A stretch of 43,259 bases of DNA from Occallatibacter sp. (GTDB lineage Bacteria > Acidobacteriota > Terriglobia > Terriglobales > Acidobacteriaceae), in the NCBI GenBank assembly GCA_031296305.1, contig JARLFZ010000024.1, positions 1 to 43,259 on the forward strand, in the 5' to 3' direction. Of this stretch, positions 1 to 43,259 are shown in pieces. The position numbers and the translations under genes were made by a program. The notes beneath the pieces were generated by a model. The model did no database searches, was not told the DNA's origin, and saw nothing but the letters and a program-made list of their open reading frames with translations. Positions within the stretch are counted from its first letter, which is position 1. Every line of letters starts with the position of its first letter.

Positions 1-38
1 GTGATACAGCGCCGCGCAACCCGAGAGGAGCGCCGCAA

Positions 39-431
39 ATGCTGGCCGACGCGTTGCTGCGAAGCGCAGCGGGCTCCACAGCCCTCCTGCGCGTGACCAG
101 CAGCAATACCGATACCAGCATGTCTGAGGTGGGCCTGGTGGCGACTACTTTTGCGGAGGTTCCGGTGCGCCCGGTCGTGATGCGAAAGCTGCGGCCCGCC
201 TGGCAAGAAGACGGAGAGTCTAAATGGGAGCTGCTGGTGTCGGCGACGGGCGTCGAACAACAAGTGGACGCGCTCGATCTCGCGTCGGCGCAGGCTCTGT
301 TTGCCATGACGCTGGCGGTGACGGTGGCCGGGCAGGACTATCTGATTGAATCCATCGCCTCCAATGAAGCCTTCGGACAAGTGTATCTTTACCGGTTGCT
401 GCTACGCGAGGCGCGGCAGCAAGCAGTGTAG
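39..431 (+). CDS. Small phage-like protein (possible head-tail connector)
   Basis: A 130-residue protein with no signal peptide or membrane segment. The start is supported by GAGAGGAG eight bases before the ATG, although the reading frame is open to the window edge, so an upstream start cannot be excluded. I do not recognise a named family. Its size, the C-terminal pattern ending in a short basic helix, and its place as first of five co-directional genes leading to a large beta-rich hub-like protein suggest a connector or tail-completion role in a phage tail module. That role is inferred from context only. Confidence 0.55.
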   Translation: MLADALLRSAAGSTALLRVTSSNTDTSMSEVGLVATTFAEVPVRPVVMRKLRPAWQEDGESKWELLVSATGVEQQVDALDLASAQALFAMTLAVTVAGQDYLIESIASNEAFGQVYLYRLLLREARQQAV

Positions 432-440
432 CAGTTCATA

Positions 441-481
441 GTTCACAGTTCGCAGCACAGTGGGGACTATGAACTGTGAAC
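441..481. repeat. Inverted repeat between the first two genes
   Basis: GTTCACAGTTC at 441-451 and its exact reverse complement GAACTGTGAAC at 471-481, with a 19-base spacer. Further GAACT-type words follow at 484-515. It looks like a simple intergenic repeat; it could form a hairpin between the two genes but has no T tract. Confidence 0.6.
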
Positions 482-520
482 AAAGAACTACGAACTGAAG
501 ACGATGAACTGAGAACAATC

Positions 521-1006
521 ATGCAAAATGCGAAAGATTCTTTTTACATGGCGCTGCGCGCGCGCCTGATGGCAATCAATCCGGAAAGGACCATCCTGCT
601 GCGCGGCGCGGTGCGTCCGGGAATTCTGGTGGAGGAGGCAGAAGCACCCTTCAGCCAGCTTCCCAATGACGTGTTTGTGCTGCGCTGGACGGGCCTGGCG
701 ACGGACGTGGATCTGGCGTCCGCCATGGCGGCGGAACAGTGCGAGATCACGTACCAGACCTGCGGAACGCAGAGCTTCGGCGGCTTGGATCGCGGGCGTG
801 TCCTGAGCGCGATGGATGAGGAGCTGATGGCGATGCTGCAGCCCTTCTATACGCCAAAGCTCGACTACACGGCGACGCCCGCGGCCGCGATGCTGACGCA
901 GGTGTTCTGGGATGAGCCGGCGTTTGGGCCGACGGCGATTAATCGCGACCGGCTGGGGCGCAGCGCAAGTGTGATGGTGTACAGCTACCAGGAGCCGGGA
1001 GAGTGA
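521..1006 (+). CDS. Small phage-like structural protein, unknown function
   Basis: A 161-residue protein read from the ATG at 521. The frame is open upstream to 476, but that part is made of the inverted-repeat sequence and is unlikely to be translated. Soluble, no signal peptide. No named family recognised. Its place between a connector-sized gene and a tube-sized gene matches where phages carry tail-terminator or minor tail genes. The Shine-Dalgarno is weak, so the start is moderately sure. Confidence 0.5.
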   Translation: MQNAKDSFYMALRARLMAINPERTILLRGAVRPGILVEEAEAPFSQLPNDVFVLRWTGLATDVDLASAMAAEQCEITYQTCGTQSFGGLDRGRVLSAMDEELMAMLQPFYTPKLDYTATPAAAMLTQVFWDEPAFGPTAINRDRLGRSASVMVYSYQEPGE

Positions 1007-1090
1007 AAGCAGGTTTCAGGTGTCGTTCTTGGACCTACTGAGATCCAGGATTCCTGAACCCTGAACCCAGAAATCTGAAGGGACTTCGCA

Positions 1091-2065
1091 ATGACAGCAA
1101 CATGGTTTTCCGCTCCGGCGCCGGTGGCGCGGCGGGTGCGCGCATACTTTGCGCCCGTGAACCGGGCGGCACAGACTCCCGTGCTCTTCGATCCATCGCA
1201 ACAGAGCGGGTTTAGTCTCGGCGTTCCGCCGGCGCCGTGGATCGATCTCGGCTGGATTCAGGACTTCGCGCGCAAGCCGGCAAGCAAATCGACAGCATTG
1301 TTGACGGGCATTCCTGCGGCGGCTCTCGAGCAGGTGCGCGAGAGCGTGCAGGCTGAGGTGAGCTTGCAGTTTTTGAGCTGGACCAAGCTGACCATGGCGC
1401 TGGCAACGGGATCGCAACACATGAATGTGCTGGCCGCAGCGGGCGCTCCGGCGTTGGCGGCGGATGGAGCGACGGCCGCGCCAGCAGTGACTCCGCAGAG
1501 CGGATCGACAAGTACATCGATCCTGCTGGCGTCGGCGGATGCAGCCAAATTTGCGGCGGGGTCGATCGTCGCGGTGGACGGGGATTATACCGGGCAGACA
1601 GGTTACGTCGGTAGCCCGGTAGCAGGCGCGTATGTGCGCCAGGCCTTGACAGATATTGATTACATCCGGCGTGTGACCTTCAACGTGGCGCTGGTGGCGC
1701 AAGTTTCATCAACGGGGCTGACGCTTGCCGGACCGCTGCCCGGAGGAGCGCCAACCGGGGGCGCAAAAGTGCAGGCGGTGACAGGCTTTGTGGACCGCGA
1801 AGGTGGCAGCTTTTATCAGGAGTGGTCGGCGCTGTTTCTGATTCAGGGCAGCCAGGGAGAAAGAATTTTCTTCCACTACCCGCGATTGCAGGCCATGAGC
1901 GGCGCAGAGGAATCCGTCGCCCCGCTCAATGGGAAAGATCGGAGCGGACAGTCGCGGGTGACGCTAAAAGGGCAGTTCCTGGCGCTACCAGTGACGGACC
2001 CGCTGGACGGCGAACGCGTGGTTTGCTACCGGAGTTTTCTGCCGGCAGCGAATGCACTTGTGTAG
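1091..2065 (+). CDS. Phage tail-like structural protein
   Basis: A 324-residue protein preceded by AAGGGA seven to eight bases before the ATG. It is rich in Ala, Gly, Thr and Val, and the middle (roughly residues 115-200) alternates short beta strands with GDYTGQTGYVG-type turns, typical of beta-sandwich virion proteins. No signal peptide or membrane helix. Size and position fit a tail tube or sheath-adjacent protein, but I cannot assign a family. It is followed after 34 bases by the large hub-like gene, so the two are probably co-transcribed. Confidence 0.5.
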   Translation: MTATWFSAPAPVARRVRAYFAPVNRAAQTPVLFDPSQQSGFSLGVPPAPWIDLGWIQDFARKPASKSTALLTGIPAAALEQVRESVQAEVSLQFLSWTKLTMALATGSQHMNVLAAAGAPALAADGATAAPAVTPQSGSTSTSILLASADAAKFAAGSIVAVDGDYTGQTGYVGSPVAGAYVRQALTDIDYIRRVTFNVALVAQVSSTGLTLAGPLPGGAPTGGAKVQAVTGFVDREGGSFYQEWSALFLIQGSQGERIFFHYPRLQAMSGAEESVAPLNGKDRSGQSRVTLKGQFLALPVTDPLDGERVVCYRSFLPAANALV

Positions 2066-2099
2066 ACAAGTCAGCGAGTCAGCAGGTTAGAGAGTTACG

Positions 2100-4412
2100 A
2101 TGAAAATCACAATCCAGGGGTTGGACTATTCGAGCGCGCTGGACGCTGTGCGTCCGTTGACCATCGAGCGCAAGATCAACGAGCCCTCCATCTGCCAGTT
2201 GTGGCTGAGCCTTCCCGCCAATGGAAGTCTCGCTTCGCCTTCGCGCTTCCAAACGCTGGCGGTGACGGGCGATGACGGCACGATCTATTTCACAGGATTC
2301 ATTGCCGTGAGCCCGTTGCCAGAGTACGCGGGGATGGGCGTGGAAGGCCCGCGCTACCGCACGGCCATCCAGGCTGTGAGCGACGAGCTGCTGCTGGACC
2401 AGATGCTGATGCCGACGAGCGTGAATGCCTCCGGAGGAACTGCCGGCGCATTGCTTGCTGCACTGGTTGCCCACACCGGCTCGACGGCGCTGTCGACAGA
2501 GGAGCTTTCACTGCGGGTGCCGGTGGGCAACTTCGCTCCCAGTGCGGGCGCGAACTGGAGCAAGAGCGCGGGACAGGCGGCGAGCATGGCGCGGGCCGCG
2601 TATCGCGCCTTGAACGGCTCCATCCTGCTCGCGCCCGTGCAGACCACGGTGCATCCGCTGAACGAAAGCGACGGAAGTTTGAATCTTGCCAACCTGGCGC
2701 TTACGGCGAGCGTGAAACGCGCACTGGCCAACGATGTTACGGTGTGTGGCGAGAACGAGCCGGTGGCCTACGTAACGGAGTATTTTCTGGGCGACGGCGT
2801 CACCACGGAATTCGACTTGGCCGAGGATCCGTTCTTCCCGGCGACATCAAAGTCTAGGATCGTGAGCGAGCTCTTCAACGAGCCGGAGATCAACCAGACG
2901 CTTTGGAACGCCGCCGGCGGAGGGTACATCACATTGGGACCCGATGGCCTGGGGATGAACGGCGGCAACGGCATTGACGGCGAAACCACGCTGGCCTGGC
3001 TCGATACCGTTGAGATGGGAGGAACGCTGCTGCTGGAACTGGTGGGCGTGAAGCTGTCTCCGGGCAGCATGGGAATCCTGGGCGGTTTTTTCAACGGCTA
3101 TCAGACCGCATCGGGTTGCACCGCGGGGATCCAGGTCATGGCGCAACAAGGCACCGGGACCGTGACGTTGCAGCCGATGGTGATGGGCACAGCGACGGGA
3201 ACTACGTTTGCGGCGAATCCCGCAAACACGTACACACTGCGCCTGCGCATTCACTGCCCGGAGAGTTACCGCGCAGCGGCGATGTACTACTCCTTCGGGG
3301 ATAGCGGCCCCATCGGCGCAGGTGGAGTATGGTTGATGGCGCCGGGCAACATCCAGATGGAAGTGCAGGAGTTCGTGAACGGCGTAGGCGCAACGCCAGT
3401 GACGCTCTACGACGGCGCGGTGACGAATCTACCCGCGCCCTGCGATTTGGTTCCGGTGAGCAGCATCAATTTAATCGGAACCATACGCGCCATTAATCTG
3501 AGCAACCTGGGTGCGGGCTGGGTGGTGAGCACACCGCCCAACGGCGGACCCTACACACGGCGCATCGGGACCACGGCGGAGGCAGCGGAGTGCAACGTCG
3601 AGAACACTGGCAAGCTGGCCTTCTACACCGGCTGTACGCCGGTTGCGGGCGAGCAGATTGCGGTGAGTTACCGTACTGTCGGGCGCGCCGTAGGCCGTGC
3701 GGTGAATTCCGCGAACCAACTGGCTCTGGCCGCAGCAGGATCGCCATCGGTGTCGACGTGGATCGGCTCAGTGACCAATCCTCCGGCGCGCACTGCAACG
3801 GATTGCCGCAGCGCGGCGCAGGTGATGGTGCAGGCTGCCTCTAGCACGAGCGCACTGTGGAGCGGCACCTACAAGGGGAACCGCAGCAGCTTCTCGAGCG
3901 ATGTGTGGCCGGGCGATGCGCTGCTTTTCAGCGCGCCTTCGACGAACCTGAATGCCGAAGTGGTGGTGCGCACAGTGAAGGCGAAGTACAGCCCAAGCCT
4001 GCCAGACCTTGTGGAATATGAGATCGCGTTTGCCAATGACTGGGCCGATGACCTGGCCATTAAGACCAGCGCCACGGTGCCGGAAAATGCGTGGCTCCCG
4101 GCGCCGGTGAATCCGACGGTGCTGGCCAATCTGACTCATCTTACGGTGACGGCACTGAACGGCAGCACCGTGACAGTGAATACAGGCGTGACGCCGCCTG
4201 CCGGTGGCGGCTTCGAAGTTCGGCTGCGCGATTTTGCGTTCATGCCCGGGCAGGATCCGACGCTGGCGCTACGGGGCTCGCAGCCGAACCTGACGTTGTT
4301 GCGGGCTTCGGCGAGCGATCGGTTTTATATCCGGATGTACGACGGCGCCACACCGCCCAATTATTCCGAGTTCTCAACGGCGTTGTTCATCAACCTGCCG
4401 CTGAGCGTGTGA
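2100..4412 (+). CDS. Large phage tail hub/baseplate-like protein
   Basis: A 770-residue protein. The N-terminus (ITIQGLDYSSALD, then LTIERKINEPS) resembles the opening beta domain of phage tail hub proteins. Residues about 215-460 look like an inserted lectin-like beta sandwich (GDGVTTEFDLAEDPF, then long Gly/Thr-rich strands). The segment around 610-670 (WPGDALLFSAP and EYEIAFANDWADDLA) returns to a hub-like fold, and the C-terminus holds an Ig/fibronectin-like domain. No signal peptide. A receptor-binding or baseplate role is inference; a structure search of the three domains would settle it. Confidence 0.55.
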   Translation: MKITIQGLDYSSALDAVRPLTIERKINEPSICQLWLSLPANGSLASPSRFQTLAVTGDDGTIYFTGFIAVSPLPEYAGMGVEGPRYRTAIQAVSDELLLDQMLMPTSVNASGGTAGALLAALVAHTGSTALSTEELSLRVPVGNFAPSAGANWSKSAGQAASMARAAYRALNGSILLAPVQTTVHPLNESDGSLNLANLALTASVKRALANDVTVCGENEPVAYVTEYFLGDGVTTEFDLAEDPFFPATSKSRIVSELFNEPEINQTLWNAAGGGYITLGPDGLGMNGGNGIDGETTLAWLDTVEMGGTLLLELVGVKLSPGSMGILGGFFNGYQTASGCTAGIQVMAQQGTGTVTLQPMVMGTATGTTFAANPANTYTLRLRIHCPESYRAAAMYYSFGDSGPIGAGGVWLMAPGNIQMEVQEFVNGVGATPVTLYDGAVTNLPAPCDLVPVSSINLIGTIRAINLSNLGAGWVVSTPPNGGPYTRRIGTTAEAAECNVENTGKLAFYTGCTPVAGEQIAVSYRTVGRAVGRAVNSANQLALAAAGSPSVSTWIGSVTNPPARTATDCRSAAQVMVQAASSTSALWSGTYKGNRSSFSSDVWPGDALLFSAPSTNLNAEVVVRTVKAKYSPSLPDLVEYEIAFANDWADDLAIKTSATVPENAWLPAPVNPTVLANLTHLTVTALNGSTVTVNTGVTPPAGGGFEVRLRDFAFMPGQDPTLALRGSQPNLTLLRASASDRFYIRMYDGATPPNYSEFSTALFINLPLSV

Positions 4413-4450
4413 GTGCGGTCGACGATGAAATGCCAGACGGAGTGCGGTGC

Positions 4451-4678
4451 ATGCGCATGATGAATGAATTCGAAGCCCAGGTGATCAGCGATCTGAGCGT
4501 GCTGAAGTCGCAGATGTCCGGCCTGATGGGCGACGGCAACGGCGGCCGCCTGGCCGATCTGGAGCGCCGCATGGAACGCCACGAGCAGAACTGGCAACGC
4601 GCCAAAGGCTTTCTTGCGGCGGTGAGCGTGCTGTTCGCTGTGGTGGAGGTGGCCTTGGAGGCGTGGCACCGGCACTGA
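4451..4678 (+). CDS. Coiled-coil/transmembrane protein, XhlA-like (phage lysis accessory)
   Basis: A 75-residue protein: a heptad-rich helix (about residues 5-50, including [15 protein letters not shown]) followed by one hydrophobic segment (about 53-70) and a short His-containing tail. This is the layout of the phage haemolysin XhlA/holin-associated family, though sequence identity cannot be judged here. I chose the ATG at 4451 because GGAG lies eight bases upstream. Alternatives are ATG 4430 and GTG 4409, the latter overlapping the stop of the preceding gene. Last gene of the tail-like set. Confidence 0.55.
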
Positions 4679-4740
4679 CACCTGGAGCGAGGACGAACGG
4701 CGCGGTGGCGCGATTCGTGCAAGTAGTGGATGTCAGTTCA

Positions 4741-4752
4741 TATAATGAACCT
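4741..4752 (+). promoter_or_regulatory. purE promoter -10 box, leaderless layout
   Basis: A perfect TATAAT at 4741-4746, six bases before the purE ATG at 4753. The expected transcription start is at or next to the A of the ATG, so the mRNA should lack a 5' leader; there is no Shine-Dalgarno. The -35 region (around 4718) is poor. Confidence 0.6.
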
Positions 4753-5256
4753 ATGAGCGAACAACCGCTGGTGGGCGTGGTGATGGGCAGCAAGAGCGAC
4801 TACGAGACGCTCTCGGCGGCCGTGGAAATTCTGCGCGCGTTGGAGATTGCGCACGAAACGCGCATTGTGAGTGCGCACCGCACCCCCGATTGGCTCTTCA
4901 AATACGCCGAGACGGCTCGCGAACGCGGCTTGCGCGCGATTATTGCCGGAGCCGGCGGCGCGGCGCATTTGCCCGGTATGCTGGCGGCGAAAACTCTCGT
5001 GCCGGTGCTGGGAGTGCCGGTAGCTGCGACGCAACTGAACGGACTGGATGCGCTGCTCTCGATTGTGCAGATGCCCAAAGGCGTTCCCGTTGGGACCCTG
5101 GCGATTGGGAAGGCGGGCGCGGCCAACGCCGCGCTGCTGGCCGCAGAGATTCTGGCCGGAACCGACGCTACACTGTACGAGCGCCTGGCCGCGTGGCGCG
5201 CGGCGCGAACGGCAGAAGTGATGGAGCAGACGCTGGGCGAGGAACCGCCGAAGTGA
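4753..5256 (+). CDS. purE: N5-carboxyaminoimidazole ribonucleotide mutase
   Basis: A 167-residue class I PurE. It converts N5-CAIR, made by PurK, to CAIR in purine synthesis in the cytoplasm. Seen directly: the N-terminal [12 protein letters not shown] phosphate-binding loop, the [10 protein letters not shown] motif with the catalytic-region His, the Gly-rich [12 protein letters not shown] loop and [20 protein letters not shown] near the end. Full length for the family. The ATG at 4753 gives the usual N-terminus; an in-frame upstream extension exists but would lie across the promoter. It overlaps purK by four bases (GTGA), so translation is probably coupled. Confidence 0.95.
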
Positions 5257-6464
5257 GTGACGCCTTTCTTTCAAAATCAGAAAAAATAGTAAGGCCGGGC
5301 GGGCTGCTGGCCATTCTTGGCGGCGGACAGTTGGGGCGCATGACGGCGATGGCCGCGCGCACCATGGGCTTTCACGTGCGCGTGATGGATCCGGAGCCAC
5401 AGTGCCCGGCTAGCTTTGTGGCCGATGAAACCATTGTGGGCCGCTGGGACGACGTGGACGCCGCGCGGCGGTTGGCCGCGGACGCCGATGTGGTGACCAT
5501 CGAGATTGAGCAGATTGGCGTGGAAGCATTGCGCGTGGTGGAGAGTCTCGCGCCGTTGCGTCCGGGCGTGCAGCCGATCCGCATCATTCAGGACAAGACG
5601 CTGCAAAAGCCTTGGCTCGCCGAGAATGGTTTTCCCGTGGGTCCGTTTCGCGTAGTGCGAAGTGAGACGGAATTGCTCGAGGCGGTCGCTGAGCTCTGCG
5701 GCGATGTTTTTGTGAAGATCGGACGCGGCGGGTATGACGGGCGCGGGCAGGTAAGAATTGTTCCGGCAAATCCAGCGGCCCCTTCCCCGGTCTCAGAATC
5801 GAGACCGGGGGCACCCAGTCATCTTGTGGAAGCGGTGAAGTTGGTCGCGGTTGGGTCGTGTGTTGTGGAGAAGGCGCTCGACCTCGAATGCGAGATCAGC
5901 GTGATGGCGGCGCGGAATCCATCCGGCGAGGTGCGGGCTTTTCCTGCGTCGCGCAATCATCACGAGAATCAGATTCTGGCCTGGAGTGTGCTTCCGGCCG
6001 GGATGGGACCGGATTTGGAAGCGCGCGCTGAAGCCCTGGCCGCGGATCTTGTCGCGAAGCTCGGCATGGTGGGCTTGCTTTGCGCGGAGATTTTCGTTAC
6101 GCGTTCCGGCGAGCTCCTGATCAACGAGCTTGCGCCGCGGCCGCACAACAGTTATCACCAAAGCGAGCGCGGGTGCGCGACTAGCCAGTTCGAGCAACTG
6201 GTGCGCGCGGTTTGCAATTTGCCATTGGGCTCGACTGAGTTAATTAGTCCGTGTGCGATTGCGAATCTGCTCGGGGATTTGTGGCTGAATGGCGAGCCGA
6301 ATTTTCCCTCAGCGCTTGAAGTGCCGGGTGTGCGGCTGCATTTATACGAGAAGCACATGCCGCGCGCGGGCCGGAAGATGGGGCATTTGTCGGCGGTGGG
6401 CGCGACGGCGGAGGAGGCACTGGAGCGGGTGCTGGAGGCGAAGCGGCGGCTCTGGATCGCGTGA
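5253..6464 (+). CDS. purK: N5-carboxyaminoimidazole ribonucleotide synthase
   Basis: A 403-residue ATP-grasp enzyme that carboxylates AIR with ATP and bicarbonate to give N5-CAIR for PurE. Visible parts: N-terminal [14 protein letters not shown] nucleotide-fold loop, central ATP-grasp with [21 protein letters not shown], and the C-terminal [14 protein letters not shown] metal and ATP-binding motif. The GTG start at 5253 overlaps the purE stop and follows GAGG. It is longer than typical (about 360-390) because an in-frame palindromic repeat adds a Pro/Ser-rich loop of roughly 15-20 residues after the GYDGRGQ strand. Confidence 0.93.
5785..5816. repeat. Palindromic repeat (family C) inside purK
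   Basis: CCCCGGTCTC at 5785-5794, loop AGAATC, then the exact reverse complement GAGACCGGGG at 5801-5810 and a GCACCC tail. The same design recurs between genes at 17725-17760. Here it lies in the coding sequence and keeps the frame open. Confidence 0.8.
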
Positions 6465-6478
6465 AAGGCAACCGCAGA

Positions 6479-6520
6479 TCCTTCGACTCGTTCGCCTGCG
6501 GCGAACTCGCTCAGGATGAC
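6479..6520. repeat. Intergenic palindromic repeat (family A), copy 1
   Basis: Begins TCCTTCGACTC and ends GCTCAGGATGAC, enclosing GTTCGCC-TGC-GGCGAAC (6490-6506). Lies between the convergent purK and typA genes and shares both ends with the copy at 10918-10969. Confidence 0.8.
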
Positions 6521-6594
6521 AATGCTGAGGCTGTGTGCAGAAGAGCAGAAGATTCGCTAGATTGATAGACTGTCAGAAATAACCTAACGCCTAG

Positions 6595-8421
6595 CTAAGA
6601 CAGCGCTGCCCCGGCTTTTTCCCAACGCTTGGGGCGCTTATTCTGTTGGAGAACTTTTTTGCGTAGGCGCAATGACTTGGGCGTGACCTCTACAAACTCG
6701 TCGTCGGCAATGAATTCGATGGCTTGCTCGAGATTCAGCGTCTTGTACGGCACCAGACGAATCGCATCATCGGCCGTCGACGCGCGCATGTTAGTCATCT
6801 TCTTTTCGCGGACCACGTTCACGTCGAGATCGTTGTCGCGCGAGTGCTCGCCGACGATCATGCCTTCGTACACCTCGACGCCCGCGCCGACAAAGAGAAT
6901 GCCGCGCTCCTGCAATCCGTTCAGCGAATAGGTGGTCGTCGGTCCCTGGCGGTCGGCAATGAGCGCGCCGGTAGGCCGCTGGGGAATTTCGCCTTGGTAG
7001 AGAATATAGCCGTCGAAGAGGGAATTCATGACGATGGTCCCGCGCGTTTCGGTAAGCATTTCGCTGCGCAGGCCGATGAGGCCGCGGCTAGGCACGCGAA
7101 ATTCGAGGCGCACGCGGCCTGAGCCGTGATTGTGCATCTTGGTCATCTCGCCCTTGCGGGGGCCGAGCTTTTCAATCACCGTGCCGGTGAACTGCTCGGG
7201 CACGTCGATGGTGAGGTGTTCGACCGGCTCCATGCGCACGCCGTCGACCATCTTGGTGACGATTTCCGGCCGGCCTGCCATCAGCTCGAAACCTTCGCGG
7301 CGCATCATTTCAATGAGAATGGCAAGTTGCAGCTCACCGCGTCCCAGCACTTTGAATGCATCGGGTGAACCCGTTTCTTCCACGCGAATGGAAACGTTGG
7401 TGAGTAATTCTTTTTCCAGGCGCTCGCGCAGATTGCGGCTCGTAACGTACTGGCCTTCGCGTCCTGCAAACGGAGAAGTATTGACATTAAACTGAATCGC
7501 GATCGTGGGCTCGTCGATAACGATCAGCGGCAGCGGCGAGGGATTCTCGACGCTGGTGATGGTTTCGCCGATGGTGATACCCTCGATACCGGCCACGGCC
7601 ACGATGTCGCCCATGGTAGTCTCGGTGGTCTCGATGCGTTTGAGGCCGGAGAAGGTGAAGAGCTTGGTGATTTTGGTTTTGTAGAGTGAACCGTCGCGGC
7701 GCGAGATGTTGACCTCATCGCCCACGCGCAACGTGCCCTGAAAGACGCGGCAGATGGCGATGCGCCCGAAGTAATCGGAGTAATCGAGATTGGTGACGAG
7801 AATTTGCAGCGTGCCTTCAGGATCGCCTGTGGCTTCAGGAATGGTTTCCACGATGGCGCGGAAGAGCGGCTGCAAATCCGTGCCGGGTATCGCGGGATCG
7901 GTGGAGGCCGTGCCAGCCTTTGCGACCGCGTAAAGCACGGGAAAGTCGAGCTGCGATTCTTCGGCGTCGAGGTCGATGAAGAGATCGTAGATCTCATCCA
8001 GAACTTCCTGCGGCCTCGCGTCGGGGCGGTCGATTTTGTTGATGACGACGATGGGAAGCAGCTTGGCTTCGAGCGCCTTGGAGAGCACGTAGCGTGTTTG
8101 CGGCAGTGGACCCTCGGCCGCGTCCACCAGCAGCATCACGCCGTCGACCATCTCCAGCGCGCGTTCAACTTCGCCGCCGAAATCGGCGTGGCCCGGGGTA
8201 TCGACGATGTTGATTTTGCCGCCGTCGAAGTTGATGGCGGTGTTCTTGGCGAGAATCGTGATGCCCCGTTCGCGCTCCAACTCGTTGGAGTCCATGACGC
8301 GCTCGGCTACCTGTTCGTTGGCGCGAAAGGTTCCCGCCTGGCGGAGCATGGCGTCGACCAGCGTGGTCTTGCCATGGTCAACATGGGCGATGATGGCGAT
8401 ATTGCGTATCGTCTGGCTCAA
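6595..8421 (-). CDS. typA: Ribosome-associated translational GTPase TypA/BipA
   Basis: A 608-residue GTPase of the EF-G superfamily that acts on the ribosome, with roles in 50S assembly and stress or cold adaptation in other bacteria. Visible: P-loop [10 protein letters not shown], switch region [37 protein letters not shown], then domains II, III and V and the TypA C-terminal domain. I chose the TTG at 8421 because it gives the usual N-terminus ([17 protein letters not shown]) and has AGAAGGA upstream. The frame is open to an ATG at 8502, which would add 27 low-complexity residues. The C-terminus is basic. Confidence 0.94.
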
Positions 8422-8517
8422 AACGTTGAGGTTTCCTTCTGTCGGGTATGGGCGCGCGGGCCCTCGAGACGGTGAGGGGAGTAAAAATGCCATGCGCCGC
8501 ATAGCGCGGCTGCTCTT

Positions 8518-8523
8518 ATTCTA
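8518..8523 (-). promoter_or_regulatory. Possible typA -10 box
   Basis: TAGAAT on the minus strand, upstream of both candidate typA starts. No clear -35 at the right distance, so this is a weak call. Confidence 0.3.
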
Positions 8524-8608
8524 TCAGCCGAGGAGTGTGGGCGGATTCATGTGCCAGTAACAGACACATTCCACAGACGCCGCGCGAAGGATTACACTTC
8601 TGGAGCAC

Positions 8609-9709
8609 ATGAAAACAGCTGTTCACGACCGCCCGCAAACTTCGTCCCGCCACCGGCTTGCCCGGCAGGTATGCGCCTTCACCGCTTTGCTCGCCGTTTG
8701 CGTGCTCTGCTGCACCCTTGCATCGCAACGTGCCCAGGCACAGGCCGCTTCGTCCACGGGGCAGCTCCGCATCTATTCGATCGATGTTGAAGGCGGCCAA
8801 TCCACGCTGCTCGTCGCGCCATCCGGCGAGTCGTTGCTCGTTGACACCGGTTGGCCCGGCAACAACGGCCGTGATGCCGAGCGCATTCTGGCCGCCATGA
8901 GAGATGCCGGCATCAAGCGCATCGACCATGTGCTGATCACGCACTTTCACGACGACCACGTAGGCGGCGTGCCCGAACTGGTGGCGCACGTTGAAGTGGG
9001 CGAGTTCCTTGACCATGGCGAGAACCGCGAAGACGCAGCCGACACGCGCAACAACTACGAGACCTACGTGAAGGCCATTGCAGGCCATCAGCGGCGCATC
9101 GTGCATCCCGGCGATACCATCGCCATCGACGGCCTGAGCGTGGTGGTGCTGACTGCAGACGGCGAGCACATTGGCGCCGTTCCCGGCATCAAGCCGGTGC
9201 CCAACAGCTACTGCGCCAGCGAACACGTCTGGCCCGACGACCCCACGGAAAACGCGCGGTCTGTTGGGATCTTGGTGACCTTCGGCAAATTCAAGTTTCT
9301 CGATCTCGGCGACCTGACCGGCAAGAAGGAAGTGGCGCTGGTGTGCCCGAACAACCCTATTGGGACCATCGATCTTTATCTGGTGACGCATCACGGCATG
9401 GATTGGTCGAACTCGCGGGCCATCGTCGACGCGGTGCATCCCCGCGTGGCCATTATGAACAATGGCGCGCACAAGGCCGGCAAGCCGGCAGCGTGGCAGA
9501 TTGTGCACGACAGCCCCGGGCTGATCGATCTATGGCAACTGCATACGGCCGAGGATGCCGACGCGGCACACAACAGCCCTGAGTGGCTGATTGCCAATCC
9601 CAAAGGCGACGGAGACGGCCACGCGCTGAAGGTGGTTGCAGCGCTTGACGGAAGTTTCTCTGTGACCAACACGCGCACGGAAATGACGAAGCAGTATTCG
9701 CGCAAGTAG
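8609..9709 (+). CDS. Exported metallo-beta-lactamase-fold hydrolase (ComEC-C-like)
   Basis: A 366-residue protein with an N-terminal signal or anchor (about residues 18-45, ending near AQAQA) and an MBL-fold domain. The metal motif is THFHDDHVGG (HxHxDH), with DVEGGQSTLLV and LLVDTGWPG just before it, as in the stand-alone relatives of the ComEC C-terminal domain. Later metal ligands are likely in FLDLGDLTG and THHGMDWSN. GGAG precedes the ATG at normal spacing. It is probably periplasmic. Substrate unknown; the fold covers phosphodiesterases and other hydrolases, so I do not assign one. Confidence 0.82.
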   Translation: MKTAVHDRPQTSSRHRLARQVCAFTALLAVCVLCCTLASQRAQAQAASSTGQLRIYSIDVEGGQSTLLVAPSGESLLVDTGWPGNNGRDAERILAAMRDAGIKRIDHVLITHFHDDHVGGVPELVAHVEVGEFLDHGENREDAADTRNNYETYVKAIAGHQRRIVHPGDTIAIDGLSVVVLTADGEHIGAVPGIKPVPNSYCASEHVWPDDPTENARSVGILVTFGKFKFLDLGDLTGKKEVALVCPNNPIGTIDLYLVTHHGMDWSNSRAIVDAVHPRVAIMNNGAHKAGKPAAWQIVHDSPGLIDLWQLHTAEDADAAHNSPEWLIANPKGDGDGHALKVVAALDGSFSVTNTRTEMTKQYSRK

Positions 9710-9751
9710 GGCGGCCGCTGCGTGATTTCTTAGTCTTTGTCGGACCTGTGC

Positions 9752-9798
9752 GGGCGAGGACGCCCACACTACAGCCGGTCTGGAGACCGGCGGTACAA
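9752..9798. repeat. Intergenic palindromic repeat (family B), copy 1
   Basis: GGGCG-AGGA-CGCCC at 9752-9765, then ACAGCCGGTCTGGAGACCGGC (palindrome GCCGGTCT-GG-AGACCGGC, 9774-9791) and GTACAA. Related copies are at 17150-17200 and 30169-30219. Confidence 0.75.
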
Positions 9799-9833
9799 TC
9801 GGACTGTTACGTAATCTTTGGAGGGACTGTCTT

Positions 9834-10826
9834 ATGTCTTCATCTCGCCGGGAATTTCTTGCCGGCCTGGCAGGCGCGGGTGCACTGGCGACGCTGCCGC
9901 CCGCGGTGCACGCTGCTGCTTCAGGTTGCTCCTTTCGCCTTTCAGTAATTAACGATGAGATTTCCCCGGACTTCGATCACGCCTGCTCGGTTGCGGCCAA
10001 CGACTTCGGCCTGCAATGGATCGAGATTCGCAGCATGTGGAACAAGAATGTAACCGAACTGAACGCCGATGAGATCGATCGCGCGCGCCAGATTCTGGAA
10101 AAATACAAGGTCCGCGTCACCGACATTGCCAGCCCGCTTTTTAAGGTCCACTGGCTAGGTGCGCCGATGTCAAAGGAAGGGCCGCAGCGCGATCAGTTCC
10201 ACGCCGACTTCGATTTCAAGCAGCAGGACGCAGTGCTCCAACGTTGCATCGATCTCTGCAAGGCCTTCTCGACCGATCGCATCCGTTGCTTCGATTTCTG
10301 GCGGCTTGACGATCCCAAGCCCTATCGCGCGGCCATCAACGACAAACTGCGCGAGGCAGCGCGCACTTGCGCCCAGCACAACCTTATCCTGCTACTCGAA
10401 AACGAAATGGCCTGCAACACCGGCAGCGGCAAGGAGGCTGCGGAGACGCTGGCCGCTATCGCTGAGCCCAACTTTATGCTCAATTGGGATCCGGGCAACT
10501 CCGCGACCTTCCCGAGTGACACGCCCTATCCCGACGACTACAAACTTCTGCCAAAGCATCGCATCGGCCACTGCCACTGCAAGGACACAATCCGCAAACC
10601 CGATGGCAAGGCGGAATGGGCGCCCGTGGGCGGTGGAATGATCGACTGGGTGGGCCAGTTCCGCGCCCTTCAGCACGACGGCTACCATTACGCCGTGAGC
10701 CTTGAGACGCACTGGCACGGTGGCAAGCCCGAGCCCGGCAGCAACATGAGCGTCGGTGAGGCCTCGAGCCGCATTAGCATGAAGGGGTTGAAGGAGACAC
10801 TGGCCAAAGCCGGCATCAACTGCTGA
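9834..10826 (+). CDS. Tat-exported sugar phosphate isomerase/epimerase-like TIM-barrel protein
   Basis: A 330-residue protein with a Tat signal (SRREFLAGLAGAGAL, cleavage near VHAAA) followed by an AP-endonuclease-2/xylose-isomerase-like TIM barrel. Candidate metal ligands occur in the family order: Glu in LLLENEMA, Asp in NWDPGN, His in GHCHCKD and Glu in VSLETHWH. GGAGG lies before the ATG. Family members isomerise, epimerise or dehydrate sugars; the exact substrate cannot be read. The Tat signal implies folding and perhaps metal loading in the cytoplasm, then periplasmic function. Confidence 0.85.
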   Translation: MSSSRREFLAGLAGAGALATLPPAVHAAASGCSFRLSVINDEISPDFDHACSVAANDFGLQWIEIRSMWNKNVTELNADEIDRARQILEKYKVRVTDIASPLFKVHWLGAPMSKEGPQRDQFHADFDFKQQDAVLQRCIDLCKAFSTDRIRCFDFWRLDDPKPYRAAINDKLREAARTCAQHNLILLLENEMACNTGSGKEAAETLAAIAEPNFMLNWDPGNSATFPSDTPYPDDYKLLPKHRIGHCHCKDTIRKPDGKAEWAPVGGGMIDWVGQFRALQHDGYHYAVSLETHWHGGKPEPGSNMSVGEASSRISMKGLKETLAKAGINC

Positions 10827-10875
10827 GGAAACGCGCGGAGAGGCGAGACCTGGGTGCAGTAACCCTGAATTTGCT

Positions 10876-11007
10876 CTAGTGTGGTGAGTCTGAAGTTTGT
10901 TGAAGAACAAATGCAGGTCCTTCGACTCCGTTTGCCGCGCAAAACGCGGCAAACTTCGCTCAGGATGACCGATCATTATGAGACGAACTTCTGACTCAGG
11001 ACACTAG
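10876..11007. mobile_element. MITE-like element with terminal inverted repeats
   Basis: A 132-base stretch with 26-base imperfect inverted repeats, 10876-10901 and 10982-11007, matching at 21 of 26 positions (shared blocks CTAGTGT, TGAGTC, GAAGTT). It has no coding capacity and encloses a family A palindrome. The outer TA of CTAG could be a TA target duplication. The right repeat supplies the TAG stop of the URO-D-like gene. Its outer GTGTCCT also opens the left repeat of the IS-like element at 40879. Confidence 0.6.
10918..10969. repeat. Intergenic palindromic repeat (family A), copy 2
   Basis: Starts TCCTTCGACTCCG and ends CTTCGCTCAGGATGAC; the core is TTTGCCGCG-CAAAA-CGCGGCAAA (10931-10953), a perfect 9-base stem. 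Nested inside the MITE-like element. Confidence 0.8.
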
Positions 11008-12041
11008 GCCACTTTCGCGCTGAAATCCGCAGCCGCTCGGAACATCGCCCTGACGTTCGCGTCCGGCGTGTCTCCATCCATATTGATGCAGCACACGCCC
11101 ACCATCTCTCGTCTTCCGCACGCAGTCAGCGCTTGAAGCGCATCGCCGTAGGCTTGGTCTTCCGAGCCCTGGAGCATCCGGACTGGACTCATGCGCAAGT
11201 TGAGAAAGGCCGCGGGAAACAGCCGGCTACAGGCCTCGATATCGGAGCCGAAACCCACGTCGAGAAATTTCAAATCCATTCGGTTGTACGCATCGGCGTA
11301 CTTCTGTAGATTGCTGCCGCAGTGATGAATGCCATAGGGCGCCAGCAGTTCAGCCACGCGGAGTTCGTGCGGCAGGACGCGGGATTCGTAGAGCCTGGGC
11401 GAGATCATGCTCACCGAGCAGTTACTCGTCAGGTGAATCGCGGGACCCACGCTCACAATCGACCGGTTCACGGCGATGGAGGTTGTTCCTGTCCTTTGCC
11501 GCAGGATGCGGCTTACTCCCACCACGGTTTCCGCAACGATGGCCAGCAGATGATCCGCAAGCTCCGGATCCTCTTTCAAGTCCGCGAACAGATCGTTGCC
11601 GCGCAGCTCCACCGCGTTGTTCACCAGTCCACCGGTATTCAGGTCGCCCGTCACATATCCGAATCGCGACTGGAGCGCATCCATCTGTTCGATAAGCGCG
11701 CTCATCGGCCACGTCTTGGCTACATCGGGGGCGCGAAGGAGTCTTGCGGCGTCGCGATCGAGATTCAAGGGCGTGGGCCAGGCCGCCTGCCCAGCCATGA
11801 ACCGGATGGGAACGCCCAGGGTCGCGGGAATGATAAACCCGCCGGCGATGTGGCGCGAGCCGATGACCGGGCGTGGCTGTGGGTGGGGCTCCCCGATCGC
11901 GAAGAACTCGTAAAGCGCGCGCCGCATCAAGACGTCGTTTGCAATGCGCGTTTCCACATCGAGATAAAAGGGTTCCTCGAAGGACACGCCAAACCGGCGA
12001 TTCCACCAGTCCGGACTGAAGATCACATTTACAGGAATCAT
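11004..12041 (-). CDS. Uroporphyrinogen decarboxylase (URO-D) superfamily protein
   Basis: A 345-residue protein of the URO-D/cobalamin methyltransferase superfamily. The motif IHHCGSNLQKY (HxCG) matches the zinc-binding His-x-Cys found in the MtaA/MtbA-type methyltransferases of this superfamily, and a late Cys (VGVCCINMDGDTPD) could be the third ligand. This suggests methyl transfer rather than porphyrin decarboxylation, but that is inference. I chose ATG 12041; the frame is open to a TTG at 12131 without a ribosome site. The stop codon lies in the terminal repeat of the adjacent MITE-like element, so the C-terminus may have been changed by that insertion. Confidence 0.75.
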   Translation of the reverse strand: MIPVNVIFSPDWWNRRFGVSFEEPFYLDVETRIANDVLMRRALYEFFAIGEPHPQPRPVIGSRHIAGGFIIPATLGVPIRFMAGQAAWPTPLNLDRDAARLLRAPDVAKTWPMSALIEQMDALQSRFGYVTGDLNTGGLVNNAVELRGNDLFADLKEDPELADHLLAIVAETVVGVSRILRQRTGTTSIAVNRSIVSVGPAIHLTSNCSVSMISPRLYESRVLPHELRVAELLAPYGIHHCGSNLQKYADAYNRMDLKFLDVGFGSDIEACSRLFPAAFLNLRMSPVRMLQGSEDQAYGDALQALTACGRREMVGVCCINMDGDTPDANVRAMFRAAADFSAKVA

Positions 12042-12281
12042 CGCTTGCCGACCGAACTCCAACCACAAATCATAGCGCCGTTCACGCGCCCAACCGCGAC
12101 CTTGCCTACGAAATTCAAATTGGAAATGCAAGTTCAGTGCAAGGTCGGCGATACTTCAAGCGTTCAACCGGCATTCACAATTGCGGCGCGATCGGACCGC
12201 TAGGATAGGGATGGATCACCGCCAATGGACGTACACCGGTGCGCGCCTTTTTGGCATCCAATGCCTATGACGCGGACTGCT

Positions 12282-12554
12282 TCATTTGAGATAGGCGCGC
12301 ACGAGGTCGATCAGGTCTTCGGCCAGGTCAGGGGCAATCTGCTCCTTGGCTCCGTCAACGAGATGGAAGCGGATGTGCGTCTCCAGCACTTCGGCCATCA
12401 AGCTGTTCACGCCTCCGCGGACGGCGGCCAGGAGCATCAACTGATCTCCGCAGTCCTCGTGGCCCGAGAGCGTGCGCTCCACGGCGTCGAGTTGTCCGCG
12501 CAGTTTTTTCACGCGTTGCAGCAGCTTGGCTTTTTCCCGATCCTGATGGGTCAT
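12282..12554 (-). CDS. CsoR/RcnR/FrmR-family metal-sensing repressor
   Basis: A 90-residue all-helical repressor of the CsoR/RcnR/FrmR family. These tetramers bind G/C-tract operators and release DNA on metal or aldehyde binding. The start at ATG 12554 gives the family numbering: His3, Cys35, His60 and His64. That set is the nickel/cobalt RcnR fingerprint (H-C-H-H), while the rest of the sequence (LRGQLDAVERTL, LIDLVRAYLK) looks more FrmR-like, and FrmR normally has Pro2 and no His64. Nickel or cobalt sensing is therefore the first guess. It is divergent from an OprB-like porin, with an operator-like site between them. Confidence 0.88.
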   Translation of the reverse strand: MTHQDREKAKLLQRVKKLRGQLDAVERTLSGHEDCGDQLMLLAAVRGGVNSLMAEVLETHIRFHLVDGAKEQIAPDLAEDLIDLVRAYLK

Positions 12555-12570
12555 GGTCTGGATTCCTCGC

Positions 12571-12617
12571 TTGACAATACCCACCGGGGGTATGGTATTA
12601 ACCCAGTTGGGGTATAG
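12571..12617. promoter_or_regulatory. Operator-promoter region between the metal repressor and the porin
   Basis: TTGACA at 12571-12576 is followed by ATACCCACCGGGGGTAT (12577-12593), an inverted repeat of ATACCC/GGGTAT around a G tract. A second, looser copy, TTAACCC..GGGGTATA, lies at 12598-12616. TATAGT at 12613-12618 is a possible -10 for the porin. TAC/GTA ends around a G/C tract are the known form of CsoR/RcnR-family operators, so binding by the adjacent repressor is likely. Confidence 0.65.
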
Positions 12618-12635
12618 TTGCTTCCCCACTATTCT

Positions 12636-14219
12636 ATGCCCGCACGCCCTCCCAACTCGCGTTCGATTGTGTTGCGCGGCCTGGCCTTCTCCTGCGTGCT
12701 CACGGCCACCGTTGGCGCCGCGCAGGTTTCCGGCGACTTGCCCTCCGCGCCGGCGCTGCAGCGTGGGGGGCTGAGCGACGTAGGGAATCAGGCTCTGCGT
12801 CTATTCATGGCGCCTATGGCCGGCTCCGTCCATCTCGAATTGGAAGTGAGCGGGATCGACGGGGCCTCGGACGAAGGCGCTGGCGACGCGGGGCCGACTG
12901 CGCCCTCTCCAGCTCAAACGCTCACCATGTTTCCGCACTCGGCCACGGCTCGCTTCTGGATCTCCGGTCAGGCCAACAGTATCTTTCAGGCGCACGGGCA
13001 CTTTCATTCTCCTTATCAGGGCTCGAACAGCTTGATCGACGATGTCGAGGCGAAAGCCTCCGAGGTGGCGACGCTCTATCTCGGCTATCAGCTTTGGCCG
13101 AACACGCGCTACAACACGGATCTGATTGTCGATTTTGAAAATGCCGGTGGGCGCGGCATCTCCCAGGCGCTGGGATTGGCCGGCGAGACAAACATCGACA
13201 TAGTTCGCAATCCCACCTTGAGCATCGCGCCCTACCTTTCGCACGGTGAGATTCACCAGATCATCGGCCTCACGGACGAGATGGTTGACCAGGAGCGCGG
13301 GCCCTTCGCGCTCGCGACCAAGGTTCCGGTGCGGCGCTTCGAGATTCGCATCGGCAAAATGAGCATGCCCGACACTCTCGATATCAACTCGGTGGGGTCG
13401 GACAGTCATTTGCAGTTCACCAACTGGACCATCGATAACAACGGCGCATGGGATTACGCCGCCGATACACGCGGCTATACCGTAGCCGGAATTCTGGAGT
13501 ATGACGACCGCAACTGGTCTGCGCGATACGCCATTGCGGCCATGCCTACGGTTGCCAACGGCATCGATCTCGACTGGGCCTTGAGCCGCGCCAACGCGCA
13601 GAACTGGGAGTTCGAACTGCGCAAGGGGCTCTTCGCGCCTCTGCTGAATTCCAAGCGTGCAGGCGCGGTGCGCGTGTTGAGCTACGTGAATCACGCGCAC
13701 ATGGGCGATTATCGCGAATCGGTGCAGCAGTATCTTTCCGGAAGAATTGCTACGCCCGACGTCATACAGAGCGAGCGCAACGGCCAAGTAAAGTACGGAT
13801 TCGGACTGAATACTGAACAGGAAGTCACCGACAGTTTGCGCCTTTTTGCACGATTCGGCTGGAACGACGACCGGCATGAATCCTTTGTTTACACCGAAGT
13901 CGCGCAGACGATTCTCTTTGGCGGCGATTACAACGGTCGCGGTTGGCATCGGTCAAACGATAAAGTGGGCGCGGCGTTTGTATCGAATGCCATCAAGCGC
14001 GACCACCAGAATTATCTGCACTACGGCGGGCTCGGTTTTCTACTGGGCGACGGGAATCTGACCTATGGGCGCGAAGACATTATGGAGTGGTATTACAACG
14101 CTCATCTCTGGCACGGGCTCTACGGAATGTTCGGCGGGACGCAGATCGCGCATCCCGGCTACAACACGGTCCGCGGCCCGATCTATGTGACGACGGTGCG
14201 CGCGCACATCGATTTTTAA
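12636..14219 (+). CDS. OprB-like carbohydrate-selective outer membrane porin
   Basis: A 527-residue protein with a signal peptide (about residues 12-30, ending VGAAQ). The mature part has alternating strands, ends HPGYNTVRGPIYVTTVRAHIDF-like with a C-terminal Phe, and contains FHSPYQGSNSL, as seen in OprB-type porins of the outer membrane. The ATG at 12636 starts a normal signal peptide; a TTG at 12618 in frame is less likely. Divergent from the CsoR/RcnR-type repressor with two operator-like sites. Metal control of a supposed sugar porin is odd, so the real solute may be a metal complex or the porin may be a general one. Confidence 0.82.
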   Translation: MPARPPNSRSIVLRGLAFSCVLTATVGAAQVSGDLPSAPALQRGGLSDVGNQALRLFMAPMAGSVHLELEVSGIDGASDEGAGDAGPTAPSPAQTLTMFPHSATARFWISGQANSIFQAHGHFHSPYQGSNSLIDDVEAKASEVATLYLGYQLWPNTRYNTDLIVDFENAGGRGISQALGLAGETNIDIVRNPTLSIAPYLSHGEIHQIIGLTDEMVDQERGPFALATKVPVRRFEIRIGKMSMPDTLDINSVGSDSHLQFTNWTIDNNGAWDYAADTRGYTVAGILEYDDRNWSARYAIAAMPTVANGIDLDWALSRANAQNWEFELRKGLFAPLLNSKRAGAVRVLSYVNHAHMGDYRESVQQYLSGRIATPDVIQSERNGQVKYGFGLNTEQEVTDSLRLFARFGWNDDRHESFVYTEVAQTILFGGDYNGRGWHRSNDKVGAAFVSNAIKRDHQNYLHYGGLGFLLGDGNLTYGREDIMEWYYNAHLWHGLYGMFGGTQIAHPGYNTVRGPIYVTTVRAHIDF

Positions 14220-14224
14220 AGACA

Positions 14225-14256
14225 GGGAACAAGGGAACAAGGGAACGAGGTAACAA
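14225..14256 (+). repeat. Four direct 8-base repeats
   Basis: GGGAACAA at 14225 and 14233, GGGAACGA at 14241, GGTAACAA at 14249. A short tandem repeat in the 49 bases between the porin and the convergent ftsB-like gene. Confidence 0.75.
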
Positions 14257-14268
14257 GAACGCTAGGGT

Positions 14269-14673
14269 TTACTTTCCCGGCGGCTGCGGTGGCGCAGGCG
14301 ACGACACGACAATCACGTCGCCGGGCTTAGCGTAGTGCAGTTTCTCGCGCGCTTCCCGCTCAATCGCTTCAGGGTCCGATTGCAGGCGCTGGATCTGTTG
14401 GCGCATTTGCGCGTTTTCCTCTTGCAGGTTTCTGATTTCCTGCTGAAGAGCTCGGTCTTCGGCGCGTTTCTGCTGCCACACGGAGATGCCGTGCCGGCCG
14501 TAGATGACATGCCACGTGACCAGCAGCGCAAGCGCTACAGCGATCACGGTTCCTGCCGGCCGCCACAACCGTTGCGCCCAGATCAGAGTGCGCTTGCCGA
14601 GCGGCGCCGGCTTGGTGTTCGCCGCGGGCGTTCCTCTTTTCGTGGCTGATTGTTGAGATGTCTCTTCCGGCAT
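14269..14673 (-). CDS. FtsB/DivIC-like septum formation initiator
   Basis: A 134-residue bitopic membrane protein: cytoplasmic basic and Pro-rich N-terminus, one TM helix (AGTVIAVALALLVTWHVIYG), then a periplasmic coiled coil (about 65-110) and the family motif EREAREKLHYAKPGDVIVV. FtsB/DivIC proteins link FtsL and FtsQ in the divisome. ATG 14673 is chosen; a GTG at 14688 adds five residues. It starts 28 bases after pgm, so the two are probably one transcript. The terminal PAPPQPPGK tail is Pro-rich. Confidence 0.87.
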   Translation of the reverse strand: MPEETSQQSATKRGTPAANTKPAPLGKRTLIWAQRLWRPAGTVIAVALALLVTWHVIYGRHGISVWQQKRAEDRALQQEIRNLQEENAQMRQQIQRLQSDPEAIEREAREKLHYAKPGDVIVVSSPAPPQPPGK

Positions 14674-14700
14674 CGGATCTCGATTCACAATTCGAATCCA

Positions 14701-16113
14701 CTATTCGCTGAGAACAAATTTTTCGGCCGCAGTGCGCAGGGCTTGCATCTGGTTCTCGTTGCGCGCCTCGGTATACGCCCTGACCACCGGTTCGGTCCCG
14801 GAAAGCCGGTAGCATACCCACGAGCCATCATCCAGGATCAGCTTCAGCCCGTCGGTCCGTACAACAGTGACAACCTTGCGCCCGCCCAGCTCCCTGGGAT
14901 CGGCCTTCAACTTCTCAGTGAACGCGGCTTTCTGCTCCGCGGTCAAGTGGAAGTTCTCTCGAACGGGGTAGAAGGAACCAACCTTGTCAAAAAGCACCTT
15001 TAATTGTGCACCCAAGCTGGCGCCGCGCGTGGCCACCATCTCCGCCATGAGCAGGCCGGCGATGATGCCATCCTTCTCCGGCACGTGTCCGCGGATTGTG
15101 AGCCCGGCTGATTCTTCGCCGCCGATGGCGATTTTGTCGGCGATGATCAGCTCGCCAATGTACTTGAAGCCCACCGGCGTCTCATAGAGCGGCACCTTGT
15201 AATAATCGGCGAGCGCATTGATCAGGTTGGTGGTGGCAACGCTCTTAGCCACGCCGTTCTTCCAGCCGCGCGTCTCGACGAGATAGTCGAAGAGCAACGC
15301 GATCACGTAGTTGGGCTGGATGAAGGTTCCGTCGGTGTCCGCGATGCCGAAGCGGTCCGCATCGCCGTCGACGGCGATCACGAGCGATGCGCCGATCTCC
15401 GCCATTTTTTGTTTGGCTTCGCCGAGCAAGTGGTCGTCGGGCTCCGGCGCGTGCCCGCCGAAGAGCACATCGCGGTAGTCGTGTACTGTCTCGACCGGCA
15501 CGCCGGCCTCGCGCAGCAGGTCGGACGCATAGCCGCGCCCCGCGCCCCAGAAGGGGTCGTAGACCACCTTGATGCCCGACTTGGCGATGGCCTTCAGATC
15601 GACCAACTCGGCCAGGCGCTTCAGGAACGAAGGCTTGACGTCGACGGTTTCGAACTTCTCGTCAGTTTGACTGGGAATTGCTCCGCCACCCCCGCCGCCG
15701 GCGATTTTCTCTGCCGCCGCTTCGATCTGTTTGGTGGCTTCAGGCAGCGCTGGCGCGCCGTCGGGCGTGGAGTATTTGATGCCGTTGTACTCCGGCGGAT
15801 TATGCGAGGCAGTGAAGTTGATGGAGCCACAGGTTTTGAGCGTGCGTACAGCATAGGCGATGGCAGGTGTGGGCGCGGCCTCTGGAATGACAATCGGCGC
15901 GACGCCCGCCGCGGCTAGTACGCGCGCCGCTTCCGCCACAAAGCTCTCGCCGAGAAAACGCGAATCACGGCCCACCAACACGCGGTGCGGCGCGGGCATG
16001 GTCTTCACGTACTCGGCAATGCCGCCAACCGCCAGCCGGATATTCGCTACCGTAAACTCGTCGGCAACAATTGCCCGCCAGCCGGAAGTACCAAACTTGA
16101 TTGCTGTGCTCAT
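14701..16113 (-). CDS. Phosphoglucomutase/phosphomannomutase (alpha-D-phosphohexomutase)
   Basis: A 470-residue cytoplasmic enzyme that moves phosphate between C1 and C6 of hexose phosphates. All four domain signatures are present: catalytic Ser loop TASHNPPEYNG, Mg loop DGDADRFG, sugar loop GGEESAG and phosphate loop RLSGTEPVVRAY. GEESAG is seen in enzymes that accept glucose phosphates. ATG 16113 follows GGAG at good spacing; upstream codons in the frame are probably not used. A run of five Gly (AGGGGGGA) sits in the linker after domain 1. It is followed by the ftsB-like gene. Confidence 0.93.
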   Translation of the reverse strand: MSTAIKFGTSGWRAIVADEFTVANIRLAVGGIAEYVKTMPAPHRVLVGRDSRFLGESFVAEAARVLAAAGVAPIVIPEAAPTPAIAYAVRTLKTCGSINFTASHNPPEYNGIKYSTPDGAPALPEATKQIEAAAEKIAGGGGGGAIPSQTDEKFETVDVKPSFLKRLAELVDLKAIAKSGIKVVYDPFWGAGRGYASDLLREAGVPVETVHDYRDVLFGGHAPEPDDHLLGEAKQKMAEIGASLVIAVDGDADRFGIADTDGTFIQPNYVIALLFDYLVETRGWKNGVAKSVATTNLINALADYYKVPLYETPVGFKYIGELIIADKIAIGGEESAGLTIRGHVPEKDGIIAGLLMAEMVATRGASLGAQLKVLFDKVGSFYPVRENFHLTAEQKAAFTEKLKADPRELGGRKVVTVVRTDGLKLILDDGSWVCYRLSGTEPVVRAYTEARNENQMQALRTAAEKFVLSE

Positions 16114-16327
16114 GCTTTTCTCCACGCGCGGCTGCGTCGCAAGCCGCAAGGACCATACTGCAACACCGCGCCTGCTTCGGCAAGTCTACCGGCAAGCCGG
16201 CAAGCCTCGCACGCGCTCGAACATTTATCGAGCGGAATTTCTCGATTTGCGTCTAATTGGCAGGGATGACTTTACCCAATTGAAACTTGCGCCGTGCTGT
16301 TGTTTGGAACAGCCGGAAAGGGGAGTT

Positions 16328-17119
16328 ATGCGACTGATCGGAAATTTCATCGGGAGACGCGCCGCGAAACTGGCGGCGGTGACCGCATTCTTCACTCTGG
16401 CCTTCGTGATGTTTGCGCCGCAGGCGGGTGCGCAATCGCCGCCGGCAGGGTCTCAGCCCTGCGAAGCGCGGCCCGCACCGCCGCCGGAGACAATACAAAC
16501 CATCTTTCTGAAAAACATTACCCAACAGAACGACCTGAACGACATTGCGACCGATCTGCGCAATGTGCTACCGAGGGCGAAGATTTTTCCCATGCAATCG
16601 CAGAACGCTCTCACCCTGCGCGCCACCGACGAGGATCTTGCCGCCGCGCAAAAGCTGATCGCCGATCTTGACCGGCCGCGCAAAGTTTATCGCCTGACCT
16701 TCACTACCACCGACGTTGAAGACGGCAAACGCACCGCATCGCAGCATTATGTTCTTCTCGCTCTCGCCGGTGAGCGGACAATCTTCAAACAGGGCAGCCG
16801 GGTTCCCATCGTGATCGGCACAGTGCAGAAACAAACTACGGCGCAGAGCTCCGAGATTCAGTACCAGGACGTGGGGCTGAGCATTGAGGCAACGGTGACC
16901 GGCTCGCCAGAGAATCTCGTGTTGCGTTCGAAGATTGAGCAATCGAGTCTTGCCGGCGAAAGAACCGCTGCCGTGGCGCCCGATCCTATCGTTCGGCAAT
17001 CCGTTCTTCAGGGATCCGCGGAGTTGGCCCAGAACAGGCCAACTGTTCTCGGCTCGCTCGATATTCCCGGCACCACGCGCCATCAGGAGATTGAGGTGAG
17101 CGCGGAACTGGTTCACTGA
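16328..17119 (+). CDS. Exported secretin-like protein, N-domain plus partial core
   Basis: A 263-residue exported protein. The signal peptide covers about residues 10-36 (VTAFFTLAFVMFAPQAGAQ). Residues about 53-97 match a secretin N0/N1-like repeat (ETIQTIFLKN, NDLNDIATDLRNVLP, LTLRATDEDLAAAQKLIADLD). The next part (GSRVPIVIGT, EIQYQDVGLSIEATV) matches the start of the secretin core, but the protein ends before a full pore-forming barrel could be made. GGGGAG precedes the ATG at 16328. The longer open frame upstream is antisense to pgm and was rejected. Role unknown; it may be a free-standing accessory or a truncated secretin. Confidence 0.7.
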   Translation: MRLIGNFIGRRAAKLAAVTAFFTLAFVMFAPQAGAQSPPAGSQPCEARPAPPPETIQTIFLKNITQQNDLNDIATDLRNVLPRAKIFPMQSQNALTLRATDEDLAAAQKLIADLDRPRKVYRLTFTTTDVEDGKRTASQHYVLLALAGERTIFKQGSRVPIVIGTVQKQTTAQSSEIQYQDVGLSIEATVTGSPENLVLRSKIEQSSLAGERTAAVAPDPIVRQSVLQGSAELAQNRPTVLGSLDIPGTTRHQEIEVSAELVH

Positions 17120-17149
17120 GTCGGGTAACCCAGAATTGCAGCAACCCCT

Positions 17150-17200
17150 GCGGGGGTCTGGAGACCCCCGCTACAGCCGCTCAGGAGACCGGCGTTACAA
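17150..17200. repeat. Intergenic palindromic repeat (family B), copy 2
   Basis: GCGGGGGTCT-GG-AGACCCCCGC (17150-17171), then TACAGCCGCTCAGGAGACCGGC and TTACAA. Nearly the same sequence lies at 30169-30219. Confidence 0.85.
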
Positions 17201-17329
17201 GTTCACGCCGCTTGTGGGAATTGCTTGAAATAGATTCCCGGCTCGCCCTTCTTGCAAAAACCTCTTGCCGCGCCGGACCCGATTTGGGCTTACAGTGTTT
17301 CCAGCATCGTTTTCATTGGGGAGGGGCGT

Positions 17330-17680
17330 ATGCTCGAATCCACTTCATCGGCTCGCATTGTGATGACCACCGTCGTTAGCCCCGAAGAAGCGGCGCGTCT
17401 TGGCCGCGCGCTGGTGGAGGAGCGGCTGGCCGCCTGTGCCACTCTTCTACCCGCCGTGCAATCCATCTACCACTGGCAGGGCCAGATTGAGTCCTCCGCC
17501 GAATGTCTGCTGCTGCTGAAAACCGCGTGCGATCGGCTGCCCGCCCTGGAAGCCCGCCTGCACGAGCTCCACAGCTATCAAACCCCTGAATTTCTTGTGC
17601 TTGCGGTAGAGGCGGGCAGCCATCCCTATCTGGCATGGCTCGAGGCAAGCCTGCGCGGGCCGGAGGGAAAGCTCGCGTAG
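17330..17680 (+). CDS. cutA: CutA1 divalent-ion tolerance family protein
   Basis: A 116-residue trimer-forming CutA1 protein. Family signatures are present: ARLGRALVEERLAACATL, the IYHWQGQIESSAECLLLLKT segment and the HSYQTPEFLVLAVEAG motif with the conserved His and Glu. GAGG lies six bases before the ATG. CutA was linked to copper tolerance, but its true function is unsettled in most bacteria. Frame upstream is open to 17252 but has no ribosome site. Confidence 0.92.
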   Translation: MLESTSSARIVMTTVVSPEEAARLGRALVEERLAACATLLPAVQSIYHWQGQIESSAECLLLLKTACDRLPALEARLHELHSYQTPEFLVLAVEAGSHPYLAWLEASLRGPEGKLA

Positions 17681-17724
17681 AGCGATTCCAAAATAGGCGC
17701 ATCCAGCGTTTGTGCTGCCGTCAT

Positions 17725-17760
17725 CCCCGGTCCCCAAAAGCGAGGGACCGGGGGCACCCC
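17725..17760. repeat. Intergenic palindromic repeat (family C), copy 2
   Basis: CCCCGGTCCC at 17725-17734 and GGGACCGGGG at 17744-17753, followed by GCACCCC. Same layout as the copy inside purK. Confidence 0.8.
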
Positions 17761-17870
17761 AAATGGGAATAGCAGTGGTTGATGGGCTCCAAGCAAAACG
17801 GTTATTCGCTGCGCGAGAATGTGCGGCGTCCGCGCACGCGCTCTCTGGTATCCTTGGGGAAGTCTGTCCC

Positions 17871-18032
17871 ATGCGCTGGCTTTTAATTGTCCTTCTCGTC
17901 TCGCTCGCGGCGCTGCTCTTTGCGGCTGCTGGCTTGGCTCATCACATCTGGCAACAGCGCACCCGGCGGGGCAGCGAATCGTCCGCAGCCGTTGAACCGG
18001 CCGAAGAGTCTGACCTGGAAGTGAAACGCTGA
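17871..18032 (+). CDS. Small single-TM membrane protein, unknown
   Basis: A 53-residue protein: an N-terminal TM helix (MRWLLIVLLVSLAALLFAAA), then a basic turn (WQQRTRRG) and an acidic tail (VEPAEESDLEVKR). GGGGA lies ten bases before the ATG. No family recognised. It sits between cutA and mqnD and may be co-transcribed with mqnD, but nothing shows a shared job. Confidence 0.55.
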   Translation: MRWLLIVLLVSLAALLFAAAGLAHHIWQQRTRRGSESSAAVEPAEESDLEVKR

Positions 18033-18165
18033 TCTGCCATCCGAACGATGCTCTGATAGACGATGCCAGAAATCATGCAACGGAAATCACCAATCCACGA
18101 AAGCTGTAGCGCATCCAATCAATGAATTTGTGAAGTCTTTGTTGTCGAAAGGAACCCTCCCCGCT

Positions 18166-19047
18166 GTGAGTACTCATACGCCAGATAAAGCCAGCCAAGC
18201 CGCCAGCCCCGCCGTGAAGGAAATCTCCATTGCGCACAGTCCCGACTCCGACGACGCCTTCATGTTTTATGGGTTGGCGACCAACAAGATTCGCGTGCCC
18301 GGCTATCGCTTCACGCATACGCTTTGCGATATCGAGACCCTGAACCGCCGCGCCCGCGAAGAGGCTTTCTTCGACGTCAGCGCCATCAGCTTTCATGCCT
18401 ATCCGTACGTGCAGGAGAATTACACGCTCATGGGCTGCGGCGGCAGCGTGGGCGAGGGCTACGGTCCCATGGTGATCTCCAGCCGCAAAATGGAAGCCGC
18501 CGACCTCGGCCGCATCCGCATCGCGGTTCCCGGAACGCTGACCACGGCTTATCTGGCGCTTAAGATCCTTAACCCGGCCATCGAGACCGAGACCGTTCCC
18601 TTCGATCAGATCATTCCTGCGATTCAGGCGGGAAAATTCGATGCCGGACTGATCATCCACGAGGGGCAGCTCACCTACTCGACCAGCGGACTTTATAAGG
18701 TCCTCGACCTTGGCGCCTGGTGGCGAGAGACCACCGGCCTTGTGCTGCCGCTGGGCGGCAATGCCATTCGCCGCTCGCTCGGCGCTGAAGCGCACAAGAT
18801 CATTTCCAAGGCGCTGCGCGATTCCATCCATCACGCCCTCGACCACCGCGAACAGGCGCTCGAGTACGCGATGCAGTTTGCGCGCGACCTGGATGCGGGC
18901 ATGGCCAGCCATTTTGTGAGCATGTATGTGAACGAGCGCACCCTCGACTACGGCCCCGACGGCCGCGAGGCCATTCGCAAGCTCCTGCAACTGGGCCACG
19001 AGCGCGGCGTGATCCCGATGGCGCCGCAAGTGGACTTCGTGGATTAG
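18166..19047 (+). CDS. mqnD: 1,4-dihydroxy-6-naphthoate synthase (futalosine pathway)
   Basis: A 293-residue enzyme of the MqnA/MqnD family, a periplasmic-binding-protein-like fold. It cleaves cyclic dehypoxanthinylfutalosine to 1,4-dihydroxy-6-naphthoate in menaquinone synthesis. Visible: ISIAHSPDSDDAFMFYGLA at the N-terminus, the ISFHAYPYV strand, CGGSVGEGYGPMVIS, FDAGLIIHEGQLTY with the catalytic-region His, and LPLGGNAIRR. The start is uncertain: GTG 18166 has AAAGGA upstream at a slightly long distance, and GTG 18130 in frame has none. Other pathway genes are not in the window. Its presence implies the organism makes menaquinone by the futalosine route. Confidence 0.92.
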   Translation: MSTHTPDKASQAASPAVKEISIAHSPDSDDAFMFYGLATNKIRVPGYRFTHTLCDIETLNRRAREEAFFDVSAISFHAYPYVQENYTLMGCGGSVGEGYGPMVISSRKMEAADLGRIRIAVPGTLTTAYLALKILNPAIETETVPFDQIIPAIQAGKFDAGLIIHEGQLTYSTSGLYKVLDLGAWWRETTGLVLPLGGNAIRRSLGAEAHKIISKALRDSIHHALDHREQALEYAMQFARDLDAGMASHFVSMYVNERTLDYGPDGREAIRKLLQLGHERGVIPMAPQVDFVD

Positions 19048-19234
19048 GCCAATCGTCGAAAACAACTCGTGACGCCGCTGAACACCACAGGACAAACCCG
19101 TGTCCCCACGCGGACACATTACCTTTTCGCGCGCGAACCTGCTCAAAGGTCATTTGAGCGGTCCAACATTCCTGGCGCCGCTTCCTAAATTTTTTCTAAT
19201 CTGTGTCGATACATCCAGCAGGAGATACCTCTGG

Positions 19235-20224
19235 ATGACCGCTCAAGCCCAGCCCACTTTTCTCTTCGCATCTCCGGACGCGGACTTGCTGGCCGCTATT
19301 GAGCCCACGCTTTTGGCTGCCGGGGCGCGTGTCGATATCGTTCTTTCCGCGGAGGCCGTGATGGCTTCCATCTCCGGCCCGCGCGCTCCCAGTCTGGTTT
19401 TACTCGACGCGAAATTGCCCGGCATGCCAGTGGGCCAACTGCTGGCCGCAGTCCGCGCGGCGGCCGAAAGCGCGCGCCTGCCCATCGTTCTCATCGCCGA
19501 CTCGGTGACAGAGGAGTGGATCGATCACTTCGCCGAGGGCGCCGTCGACGACCTGGTACTGCGCTCTGCCGAGTCCGCCTACTGGCAGTTGCGCCTGGAC
19601 CTCGTGCTCCGCAACCAGCGCATGGCGCACGAACTCGAAACGCTGCGCGACGCTGCCCTGCACAACGCGCAACTCGACCACCTGACTGGCGTCTACAATC
19701 GCGAAACCCTGCTGGCCATGCTGTTTCGCGAGACCGACCGCGTGCAGCGCAGCCAGAGCGAGATGTGCCTGTTGCTCTTCGATATCGACGACTTCGGACA
19801 CTGGAATTCGCGGCTGGGCGTGGATGCCTGCGACGAGTTGCTTTGCCAGTTGGCCGGCCGCACCGCCGCCCAGTTGCGCAGTTACGACGTGCTGGGCCGG
19901 CCGGGCATGGATGAGTTTCTCATCGCTTTGCCTTTGTGCGCTCCGCTCAACGCGATGAGCCTTGCCGAGCGGCTGCGCACCGCAGTGTTCTCCACGCCGT
20001 TTCATGCGTCCGGCGAAGCCATCCGCCTCTCCGCGTGCTTCGGCATTGCTGTCAGCCACGGCCGCTCGCCGGTGGTGGTTCTGCGCGAGGCTGAGAAAGC
20101 TCTCGAGTGGGCCAAGGCAGCCGGACCCGAGTCGATCCAGTGTTTCGGCAGCCCGTCTCAGCCTTTGCCGTCGCCCGTCACGTTTCTGTCTGCGACTTCG
20201 GGCGAGGAGTTGCTTGGCTGGTAG
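19235..20224 (+). CDS. Receiver-GGDEF protein with altered GMDEF active site
   Basis: A 329-residue soluble protein. The N-terminal domain (about 8-125) is receiver-like, with Asp in LVLLDAKLPGM as the probable phosphoacceptor. The GGDEF domain (about 150-305) has DHLTGVYNRETLLAML and LLLFDIDDFGHWN, but the signature at 224-228 is GMDEF instead of GGDEF. The upstream RSYD matches the RxxD product-inhibition (I-site) motif. It may therefore bind c-di-GMP without making it. AGGAG precedes the ATG at 19235. The C-terminal 25 residues are Ser/Pro-rich. Confidence 0.85.
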   Translation: MTAQAQPTFLFASPDADLLAAIEPTLLAAGARVDIVLSAEAVMASISGPRAPSLVLLDAKLPGMPVGQLLAAVRAAAESARLPIVLIADSVTEEWIDHFAEGAVDDLVLRSAESAYWQLRLDLVLRNQRMAHELETLRDAALHNAQLDHLTGVYNRETLLAMLFRETDRVQRSQSEMCLLLFDIDDFGHWNSRLGVDACDELLCQLAGRTAAQLRSYDVLGRPGMDEFLIALPLCAPLNAMSLAERLRTAVFSTPFHASGEAIRLSACFGIAVSHGRSPVVVLREAEKALEWAKAAGPESIQCFGSPSQPLPSPVTFLSATSGEELLGW

Positions 20225-20421
20225 ATCAAACGCCGGGTGAGCGGGCTCCCGGCGCTGAATCGGTTACTTGCGGTTAGGCGGTGACTCGCTCGGAACATGC
20301 CGCTCCAACTTCTGGCCCATCCCACGAAAGATTCGCGCTAGCCATCCGTCTTCCTTTTTGCTTTTGACTAACGTATGCACCGCGAACTACGATCCGGGGA
20401 GCCGAGAGATTGGGGGGTTCT

Positions 20422-20679
20422 GTGACCAAAAGAGAGACTGGATTCTTGCTTATTGGCATTGGAATTGGTCTCGCGCTGGCTCTGGTGGTCGTCAATGAAG
20501 TTTTCAAGTCCCTCGTTGGCGGTGCACACCTTGATAGCTACAGTATTGACGGGGTGCTGATAGCGATCCCATTTCTGCTTCTGCTCGCTGGAGCGACGCT
20601 CCTGCTTTGGAAACCGAGTAGCAAACGAAACTCAAACTTGCCGACGGTTGATTCGAGCCATAGTCACCACATGCCGTGA
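20422..20679 (+). CDS. Two-helix membrane protein, unknown
   Basis: An 85-residue protein with two hydrophobic segments (GFLLIGIGIGLALALVVV and VLIAIPFLLLLAGATLLLW) joined by a short polar loop, and a His/Ser-rich tail. GTG 20422 follows a G-rich stretch; TTG 20410 is the alternative. Base composition is lower in GC than its neighbours. No family recognised. Confidence 0.5.
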   Translation: MTKRETGFLLIGIGIGLALALVVVNEVFKSLVGGAHLDSYSIDGVLIAIPFLLLLAGATLLLWKPSSKRNSNLPTVDSSHSHHMP

Positions 20680-20814
20680 GTCAGCGACGATAAAGGCTAT
20701 TTCCTCCGCAAGAGGCGTATTGCTAGCGAGCGCCGTCTGGGCCCAATCTGAGCCAACAGATTTATTGCCGTCGATTCGGAAGCTGCCACGCAGTTGTCCC
20801 TTCGCGAATCAGCT

Positions 20815-22140
20815 CTACGTTCTGCGGCTCGACTCCGCAACTTCCGGCTGCAGGAATTCCTGAAAGATTTCGTTCGAGATCAGCCGGCCTCGCGCGGTGA
20901 GCCGCGCACGGGCGCCGTCGAAGTCCAGCAGCCCGTCTTCAGTCATGCGCTTCGCGGTTTCCATTGCGGGATCAACCAACTCTTCGCCAAACTCCGCACG
21001 CAGCGCAGCCACGTCTACGCCTTCGTTGGTGCGCAGCCCGAGGAACCACGCCTCTTCGTGCTGCTGTGCGGGAGTAAGCCATTCAATTTCGCTCGCTCCT
21101 GTTCCGGCCAGGTAGGCTTGTAAATCGTCCGTCGTGGTTGCGCGCAGGGCCAGGCTGTCGACAGGGGCGAAAGACTCACTCAAAGGGCTCTCGGTCCTGG
21201 CGCGACTGAAGTCGCGCCCTGATACAAGGCCCGACTCGCAGTGCATGGCTGGTGCACGCAGCATGGACGACGCGTCGAGGCCCACGCCGAGATACGGCCG
21301 CCGCTGCCAATAGCGCAAATTGTGCCGCGATGCGAATCCGGGCCGGCAAAAATTGGAGATCTCGTATTGCCGCAGCCCCGCCGCTTCAAGCCGCTCGATG
21401 GCACGTTCGTACATGCTCGCAATGGCATCTTCATGCGGCACCAGCCTGGCGCGATAGCGCGCGCCGCCCTTCAGCATCTCGCGGCCAAGGCGCGAGTCCT
21501 CGTCCACCTCCAGCATGTACACACTGGCATGAGGGACTTCCGACGCAATAAGAATCTCGAGCGATTCCTCCCAGGAGGCGAATGTCTGCCCCGCCAAGCC
21601 TGCGATCAGATCGACGTTGAGATTGGTGATGCCCGCCGTGCGCAGCCGCTTGAGGTCCGCCTCGACAATGGCGCGGCTGTGCAACCGGCCGCTCGCGTGG
21701 GCTTCGCTGTCGACAAAAGATTGCACGCCCAGGCTTACGCGATTCACGCCCGCGGCCACCAGTGCCGCCAGGGTTGCGTCCGGCAGTTGCCCCGGCGCGC
21801 ACTCCATGGTGATCTCGGCGTCCACATCAAGATCGAACTCCGCGCGCATCGTCGCAAAGAGCTGCGCCACGAGTTCCGGAGCCAGCAACGACGGCGTTCC
21901 CCCGCCCAGATACACCGTATCCACGCGCCGCGGGAGCTCCGTTCCTCTCCCTTCGGACCAAGTTCTCGCTCCTGCGATATCCGCGATCACCCGCTCCACA
22001 TAACGCGCGTGATCCGAGGCCAGAAACACGCCCGACGCGAAGTTGCAATAGGTGCACTTCGACCGGCAAAAAGGAATAGAAATGTAAATTCCCAACGCGT
22101 TGCCGCCCCGCAGCTTCATGTGAGAATTGGAGCGCATCAT
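20815..22140 (-). CDS. hemW: Radical SAM HemW-like heme chaperone/coproporphyrinogen dehydrogenase family
   Basis: A 441-residue radical SAM protein. The cluster motif CRSKCTYCNF (CxxxCxxC) is followed by TVYLGGGTPSLL, EITMECAPG, GVNRVSLGVQSF and YEISNFCRPG, as in HemW; a HemN C-terminal domain ends the protein. HemW proteins bind heme and deliver it to respiratory enzymes, and many are misnamed HemN. ATG 22140 is chosen; ATG 22119 is close behind, and the long open frame upstream overlaps the divergent gene. A palindromic repeat adds a short in-frame insert in the C-terminal half (see 21199-21218). Confidence 0.88.
   Translation of the reverse strand: MMRSNSHMKLRGGNALGIYISIPFCRSKCTYCNFASGVFLASDHARYVERVIADIAGARTWSEGRGTELPRRVDTVYLGGGTPSLLAPELVAQLFATMRAEFDLDVDAEITMECAPGQLPDATLAALVAAGVNRVSLGVQSFVDSEAHASGRLHSRAIVEADLKRLRTAGITNLNVDLIAGLAGQTFASWEESLEILIASEVPHASVYMLEVDEDSRLGREMLKGGARYRARLVPHEDAIASMYERAIERLEAAGLRQYEISNFCRPGFASRHNLRYWQRRPYLGVGLDASSMLRAPAMHCESGLVSGRDFSRARTESPLSESFAPVDSLALRATTTDDLQAYLAGTGASEIEWLTPAQQHEEAWFLGLRTNEGVDVAALRAEFGEELVDPAMETAKRMTEDGLLDFDGARARLTARGRLISNEIFQEFLQPEVAESSRRT
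21199..21218. repeat. Palindromic repeat (family D) inside hemW
   Basis: GGCGCGACT at 21199-21207, GA, then AGTCGCGCC at 21210-21218; flanked on the right by CTGATACAAGG. It is read in frame in hemW (around SGRDFSRARTE). Only one copy is in this window. Confidence 0.65.
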
Positions 22141-22227
22141 AAAAAGATTGTTGCATGCGCCCTCTGGCCGATGCGCCGCGAGGGCTTTCTGCTTCTCATA
22201 CAATGATGAAAGGAAGGAGATCTCTGC

Positions 22228-23349
22228 TTGAAAGCCTGGCCAGCTCTGGCAATCTGCGTCATTCAGGTCATACTCTTTGCCGCGCACTGGTTGGTTTTTT
22301 CCACGTTCATCGCTTTCGTGCCCGGACTCGACCCCGCCGCCTTGACCGGACTGCATGCGGCCATGCTGGTGCTGGCTTTCAGCTTTGTAGCTGCGTCGCT
22401 GCTCTCGTTTCGCTTTTCGAATTTTGCCGTCCGGTTGGTTTATTGGCTGGCCGCTGTCTGGCTCGGCTTTCTCAACTTCTATTTCTGGGCGTCGCTGCTG
22501 GCCTGGATAGCCTGGCTCGTGCTGAAGCTAACCATTTCTCCGGCCTATGCCGCATCGGCGCGTCCGATTGTCGCTGGCATCCTTTACGAGGGCGCTGCTC
22601 TCATCGGTCTTTACGGCCTCTTCAATGCGCGCGTCATTCGCATGCGCCGCATCGAAGTGCAACTTCCTAACCTTCCTCCCTCCTGGCGTGGGCGGCGCGG
22701 AGTGCTACTGAGCGATCTGCACCTCGGCCCCATCAACGGCGTGCAATTCTGCCGCCGTCTCGTGGCTAAGGCCCGGTCCTTCCAGCCCGACGTGGTCTTT
22801 GTTCCCGGCGATCTGTTCGACGGCACAAGGGGCAACCTCGACCGGCTCGTGGCACCGCTCAAGCAGCTTACGCCGCCGCTTGGCATCTACTTTTCTACGG
22901 GCAACCACGAAGAGTTTTCCGATCCCACGCAATATATTGACGCAATCACCCGCGCCGGAATCCGCGTCCTCGGCAACGAACTCGTCACCATTGATGGTGT
23001 GCAAGTGGCGGGCGTGTTCTATCACGACTCTTCCTCGCCGCTGCGCATGAAAGCCGCGCTCGACGGCATGCATCTCGACCGTGAGCGGCCTTCGATCCTG
23101 CTGAACCACGCACCCACGCGCCTGCCCACCGTGGAGCAGGCCGGCTTCAGCCTCCAGCTATCCGGCCACACGCACGGCGGACAATTTCTGCCGTTCACAT
23201 GGATCACGCAGAGCGTGTACGGCCCCTTTACCAAGGGCCTGCACCGCTTCGGTGCGCTCCAGGTCTACACCTCCACCGGAGCCGGAACCTGGGGACCGCC
23301 CCTGCGCGCCGGCACCCGTCCGGAAATCGTGTTCATCACGTTCGCATAG
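22228..23349 (+). CDS. Membrane-anchored metallophosphoesterase
   Basis: A 373-residue protein: about four N-terminal TM helices (residues 5-125), then a calcineurin-like phosphoesterase domain with LLSDLHLGP, VPGDLFDGT, STGNHEEF, LLNHAPTRL and SGHTHGGQF, giving the complete set of metal ligands. This matches YkuE/YaeI-type enzymes, which act on membrane-linked or lipid phosphates. The start is a TTG at 22228, supported by AAGGAAGGAGA with a seven-base spacer. Divergent from hemW. Forty-four bases before malic enzyme, so co-transcription is possible. Confidence 0.9.
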   Translation: MKAWPALAICVIQVILFAAHWLVFSTFIAFVPGLDPAALTGLHAAMLVLAFSFVAASLLSFRFSNFAVRLVYWLAAVWLGFLNFYFWASLLAWIAWLVLKLTISPAYAASARPIVAGILYEGAALIGLYGLFNARVIRMRRIEVQLPNLPPSWRGRRGVLLSDLHLGPINGVQFCRRLVAKARSFQPDVVFVPGDLFDGTRGNLDRLVAPLKQLTPPLGIYFSTGNHEEFSDPTQYIDAITRAGIRVLGNELVTIDGVQVAGVFYHDSSSPLRMKAALDGMHLDRERPSILLNHAPTRLPTVEQAGFSLQLSGHTHGGQFLPFTWITQSVYGPFTKGLHRFGALQVYTSTGAGTWGPPLRAGTRPEIVFITFA

Positions 23350-23393
23350 CGGCGGCGTATCTTATTCTCAAGCAGTCAGAAGAGGAGAGTGTC

Positions 23394-25118
23394 ATGCGCT
23401 CCGCAACCCCTTCGCACGGCCCCGCTACTCATCGCGTCATTCGCACCAACCTTCACGGACTCGGTCTGCTCATGAATCCGCGCCTCAACAAGGGTACGGC
23501 ATTCACTGAAGCGGAGCGCGATGCCTTCGCGTTGCACGGGCTGCTGCCGCCGCACATCGGCACGCTCCAAGACCAGCGTGAGCGCCGCAAACGCGTGCTC
23601 GACGGCCGGCACACCGCATTCGGCAAATACTCAAACATGCGCGACCTGCAGGACAACGATGAGACGCTGTTCTATTCGCTCATCGCTGAGCACACCGAGG
23701 AGCTGCTGCCGATCGTCTACACGCCGGCTGTCGGCGAAGGGTGCCAGCGCTTTTCCGAAATCTGGCGCAAACCGCGCGGTCTTTTTTTGAGCTACCCAGA
23801 CAAGGATCGTATTGCGCAGATCCTCGCCAACGCGCGCTACGACGAGGTGCGTTGCATCGTCGTCAGCGACGGGGAACGCATTCTCGGCCTCGGTGACCAA
23901 GGCGCGGGCGGCATGGGCATTCCCATCGGCAAGATGGCGCTCTACACGGCGCTGGGCGGCATTCCGCCTGAACAATGCCTGCCCGTGCTGCTCGACGTGG
24001 GCACCGACAACGTTGAACTGCTGAACGATCCGATCTATATCGGCTGGCAGCATCATCGCGTCCGCGGCCAGGAGTACGACGATTTTGTCGAGACCTTCGT
24101 GACCGCGGTCGAACGCCGCTGGCCGCACATTCTTTTGCAGTGGGAGGATTTCGCCGGCGCCAACGCGGCGCGGCTGCTGCAGCGCTATCGCGACCGCTTA
24201 TGTACCTTCAACGACGATATTCAAGGGACTGCGGCGGTGACGACGGCGACCCTTCTCGCGGCGGTCAATGCTACGGGAATTCCGCTTCACGACCAGACGA
24301 TTGCGATGTTCGGCTCGGGATCGGCAGGTCTTGGCATCGCCAATCTCCTTATCGCCGCCATGAAAGAAGAAGGGCTGAGCGAGGAGCAGGCGCGAGGCCG
24401 CATTTACGCTTTCAATCGCTACGGCCTGATCGTCGAAGGCGGCAAGGGAATTCGTCCCGAGCAGGAGCCGCTGGCGCGCAAGCGCGGTGACGTGGCGGGA
24501 TGGAAGCTCTCGCCGGCCTCGGCCGAAACCGGCGGCATCTCGCTGCTTGACGTGGTGCGCAATGTGGGCATCACGGTGTTGGCCGGCGTCAGCGCTCAGC
24601 CCGGCGTGTTTACTGAGGCGATTGTGCGCGAGATGGCGCGCCACACTCCGCATCCCGTGATCTTCCCACTGTCGAATCCGACGTCGCAATCGGAGGCGGC
24701 GCCCGCCGATCTGCTGCGCTGGACCGATGGCCGAGCGCTGGTGGGCACCGGCAGCCCGTTCCCGCCCGTCGAAGTCAACGGCAAACTCGTGCGCATTGCG
24801 CAGGTGAACAATTCCTATATCTTTCCCGGACTCGCCCTTGGCATTCTCGTTTCCCGCGCCGGGCGCGTGACCGACGGCATGATTATGGCCGCCGCCAAAG
24901 CGTTAGCCGCACTGTCACCCGCACGCACCGACAAGAGCGCGCCGCTGCTGCCGCCCATCGCCGAAGCGCGCAAAACCAGCCTCGCGGTAGCCGAAGCCGT
25001 GGGCATGCAGGCGATTGCCGACGGAGTGGCCGAAGCTATTGATGAGGCGAGCCTCGCGGACGCGCTGCGCGCGTATGTGTGGGAGCCGGAGTATGTTCCG
25101 TACGAGCGCATTCCTTGA
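23394..25118 (+). CDS. NAD(P)-dependent malic enzyme, large form
   Basis: A 574-residue malic enzyme of the large (about 560-residue) class. It oxidatively decarboxylates malate to pyruvate. Motifs: YTPAVGEGCQRFSEIWRKP, SDGERILGLGDQGAGGMGIP, NDPIYIGWQHHRVRG, QWEDFAGANAARLLQRYRD, FNDDIQGTAAVT and the Rossmann loop MFGSGSAGLGIANLL, then FPLSNPTSQSEA. GAGGAG precedes ATG 23394. The upstream frame is antisense to nothing useful and overlaps the phosphoesterase gene, so it was not used. Confidence 0.94.
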   Translation: MRSATPSHGPATHRVIRTNLHGLGLLMNPRLNKGTAFTEAERDAFALHGLLPPHIGTLQDQRERRKRVLDGRHTAFGKYSNMRDLQDNDETLFYSLIAEHTEELLPIVYTPAVGEGCQRFSEIWRKPRGLFLSYPDKDRIAQILANARYDEVRCIVVSDGERILGLGDQGAGGMGIPIGKMALYTALGGIPPEQCLPVLLDVGTDNVELLNDPIYIGWQHHRVRGQEYDDFVETFVTAVERRWPHILLQWEDFAGANAARLLQRYRDRLCTFNDDIQGTAAVTTATLLAAVNATGIPLHDQTIAMFGSGSAGLGIANLLIAAMKEEGLSEEQARGRIYAFNRYGLIVEGGKGIRPEQEPLARKRGDVAGWKLSPASAETGGISLLDVVRNVGITVLAGVSAQPGVFTEAIVREMARHTPHPVIFPLSNPTSQSEAAPADLLRWTDGRALVGTGSPFPPVEVNGKLVRIAQVNNSYIFPGLALGILVSRAGRVTDGMIMAAAKALAALSPARTDKSAPLLPPIAEARKTSLAVAEAVGMQAIADGVAEAIDEASLADALRAYVWEPEYVPYERIP

Positions 25119-25154
25119 GTGCTGAACGCAGCAGCTTTTTCGTTTTCGTGCTAG

Positions 25155-25176
25155 AATGTAGTTACGTTGCTACATT
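25155..25176. promoter_or_regulatory. Operator-like inverted repeat before the phd-vapC pair
   Basis: AATGTAG at 25155-25161 and CTACATT at 25170-25176, a perfect 7-base inverted repeat with an 8-base spacer. It overlaps a TAGAAT -10-like box (25152-25157... by its first bases TAGAAT begin at 25152) and ends just before GGAGG of the antitoxin gene. Phd-type antitoxins bind such palindromes to repress their own operon. Confidence 0.6.
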
Positions 25177-25187
25177 GGAGGTGCGCT

Positions 25188-25454
25188 GTGGCGATTACGA
25201 CATTTTCCAGCCGGGAATTCAATCAGAACACGAGCCGCGCCAAGCGCGCCGCGAAGAAAGGCCCCGTGTTTGTTACCGATCGCGGGCGGCCAGCGCACGT
25301 GTTTTTGACGATCGAAAAGTACCAGGATTTGGCGGGCAAGGCGAGCAAAACCGATTCGATTCTCGATGTGATCGCAATGCCTGAGGCTGCGGAGATCGAA
25401 TTCGAGCCGCCTCGCTTGAGCGGCAAGCTCTTTCGTCCCGCCGACTTCTCATAA
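25188..25454 (+). CDS. Phd/YefM-type antitoxin
   Basis: An 88-residue protein. The N-terminal part (TTFSSREFNQNTSRAKRAA, KKGPVFVTDRGRPAHVFLT) is the Phd/YefM DNA-binding and dimerisation fold; the C-terminal tail (FEPPRLSGKLFRPADFS) is the usual toxin-wrapping segment. GTG 25188 follows GGAGG at six bases. The stop TAATG overlaps the toxin start by one base, so the two are translated together. An inverted repeat lies just upstream. Confidence 0.9.
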   Translation: MAITTFSSREFNQNTSRAKRAAKKGPVFVTDRGRPAHVFLTIEKYQDLAGKASKTDSILDVIAMPEAAEIEFEPPRLSGKLFRPADFS

Positions 25455-25888
25455 TGTATCTTCTCGATACCAACGTCGTGTCGGAAATGCGCAAGGTACG
25501 CGGGGCGCGAAGCGCGAGGGCGAAAATCGACCCGCAGGTACAGGCCTGGCTGGAATCGGTTCCAGCCTCCAGCCTTTATTTGTCTGTCATTACTATTTTG
25601 GAGTTGGAAATCGGTTTCCATCTTCTAGAACGTCGCGATCCCGCGCAGGCGGATGTGATCCGATCGTGGATCCGAGACCATATTCTGCCTGCTTTCGCCG
25701 GCCGCATTCTCGATGTCAACATCGACATCGTGCAGCGCTGCGCAGCTTTGCACGTGCCTGACCCCAAGGACGACCGCGACTCTCTCATCGCCGCCACTGC
25801 GCTCGTGCACAGCATGACCGTCGTCACGCGTAACGTTTCTCACTTCGCGCGCTGCGGCGTCAAAGTGTTCAACCCCTGGGAAGCGTAA
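25454..25888 (+). CDS. vapC: VapC-type PIN-domain toxin
   Basis: A 144-residue PIN-domain RNase. Conserved acidic residues are in place: Asp5 in YLLDTNVVSE, Glu in ITILELEIGF, Asp in PDPKDDRDSLIAATA, and the late strand TVVTRNVSHFARCGV. PIN toxins cut tRNA or rRNA when the antitoxin is degraded. It starts on the last base of the antitoxin stop. The insert VRGARSARAKIDPQ near the N-terminus is slightly long for the family, but no key residue is lost. Confidence 0.92.
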   Translation: MYLLDTNVVSEMRKVRGARSARAKIDPQVQAWLESVPASSLYLSVITILELEIGFHLLERRDPAQADVIRSWIRDHILPAFAGRILDVNIDIVQRCAALHVPDPKDDRDSLIAATALVHSMTVVTRNVSHFARCGVKVFNPWEA

Positions 25889-25910
25889 GCGGTGCGCCGT
25901 ATGGCGTGCG

Positions 25911-28400
25911 CTACTTTTCCGTCGGGACTTCTTGCAGCAGCCGCTTCCACGTCTTCTGGTTTTTTCTGAATGCGCGTTTCAAATCCTCGAGGATGCGTCC
26001 AAAATCGGCGTTGGTGCGCAAGTTGTTCCACGCAGGATTTTTCTGGAACCAGGGATAGTTCTCGTTGCCGAGATAGATGGCGCGGCGCAGCCAGTGCAGC
26101 GCTTCGCTCGAGTCGCCTTCCACGGCAAAATAAGTCGCCAGCCGGTAAGCCATTTCGCTGTCCGCCTCGGCCGCGGCCAGGGTGTCGTCCTTGAGCAGCG
26201 CTGCGGCGCGGTTCCGCGCGCCGGCTTGCACGTAGCAAATGGCCAGCGTAGGAACGGCGATGCGCAGCGAGGCATCGTCGGAGATCACGCGCTCCAGTAT
26301 TGCCATGGCCGCGTTCAGATTGCCCACCCTCATTTGCTGATAACCGGCGGATGTGCGGAGCAGTGGATGGCGCGGCTCCAGCGCCAGGCCTTTTTCCAGC
26401 TCGTCGCCGGCAAGCTCGATCTGGTTCTGATAGTGATACACGCGGGCGCGATGGTTGTAGAGGATCGCTGCGTTGGCCGGGTTCAGCTTGAGCGCGCGTA
26501 CGAACTCGTCGAGCGCTTCGTCGTACATGCCGTCGCCGCGCAGCGCGATTCCGGCCACCATGTGCACGTTCCAGTCGTTGGCCGCGCTGGCCAGCAGGCC
26601 GGCAATACCGTGCCGCGCCGACTCCTTTTCGCCGCGCGACAGCAACATATAGATGCGATAGAGATTCGCCTCGGTCGATGCCGGATCGAGCTTCAGAGCT
26701 TCGTCAAAGGCGCGCCGCGCGCGCATTACGTGAATCTGCCCGCCAAATCCGTGACGCGCGTACTGTAGCTCGGCGATGCCCAGCCCGGTCCATCCCGCGG
26801 CAAATGCCGGATCGGTTGCGGTGACGCTCGAGAACAGCGCGTGCGCGCGATCCAGATCGGCGCGCGCGCCGGTGCGCACCATGAACGAGCTGAGCAGCGC
26901 CCGTGCCTGCAAATACTTTTCGCTCACCGGCCCCGGCAGCGAGCCGTCGCGCGATGTGCCGCGCACCGCGCCGGTTCCCGGCCCGCTCTGCACGGATTCA
27001 ATACCTTCGGCGGCGCCCATGCCTTGCAGCGTGGCGAAGACCTCGTTGGAAATTTCGGTTTGCACCGCGATCAAGTCGAGTGAAGAAACGCGAATCGACC
27101 CGCCCGAGCGCACGCTCTGCGAGGCCACGTCGAGCAGTTGCCAGCTCAGGTCGAATCCGTTTTCTGAACGTACAAAGCTTCCGGCGAGCACGAATTTCAC
27201 AAGCAGCTTTTGCCCCACGGCCAAGGGATCGAGTTGCGCGATGGGCAATTGCATGAGCGCGCTCGAGGGCCGCACCACGAGTGTGGGAATGCGGGCCAAC
27301 CGCGCCGCAATGGCATCGGCCAGCGCATACCCGTAGAGCGGAGCCGCTTCTGCCGCGCCGAGATTTGCAAAGGGCAGAACCACTAGCGAATTCTGCACCG
27401 CGCGCTCGCCCGCCGACTCGCGAAACCGCTCCGCGAGCATCGAAAGCAATCCCGTGGTGCGCTTCTCCGCCTCTGCGGCCGTCGCCGGCAAATTGGCGGC
27501 CGCTTCGCCGGGGATGGTGCCCGTCTCGATGCGCAACGCTTTCATAATGGTCTTCAGCCCTTCGCGCACCTCCGCGGCCGATGCCGTACGCGTCCCCGGA
27601 TTTTTTTCGAGGCAGGCCATGATCACGCTCTTCAGCTCTGGCGAAATTCCCGGAACGACCTCGCTCAAATTCGGCGGATCGAGAAATTGAATGGCGCGAA
27701 TGGCCTGGAAATCCTCGGCATCGGGACGCGCAAACGGATGTCTGCCGCTGGTCAACTCGTAGAGAATCACGCCCAGCGCCCACACGTCCGACTGCACGCT
27801 GGAGTGCCCGGTAACAAATTGCTCCGGCGCCATGTAACGGATGGTTCCGCCGCGCGCGGTGTAGGTGGCAGCCACGGAGGAGTCCTTGGCTAGCGCTGGT
27901 CGTGACGGATCGAAGCGCGCGTCTTCGGGAGGAAGCCGTCGCGCCAGACCAAAGTCGAGAATCTTTACCAGGCCGCCGTCGGTCAGCATCACGTTCTGCG
28001 GCTTAAGGTCGCGATGAAAGATGCCCAGCGCATGCGCAGCTTGCAGCCCGTCGGCGATCTGGATGCCGACTGAGAGAACCAGTTGCACGCTCGCCGGTCC
28101 GCGCTCGATCAGCTTGTCCAGCGGCTGGCCGGGCACATACTGCATGGCGATGTAGGCTTCCTCGCCGCTCTCGCCCACCTCATAGATACCGCACACGTTG
28201 GGATGCTCGATGGCCGATGCGAGACGAGCCTCACGCAGCACCGTGGTGCGCATCTGTTCGGCCGACAAGATGCCGGTGTGCAGCATCTTCAGCACCACCG
28301 GCCGCTGCAACAGCGTGTCGTTGGCCTCGTAGACCACGCCACTGCCGCCCGCGCCCAGCCGACGAAGAATCTCGTAATGTGCGATAGTTTTCCGCTTCAT
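25911..28400 (-). CDS. Serine/threonine protein kinase with C-terminal TPR repeats
   Basis: An 829-residue protein. The kinase domain (about 8-275) has GAGGSGVVYEA, Lys38 in VVLKMLH, HRDLKPQN (129-136), DFGLA (149-153) and MAPEQF, so it should be active. A middle segment (SLVVLPFANLG, then ADAIAARLARIPTLVVRPSS) resembles the FlgO/CadC-associated beta domain found in kinases and cyclases of this type. The C-terminal half is TPR repeats (about 510-800). No TM helix is seen, which is unusual for Hanks-type kinases. ATG 28400 follows GAGG; four more codons upstream are open. Divergent from the exported protein at 28559. Confidence 0.9.
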   Translation of the reverse strand: MKRKTIAHYEILRRLGAGGSGVVYEANDTLLQRPVVLKMLHTGILSAEQMRTTVLREARLASAIEHPNVCGIYEVGESGEEAYIAMQYVPGQPLDKLIERGPASVQLVLSVGIQIADGLQAAHALGIFHRDLKPQNVMLTDGGLVKILDFGLARRLPPEDARFDPSRPALAKDSSVAATYTARGGTIRYMAPEQFVTGHSSVQSDVWALGVILYELTSGRHPFARPDAEDFQAIRAIQFLDPPNLSEVVPGISPELKSVIMACLEKNPGTRTASAAEVREGLKTIMKALRIETGTIPGEAAANLPATAAEAEKRTTGLLSMLAERFRESAGERAVQNSLVVLPFANLGAAEAAPLYGYALADAIAARLARIPTLVVRPSSALMQLPIAQLDPLAVGQKLLVKFVLAGSFVRSENGFDLSWQLLDVASQSVRSGGSIRVSSLDLIAVQTEISNEVFATLQGMGAAEGIESVQSGPGTGAVRGTSRDGSLPGPVSEKYLQARALLSSFMVRTGARADLDRAHALFSSVTATDPAFAAGWTGLGIAELQYARHGFGGQIHVMRARRAFDEALKLDPASTEANLYRIYMLLSRGEKESARHGIAGLLASAANDWNVHMVAGIALRGDGMYDEALDEFVRALKLNPANAAILYNHRARVYHYQNQIELAGDELEKGLALEPRHPLLRTSAGYQQMRVGNLNAAMAILERVISDDASLRIAVPTLAICYVQAGARNRAAALLKDDTLAAAEADSEMAYRLATYFAVEGDSSEALHWLRRAIYLGNENYPWFQKNPAWNNLRTNADFGRILEDLKRAFRKNQKTWKRLLQEVPTEK

Positions 28401-28558
28401 CGCTACCCTCAAGTTTACCGGCCAACGCGTAAAGAACGTCTTAAATGAGTGCGAATAGCGATCCGCCGCGCTCGCCGGTCGAATCTGTTAACGTCGAGAT
28501 GAAGATGATCCCCGCTCGTGGACTCGCGTATCGACTCGTGGTAACAGGCACCCGGCGC

Positions 28559-30127
28559 ATGACGGTCTATCTACAAAGAAAACTGCCGGTTGCGGCCCTT
28601 GCGTTTGCGCTTGTCGTTCTATGGTCCCCGCTCGCCGCGCAGCAGGGAACCGCGCCCACGCCGCAAGCCGCACAGCAATCAACGCCACAGACGATGCCAC
28701 AGGCGGCGCCGCAGGAAATGCCGAAACCGGAGCCGGAATCGCCCACTCCAGCCGCGCAGCCGTCGACTTCAGAACCGCAGCAGCCGGGCGCGGGAACGCA
28801 GCTAAAGACCGGCACTTCGAGTGGCCTGACTCTTGACGCGCGCATTGAGAATCTCCTCGCCGATCACCAGTACTCGCGCGTAGCCGCGCAGCTCGATCAG
28901 CTTCCACCCCAGGAGGCGCAGTTGTATCGCGGCGTATTGGCCAGCCGCGCCAACGATCTCAAGCAGTCCGTGCAACTGCTCGAGCCGCTTGTCGATGAGG
29001 TGACGGCCAGCGGCGACACGGCGCACGAAAAACTGCTGCGCACGGCGCTGGCCGAGGACTATCTGCGCCTGGGCGATTGGGCGAAGGCCGCGAAGGCCTA
29101 TCAGGCGCTTGACACGCGGCTGCATGACAAGCTTTCCACCGACGAGCAGGACGAGATCGAGATGCCGCTCAAGATGCTGCCGCTGGCCAAGGACAACCCG
29201 CCCACGACCATCGACCCCTGCGACCCTTTTTCGCTTCAGGTGACGACCGATCCCCTGGGCCTCGTCGACATTCCGGTTTTTGTCGACGCGCGGTCGCGCA
29301 GTTGGATGCTCGATCCCACGTTGCCCTTCAATCTGATTGCGCGCTCCACGGCAAGAGACGTGGGTCTCAAGCTCTCTTTTGAAACGGCGACCATTCACAC
29401 TCTCACCGGGCGGCCCATCCAGGTCCGGGTCACCGTGGTTCCGCGCTTCACCATCGGCGGCCGCCTTACACTGCGCAATATGACGGCCTTCGTCTACGAA
29501 GATGACGACTACGTTTTTCCCGGCTCCGGCTACAGGGTGGAGGGCGTGCTCGGCTATCCGGCGCTGGCTGCCATCGGCAGCCTCACTATCACCTCCGACG
29601 CCACGATCCAGGTGCGTCCTGCCAAGCAGATCGGAACTCCCGCAAAAGACGACCTGCTGACCGACGGCGCGCCATTTTATTTGGATGGTGACCAGGTCAT
29701 CGTGGCGCTCAGGCGTGTGCAGACGCTCGGCGATCACACCGCGCCGCAGGATTCCGGAACCGGCTCCGATTCTTCCTCCAACGCAAACGCAGAGCGTATG
29801 TACGCCATCGATGCGGGCGGGCAGCAGACCTACCTCACCTCGCGCTACTTCGACGAACATGCCGCCGAGTTCAACAGCATGAAGGTGGATCTCTACGCGC
29901 CACCCGGCCAAGCGTCGGGGTCGCAACCCTCCTACGTCGCTGAGACGGTTCCGCTGGGTGTGGGTAACGCCACAGTCGAACTGCACTACATTCGCGTGCT
30001 CACGCAGCCTCTCGGCTCCGCCGCTCTCGACGATGTGTACGGCATTCTCGGCGTCGACGCTCTCGGCCAACTCAAGAGCTACACGTTCGATTACCGCACC
30101 ATGCGGTTTAAGGCGGTGGGCGAGTGA
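28559..30127 (+). CDS. Exported two-lobed aspartic-protease-like protein with lost catalytic motifs
   Basis: A 522-residue protein. Signal peptide (VAALAFALVVLWSPLAAQQ), a Pro/Gln/Thr-rich linker (about 25-85), a TPR-like helical part (about 95-215), then two beta lobes of the retropepsin/pepsin kind. Where DTG should stand, lobe 1 has DPT (252-254, MLDPTLPFNLI) and lobe 2 has DAG (418-420, AIDAGGQQTYLT). Each lobe keeps the downstream Gly-rich strands (GVLGYPALAAIG, GILGVDALGQL). It is probably periplasmic and non-proteolytic, perhaps a binding protein. ATG 28559 gives the signal peptide; the frame is open to 28445. Confidence 0.75.
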   Translation: MTVYLQRKLPVAALAFALVVLWSPLAAQQGTAPTPQAAQQSTPQTMPQAAPQEMPKPEPESPTPAAQPSTSEPQQPGAGTQLKTGTSSGLTLDARIENLLADHQYSRVAAQLDQLPPQEAQLYRGVLASRANDLKQSVQLLEPLVDEVTASGDTAHEKLLRTALAEDYLRLGDWAKAAKAYQALDTRLHDKLSTDEQDEIEMPLKMLPLAKDNPPTTIDPCDPFSLQVTTDPLGLVDIPVFVDARSRSWMLDPTLPFNLIARSTARDVGLKLSFETATIHTLTGRPIQVRVTVVPRFTIGGRLTLRNMTAFVYEDDDYVFPGSGYRVEGVLGYPALAAIGSLTITSDATIQVRPAKQIGTPAKDDLLTDGAPFYLDGDQVIVALRRVQTLGDHTAPQDSGTGSDSSSNANAERMYAIDAGGQQTYLTSRYFDEHAAEFNSMKVDLYAPPGQASGSQPSYVAETVPLGVGNATVELHYIRVLTQPLGSAALDDVYGILGVDALGQLKSYTFDYRTMRFKAVGE

Positions 30128-30168
30128 AGAAGCAGGGAACAGGAAACAAATGAACTGCTGCCTGGCAT

Positions 30169-30219
30169 GCGGGGGTCTGGAGACCCCCGCGACAGCCGGT
30201 CAGGAGACCGGCGCTACAA
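30169..30219. repeat. Intergenic palindromic repeat (family B), copy 3
   Basis: GCGGGGGTCT-GG-AGACCCCCGC (30169-30190), then GACAGCCGGTCAGGAGACCGGC and CTACAA. Lies between two convergent genes. Confidence 0.85.
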
Positions 30220-30298
30220 ATTCTCGAAGCGCGTGAGAAATGCGGGCTATAGTCGTGCCCTTTCACAGCACCCGGTTTATGCAACCAGTTCTACGCCC

Positions 30299-31486
30299 TC
30301 ACTTCACGCCGGGAGTCCGCGCGACGATCGTGCAGCTTTTGCCCCCGCCCGTTTTGCATCGATCTCGAGCCTGGTCGTCGGCGAGCGACTGATCGAAGCC
30401 CGCGCCTCCGATCCACAGCTTACCGTTCTCATCGGCAACCAGTGTTTTATAAGGCGGAGCCAGCAGGAAGTGCTTCCACGTCTCCGCGTCGCTCGCTTTT
30501 AGTCCAGCCGGCATGGGTAAATCCGGCGGTTCCGGAGCGGGCAGTACTTGATCGCCCAGCGGGAGCAGGTTCTGCGCCTTGAGAAATGTCTCGACCGTGT
30601 CTGACCAGGCGGCGATGTGCCCGTAAAGATGGTGTCCATCGGCGCCATCGGGCGGCGCCATCACAAATTGATCGGTCGCTCCGTTCTTGGTATACGCGGC
30701 TTGAAACTGCTGCGCCATCGCAGGCGGAAACCAGTGGTCATTCTGGGAATAAATCCACAGCATGGGCAGGTCGCCATGTTTGTGCGCCGACTTGCCGAAG
30801 ATTCGGAATGCGTCGATCACTCCCGGCAGGTTGCAGTTGTTTTCATGCCCGTCGCCGCCGCGCCCGCCGGCAAAACTGATGGCGGCCTTCAGGCCCGGGG
30901 GCGGATCGGCCGAGAGCGCCACTTGCGCAAAGCCTCCGGTGGAAACGCCCACACTCAAAACGGTGCCGGTATCCACCTCGGGCAGGCCCTGCGCAAACTT
31001 GATCACGGAGCGCAAATCGACAGTGCTGGCTTCGCCGGCCTCGTCAAAACTTCCGCGGCCTGAACGGCAACCTCCGCTCAGGCTGTCCTGCTTTCCGCCC
31101 GACTTGCCATAACCCGCACGCACCACAACCATCGCGACATATCCACGTCGCGCGAACCACAAGGCTTGCGGAAGCTGCGCCCACGGCGTCACGTGCATGC
31201 GCTCCTGCGGGTCTGCGGCCGTGCCATGCGTGAGCAGCACGAGCGGATGCTTGCCCGGAAGTGTGAAGTGGATTTCCAGTACATCGAGGCCGTTGGGAAA
31301 CACCCCTGCCGCAGGTACGAACATTTCCTTCTGCACCAGGCGAATTGCTTGTTGCGGCGGATTAGCCTGCGCAGCATTGGATGCGACTGCCGGCGCCTGT
31401 GCTGCCGCGGCAAGACTGAACGCGCCAAGAATAACCAACACCCCAGGAACTACGCTGGAGCAAAAAAGAACCTGGTATTTTTGCAT
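30299..31486 (-). CDS. Exported alpha/beta hydrolase (dienelactone-hydrolase-like)
   Basis: A 395-residue protein with a signal peptide (VVPGVLVILGAFSLAAAAQ) and an alpha/beta-hydrolase fold. The nucleophile elbow is GVSTGG (Ser), the acid is likely Asp in YSQNDHWFPP, and the His is in DGADGHHLYGH. HPLVLLTHGTA is the oxyanion strand. The Cys pairs (GGCRSGRG, NNCNLPG) may form disulphides outside the cytoplasm. The last 70 residues are a separate tail. ATG 31486 has no Shine-Dalgarno but a promoter ending six bases before it. Substrate unknown. Confidence 0.82.
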   Translation of the reverse strand: MQKYQVLFCSSVVPGVLVILGAFSLAAAAQAPAVASNAAQANPPQQAIRLVQKEMFVPAAGVFPNGLDVLEIHFTLPGKHPLVLLTHGTAADPQERMHVTPWAQLPQALWFARRGYVAMVVVRAGYGKSGGKQDSLSGGCRSGRGSFDEAGEASTVDLRSVIKFAQGLPEVDTGTVLSVGVSTGGFAQVALSADPPPGLKAAISFAGGRGGDGHENNCNLPGVIDAFRIFGKSAHKHGDLPMLWIYSQNDHWFPPAMAQQFQAAYTKNGATDQFVMAPPDGADGHHLYGHIAAWSDTVETFLKAQNLLPLGDQVLPAPEPPDLPMPAGLKASDAETWKHFLLAPPYKTLVADENGKLWIGGAGFDQSLADDQARDRCKTGGGKSCTIVARTPGVK

Positions 31487-31492
31487 GGCAAC

Positions 31493-31521
31493 AGTTGAAA
31501 CTTGACCGGACGGGATGTCAA
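31493..31521 (-). promoter_or_regulatory. Promoter of the exported hydrolase, leaderless layout
   Basis: On the minus strand: TTGACA (31521-31516), a 17-base spacer, TCAACT (31498-31493), then six bases to ATG 31486. The -35 is perfect, the -10 matches 3 of 6. The transcript should begin at the start codon. Confidence 0.5.
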
Positions 31522-31541
31522 GCAGATCTCCGCGCGCAATG

Positions 31542-31889
31542 TTAACGAGGGCGGCGCAGTTTCGGCTTTTCTTGCGCCATCCCCTGGTCTTTCTCCATCC
31601 GCGCTTGCCCGCGCCGGCCAAAAGCCAGCATCATAATTCCGAATGCGAGCAGAGCCAATCCCCACCAAAGGTTGGCATCGATTCCCAGACTCTTGGCATA
31701 CACGTCCATGCGATCGCGCGTAGAGAGGCCGAACGCCGCGAGAATGGTGCCTGTCAGCGCGAAGAACATGCCGACTGCGATGCGCGCATCGACATTTAAC
31801 GTCGGAGGCGTTACCGGCTTTGCCGTCGAGCTACTGGCTGTTGCGGAAAGCGATTTTCTTGCCAAATCCGTGAAATCTTTTTTCGCCAT
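31542..31889 (-). CDS. Two-TM membrane protein next to symporter
   Basis: A 115-residue protein with two TM helices (IAVGMFFALTGTILAAFGL and WWGLALLAFGIMMLAFG), a Ser/Thr/Lys-rich N-terminus and a basic tail. GGGAGAG precedes the ATG. It starts ten bases after the symporter stop on the same strand, so it is co-transcribed with it and could be a small companion subunit. No family recognised. Confidence 0.6.
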   Translation of the reverse strand: MAKKDFTDLARKSLSATASSSTAKPVTPPTLNVDARIAVGMFFALTGTILAAFGLSTRDRMDVYAKSLGIDANLWWGLALLAFGIMMLAFGRRGQARMEKDQGMAQEKPKLRRPR

Positions 31890-31899
31890 TTCGCTCTCC

Positions 31900-33714
31900 C
31901 TACAGCAAGAAAATCAAGTTCGCCGCGATCGCCGCCAGCAGAATCACCGCGGCGACGATGGTCTCCGGATGCTTCCACCACGCAACTCTCGCCGCCGACC
32001 GGATCGTCAGTCCGGCGAGTTCCGCTTCTGGCCGCGGCCTGGTGCAGAGGCTTACGGCAACCGTCACCAGCAGGTTCATGACGAAGGCGAAAGCCGCTGT
32101 TCCCAAACCGAGGGACATGTCGCTCGCAGGATGATGCAGCACCTTGATCCATCCGCCGTGAATGCCGCGCTGCTCGCCGAGGGGCAGTGCGGTTCCGTGA
32201 TGCAGAAGCGCCGCGGCTATGCCCGCAATCAATCCAGCAAACGCGCCGTGGCCGGTGGCGCGCTTCCACAGTGCGCCCAGCAGCAGCGTGGCGAACAGCG
32301 GCGCATTCACCACTGCGAAGACCAGAACCACGGCGTCGAGCAGATCATTCGAGCGCACGGCCGCAAATCCTGCGGCGAAGGCCAGCAGCATGCCTCCTAG
32401 AGCCGCCCAGCGGCCAGCTTTCAGAACCTGTTTGTCGTTCGCGTCTCTCTTCAAGAACGCCTGGTAGATGTCGCAGGCGAAGACGGTGTTCGATGCCGTC
32501 AGGCTGGCCGCGAGGCCGCTCATCAGGCAGGCGAGCAGCGCGGCTAAACCAAGTCCCAAAAGCCCCGTGGGCAAGGACTGCAGAAGCATATTCGGCATGG
32601 CCATCGCGTAGTCCAGTACCGGCTGGCCGTCCGCGCCTTTCACCGGCTGGCCAGATGCATCGGCTATGGCCGGAACCATTCCCTGGCCTGCTTCCACGGC
32701 TGGCGGCACGACGGTGATCTCGTGATAAATGGCGCCGTTTTCGTTGTGGATCACGATGGTGGTTCGCGGCGTGGGCAGTCCCAGGGCGAGTAATCCCGGC
32801 AGGATGAGCAGTAACGGAACAAAAATGCGCAGGGCCGCGGCGACCAGCGGAGCCCTCCGCGCCGCAGTCACATTTTTTGCCGCCATGACCGTTTGCAACA
32901 GCCGGAAATCCGTACACCAGGCGCCGCCGCCCAGCACGACGCCCACGCCGAGCACCAATCCCACCACGCCAATAGAATGCGCGCCGCTGTGCGCCGCACC
33001 GTGCAAAAAACCTGCCGGGACCGCGGCCTTTAAACCACTCCATCCACCGGCCCGCTTCAATCCCAGCAGCACCACGGGCAACAGCCCGGCCACCAGCACG
33101 CAAAACTGCAGCAACTGGTTGTACATGGTGGCCGCGAGTCCCCCCAGCAGCACGTACGCGAGCACCAGCACGGCCGGCAACGCCATCGAGAGCAGCAGTG
33201 CGCTCGTAGGCGACAAATTCAACCGGCCGGTCACGGTATCGAACAGGTGAAGCGCCGCGATGACGCGCGCCATGGCGTATAGCGAAATCCCGGCGCTGAA
33301 CAACGCCATCGCAGTGAACAAAACGGCATTCAGCGCCCGCGTTTTTTGGTCGAAGCGCAGCCCCAGATACTCGGGAATCGAGCGCACGGGCGCGCCCGGC
33401 GCAGATGCTGCTCCATAGAACACCGGAATGAGGACCAGGGCCGCGAAGAGCATGGCAGGAATGGAACCTAGCGCGAACCAGCCCATGCTGGCGAGGCCGT
33501 ATTTTGCTCCGGCGGCGCCCATCTCGAGCACCTCCAGCGAGCCCATGCTGGCACTGAGCAGAGCCAGTCCGCACAACCATCCCGGCAACCTGCGCCCGGC
33601 CTGCAAGTAACTCCGGCTGCTCGTTATGGCTGGGGCGAGCGACAGACCCGCCGATAGCACAAAGAAGCAGTAAATCAGCAGGATCAGCCAGTCAGCGGAG
33701 GCAAGAACGGGCAC
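31900..33714 (-). CDS. Sodium:solute symporter (SSS/SLC5 family)
   Basis: A 604-residue integral membrane protein with about 13-14 TM helices, in the fold of the SSS family, which imports solutes with Na+. Seen: TSSRSYLQAGRRLPGWLCG near TM1-2, RSIPEYLGLRF, LLGGLAATMYNQLLQ, and SGLAASLTASNTVFACDIYQ in the later half, typical of the family. A soluble loop of about 60 residues (around 365-425) interrupts the helices and is longer than usual. GTG 33714 has a strong AAGGAAGGAGC before it; an upstream start lacks one. The solute cannot be predicted. Confidence 0.88.
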   Translation of the reverse strand: MPVLASADWLILLIYCFFVLSAGLSLAPAITSSRSYLQAGRRLPGWLCGLALLSASMGSLEVLEMGAAGAKYGLASMGWFALGSIPAMLFAALVLIPVFYGAASAPGAPVRSIPEYLGLRFDQKTRALNAVLFTAMALFSAGISLYAMARVIAALHLFDTVTGRLNLSPTSALLLSMALPAVLVLAYVLLGGLAATMYNQLLQFCVLVAGLLPVVLLGLKRAGGWSGLKAAVPAGFLHGAAHSGAHSIGVVGLVLGVGVVLGGGAWCTDFRLLQTVMAAKNVTAARRAPLVAAALRIFVPLLLILPGLLALGLPTPRTTIVIHNENGAIYHEITVVPPAVEAGQGMVPAIADASGQPVKGADGQPVLDYAMAMPNMLLQSLPTGLLGLGLAALLACLMSGLAASLTASNTVFACDIYQAFLKRDANDKQVLKAGRWAALGGMLLAFAAGFAAVRSNDLLDAVVLVFAVVNAPLFATLLLGALWKRATGHGAFAGLIAGIAAALLHHGTALPLGEQRGIHGGWIKVLHHPASDMSLGLGTAAFAFVMNLLVTVAVSLCTRPRPEAELAGLTIRSAARVAWWKHPETIVAAVILLAAIAANLIFLL

Positions 33715-33801
33715 AAAAGCTCCTTCCTTCCTGATGTTACAGAACCGGCTGCGATCTTCCACCCAGAGTTTGCGCAAAGCGCGCGGCTCCCAGGAAAGAA
33801 A

Positions 33802-33829
33802 CGGCGGCAGGAGGGATATCCTGCCGCCG
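33802..33829 (-). terminator. Rho-independent terminator of the periplasmic Spy-like gene
   Basis: A perfect 11-base stem: CGGCGGCAGGA (33802-33812), loop GGGATA, TCCTGCCGCCG (33819-33829). On the minus strand it is followed by TTTCTTTCC. It lies 28 bases after the stop of the gene at 33857. Confidence 0.75.
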
Positions 33830-33856
33830 CCATTCTGTCGAGTGCTGCTTTATTTA

Positions 33857-34540
33857 TTACTGTGTATCGCCCGAGCCCGGAGCCGGGGGAGGAGCTGGAG
33901 CCGACTGCGGCGCATCAGCCGGCGGCGGGCCGCCTTGCGGCCGGTGGAACTGTCCACCCGGCCCACCCCGACCGCGGAACTGACCGCCCTCGCCGGGACG
34001 CTGGCCGCCCGGTGCCCATCCGCCACGGCCGTCCTGGCCGTCACCGCGCATGCCCTGGCGCTGCATCCGGTTCATGCGCAGGGTTTCCAACTGCTTCCAC
34101 TGCTCCGGCTTCAACTGCATCCGGATGTCCAGCAGAAAACGTGCATTCGCCTTTTCCAGTTCCGCACGCGCCGCTACGACTTTGTCGATCTGCGCTTCGA
34201 TTGCCCTCTGATCGGGCGAATCGGCCTTCATCATCGGACCCATCTCGACCTCGGCCTTTTCGAGATTGGCCTTAAGGTCGATCAGCTTCATCTTGTGATC
34301 CTGCAGAATGCGGTCCATCGCTTTGCGCTGGTCGTCAGTCAGGTTCAACTGCTGCACCGTGTTCGGATTGTTCCAAAACTGTCCGTTCGCAAACCCGAAC
34401 GCTTGTTCGACGGGGGGCCGATGCTCGGCCATGCCGGGTCCCATCCCTTGCCCGCCCGGCCCCTGCGCGCTGGCCAGACCTCCAGCCATCAGAACTCCCG
34501 CTACCACCAAAGCCAAACGTGCAATTTTCATGGCCTTCAT
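33857..34540 (-). CDS. Periplasmic Spy/CpxP/CnrX-like protein (metal sensor candidate)
   Basis: A 227-residue exported protein. Signal peptide (ARLALVVAGVLMAGGLASAQ), then a helical hairpin with two LTxxQ-type motifs (LNLTDDQRKAMDRI and LKPEQWKQLETL) about 75 residues apart, as in CpxP/Spy and CnrX. Met and His residues cluster at both ends (GMGPGMAEH, EMGPMM, RMNRMQRQGM). The C-terminal 65 residues are Gly/Pro/Gln-rich and probably disordered. GGGAGGAG precedes ATG 34540. It follows the ECF sigma and the membrane anti-sigma candidate, the same set as in CnrYXH metal-response systems. Confidence 0.85.
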   Translation of the reverse strand: MKAMKIARLALVVAGVLMAGGLASAQGPGGQGMGPGMAEHRPPVEQAFGFANGQFWNNPNTVQQLNLTDDQRKAMDRILQDHKMKLIDLKANLEKAEVEMGPMMKADSPDQRAIEAQIDKVVAARAELEKANARFLLDIRMQLKPEQWKQLETLRMNRMQRQGMRGDGQDGRGGWAPGGQRPGEGGQFRGRGGPGGQFHRPQGGPPPADAPQSAPAPPPAPGSGDTQ

Positions 34541-34610
34541 CGATTTCTCCTCCCCCCTGCATCGCAAGGGATGTCTCTATCTCGACTTCTCTTTTGCTTG
34601 TACCGTCTTC

Positions 34611-35111
34611 TTACTGCGTTCCGTTGTCGTCCATCAACTGCGCCAGCGGCTCCATCGCCGTCGGAACCTGCCGCGAAACATCGCTGTCCACCGATGCCAG
34701 CAGATCCTCATCCTGACTGCGGGCGCTATCCTGGGCGCCGACGCCAACTTTTCGGTCTGTGGCCGCCGGTGTCTTCTTGTCGGATTGCGCGCTCACTGGC
34801 TGCACGCTGGCTGGCTGCGTGGTTCCCTGCGCAGCTGCCGCGCGCTGTTCAGCTGCCTTTTGCGCTGCAATCCGGGCCATCTCCTGCCGGTGAACGACCA
34901 CACCCACTGCGCCTGCCAGGCTGCCCATAACTACTACGCATCCCAGCGCCCAACCTGCCACCATCCGCCGGCTGTGCCGCACGACCAACTTCGCCGCCGT
35001 CCGGGGCCGGCTATACGCTGCATCACTCCAGGCATCCACGCTGGACTTGAAGTGTTTCAGCGCCTGCTCAAGCTCCGGACTCTCTCCCGCCACATCCTGT
35101 TCCCAGTTCAT
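34611..35111 (-). CDS. Membrane anti-sigma factor candidate
   Basis: A 166-residue protein: cytoplasmic N-terminus of about 48 residues, one TM helix (MVAGWALGCVVVMGSLAGAVGVVV), then an Ala/Gln-rich periplasmic tail. It has no zinc HxxxCxxC motif, so it is not a zinc anti-sigma. Its start overlaps the sigma factor stop by four bases (ATGA), which indicates coupled translation. The anti-sigma role rests on this position and topology, not on sequence identity. Confidence 0.7.
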   Translation of the reverse strand: MNWEQDVAGESPELEQALKHFKSSVDAWSDAAYSRPRTAAKLVVRHSRRMVAGWALGCVVVMGSLAGAVGVVVHRQEMARIAAQKAAEQRAAAAQGTTQPASVQPVSAQSDKKTPAATDRKVGVGAQDSARSQDEDLLASVDSDVSRQVPTAMEPLAQLMDDNGTQ

Positions 35112-35731
35112 CGTGTCCCTCTCAACTCCGCGCGCACTCGGCCCAGGGCCCGCGATAGGTGCGCTTTCACGGTACCCTCGCTCAGTCCGGTGACTGCGGC
35201 AATTTCACTTAACTCCCGCTCTTCCACGTAGCGCAGCAAAAACACCGTTCGCTGCCGCTCGCTCAGGCCTTTCACCGCCTGCCAAACCTGCGCCACCTGC
35301 TCCTTCGCCAGCATCTGCTGCTCTGCGCTGCGTTCCCCGTTGGGCAGCCATTCGCTAGCCTCGTCCAGGTCTACGGCGTTGGTCCTGGTCTGCCGCCAGA
35401 ACTGCATCCGGCGGTTACGCCAGTGGTCCTTCTGCAGGTTGATGGCGATCCGCATCAGCCAGGTCATCGCACTCGAGTCGCCGCGGAAATGACTCCAATT
35501 CCGGTGCGCTTTCAGGAAGCATTCCTGCGTAAGCGTCTCTGCCAGATCCACGTCGCGCAGCGACGCCAGCAGAAACCGGAATATCTGCGGCCGGTGACTC
35601 TCCACGATCCGGGCAAATTCCTGCGCAGCAATGTCTTCCGCCGAGTCCGCGGACAACGGCTCCAATGCTGTGCCGGCTGCCATCACTTTGGTAGACGCCC
35701 CCCTGCCGCGCAAGTTTACAGCCCTCCCCAT
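35108..35731 (-). CDS. ECF RNA polymerase sigma factor
   Basis: A 207-residue sigma-70 family protein with region 2 (FRFLLASLRDVDLAETLTQE, then MTWLMRIAINLQKDHWRNRR) and region 4 (LSERQRTVFLLRYVEERELS, then GLSEGTVKAHLSRALGRV helix-turn-helix). Length is normal for ECF factors. Two starts are possible: ATG 35731 and ATG 35683; neither has a strong ribosome site. It is the first gene of the sigma, anti-sigma, periplasmic sensor set and probably controls that set. Confidence 0.93.
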   Translation of the reverse strand: MGRAVNLRGRGASTKVMAAGTALEPLSADSAEDIAAQEFARIVESHRPQIFRFLLASLRDVDLAETLTQECFLKAHRNWSHFRGDSSAMTWLMRIAINLQKDHWRNRRMQFWRQTRTNAVDLDEASEWLPNGERSAEQQMLAKEQVAQVWQAVKGLSERQRTVFLLRYVEERELSEIAAVTGLSEGTVKAHLSRALGRVRAELRGTR

Positions 35732-35858
35732 TCATTTTCGCGCCGATTCCGCGCCCAGTATAGGCGGACAATCGCCAGTCGCTTGAGTTCAAGACCCTGC
35801 TTTTCACGGATTGTGGCCACTTCGGGGCTTCCCCCGGCACACTTGGCGATGGCAGCGA

Positions 35859-35864
35859 TATAAT
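35859..35864 (+). promoter_or_regulatory. Promoter -10 box of the Gfo/Idh gene
   Basis: A perfect TATAAT, about 38 bases between the expected start of transcription and ATG 35909, leaving room for the GGAG ribosome site. No good -35 is seen. Confidence 0.5.
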
Positions 35865-35908
35865 TTGGGCGTCAACCAAAGCACTTAGAAAGAGAATCGG
35901 AGATTAAG

Positions 35909-37231
35909 ATGATTTCGCGCCGACAATTCGTGAACGGCTTGGCCGCCGGTATGGCAGGCTCGGCATTTGCATCTACCGCAAGAAGTTATGCGCAGATCCT
36001 CGGCGCCAACGACCGCCTGAACTTCGCCATCAACGGCCTCAACGGCCGAGGCTACGCGCATCTCTCGGCACTCAAGGCCAATAGCAAGACCGCCCGTGTT
36101 GCTTACGTCTGCGACGTCGACTCCGGCGTCCTGGCCAAGTTTGCGGCCAAGGCAGAGCAGGTGCTCGGCTACGCTCCGAAGGCCGAGGGCGATTTCCGCC
36201 GCATGCTCGAATCCAAAGAGGTCGATGTCATTACCGTAGCCACGCCCGACCATTGGCACACGCCCATGGCCGTGCTCGGCCTGAAGGCCGCCAAGCATGT
36301 GTATGTAGAAAAGCCCTCCAGCCAGAATCCCCGCGAGGGCGAGCTCCTGGTGGCTGCCCAGAAGAAATACGGCAAGCTCGTCCAGGTCGGCGATCAACAG
36401 CGCTCGGCGGATTACACCATCAAAATGATCCAGAAGATCCACGACGGGTACATTGGCGACGCCTACATGGCCAAAGCCTGGTACGCCAACACGCGAGGCG
36501 CTACGTTCTACGGCAAGACTGCCGCGCCTGTTCCGTCTACGCTCAATTGGGACTTGTGGCAGGGCCCCGCGCCACGCAGCGAGTACAGGGAGAATATTCA
36601 TCCATACAACTGGCACTGGTTGCGCCGCTACGGAACCGGCGAAACCCTCAACAACGGAACCCATGAAGTGGATGTATGCCGCTGGGCGCTCAACGCCGAA
36701 TATCCCCACGCCGTTACCGCATCTGGTGGCAACTACAACTTCAAGGACGACTGGGAATTCTACGATACGCTCATCACCAATTTCGAATACGAGGGCAAGA
36801 CTCTCTCCTGGGAGGGCCGCAGCCGACAGGGCATGCGGCTCTACGACCGCGACCGCGGCTCGGTCATCTACGGGACCAAGGGCTCGGTAGTCATCGACCG
36901 CGGCGGATACGATGTCTACGACTGGAAGGGCAAGCAGATCGACCAGTACCGCACCGGCACCCATACCGAGACCGCGGACACCATCGGCGCCGATAACATG
37001 ACCGATGCCCACTTCGCCAACCTCATTGCGGCCATTCGCGGCGAGGCGAAGCTGAATTCGCCCATCCCGGTCGCCAATGTCACCGTGACCATGCTTCTGC
37101 TCTCGAACATCGCCTGGTTCGTCAATCGCAAGCTGAACATCGATCCTGAAACCGCGCACATCCTCGGCGATTCCGAAGCCATGAAGTACTGGAGCCGGAC
37201 TTACGAAAAGGGCTGGGAAGTGACGGTGTAG
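35909..37231 (+). CDS. Tat-exported Gfo/Idh/MocA-family oxidoreductase
   Basis: A 440-residue protein with a Tat signal (ISRRQFVNGLAAGMAGSAFA), then the NAD(P)-binding Rossmann domain (FAINGLNGRGYAH, VAYVCDVD), the family motif VYVEKPSSQNP (EKP with catalytic Lys) and the C-terminal beta-sheet domain with ETLNNGTHEVDVCRWAL (His and Asp). Exported members keep their cofactor bound. They often act on glycosides in Bacteroidota, Planctomycetes and Acidobacteriota, but the substrate is not readable. Eighteen bases separate it from the aldo/keto reductase, so the two form an operon and may work on the same sugar. Confidence 0.9.
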   Translation: MISRRQFVNGLAAGMAGSAFASTARSYAQILGANDRLNFAINGLNGRGYAHLSALKANSKTARVAYVCDVDSGVLAKFAAKAEQVLGYAPKAEGDFRRMLESKEVDVITVATPDHWHTPMAVLGLKAAKHVYVEKPSSQNPREGELLVAAQKKYGKLVQVGDQQRSADYTIKMIQKIHDGYIGDAYMAKAWYANTRGATFYGKTAAPVPSTLNWDLWQGPAPRSEYRENIHPYNWHWLRRYGTGETLNNGTHEVDVCRWALNAEYPHAVTASGGNYNFKDDWEFYDTLITNFEYEGKTLSWEGRSRQGMRLYDRDRGSVIYGTKGSVVIDRGGYDVYDWKGKQIDQYRTGTHTETADTIGADNMTDAHFANLIAAIRGEAKLNSPIPVANVTVTMLLLSNIAWFVNRKLNIDPETAHILGDSEAMKYWSRTYEKGWEVTV

Positions 37232-37249
37232 CAGCTCGGGAGAAATGCG

Positions 37250-38140
37250 ATGCAAGGCGTTACTGACATACTGCCCGCCGCGCAATCGGGAACCATTACT
37301 CTGGGCGGCGACCTGACGGTGAACCGCGTGGGTTTCGGCGCCATGCGCATCACCGGCAAGGGAATCTGGGGCCTTCCTGACGACGTTCCCGGTGCCCTTG
37401 CCACACTGCGCCGCGCCGTGGAGCTCGGCGTCAACTTTATTGACACTGCCGACTCCTACGGCCCCAACGTCTCAGAGGAGTTGATCGCCGAGGCGCTGTG
37501 GCCTTATCCGGCGGGTCTCGTGATCACCACCAAGGCCGGTTGGGTGCGCCACGGTCCGGGGGTCTGGCAGCACAACGCCTCGCCGGCGCATATTGAGGAA
37601 GCTGTCGAAGGCAGCCTGAAACGCCTGCGTCTTGAGCGCATCGACGTGTACCAGCTCCACGTCCCGGACCCCGCCGTCTCCTTCGACGCCTCCATGGAAG
37701 CCCTCGCGCGGCTTCAGCAGCAGGGCAAGATTCGCCACGTCGGTTTGTCCAATGTGACTCTGGAGCACATCCAAAGGGCTAGAAAAATCGTTCCCATCGT
37801 GAGTGTGCAAAACCGCTACAGCTTTTCCGATCGCGAGTGGGATTTCGTGCTCGATTATTGCGCGGCCAACGGCATCGCCTTCCTGCCCTGGGGGCCCATG
37901 GCGCAGGGGCGCAAAGCCAATAATGTGGTGGAAAAGATTGCCGCCGCGCGCCAGGTCTCGACGGCCGTGGTTTCTCTGGCGTGGCTTTTGCACCGTTCGC
38001 CGGTCATTTTGCCCATCCCCGGCACCGGCAATGTGAAGCATCTTGAAGAGAACGTGAGTGCCGCGGGTTTCCGGCTGAGCGATGCGGAGTTTGCCGAGCT
38101 GGCCGCCGTGGCGCCGAAGCCATATTGGCTGCGCGCCTGA
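37250..38140 (+). CDS. Aldo/keto reductase
   Basis: A 296-residue (alpha/beta)8 NADPH-dependent oxidoreductase. The catalytic tetrad is visible: Asp and Tyr in FIDTADSYGP, Lys in VITTKAGW and His in VYQLHVPD. The late cofactor-phosphate strand ILPIPGTGNVKHLEENV is also there. No signal peptide, so it is cytoplasmic, unlike its Tat-exported partner upstream. GGGAG precedes the ATG. Substrate unknown. Confidence 0.93.
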   Translation: MQGVTDILPAAQSGTITLGGDLTVNRVGFGAMRITGKGIWGLPDDVPGALATLRRAVELGVNFIDTADSYGPNVSEELIAEALWPYPAGLVITTKAGWVRHGPGVWQHNASPAHIEEAVEGSLKRLRLERIDVYQLHVPDPAVSFDASMEALARLQQQGKIRHVGLSNVTLEHIQRARKIVPIVSVQNRYSFSDREWDFVLDYCAANGIAFLPWGPMAQGRKANNVVEKIAAARQVSTAVVSLAWLLHRSPVILPIPGTGNVKHLEENVSAAGFRLSDAEFAELAAVAPKPYWLRA

Positions 38141-38167
38141 GTCTGTATCAACCATCGGGAGGCTCCG

Positions 38168-38719
38168 ATGTGGAGAAAGTTCCTGATCACGGCGATGGTC
38201 CTGGTGGGCGCCCTCAGTCCAGCGGCAGCACGCAATAAACACCCGCACTATCTCTTCACTTTACCGGACGGATTCATCGGTTGGATCCAGGTCGTCTTCA
38301 ATGATCCGCAGGCAGCGGAGTTGCCATGGAATGGAGACGGTTGCGACATGAGAATCCCAGAGAGTGGAGTGCTTCGAACCTCGAGTTTGCGCGTTCACCA
38401 TTTCGCGGCGGACGAGTTCTATTACAGGATCTCCGATGCGGACAGGAAGACGAAGCTTCTGCCCGTCCCATCGGGATACGTGCTTTCCGGCGACAGTGAC
38501 GGCGGCTTCGGTGTAATGGATACTGGCGGAAAAGGGAAGGGGTACTCGTGGTTTATCTTTATCGGCCCGCCGGAAATACGTGCCAGAATCCCGCTTGCAG
38601 ACTGGGGCAAAGTCGTTGAAGAATATGCGCGGACCCATAACGGCAGCAAACGGGTCGAAGCGCCGGATGCGTACCCTACGCCCGGGAGAATGGCCCCGCC
38701 AGCTTTACCGGCTCGATAG
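38168..38719 (+). CDS. Exported protein of unknown function (DUF6843-like)
   Basis: A 183-residue protein with a signal peptide (FLITAMVLVGALSPAAA) and one domain (YLFTLPDGFIGWIQVVF, then MRIPESGVLRTSS and GYSWFIFIGPPE). This pattern resembles the small exported domain DUF6843, as I recall it; the match is not certain. GGGAGG lies before the ATG, 27 bases after the aldo/keto reductase stop. It may be the third gene of that transcript. A Pro-rich tail ends the protein. Confidence 0.65.
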   Translation: MWRKFLITAMVLVGALSPAAARNKHPHYLFTLPDGFIGWIQVVFNDPQAAELPWNGDGCDMRIPESGVLRTSSLRVHHFAADEFYYRISDADRKTKLLPVPSGYVLSGDSDGGFGVMDTGGKGKGYSWFIFIGPPEIRARIPLADWGKVVEEYARTHNGSKRVEAPDAYPTPGRMAPPALPAR

Positions 38720-38934
38720 ATTTCCAGGGAATATCAACTAAAGCCCGCACTGGAGCGGAGATTCTATTCGCAGTTTTACCGATGCCTGTGTTGAAGGCGA
38801 ACGCTGCCGGCCTGTCTCCGCTTCCCGCTTCATTACGAAAGTCTCGGAATCATCTAATTCTCCTTCAAGCGGCAGATGCGCGCGCCGATAGCGAAAGTGT
38901 ACTCACACCAACTTGTATCTCTGTGGAAGGTGAT

Positions 38935-40059
38935 ATGCGACTTCGCTTAATTTGTGCATTGCTGGTTCTGGTTGGACTATCCGGTTGCGGAAACCCACTG
39001 GCCTCTACGTCCACCTCGACGTCAACCCCCTCCGTGCAAACACGCACATATAACGGGACAGCATCGGTGGGCGATTTCCTGACCATCACCCTCAATACCA
39101 CCGCGCTGACGATGACTTACAACAACCTCTCCAACGGCGACACTGGCACGTTTCCGTACTCGGTCAACGCCAATGGCAGCTATGCACTCAGCGACCCGAA
39201 TGGAAATCTGCTCTCGGCGTACGAAATTCCGGGGTATGCGCTGCTGATTCAGGCGGCCAAGGCGGGACCAAACCACAACACGCCAGCCGTGATTACGGCG
39301 GTGGAAACCGGCCCGATCTCGTTGAGCACGTTCACTGGCAAAAGCTACAACTACATGCAATTCCGCACTGCAGCGGGCGGGCTGGAAGTGGGTTCTGTGA
39401 CCGTTGGTGCGACATCCGGCACGAACTCCTCGTACTGGCCCTATGGCTCCTTCAACCAGAACTCCGGCGGCGCCTTTAACGGCGGCACACTGGACTTCAG
39501 CCAGATGACGGAGGCCACTTCCGGAACCTATATGTACGAGCCGGATGCGGGCGGCGGAACCGGCGATGACTATGTCTTCGGTACAGCGGGCGGTTTCTTC
39601 ATTGTGGATTCGCCCAACGGGTCGATCATCGGCCTGCCCAAGGCGGCATCTTCGGCCTTCGATCCAACAGTCGCGGGAACCTACAGCGGCATCTTCTACA
39701 CCAAGGCCAATGCGCAGACGGGCGTTAACAATGTGGAGACCGGCAAAGCGTCAACGAGTCAGGCTACGATTGTCGTGACTGCCGCAGCCAACATTACTGT
39801 CACCGATTCATCGGGTAACACGATCATCAATGCCACGCTGACTCCGGTGGCCAATTCCAGCTTCTTATACGGCAGTGCGGGCCAACTGACGGACCCTTGC
39901 AATGGATTGTTCGCCTTCCGTGCGGTGACCGGCACTTACGAGCATGATGTCTTTGTCACCTTCGTGGGCAACTCGGTGGTCTTTGCGAAATTCAACGCCA
40001 ACCTGCCCTGGACGCAGTCCAGCGGTTACAGCTATTGGTACGGAGTGGGATTGAAATAG
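38935..40059 (+). CDS. Lipoprotein of unknown function
   Basis: A 374-residue protein with a lipoprotein signal (LICALLVLVGLSGCGNP; lipobox LSGC) and a Ser/Thr linker. The rest is beta-rich and low in charged residues, with many Gly/Asn/Thr turns (FNQNSGGAFNGGTLDF, AGGGTGDDYVFGTAGG). I do not recognise a family. ATG 38935 follows GAAGG; the frame is open from 38782, but only this start gives a proper signal. A hairpin terminator follows at 40086. Confidence 0.65.
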   Translation: MRLRLICALLVLVGLSGCGNPLASTSTSTSTPSVQTRTYNGTASVGDFLTITLNTTALTMTYNNLSNGDTGTFPYSVNANGSYALSDPNGNLLSAYEIPGYALLIQAAKAGPNHNTPAVITAVETGPISLSTFTGKSYNYMQFRTAAGGLEVGSVTVGATSGTNSSYWPYGSFNQNSGGAFNGGTLDFSQMTEATSGTYMYEPDAGGGTGDDYVFGTAGGFFIVDSPNGSIIGLPKAASSAFDPTVAGTYSGIFYTKANAQTGVNNVETGKASTSQATIVVTAAANITVTDSSGNTIINATLTPVANSSFLYGSAGQLTDPCNGLFAFRAVTGTYEHDVFVTFVGNSVVFAKFNANLPWTQSSGYSYWYGVGLK

Positions 40060-40085
40060 ATAGAGCTTAAGGTTCCAGTCGGCAG

Positions 40086-40128
40086 GCCCGTCCTGCGCCC
40101 GAATGGCGCGGACGGGCTTCGCCATTTT
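40086..40128 (+). terminator. Rho-independent terminator after the lipoprotein gene
   Basis: GCCCGTCC-T-GCGCC (40086-40099), loop CGAAT, GGCGC-GGACGGGC (40105-40117): a 13-pair stem with one bulged T, then TTCGCCATTTTT. Confidence 0.7.
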
Positions 40129-40164
40129 TGCGGGCCACTCAATGCGAGGCTGTGGTTTCTCAGG

Positions 40165-40500
40165 TCAGGGATGAGCTTTGAGATATTCCTGCACCGCCTT
40201 TGTGAGCGGCTCAAGATCGAGAACAATCGTGTCCCAGGCGATTTGAAGATCGATTTGAAAATAGTCGTGGATGGCACGATCGCGGAAACCGGCAATCTCC
40301 TTCCACGGAATGTCAATTGATGCCCGCACCGGCCCCGAGACTCTTTTTGCAAACTCGCCGATGAGTGCTAGTTGCAGGATTACCGCACTCTGTGTTTTTC
40401 GATCTTTCAGGAACGCGGCATTATCCATACCGTCGACAAATTCGCGAATCTTGTCTGCGGCGTCGAGAATCTGCGCGAGATAGACCCGCTCATCCTTCAT
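40165..40500 (-). CDS. hepT: HepT-like RNase toxin (DUF86)
   Basis: A 111-residue helical protein of the HepT/HEPN family. The RX4HXY active-site motif is seen in FRDRAIHDYF (Arg, His, Tyr all present). HepT is an RNase or tRNA-targeting toxin that is held inactive by AMP groups added to its Tyr by MntA. The start ATG 40500 lies inside the last codons of mntA (11-base overlap). A longer open frame upstream was not used because it would run further into mntA. Confidence 0.92.
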   Translation of the reverse strand: MKDERVYLAQILDAADKIREFVDGMDNAAFLKDRKTQSAVILQLALIGEFAKRVSGPVRASIDIPWKEIAGFRDRAIHDYFQIDLQIAWDTIVLDLEPLTKAVQEYLKAHP

Positions 40501-40777
40501 AAATGGTGGCCAGGTCGCGCGCGACATGTGGCTGAATGAACCTGCTCAGGCTTTGCTCTGTGACGACATCGACCTTCCTTCGCAGGGATGTCTCGAGGCT
40601 CTCGACGAGCTTCATATAGGCGACCATCCCGGTCGGACGGCCCAGGCGCACCAGAATGTCCACGTCGCTTCCCGGCCCGTCTTCACCGCGTGCGACGCTT
40701 CCGAACACAGCGGCATAGGTTACGCCGAACTGCGCAAATACAGGAGTCGTCCTGCGCTTGATTTCCTCAATGGTCAT
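40490..40777 (-). CDS. mntA: MntA-like nucleotidyltransferase antitoxin
   Basis: A 95-residue minimal nucleotidyltransferase with the GSX10DXD motif (FGSVARGEDGPGSDVDILV). MntA antitoxins adenylylate HepT. The third active-site Asp is probable in KVDVVTEQ. First gene of the pair, overlapping hepT by 11 bases. A good promoter (see 40784-40812) ends six bases before its ATG, so its mRNA is probably leaderless. Confidence 0.92.
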   Translation of the reverse strand: MTIEEIKRRTTPVFAQFGVTYAAVFGSVARGEDGPGSDVDILVRLGRPTGMVAYMKLVESLETSLRRKVDVVTEQSLSRFIQPHVARDLATIYEG

Positions 40778-40783
40778 GCCTCA

Positions 40784-40812
40784 GTTATACCCCCGCCTCG
40801 TGAAAAATCAAA
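40784..40812 (-). promoter_or_regulatory. Promoter of mntA-hepT, leaderless layout
   Basis: On the minus strand: TTGATT (40812-40807), 17-base spacer, TATAAC (40789-40784), then TGAGGC and ATG 40777. Both boxes and the spacing are good, and only six bases separate the -10 from the start codon. Confidence 0.65.
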
Positions 40813-40878
40813 AATGCGCCGCGCCGCCGAAGGCTCGCCGGCCCCGCACCTGATCCACACCTCGGGCCAACGGGTAGT

Positions 40879-40898
40879 GTCCTAACCCTGCGTTGCTG
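40879..40898 (+). repeat. Left terminal inverted repeat of the IS-like element
   Basis: GTCCTA, three variable bases (ACC), CTGCGTTGCTG. Pairs with 43240-43259. Confidence 0.7.
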
Positions 40899-40976
40899 AC
40901 TCGTTAGAGCAAGAGACTCGCTGACCCTTCCAGTTAGTTAGCAGCAAACCCGCCCACAACCAGAAAAGAGGACCAC

Positions 40977-41567
40977 ATGGAAAGCACCGAACAGAACCAG
41001 AAATTTACCCTTGACAGTTCCTTAAGGAATATGTACCTTACCTTAAGGAAAGAAGGATGTCTGCTTATGGCAATTGAGTTTGAGCACAAAGGCGTAAAGT
41101 ATCGCACGGATTCTGTCCAAGAGGCTGTAAGCCTCCAAGCCGGTCTAACGCAGTACGACTTCGTTGTCGGCTCGCATGGATCAGAGAACACGCCGCGCGT
41201 ATGGACCGCTGATTTAGCAATGGACCTGTTAAACAACATCGGCGAACTGCAAAAGAAATTTCTCGCCGCGTTATCTAACGGGGCCAACCTGAGCAGTAGC
41301 TCTCTGGTAGAAGTGATTGGCGTCGAGTCTGAAATCGCATTGGCAGGAGTGATAAGTGGCCTGTCAAAACAACTCAGAAAAATGTCAGCCAATTCAGCCA
41401 GCCTCTACAGCGTCGAAGTTGTATGGAAGGGAAAAGGGAAGACACGATTTTTCAAGTTGTCTTCCGACTTCCGCGACACGCTCATCGAACTCGGATGGCC
41501 TGAAGCCTGGCAGACAGGAAAGGGAAAAGATGAAACCGCCCCCACCAAAAAGCGGGTCATACTATGA
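40977..41567 (+). CDS. Unknown passenger gene of the IS-like element
   Basis: A 196-residue soluble protein I do not recognise. It is mixed alpha/beta, with VKYRTDSVQEAVSLQAGL, a helical middle (WTADLAMDLLNNIGELQKKF) and a basic end (KDETAPTKKRVIL). Two starts are supported: ATG 40977 with GAGG six bases upstream, and ATG 41067 (MAIEFEHKGVKY) with AGAAGG ten bases upstream. Twin CCTTAAGG palindromes and a TTGACA lie between the two starts, which favours a second, regulated transcript for the shorter form. Lower GC than its surroundings points to transfer. Confidence 0.6.
   Translation: MESTEQNQKFTLDSSLRNMYLTLRKEGCLLMAIEFEHKGVKYRTDSVQEAVSLQAGLTQYDFVVGSHGSENTPRVWTADLAMDLLNNIGELQKKFLAALSNGANLSSSSLVEVIGVESEIALAGVISGLSKQLRKMSANSASLYSVEVVWKGKGKTRFFKLSSDFRDTLIELGWPEAWQTGKGKDETAPTKKRVIL
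41011..41048. promoter_or_regulatory. TTGACA plus twin CCTTAAGG palindromes
   Basis: TTGACA at 41011-41016, then TTCCTTAAGGAA (41018-41029) and a second CCTTAAGG at 41041-41048. The centres are 21 bases apart, two helical turns, so two dimers would bind on one face. The site lies inside the longer reading of the 196-residue gene and just before its second start. Confidence 0.5.
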
Positions 41568-41581
41568 CCACAAATAACGAA

Positions 41582-41611
41582 GCCCTCTAGAGATTCGCGT
41601 CTCTAAAGGGC
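41582..41611. terminator. Hairpin after the passenger gene
   Basis: GCCCTCTAGAGA (41582-41593), loop TTCGCG, TCTCTAAAGGGC (41600-41611), one mismatch. No T tract on the plus strand; on the minus strand it is followed by TTCGTTATTTG. It could act as a terminator, more likely for minus-strand transcription. Confidence 0.45.
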
Positions 41612-41629
41612 CTCAGAAACCACAACCAC

Positions 41630-41674
41630 GGCAAGCCGTAATCGCAGCCTCGCAGCAATGATTATCGGCTTGCC
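41630..41674. repeat. Stem-loop just upstream of the transposase
   Basis: GGCAAGCCGTAATC (41630-41643) pairs with GATTATCGGCTTGCC (41660-41674) with one bulge and a 16-base loop. It ends 26 bases before the transposase ATG, so it could limit readthrough or translation of the transposase. Confidence 0.5.
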
Positions 41675-41700
41675 TTCACCGAAAGGTCAAGGTAAATCCG

Positions 41701-42645
41701 ATGACGTGCCATAACTGCAAGTGCGCCTGTAAACGATTCGGGAAGCACAGGAACGGGTTGCAGCGGTTCCGCTGCCGCCAATGCAAAAAGACATTCACAG
41801 AGGAACACGAAAAACCGCTCGACGAGATGCGGCTGCCGCCGGATCGTGCCGTTGCCGTCCTGCAATTGCTTCTAGAAGGGATGAGCGTACGCAGCATAGA
41901 ACGAGTAACCGACATCCACCGCGATACGATTCTGAAACTGCTTGTACTAGCCGGGGAACGCTGCCAACGGTTAATGCAGGAGCGAATCCAAAACCTCGAT
42001 GTACAAGACGTGCAAGCGGATGAAATTTGGGGCTACGTGTTCAAGAAAGAGGGCCACAAATGGGAGCACGAGAAAGAGACAGAGGGAATCGGAGACGCTT
42101 ATTGCTTCGTGGGGATCGAGCGAGAGACGAAACTGGTACTGGCGTGGCATCTCGGCAAAAGGGACGCGTTAAATACGGACAAATTCGTTTATAAACTGGC
42201 CCTGGCAACCAGCCAGCAAAGGTATCAACTAACCACAGATGGATGGAAGGCTTACGTGCGGGCCGTCGAGATGTTTCTAGGTGGAAGAGTTCACTTCGCG
42301 CAACTGGTCAAAGTGTACGGCGCAAATCGAGAAGGAGAACAACGGTATTCCCCGGCTGAGGTTGTGGATGCTGTCCCATGTATCGTAAGCGGAAACCCGG
42401 ACAGAGAGAAAATTTGCACAAGTCACGTCGAGAGGCAAAACCTCTCGATTCGCATGGGAATGCGTCGCATGACTCGACTCACAAATGGCTTTAGCAAGAA
42501 ATGGGAAAACCTAGAAGCAGCATACGCCGTGTGGTTCGCTTATTACAATTTCTGCCGCAGGCATCAGACTCTGAGAGTCACCCCGGCGATGGAACAGGGA
42601 TTGACGGATCACCAGTGGACAGTAGGCGAGCTGGTGGGAATATGA
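41701..42645 (+). CDS. IS1-family-like transposase, single ORF
   Basis: A 314-residue DDE transposase. N-terminal zinc finger (CHNCKCACKRFG, FRCRQCKKTF), a helix-turn-helix (GMSVRSIERVTDIHRDTIL), then DDE residues: Asp in VQADEIWGYV, Asp in QLTTDGWKAYV and Glu in SHVERQNLSIRM, and the ending YYNFCRRHQTLRVTPAM. This is like single-ORF members of the IS1 family, which lack the usual InsA-InsB frameshift. The ORF is intact, so the element may still move. AAGG lies nine bases before the ATG. Confidence 0.9.
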   Translation: MTCHNCKCACKRFGKHRNGLQRFRCRQCKKTFTEEHEKPLDEMRLPPDRAVAVLQLLLEGMSVRSIERVTDIHRDTILKLLVLAGERCQRLMQERIQNLDVQDVQADEIWGYVFKKEGHKWEHEKETEGIGDAYCFVGIERETKLVLAWHLGKRDALNTDKFVYKLALATSQQRYQLTTDGWKAYVRAVEMFLGGRVHFAQLVKVYGANREGEQRYSPAEVVDAVPCIVSGNPDREKICTSHVERQNLSIRMGMRRMTRLTNGFSKKWENLEAAYAVWFAYYNFCRRHQTLRVTPAMEQGLTDHQWTVGELVGI

Positions 42646-42875
42646 TGGGCAGCACGATGCTTCACTACTATTGGTCAGTTATCTGCAAGACGAAAGGCTG
42701 TGGTACCCGCCATCTGTTGTCGTACATCGGAACCAATTCAACCTTTACGTCTAAGCCTGTGACGATTCAGATTCAATGCCTTGATTGCGGTCAGACTCAT
42801 TTATACCTGGACCGGGAACTGAAACTGTATCCGTCTGGGAGTCCTCCGGTGGAGGGATTTGAACCCAAGTTCTAA
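42642..42875 (+). CDS. Small zinc-ribbon-like protein, overlapping the transposase stop
   Basis: A 77-residue protein starting at ATG 42642 (or 42645), which overlaps the transposase TGA as ATGATGA, so it is translationally coupled. Two Cys pairs, CKTKGC (Cx4C) and CLDCG (CxxC), about 30 residues apart could hold one zinc ion. The C-terminus (SGSPPVEGFEPKF) is encoded by sequence that looks like part of a tRNA T-arm read in antisense, so the last residues may be secondary. Function unknown; a transposition accessory or a simple passenger are both possible. Confidence 0.55.
   Translation: MMGSTMLHYYWSVICKTKGCGTRHLLSYIGTNSTFTSKPVTIQIQCLDCGQTHLYLDRELKLYPSGSPPVEGFEPKF
42847..42875 (-). other. 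tRNA/tmRNA 3'-end-like remnant
   Basis: On the minus strand the sequence reads GGGTTCAAATCCCTCCACC, like a T-arm and acceptor 3' end. Only a 3-pair T stem forms and no matching 5' acceptor half lies upstream, so it is at most a fragment. Confidence 0.35.
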
Positions 42876-42996
42876 CCATCGGTCCCATCGAAATTACACG
42901 ACATCGATTGAAAAGCGTGCGCGATTCAGATTTAGTATGCTCTTGCATTTCGATACACTCCATGCGATGATTCGCTTGGTTACATCGGACCGGAGA

Positions 42997-43025
42997 CCCG
43001 CCCCACGGAGGCGGGCTTTCTATTT
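42997..43025 (+). terminator. Rho-independent terminator within the IS-like element
   Basis: CCCGCC (42997-43002), loop CCACGGA, GGCGGG (43010-43015), then CTTTCTATTT. Confidence 0.65.
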
Positions 43026-43033
43026 GAGGCCCG

Positions 43034-43039
43034 TATACT
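43034..43039 (+). promoter_or_regulatory. -10 box of the last small gene
   Basis: TATACT, 20 bases before GTG 43060; no clear -35. It lies just after a terminator, which fits a separate transcript. Confidence 0.4.
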
Positions 43040-43059
43040 GCCAGTGGGGTGCAAAAACT

Positions 43060-43224
43060 GTGAACGATCCGATGACAGAAGAGCAAGGCCGCAAGATAAT
43101 CGGCCTGTTAGGAGACATCTTGGATGAATTGAAAAAAGTTGCCAAAGATAGCTCATCCATAGAGTCCGAAGTAAAATTTGAACTTCGACGGATTAAAGAG
43201 ACTTTGATGGAATGGAAACACTAA
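43060..43224 (+). CDS. Small coiled-coil protein, unknown
   Basis: A 54-residue, highly charged helical protein (GLLGDILDELKKVAKD, then EVKFELRRIKETLMEW). GTG 43060 follows GGGG; ATG 43072 is the alternative. It has its own terminator and -10 box upstream and ends 15 bases before the right terminal repeat. No family recognised. Confidence 0.5.
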   Translation: MNDPMTEEQGRKIIGLLGDILDELKKVAKDSSSIESEVKFELRRIKETLMEWKH

Positions 43225-43259
43225 AAACCGGATTGATGGCAGCAACGCAGTCATAGGAC

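Follow-up and report, generated by a model that had tools for sequence, protein, structure and literature searches.

A cargo-bearing IS1-like transposon of Acidobacteriota with a putative autorepressor gene and a structured leader before its transposase

We analyzed a window of 43,259 nucleotides, which is the whole contig (G000:C89) of a 4.1-Mb genome that is 84% complete, and found that its last part, up to the contig end at 43259, is rather likely to be a cargo-bearing IS1-like transposon of ~2393 bp, in which autorepression by ORF166 and a brake in the leader would control the transposase and the right arm would hold passengers (Table 1). Sequence comparison showed the ends, the target duplications of relatives, an intact DDE transposase and variable cargo; it further showed a conserved promoter with operators before ORF166 and a leader structure conserved in relatives.

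Table 1. Features of the element and their positions in the window
Feature	Position	Strand	Remark
Putative target duplication of 8 bp, left copy, GGCCAACG	40865..40872	.	based on 8-bp duplications in relatives
Element as far as the contig goes	40873..43259	+	ends set from L006 with its target duplication; GGTAGTGTCCTA placed at 40873
Left terminal inverted repeat	40873..40898	+	
Promoter of the proposed ORF166-transposase operon	41011..41039	+	TTGACA, 17-base spacer, TACCTT
Operator-like palindrome CCTTAAGG	41020..41027	+	within the promoter spacer
Second CCTTAAGG	41041..41048	+	directly 3′ of the −10 motif
ORF166	41067..41567	+	predicted winged-helix DNA-binding protein, proposed autorepressor
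Leader hairpin 1	41582..41611	+	
Leader hairpin 2	41631..41675	+	with the conserved ATTATC side
Possible alternative hairpin TTGCCTT/AAGGTAA	41670..41695	+	would cover the ribosome site and compete with hairpin 2
IS1-like DDE transposase	41701..42645	+	single frame, 314 aa
Cargo gene 1, small zinc-ribbon protein	42642..42875	+	weak relatives elsewhere
Block common to L006	42938..43046	+	71% DNA identity; terminator-like hairpin at 42997-43015
Cargo gene 2, small protein, coiled-coil by eye	43060..43224	+	54 aa; start GTG 43060 or ATG 43072
Right terminal inverted repeat	43240..43259	-	cut off by the contig end

The comparison confirmed that the feature at 40873-43259 is a real mobile element and that its terminal repeats correspond to the ends of that element, as far as sequence can tell. 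A first-pass annotation had described an imperfect inverted repeat at 40879-40898 and 43240-43259, which was reproduced with 17 of 20 positions matching. The best intact relative, L006, is located on a 1.25-Mb contig of Acidipila rosea and encodes a transposase 85% identical to that of the window. Its element of 2600 bp is flanked by two copies of GCACGATC as a direct repeat; the ends read GGTACTGTCCTAACAGCGCGTTGC on the left and GGTAGTGTCCTATTAGCGCGTTGC (reverse complement) on the right, with the pattern GGTA.TGTCCTA...TAGGACACTACC, and the terminal repeats, which are of the same kind as those of the window, extend to GGTACTGTCCTA / GGTAGTGTCCTA. By analogy with these ends, we set the start of the window element 6 bases 5′ of the repeat described before, and its right end should lie 6 bases past the contig end, continuing as ACTACC, which would give a full length of about 2393 bp. 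This comes close to the right-hand extension foreseen in the first-pass annotation. The genome itself, at 84% completeness, yielded three matches to the predicted right junction, all with three mismatches, compared with eight for a backward-read control.

Next, loci centred on the transposase were collected from named genomes (17 loci) and from 397 genomes of the order, 127 of which, including that of the window, contained a transposase relative at E ≤ 1e-40. A script searched 73 loci for paired ends with at least 18 of 24 matching bases in the inverted repeat, together with a direct repeat of 8-9 bp. As a result, 48 loci passed, and 47 were retained after L063 (8008 bp, ends of another type) was dropped; among the 25 failing loci, some of which are cut by contig ends, 18 had a lower score and 7 had no pair at all. 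When the flanks of the 48 loci were cross-paired between loci as a chance control, one of 400 trials passed. The 47 defined relatives start with GGTAGTG or a near variant and are inserted in 47 different target sequences. The window copy by itself, with only 17 of 20 matched bases readable and a right end at the contig end, would also allow for a chance neighbourhood in which four genes lie beside an IS1-like gene and the repeats are accidental. However, ends of the same kind with a target duplication bound L006 and 46 other elements, and the cross-paired control passed once in 400 trials, so that such an accident is hardly credible.

The 47 defined relatives measured 1984-5058 bp, and a bare transposase was found in none of them. 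Since an IS1-type transposase takes ~0.8-0.95 kb, each of these elements has ~1-4 kb extra. Cargo is thus the rule in the defined members of this IS1-like clade (47/47), and the earlier view of the window element as an oddity among otherwise transposase-only IS1 elements had to be abandoned. The relatives are mostly acidobacterial, but two were found in records labelled Fimbriiglobus (L013) and Formivibrio (L017); transposase relatives also occurred in 30 of 72,556 plasmid records, some of them annotated as IS1 family transposase.

The window transposase, whose closest relatives among named genomes belong to Acidobacteriaceae, was an open frame as annotated, intact and single-ORF, with D107, D180, and E244 invariant in 22 members and the four cysteines of the N-terminus (Zn cysteines) near-invariant among them. 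It scored 28.4 bits against Pfam DDE_Tnp_IS1 (cut-off 24.1) and 96.5 bits against NCBIfam IS1, slightly below the cut-off of 100, and all 22 transposase relatives matched IS1 at E ≤ 0.001; against IS1595 it reached 26 bits with a cut-off of 75, which does not make it an IS1595-type transposase. The target duplication of IS1 is ~9 bp, and single-frame relatives of IS1 are known. Among the traits of the IS1 family, terminal inverted repeats are present, and target duplications of 8-9 bp were seen in the 47 relatives, the right side being missing in the window. The frameshift-joined insA/insB pair is replaced by one frame (41701-42645), and the element has 2.4 kb in place of ~768 bp with a transposase alone. 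It could also be a dead or non-autonomous remnant, fixed in place with decaying genes, because one full copy was found in its own genome and transposase-less remnants occur among the relatives (L090 and L124). The four open frames and the presence of all three catalytic residues argue against this, and we regard it as quite improbable.

The right arm carries the two small genes described in the first-pass annotation. The zinc-ribbon frame indeed overlaps the transposase stop (ATGA at 42642), and the frame of the second gene is open, its coiled-coil look being judged by eye. Weak relatives of the zinc ribbon occurred in 6 of 149 other genomes, several as small frames; one of them was located near a transposase remnant (L133). 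No family match was obtained for the coiled-coil gene, and neither these two proteins nor ORF166 had a match in PADLOC. Other small frames occupy this region in L006. The contig of L005 ends 65 bases 3′ of the transposase, and although this transposase is 89% identical to that of the window, the following frame starts differently. All four genes together were found nowhere else, the zinc ribbon being sought in 150 genomes and the coiled coil in the fetched loci. The expectation that the four genes travel together therefore held for ORF166 with the transposase (three loci: the window, L005, and L006), but not for the two right-hand genes with them; these are variable cargo by comparison and putative passengers.

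The cargo of other relatives included P63C proteins, a restriction-modification pair (type II methylase plus HNH restriction enzyme) in L018, a Clp-type protease, AAA ATPases, and thymidylate kinase. ImmA/IrrE and SocA/Panacea proteins each accounted for 2 of 25 cargo proteins. Pfam gave no match for most of 80 cargo frames, according to tables that list no more than two members of each family; the scans covered 79 of 106 frames plus one frame containing a transposase, and some frames may not be genes. PADLOC assigned RmrA to 2 and RmrT to 1 of 25 cargo proteins. An assignment of these matches to the SocA/Panacea genes was rejected, as those genes had no PADLOC match; the matches probably represent the ImmA/IrrE genes and a gene next to them.

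In the left arm, the first-pass annotation had proposed a 196-residue protein with operator-like sites. The frame is open, but the protein probably has 166 residues: the first 30 codons (90 bases) of the longer frame span the promoter and operators, and the homologues L091 and L093 contain the ORF166 frame without any start 5′ of MAI. For the homologue and promoter alignments, starts were placed by hand at MAI.F. TTGACA, CCTTAAGG, and TA...T were invariant in all five aligned promoters, including that of the window, and the second CCTTAAGG site was exact in four of the five sequences (shifted in L091), L090 having one mismatch. The −10 motif of the window is weak, and the ORF166 promoter was absent from the list of a consensus promoter scan. 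A winged helix combined with a palindromic operator in its own promoter is a trait of ArsR/MarR-type regulators, and ORF166, with a predicted winged helix and operator-like sites, may be of this type. We infer that ORF166 is likely an autorepressor of an operon that includes the transposase. A sequence search of ORF166 against solved structures returned three matches at E 0.07-0.08, with no regulator among them. Relatives of ORF166 were not found in viral contigs by protein search, and four viral contigs with the promoter pattern gave no ORF166 match.

The leader, with two strong hairpins 5′ of the transposase start, had a z-score of −5.07 in the window. In the leaders of seven relatives, 13 of 33 pairs showed changes on both sides. 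A covariance model built from these seven produced 14 matches in 53 sources, comprising the seven builders, five new matches at transposase starts (L097, L082, L080, L005, and L083), and two minus-strand matches at leaders. In the 397 genomes the model gave 19 matches, 16 of which precede a transposase backed by tblastn or Pfam; two others precede starts seen by eye, one (L116) lies in a transposase-less element, and the genome of the window is missing from the 19. When 12 leader sequences were aligned, 20 of 30 pairs changed on both sides, which none of 500 shuffles equalled, although the sequences were aligned to the model itself, which 7 of the 12 had served to build. The window leader itself was a weak match (11.8 bits at 41582-41694, the best of 11 within the element), and among the leaders of the window, L005, L006, and L090, 6 of 28 pairs changed on both sides, five of them in hairpin 1. 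Across the phylum, in a sample again including the order, the leader occurred in 2 of 396 genomes: G002, which was already known, and G524, in which the leader is followed by a weak transposase start (32 residues, E 0.001). Rfam had no match at E ≤ 1 across 38000-43259. A role of hairpin 1 in terminating the transposase transcript was also considered and rejected, because its T-rich tail is on the minus strand.

A further hairpin may cover the ribosome site. It forms 7 pairs in the window and is absent from the minimum-energy fold. In 20 relatives, counted without L126 and without the three ORF166-type leaders, which were only displayed, it averaged 8.5 uninterrupted pairs versus 6.1 for cross-paired arms, and none of 2000 permutations was as high; at least 6 pairs formed in 19 of the 20, yet also in 210 of 380 cross pairs. 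This hairpin often abuts the start codon in the relatives. Where read by eye, its 5′ arm shares bases with the 3′ arm of hairpin 2, an arrangement suggestive of an open/shut switch.

These features can be combined into a mechanism. The transposase would cut at the GGTAGTGTCCTA ends and insert the entire element, duplicating 8 bp of the target. By binding CCTTAAGG in its own promoter, ORF166 would keep the full operon repressed. Since the ORF166 stop codon lies just 14 bases 5′ of the leader, this promoter most likely serves the transposase as well, unless there is one inside ORF166. The RNA strand would form either hairpin 2 or the ribosome-site hairpin, leaving the transposase start open or shut as a translational brake. 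ORF166 and the leader may thus stand in for the InsA repressor and the frameshift of IS1, both absent here; the right-arm genes would be true passengers, read through from the transposase. The left arm would then serve control and the right arm cargo.

Alternatively, ORF166 may be a mere passenger that autoregulates its promoter without taking part in transposition, and the leader may be neutral or insulating. This would fit the ORF166 relatives that exist in stretches without a transposase (L090-L094), including L090, which retains ORF166 and the leader; the relative in L092 adjoins a large gene of primase-like appearance, as judged by eye. The left genes of the clade also vary in kind, as passengers do. 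On the other hand, the ORF166 promoter is the sole evident promoter for the transposase, the kind of left gene tracks the kind of 5′ control in 22 typed, related loci, and a P63C-leader cassette is common to two transposase families. We therefore consider the passenger reading unlikely and retain regulation of the transposase by the left arm.

Regarding the typed loci, leader-bearing relatives often have P63C, the C2 protein (with a predicted N-terminal winged helix), or ORF166 as the left gene. In a second group of 10 loci, the −35 and −10 motifs of the transposase promoter flank a palindrome resembling ACAGC.AGCGCT.GCTGT, and the left gene encodes the small C1 protein. In the 22-locus table, which was typed by hand, 13 loci combined the leader with P63C/C2/ORF166 and 9 combined the operator with C1, without mixing; the Fisher value of 2e-6 is not a true probability because the loci are related. 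The table omits leaders for which no complete left gene was assigned (L012, L073, L080, L082, L083, L097, and L126), leader remnants with P63C (L120 and L124), L064 with the operator, both the window and L006, whose leaders were below threshold, and left genes with neither control under the two criteria applied (L011, L013, L014, L015, L019, L060, L074, L076, L077, and L085). By eye, L060 contains a near copy of the operator. P63C proteins also match the C1 profile via a common N-terminal motif, but the table enters them as P63C; in one alignment, the second row (L063) starts 9 residues 5′ of its start codon.

In L117 and L118 the transposase is of the IS1595 type (PF12762) and the ends are different, yet both elements have the same leader and a P63C gene. 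L117 and the IS1-type L059 shared 79.6% DNA identity over element bases 37-1331, a stretch that begins shortly behind the left end and stops 12 bases 5′ of the transposase start, with nothing matched further on and with P63C 89.5% identical, which is evidence of cassette movement between two transposon families. All 11 P63C/C2 left ends inspected, from both families, contain a subterminal hairpin, TGGTGGCGGCCT..AGGCCGCC, which is absent from the window, L005, and L006. We tentatively propose, at somewhat less than even confidence, that an exchangeable control cassette (P63C/C2/ORF166 plus leader RNA) is common to the IS1-like and IS1595-like transposons of Acidobacteriota. Such a cassette would regulate any transposase behind it, take the place of InsA and frameshifting, and leave the right arm free for changing cargo, including defence-like genes. 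If true, a regulator and leader common to two transposase families would be a portable and directly testable control of transposition. An IS1-type clade with cargo in every defined member, part of it restriction-modification, ImmA/IrrE, or SocA-like, would blur the line between insertion sequences and transposons.

In the open literature, the clade, the leader, and the shared cassette were not found described, which is weak evidence as ISfinder and most subscription journals were outside its scope. Within that literature we found no paper on ISMhu11, only items unrelated by title for the P63C domain with a transposase, and nothing beyond the IS6 review for Acidobacteria IS1 with cargo or passenger genes. 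Cargo-carrying insertion sequences are already known; the IS1-like clade and its control cassette look like a new form of these.

IS1 is a model insertion sequence. In E. coli it measures 768 bp and has two brakes, the InsA repressor and the frameshift (PMC12428005). Similarly, the window element encodes an IS1-family DDE transposase with an N-terminal zinc-binding part, and it would resemble IS1 in principle by combining negative autoregulation with translational control, as described for IS1 in PMC12428005. Unlike IS1, it has 2.4 kb with extra genes and one frame, without InsA or a frameshift, and in addition a separate gene for a predicted winged-helix protein and a structured leader. Some members of the IS1595 family carry passengers. 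The window's relatives share 8-bp duplications with this family, as given for its member ISApl4 in PMC12561309, and a P63C-leader cassette of the same kind precedes the IS1595-like transposases of L117 and L118; the ends of the window element differ, however, and its transposase is under the IS1595 cut-off. Insertion sequences with passenger genes are termed transporter IS (tIS) in PMC7986276. The first-pass annotation had placed the element in this class, and the 47 relatives with ends and duplications agree with that, but its left gene is probably a regulator of transposition and not a passenger. Like tIS, the element has ends around a transposase and extra genes, which may or may not be dispensable for transposition as the genes of a tIS are; unlike tIS, all 47 defined members carry cargo, and the left arm has a regulatory look instead of a passive one.

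The cassette formed by the P63C gene, one of the left-gene kinds of leader-bearing relatives, and the leader, a structured RNA stretch before the transposase, was also observed in two elements of the IS1595 type, a transposase family other than IS1. As listed in the table, the elements at the relatives' loci L117 and L118 both carried it; their ends matched perfectly (24/24), and the 8-bp duplications were GGAATTTT and TCTTAATT, respectively.

Features at the window insertion and at loci of relatives (own coordinates)
Locus	Coordinates	Strand	Feature
L117	4775-8271		IS1595-type element; P63C gene and leader as in IS1-like relatives
L118	3793-6712		IS1595-type element; P63C gene and leader as in IS1-like relatives
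L018	2697-7754		IS1-like element, 5058 bp, with DNA methylase and HNH-type restriction enzyme
Window	40165-40777	minus	HepT-like gene and nucleotidyltransferase (MNT-like) gene, adjoining the insertion on the left

Remnants lacking the transposase were also seen. At L124 (3577-4857), the P63C gene and leader were followed directly by the right element end, the transposase being lost, and L120 held the same gene and leader in a decayed copy; in both, the regulator is retained without the enzyme. At L090, a perfect 28-base palindrome (4885-4912), flanked on either side by TACACGTG, consisted of both element tips joined and adjoined a remnant of the leader and ORF166, the left gene of the window element. 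This palindrome looks like an element stripped of its whole interior.

Some transposases of the second subgroup had frames that stayed open far upstream (e.g., L089 4065-5810); among the relatives from the transposase search across 397 genomes of the order, such frames reached 590-704 aa. These are possibly fusions with an extra N-terminal domain.

Within the genome of the window, a second GGTAGTGTCCTAATTTG-type end was found at G000:C95:12040 (L131), between two frames that both looked membrane-bound by eye, and a transposase sought in the 3-kb stretch there gave no match. Separately, CCTTAAGG was present a third time in the window, at 34270-34277 beyond the element borders; this copy may be a site in the host that ORF166 targets, or it may have arisen by chance.

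The HepT-like/MNT-like pair beside the insertion is likely a toxin-antitoxin pair. The first and last bases of the L067 contig (1-3716) coincided exactly with the two element ends, and this contig probably represents either a repeat that was collapsed or a form that is circular. The methylase and HNH-type enzyme of L018 likely constitute a type II system within an IS1-like element.
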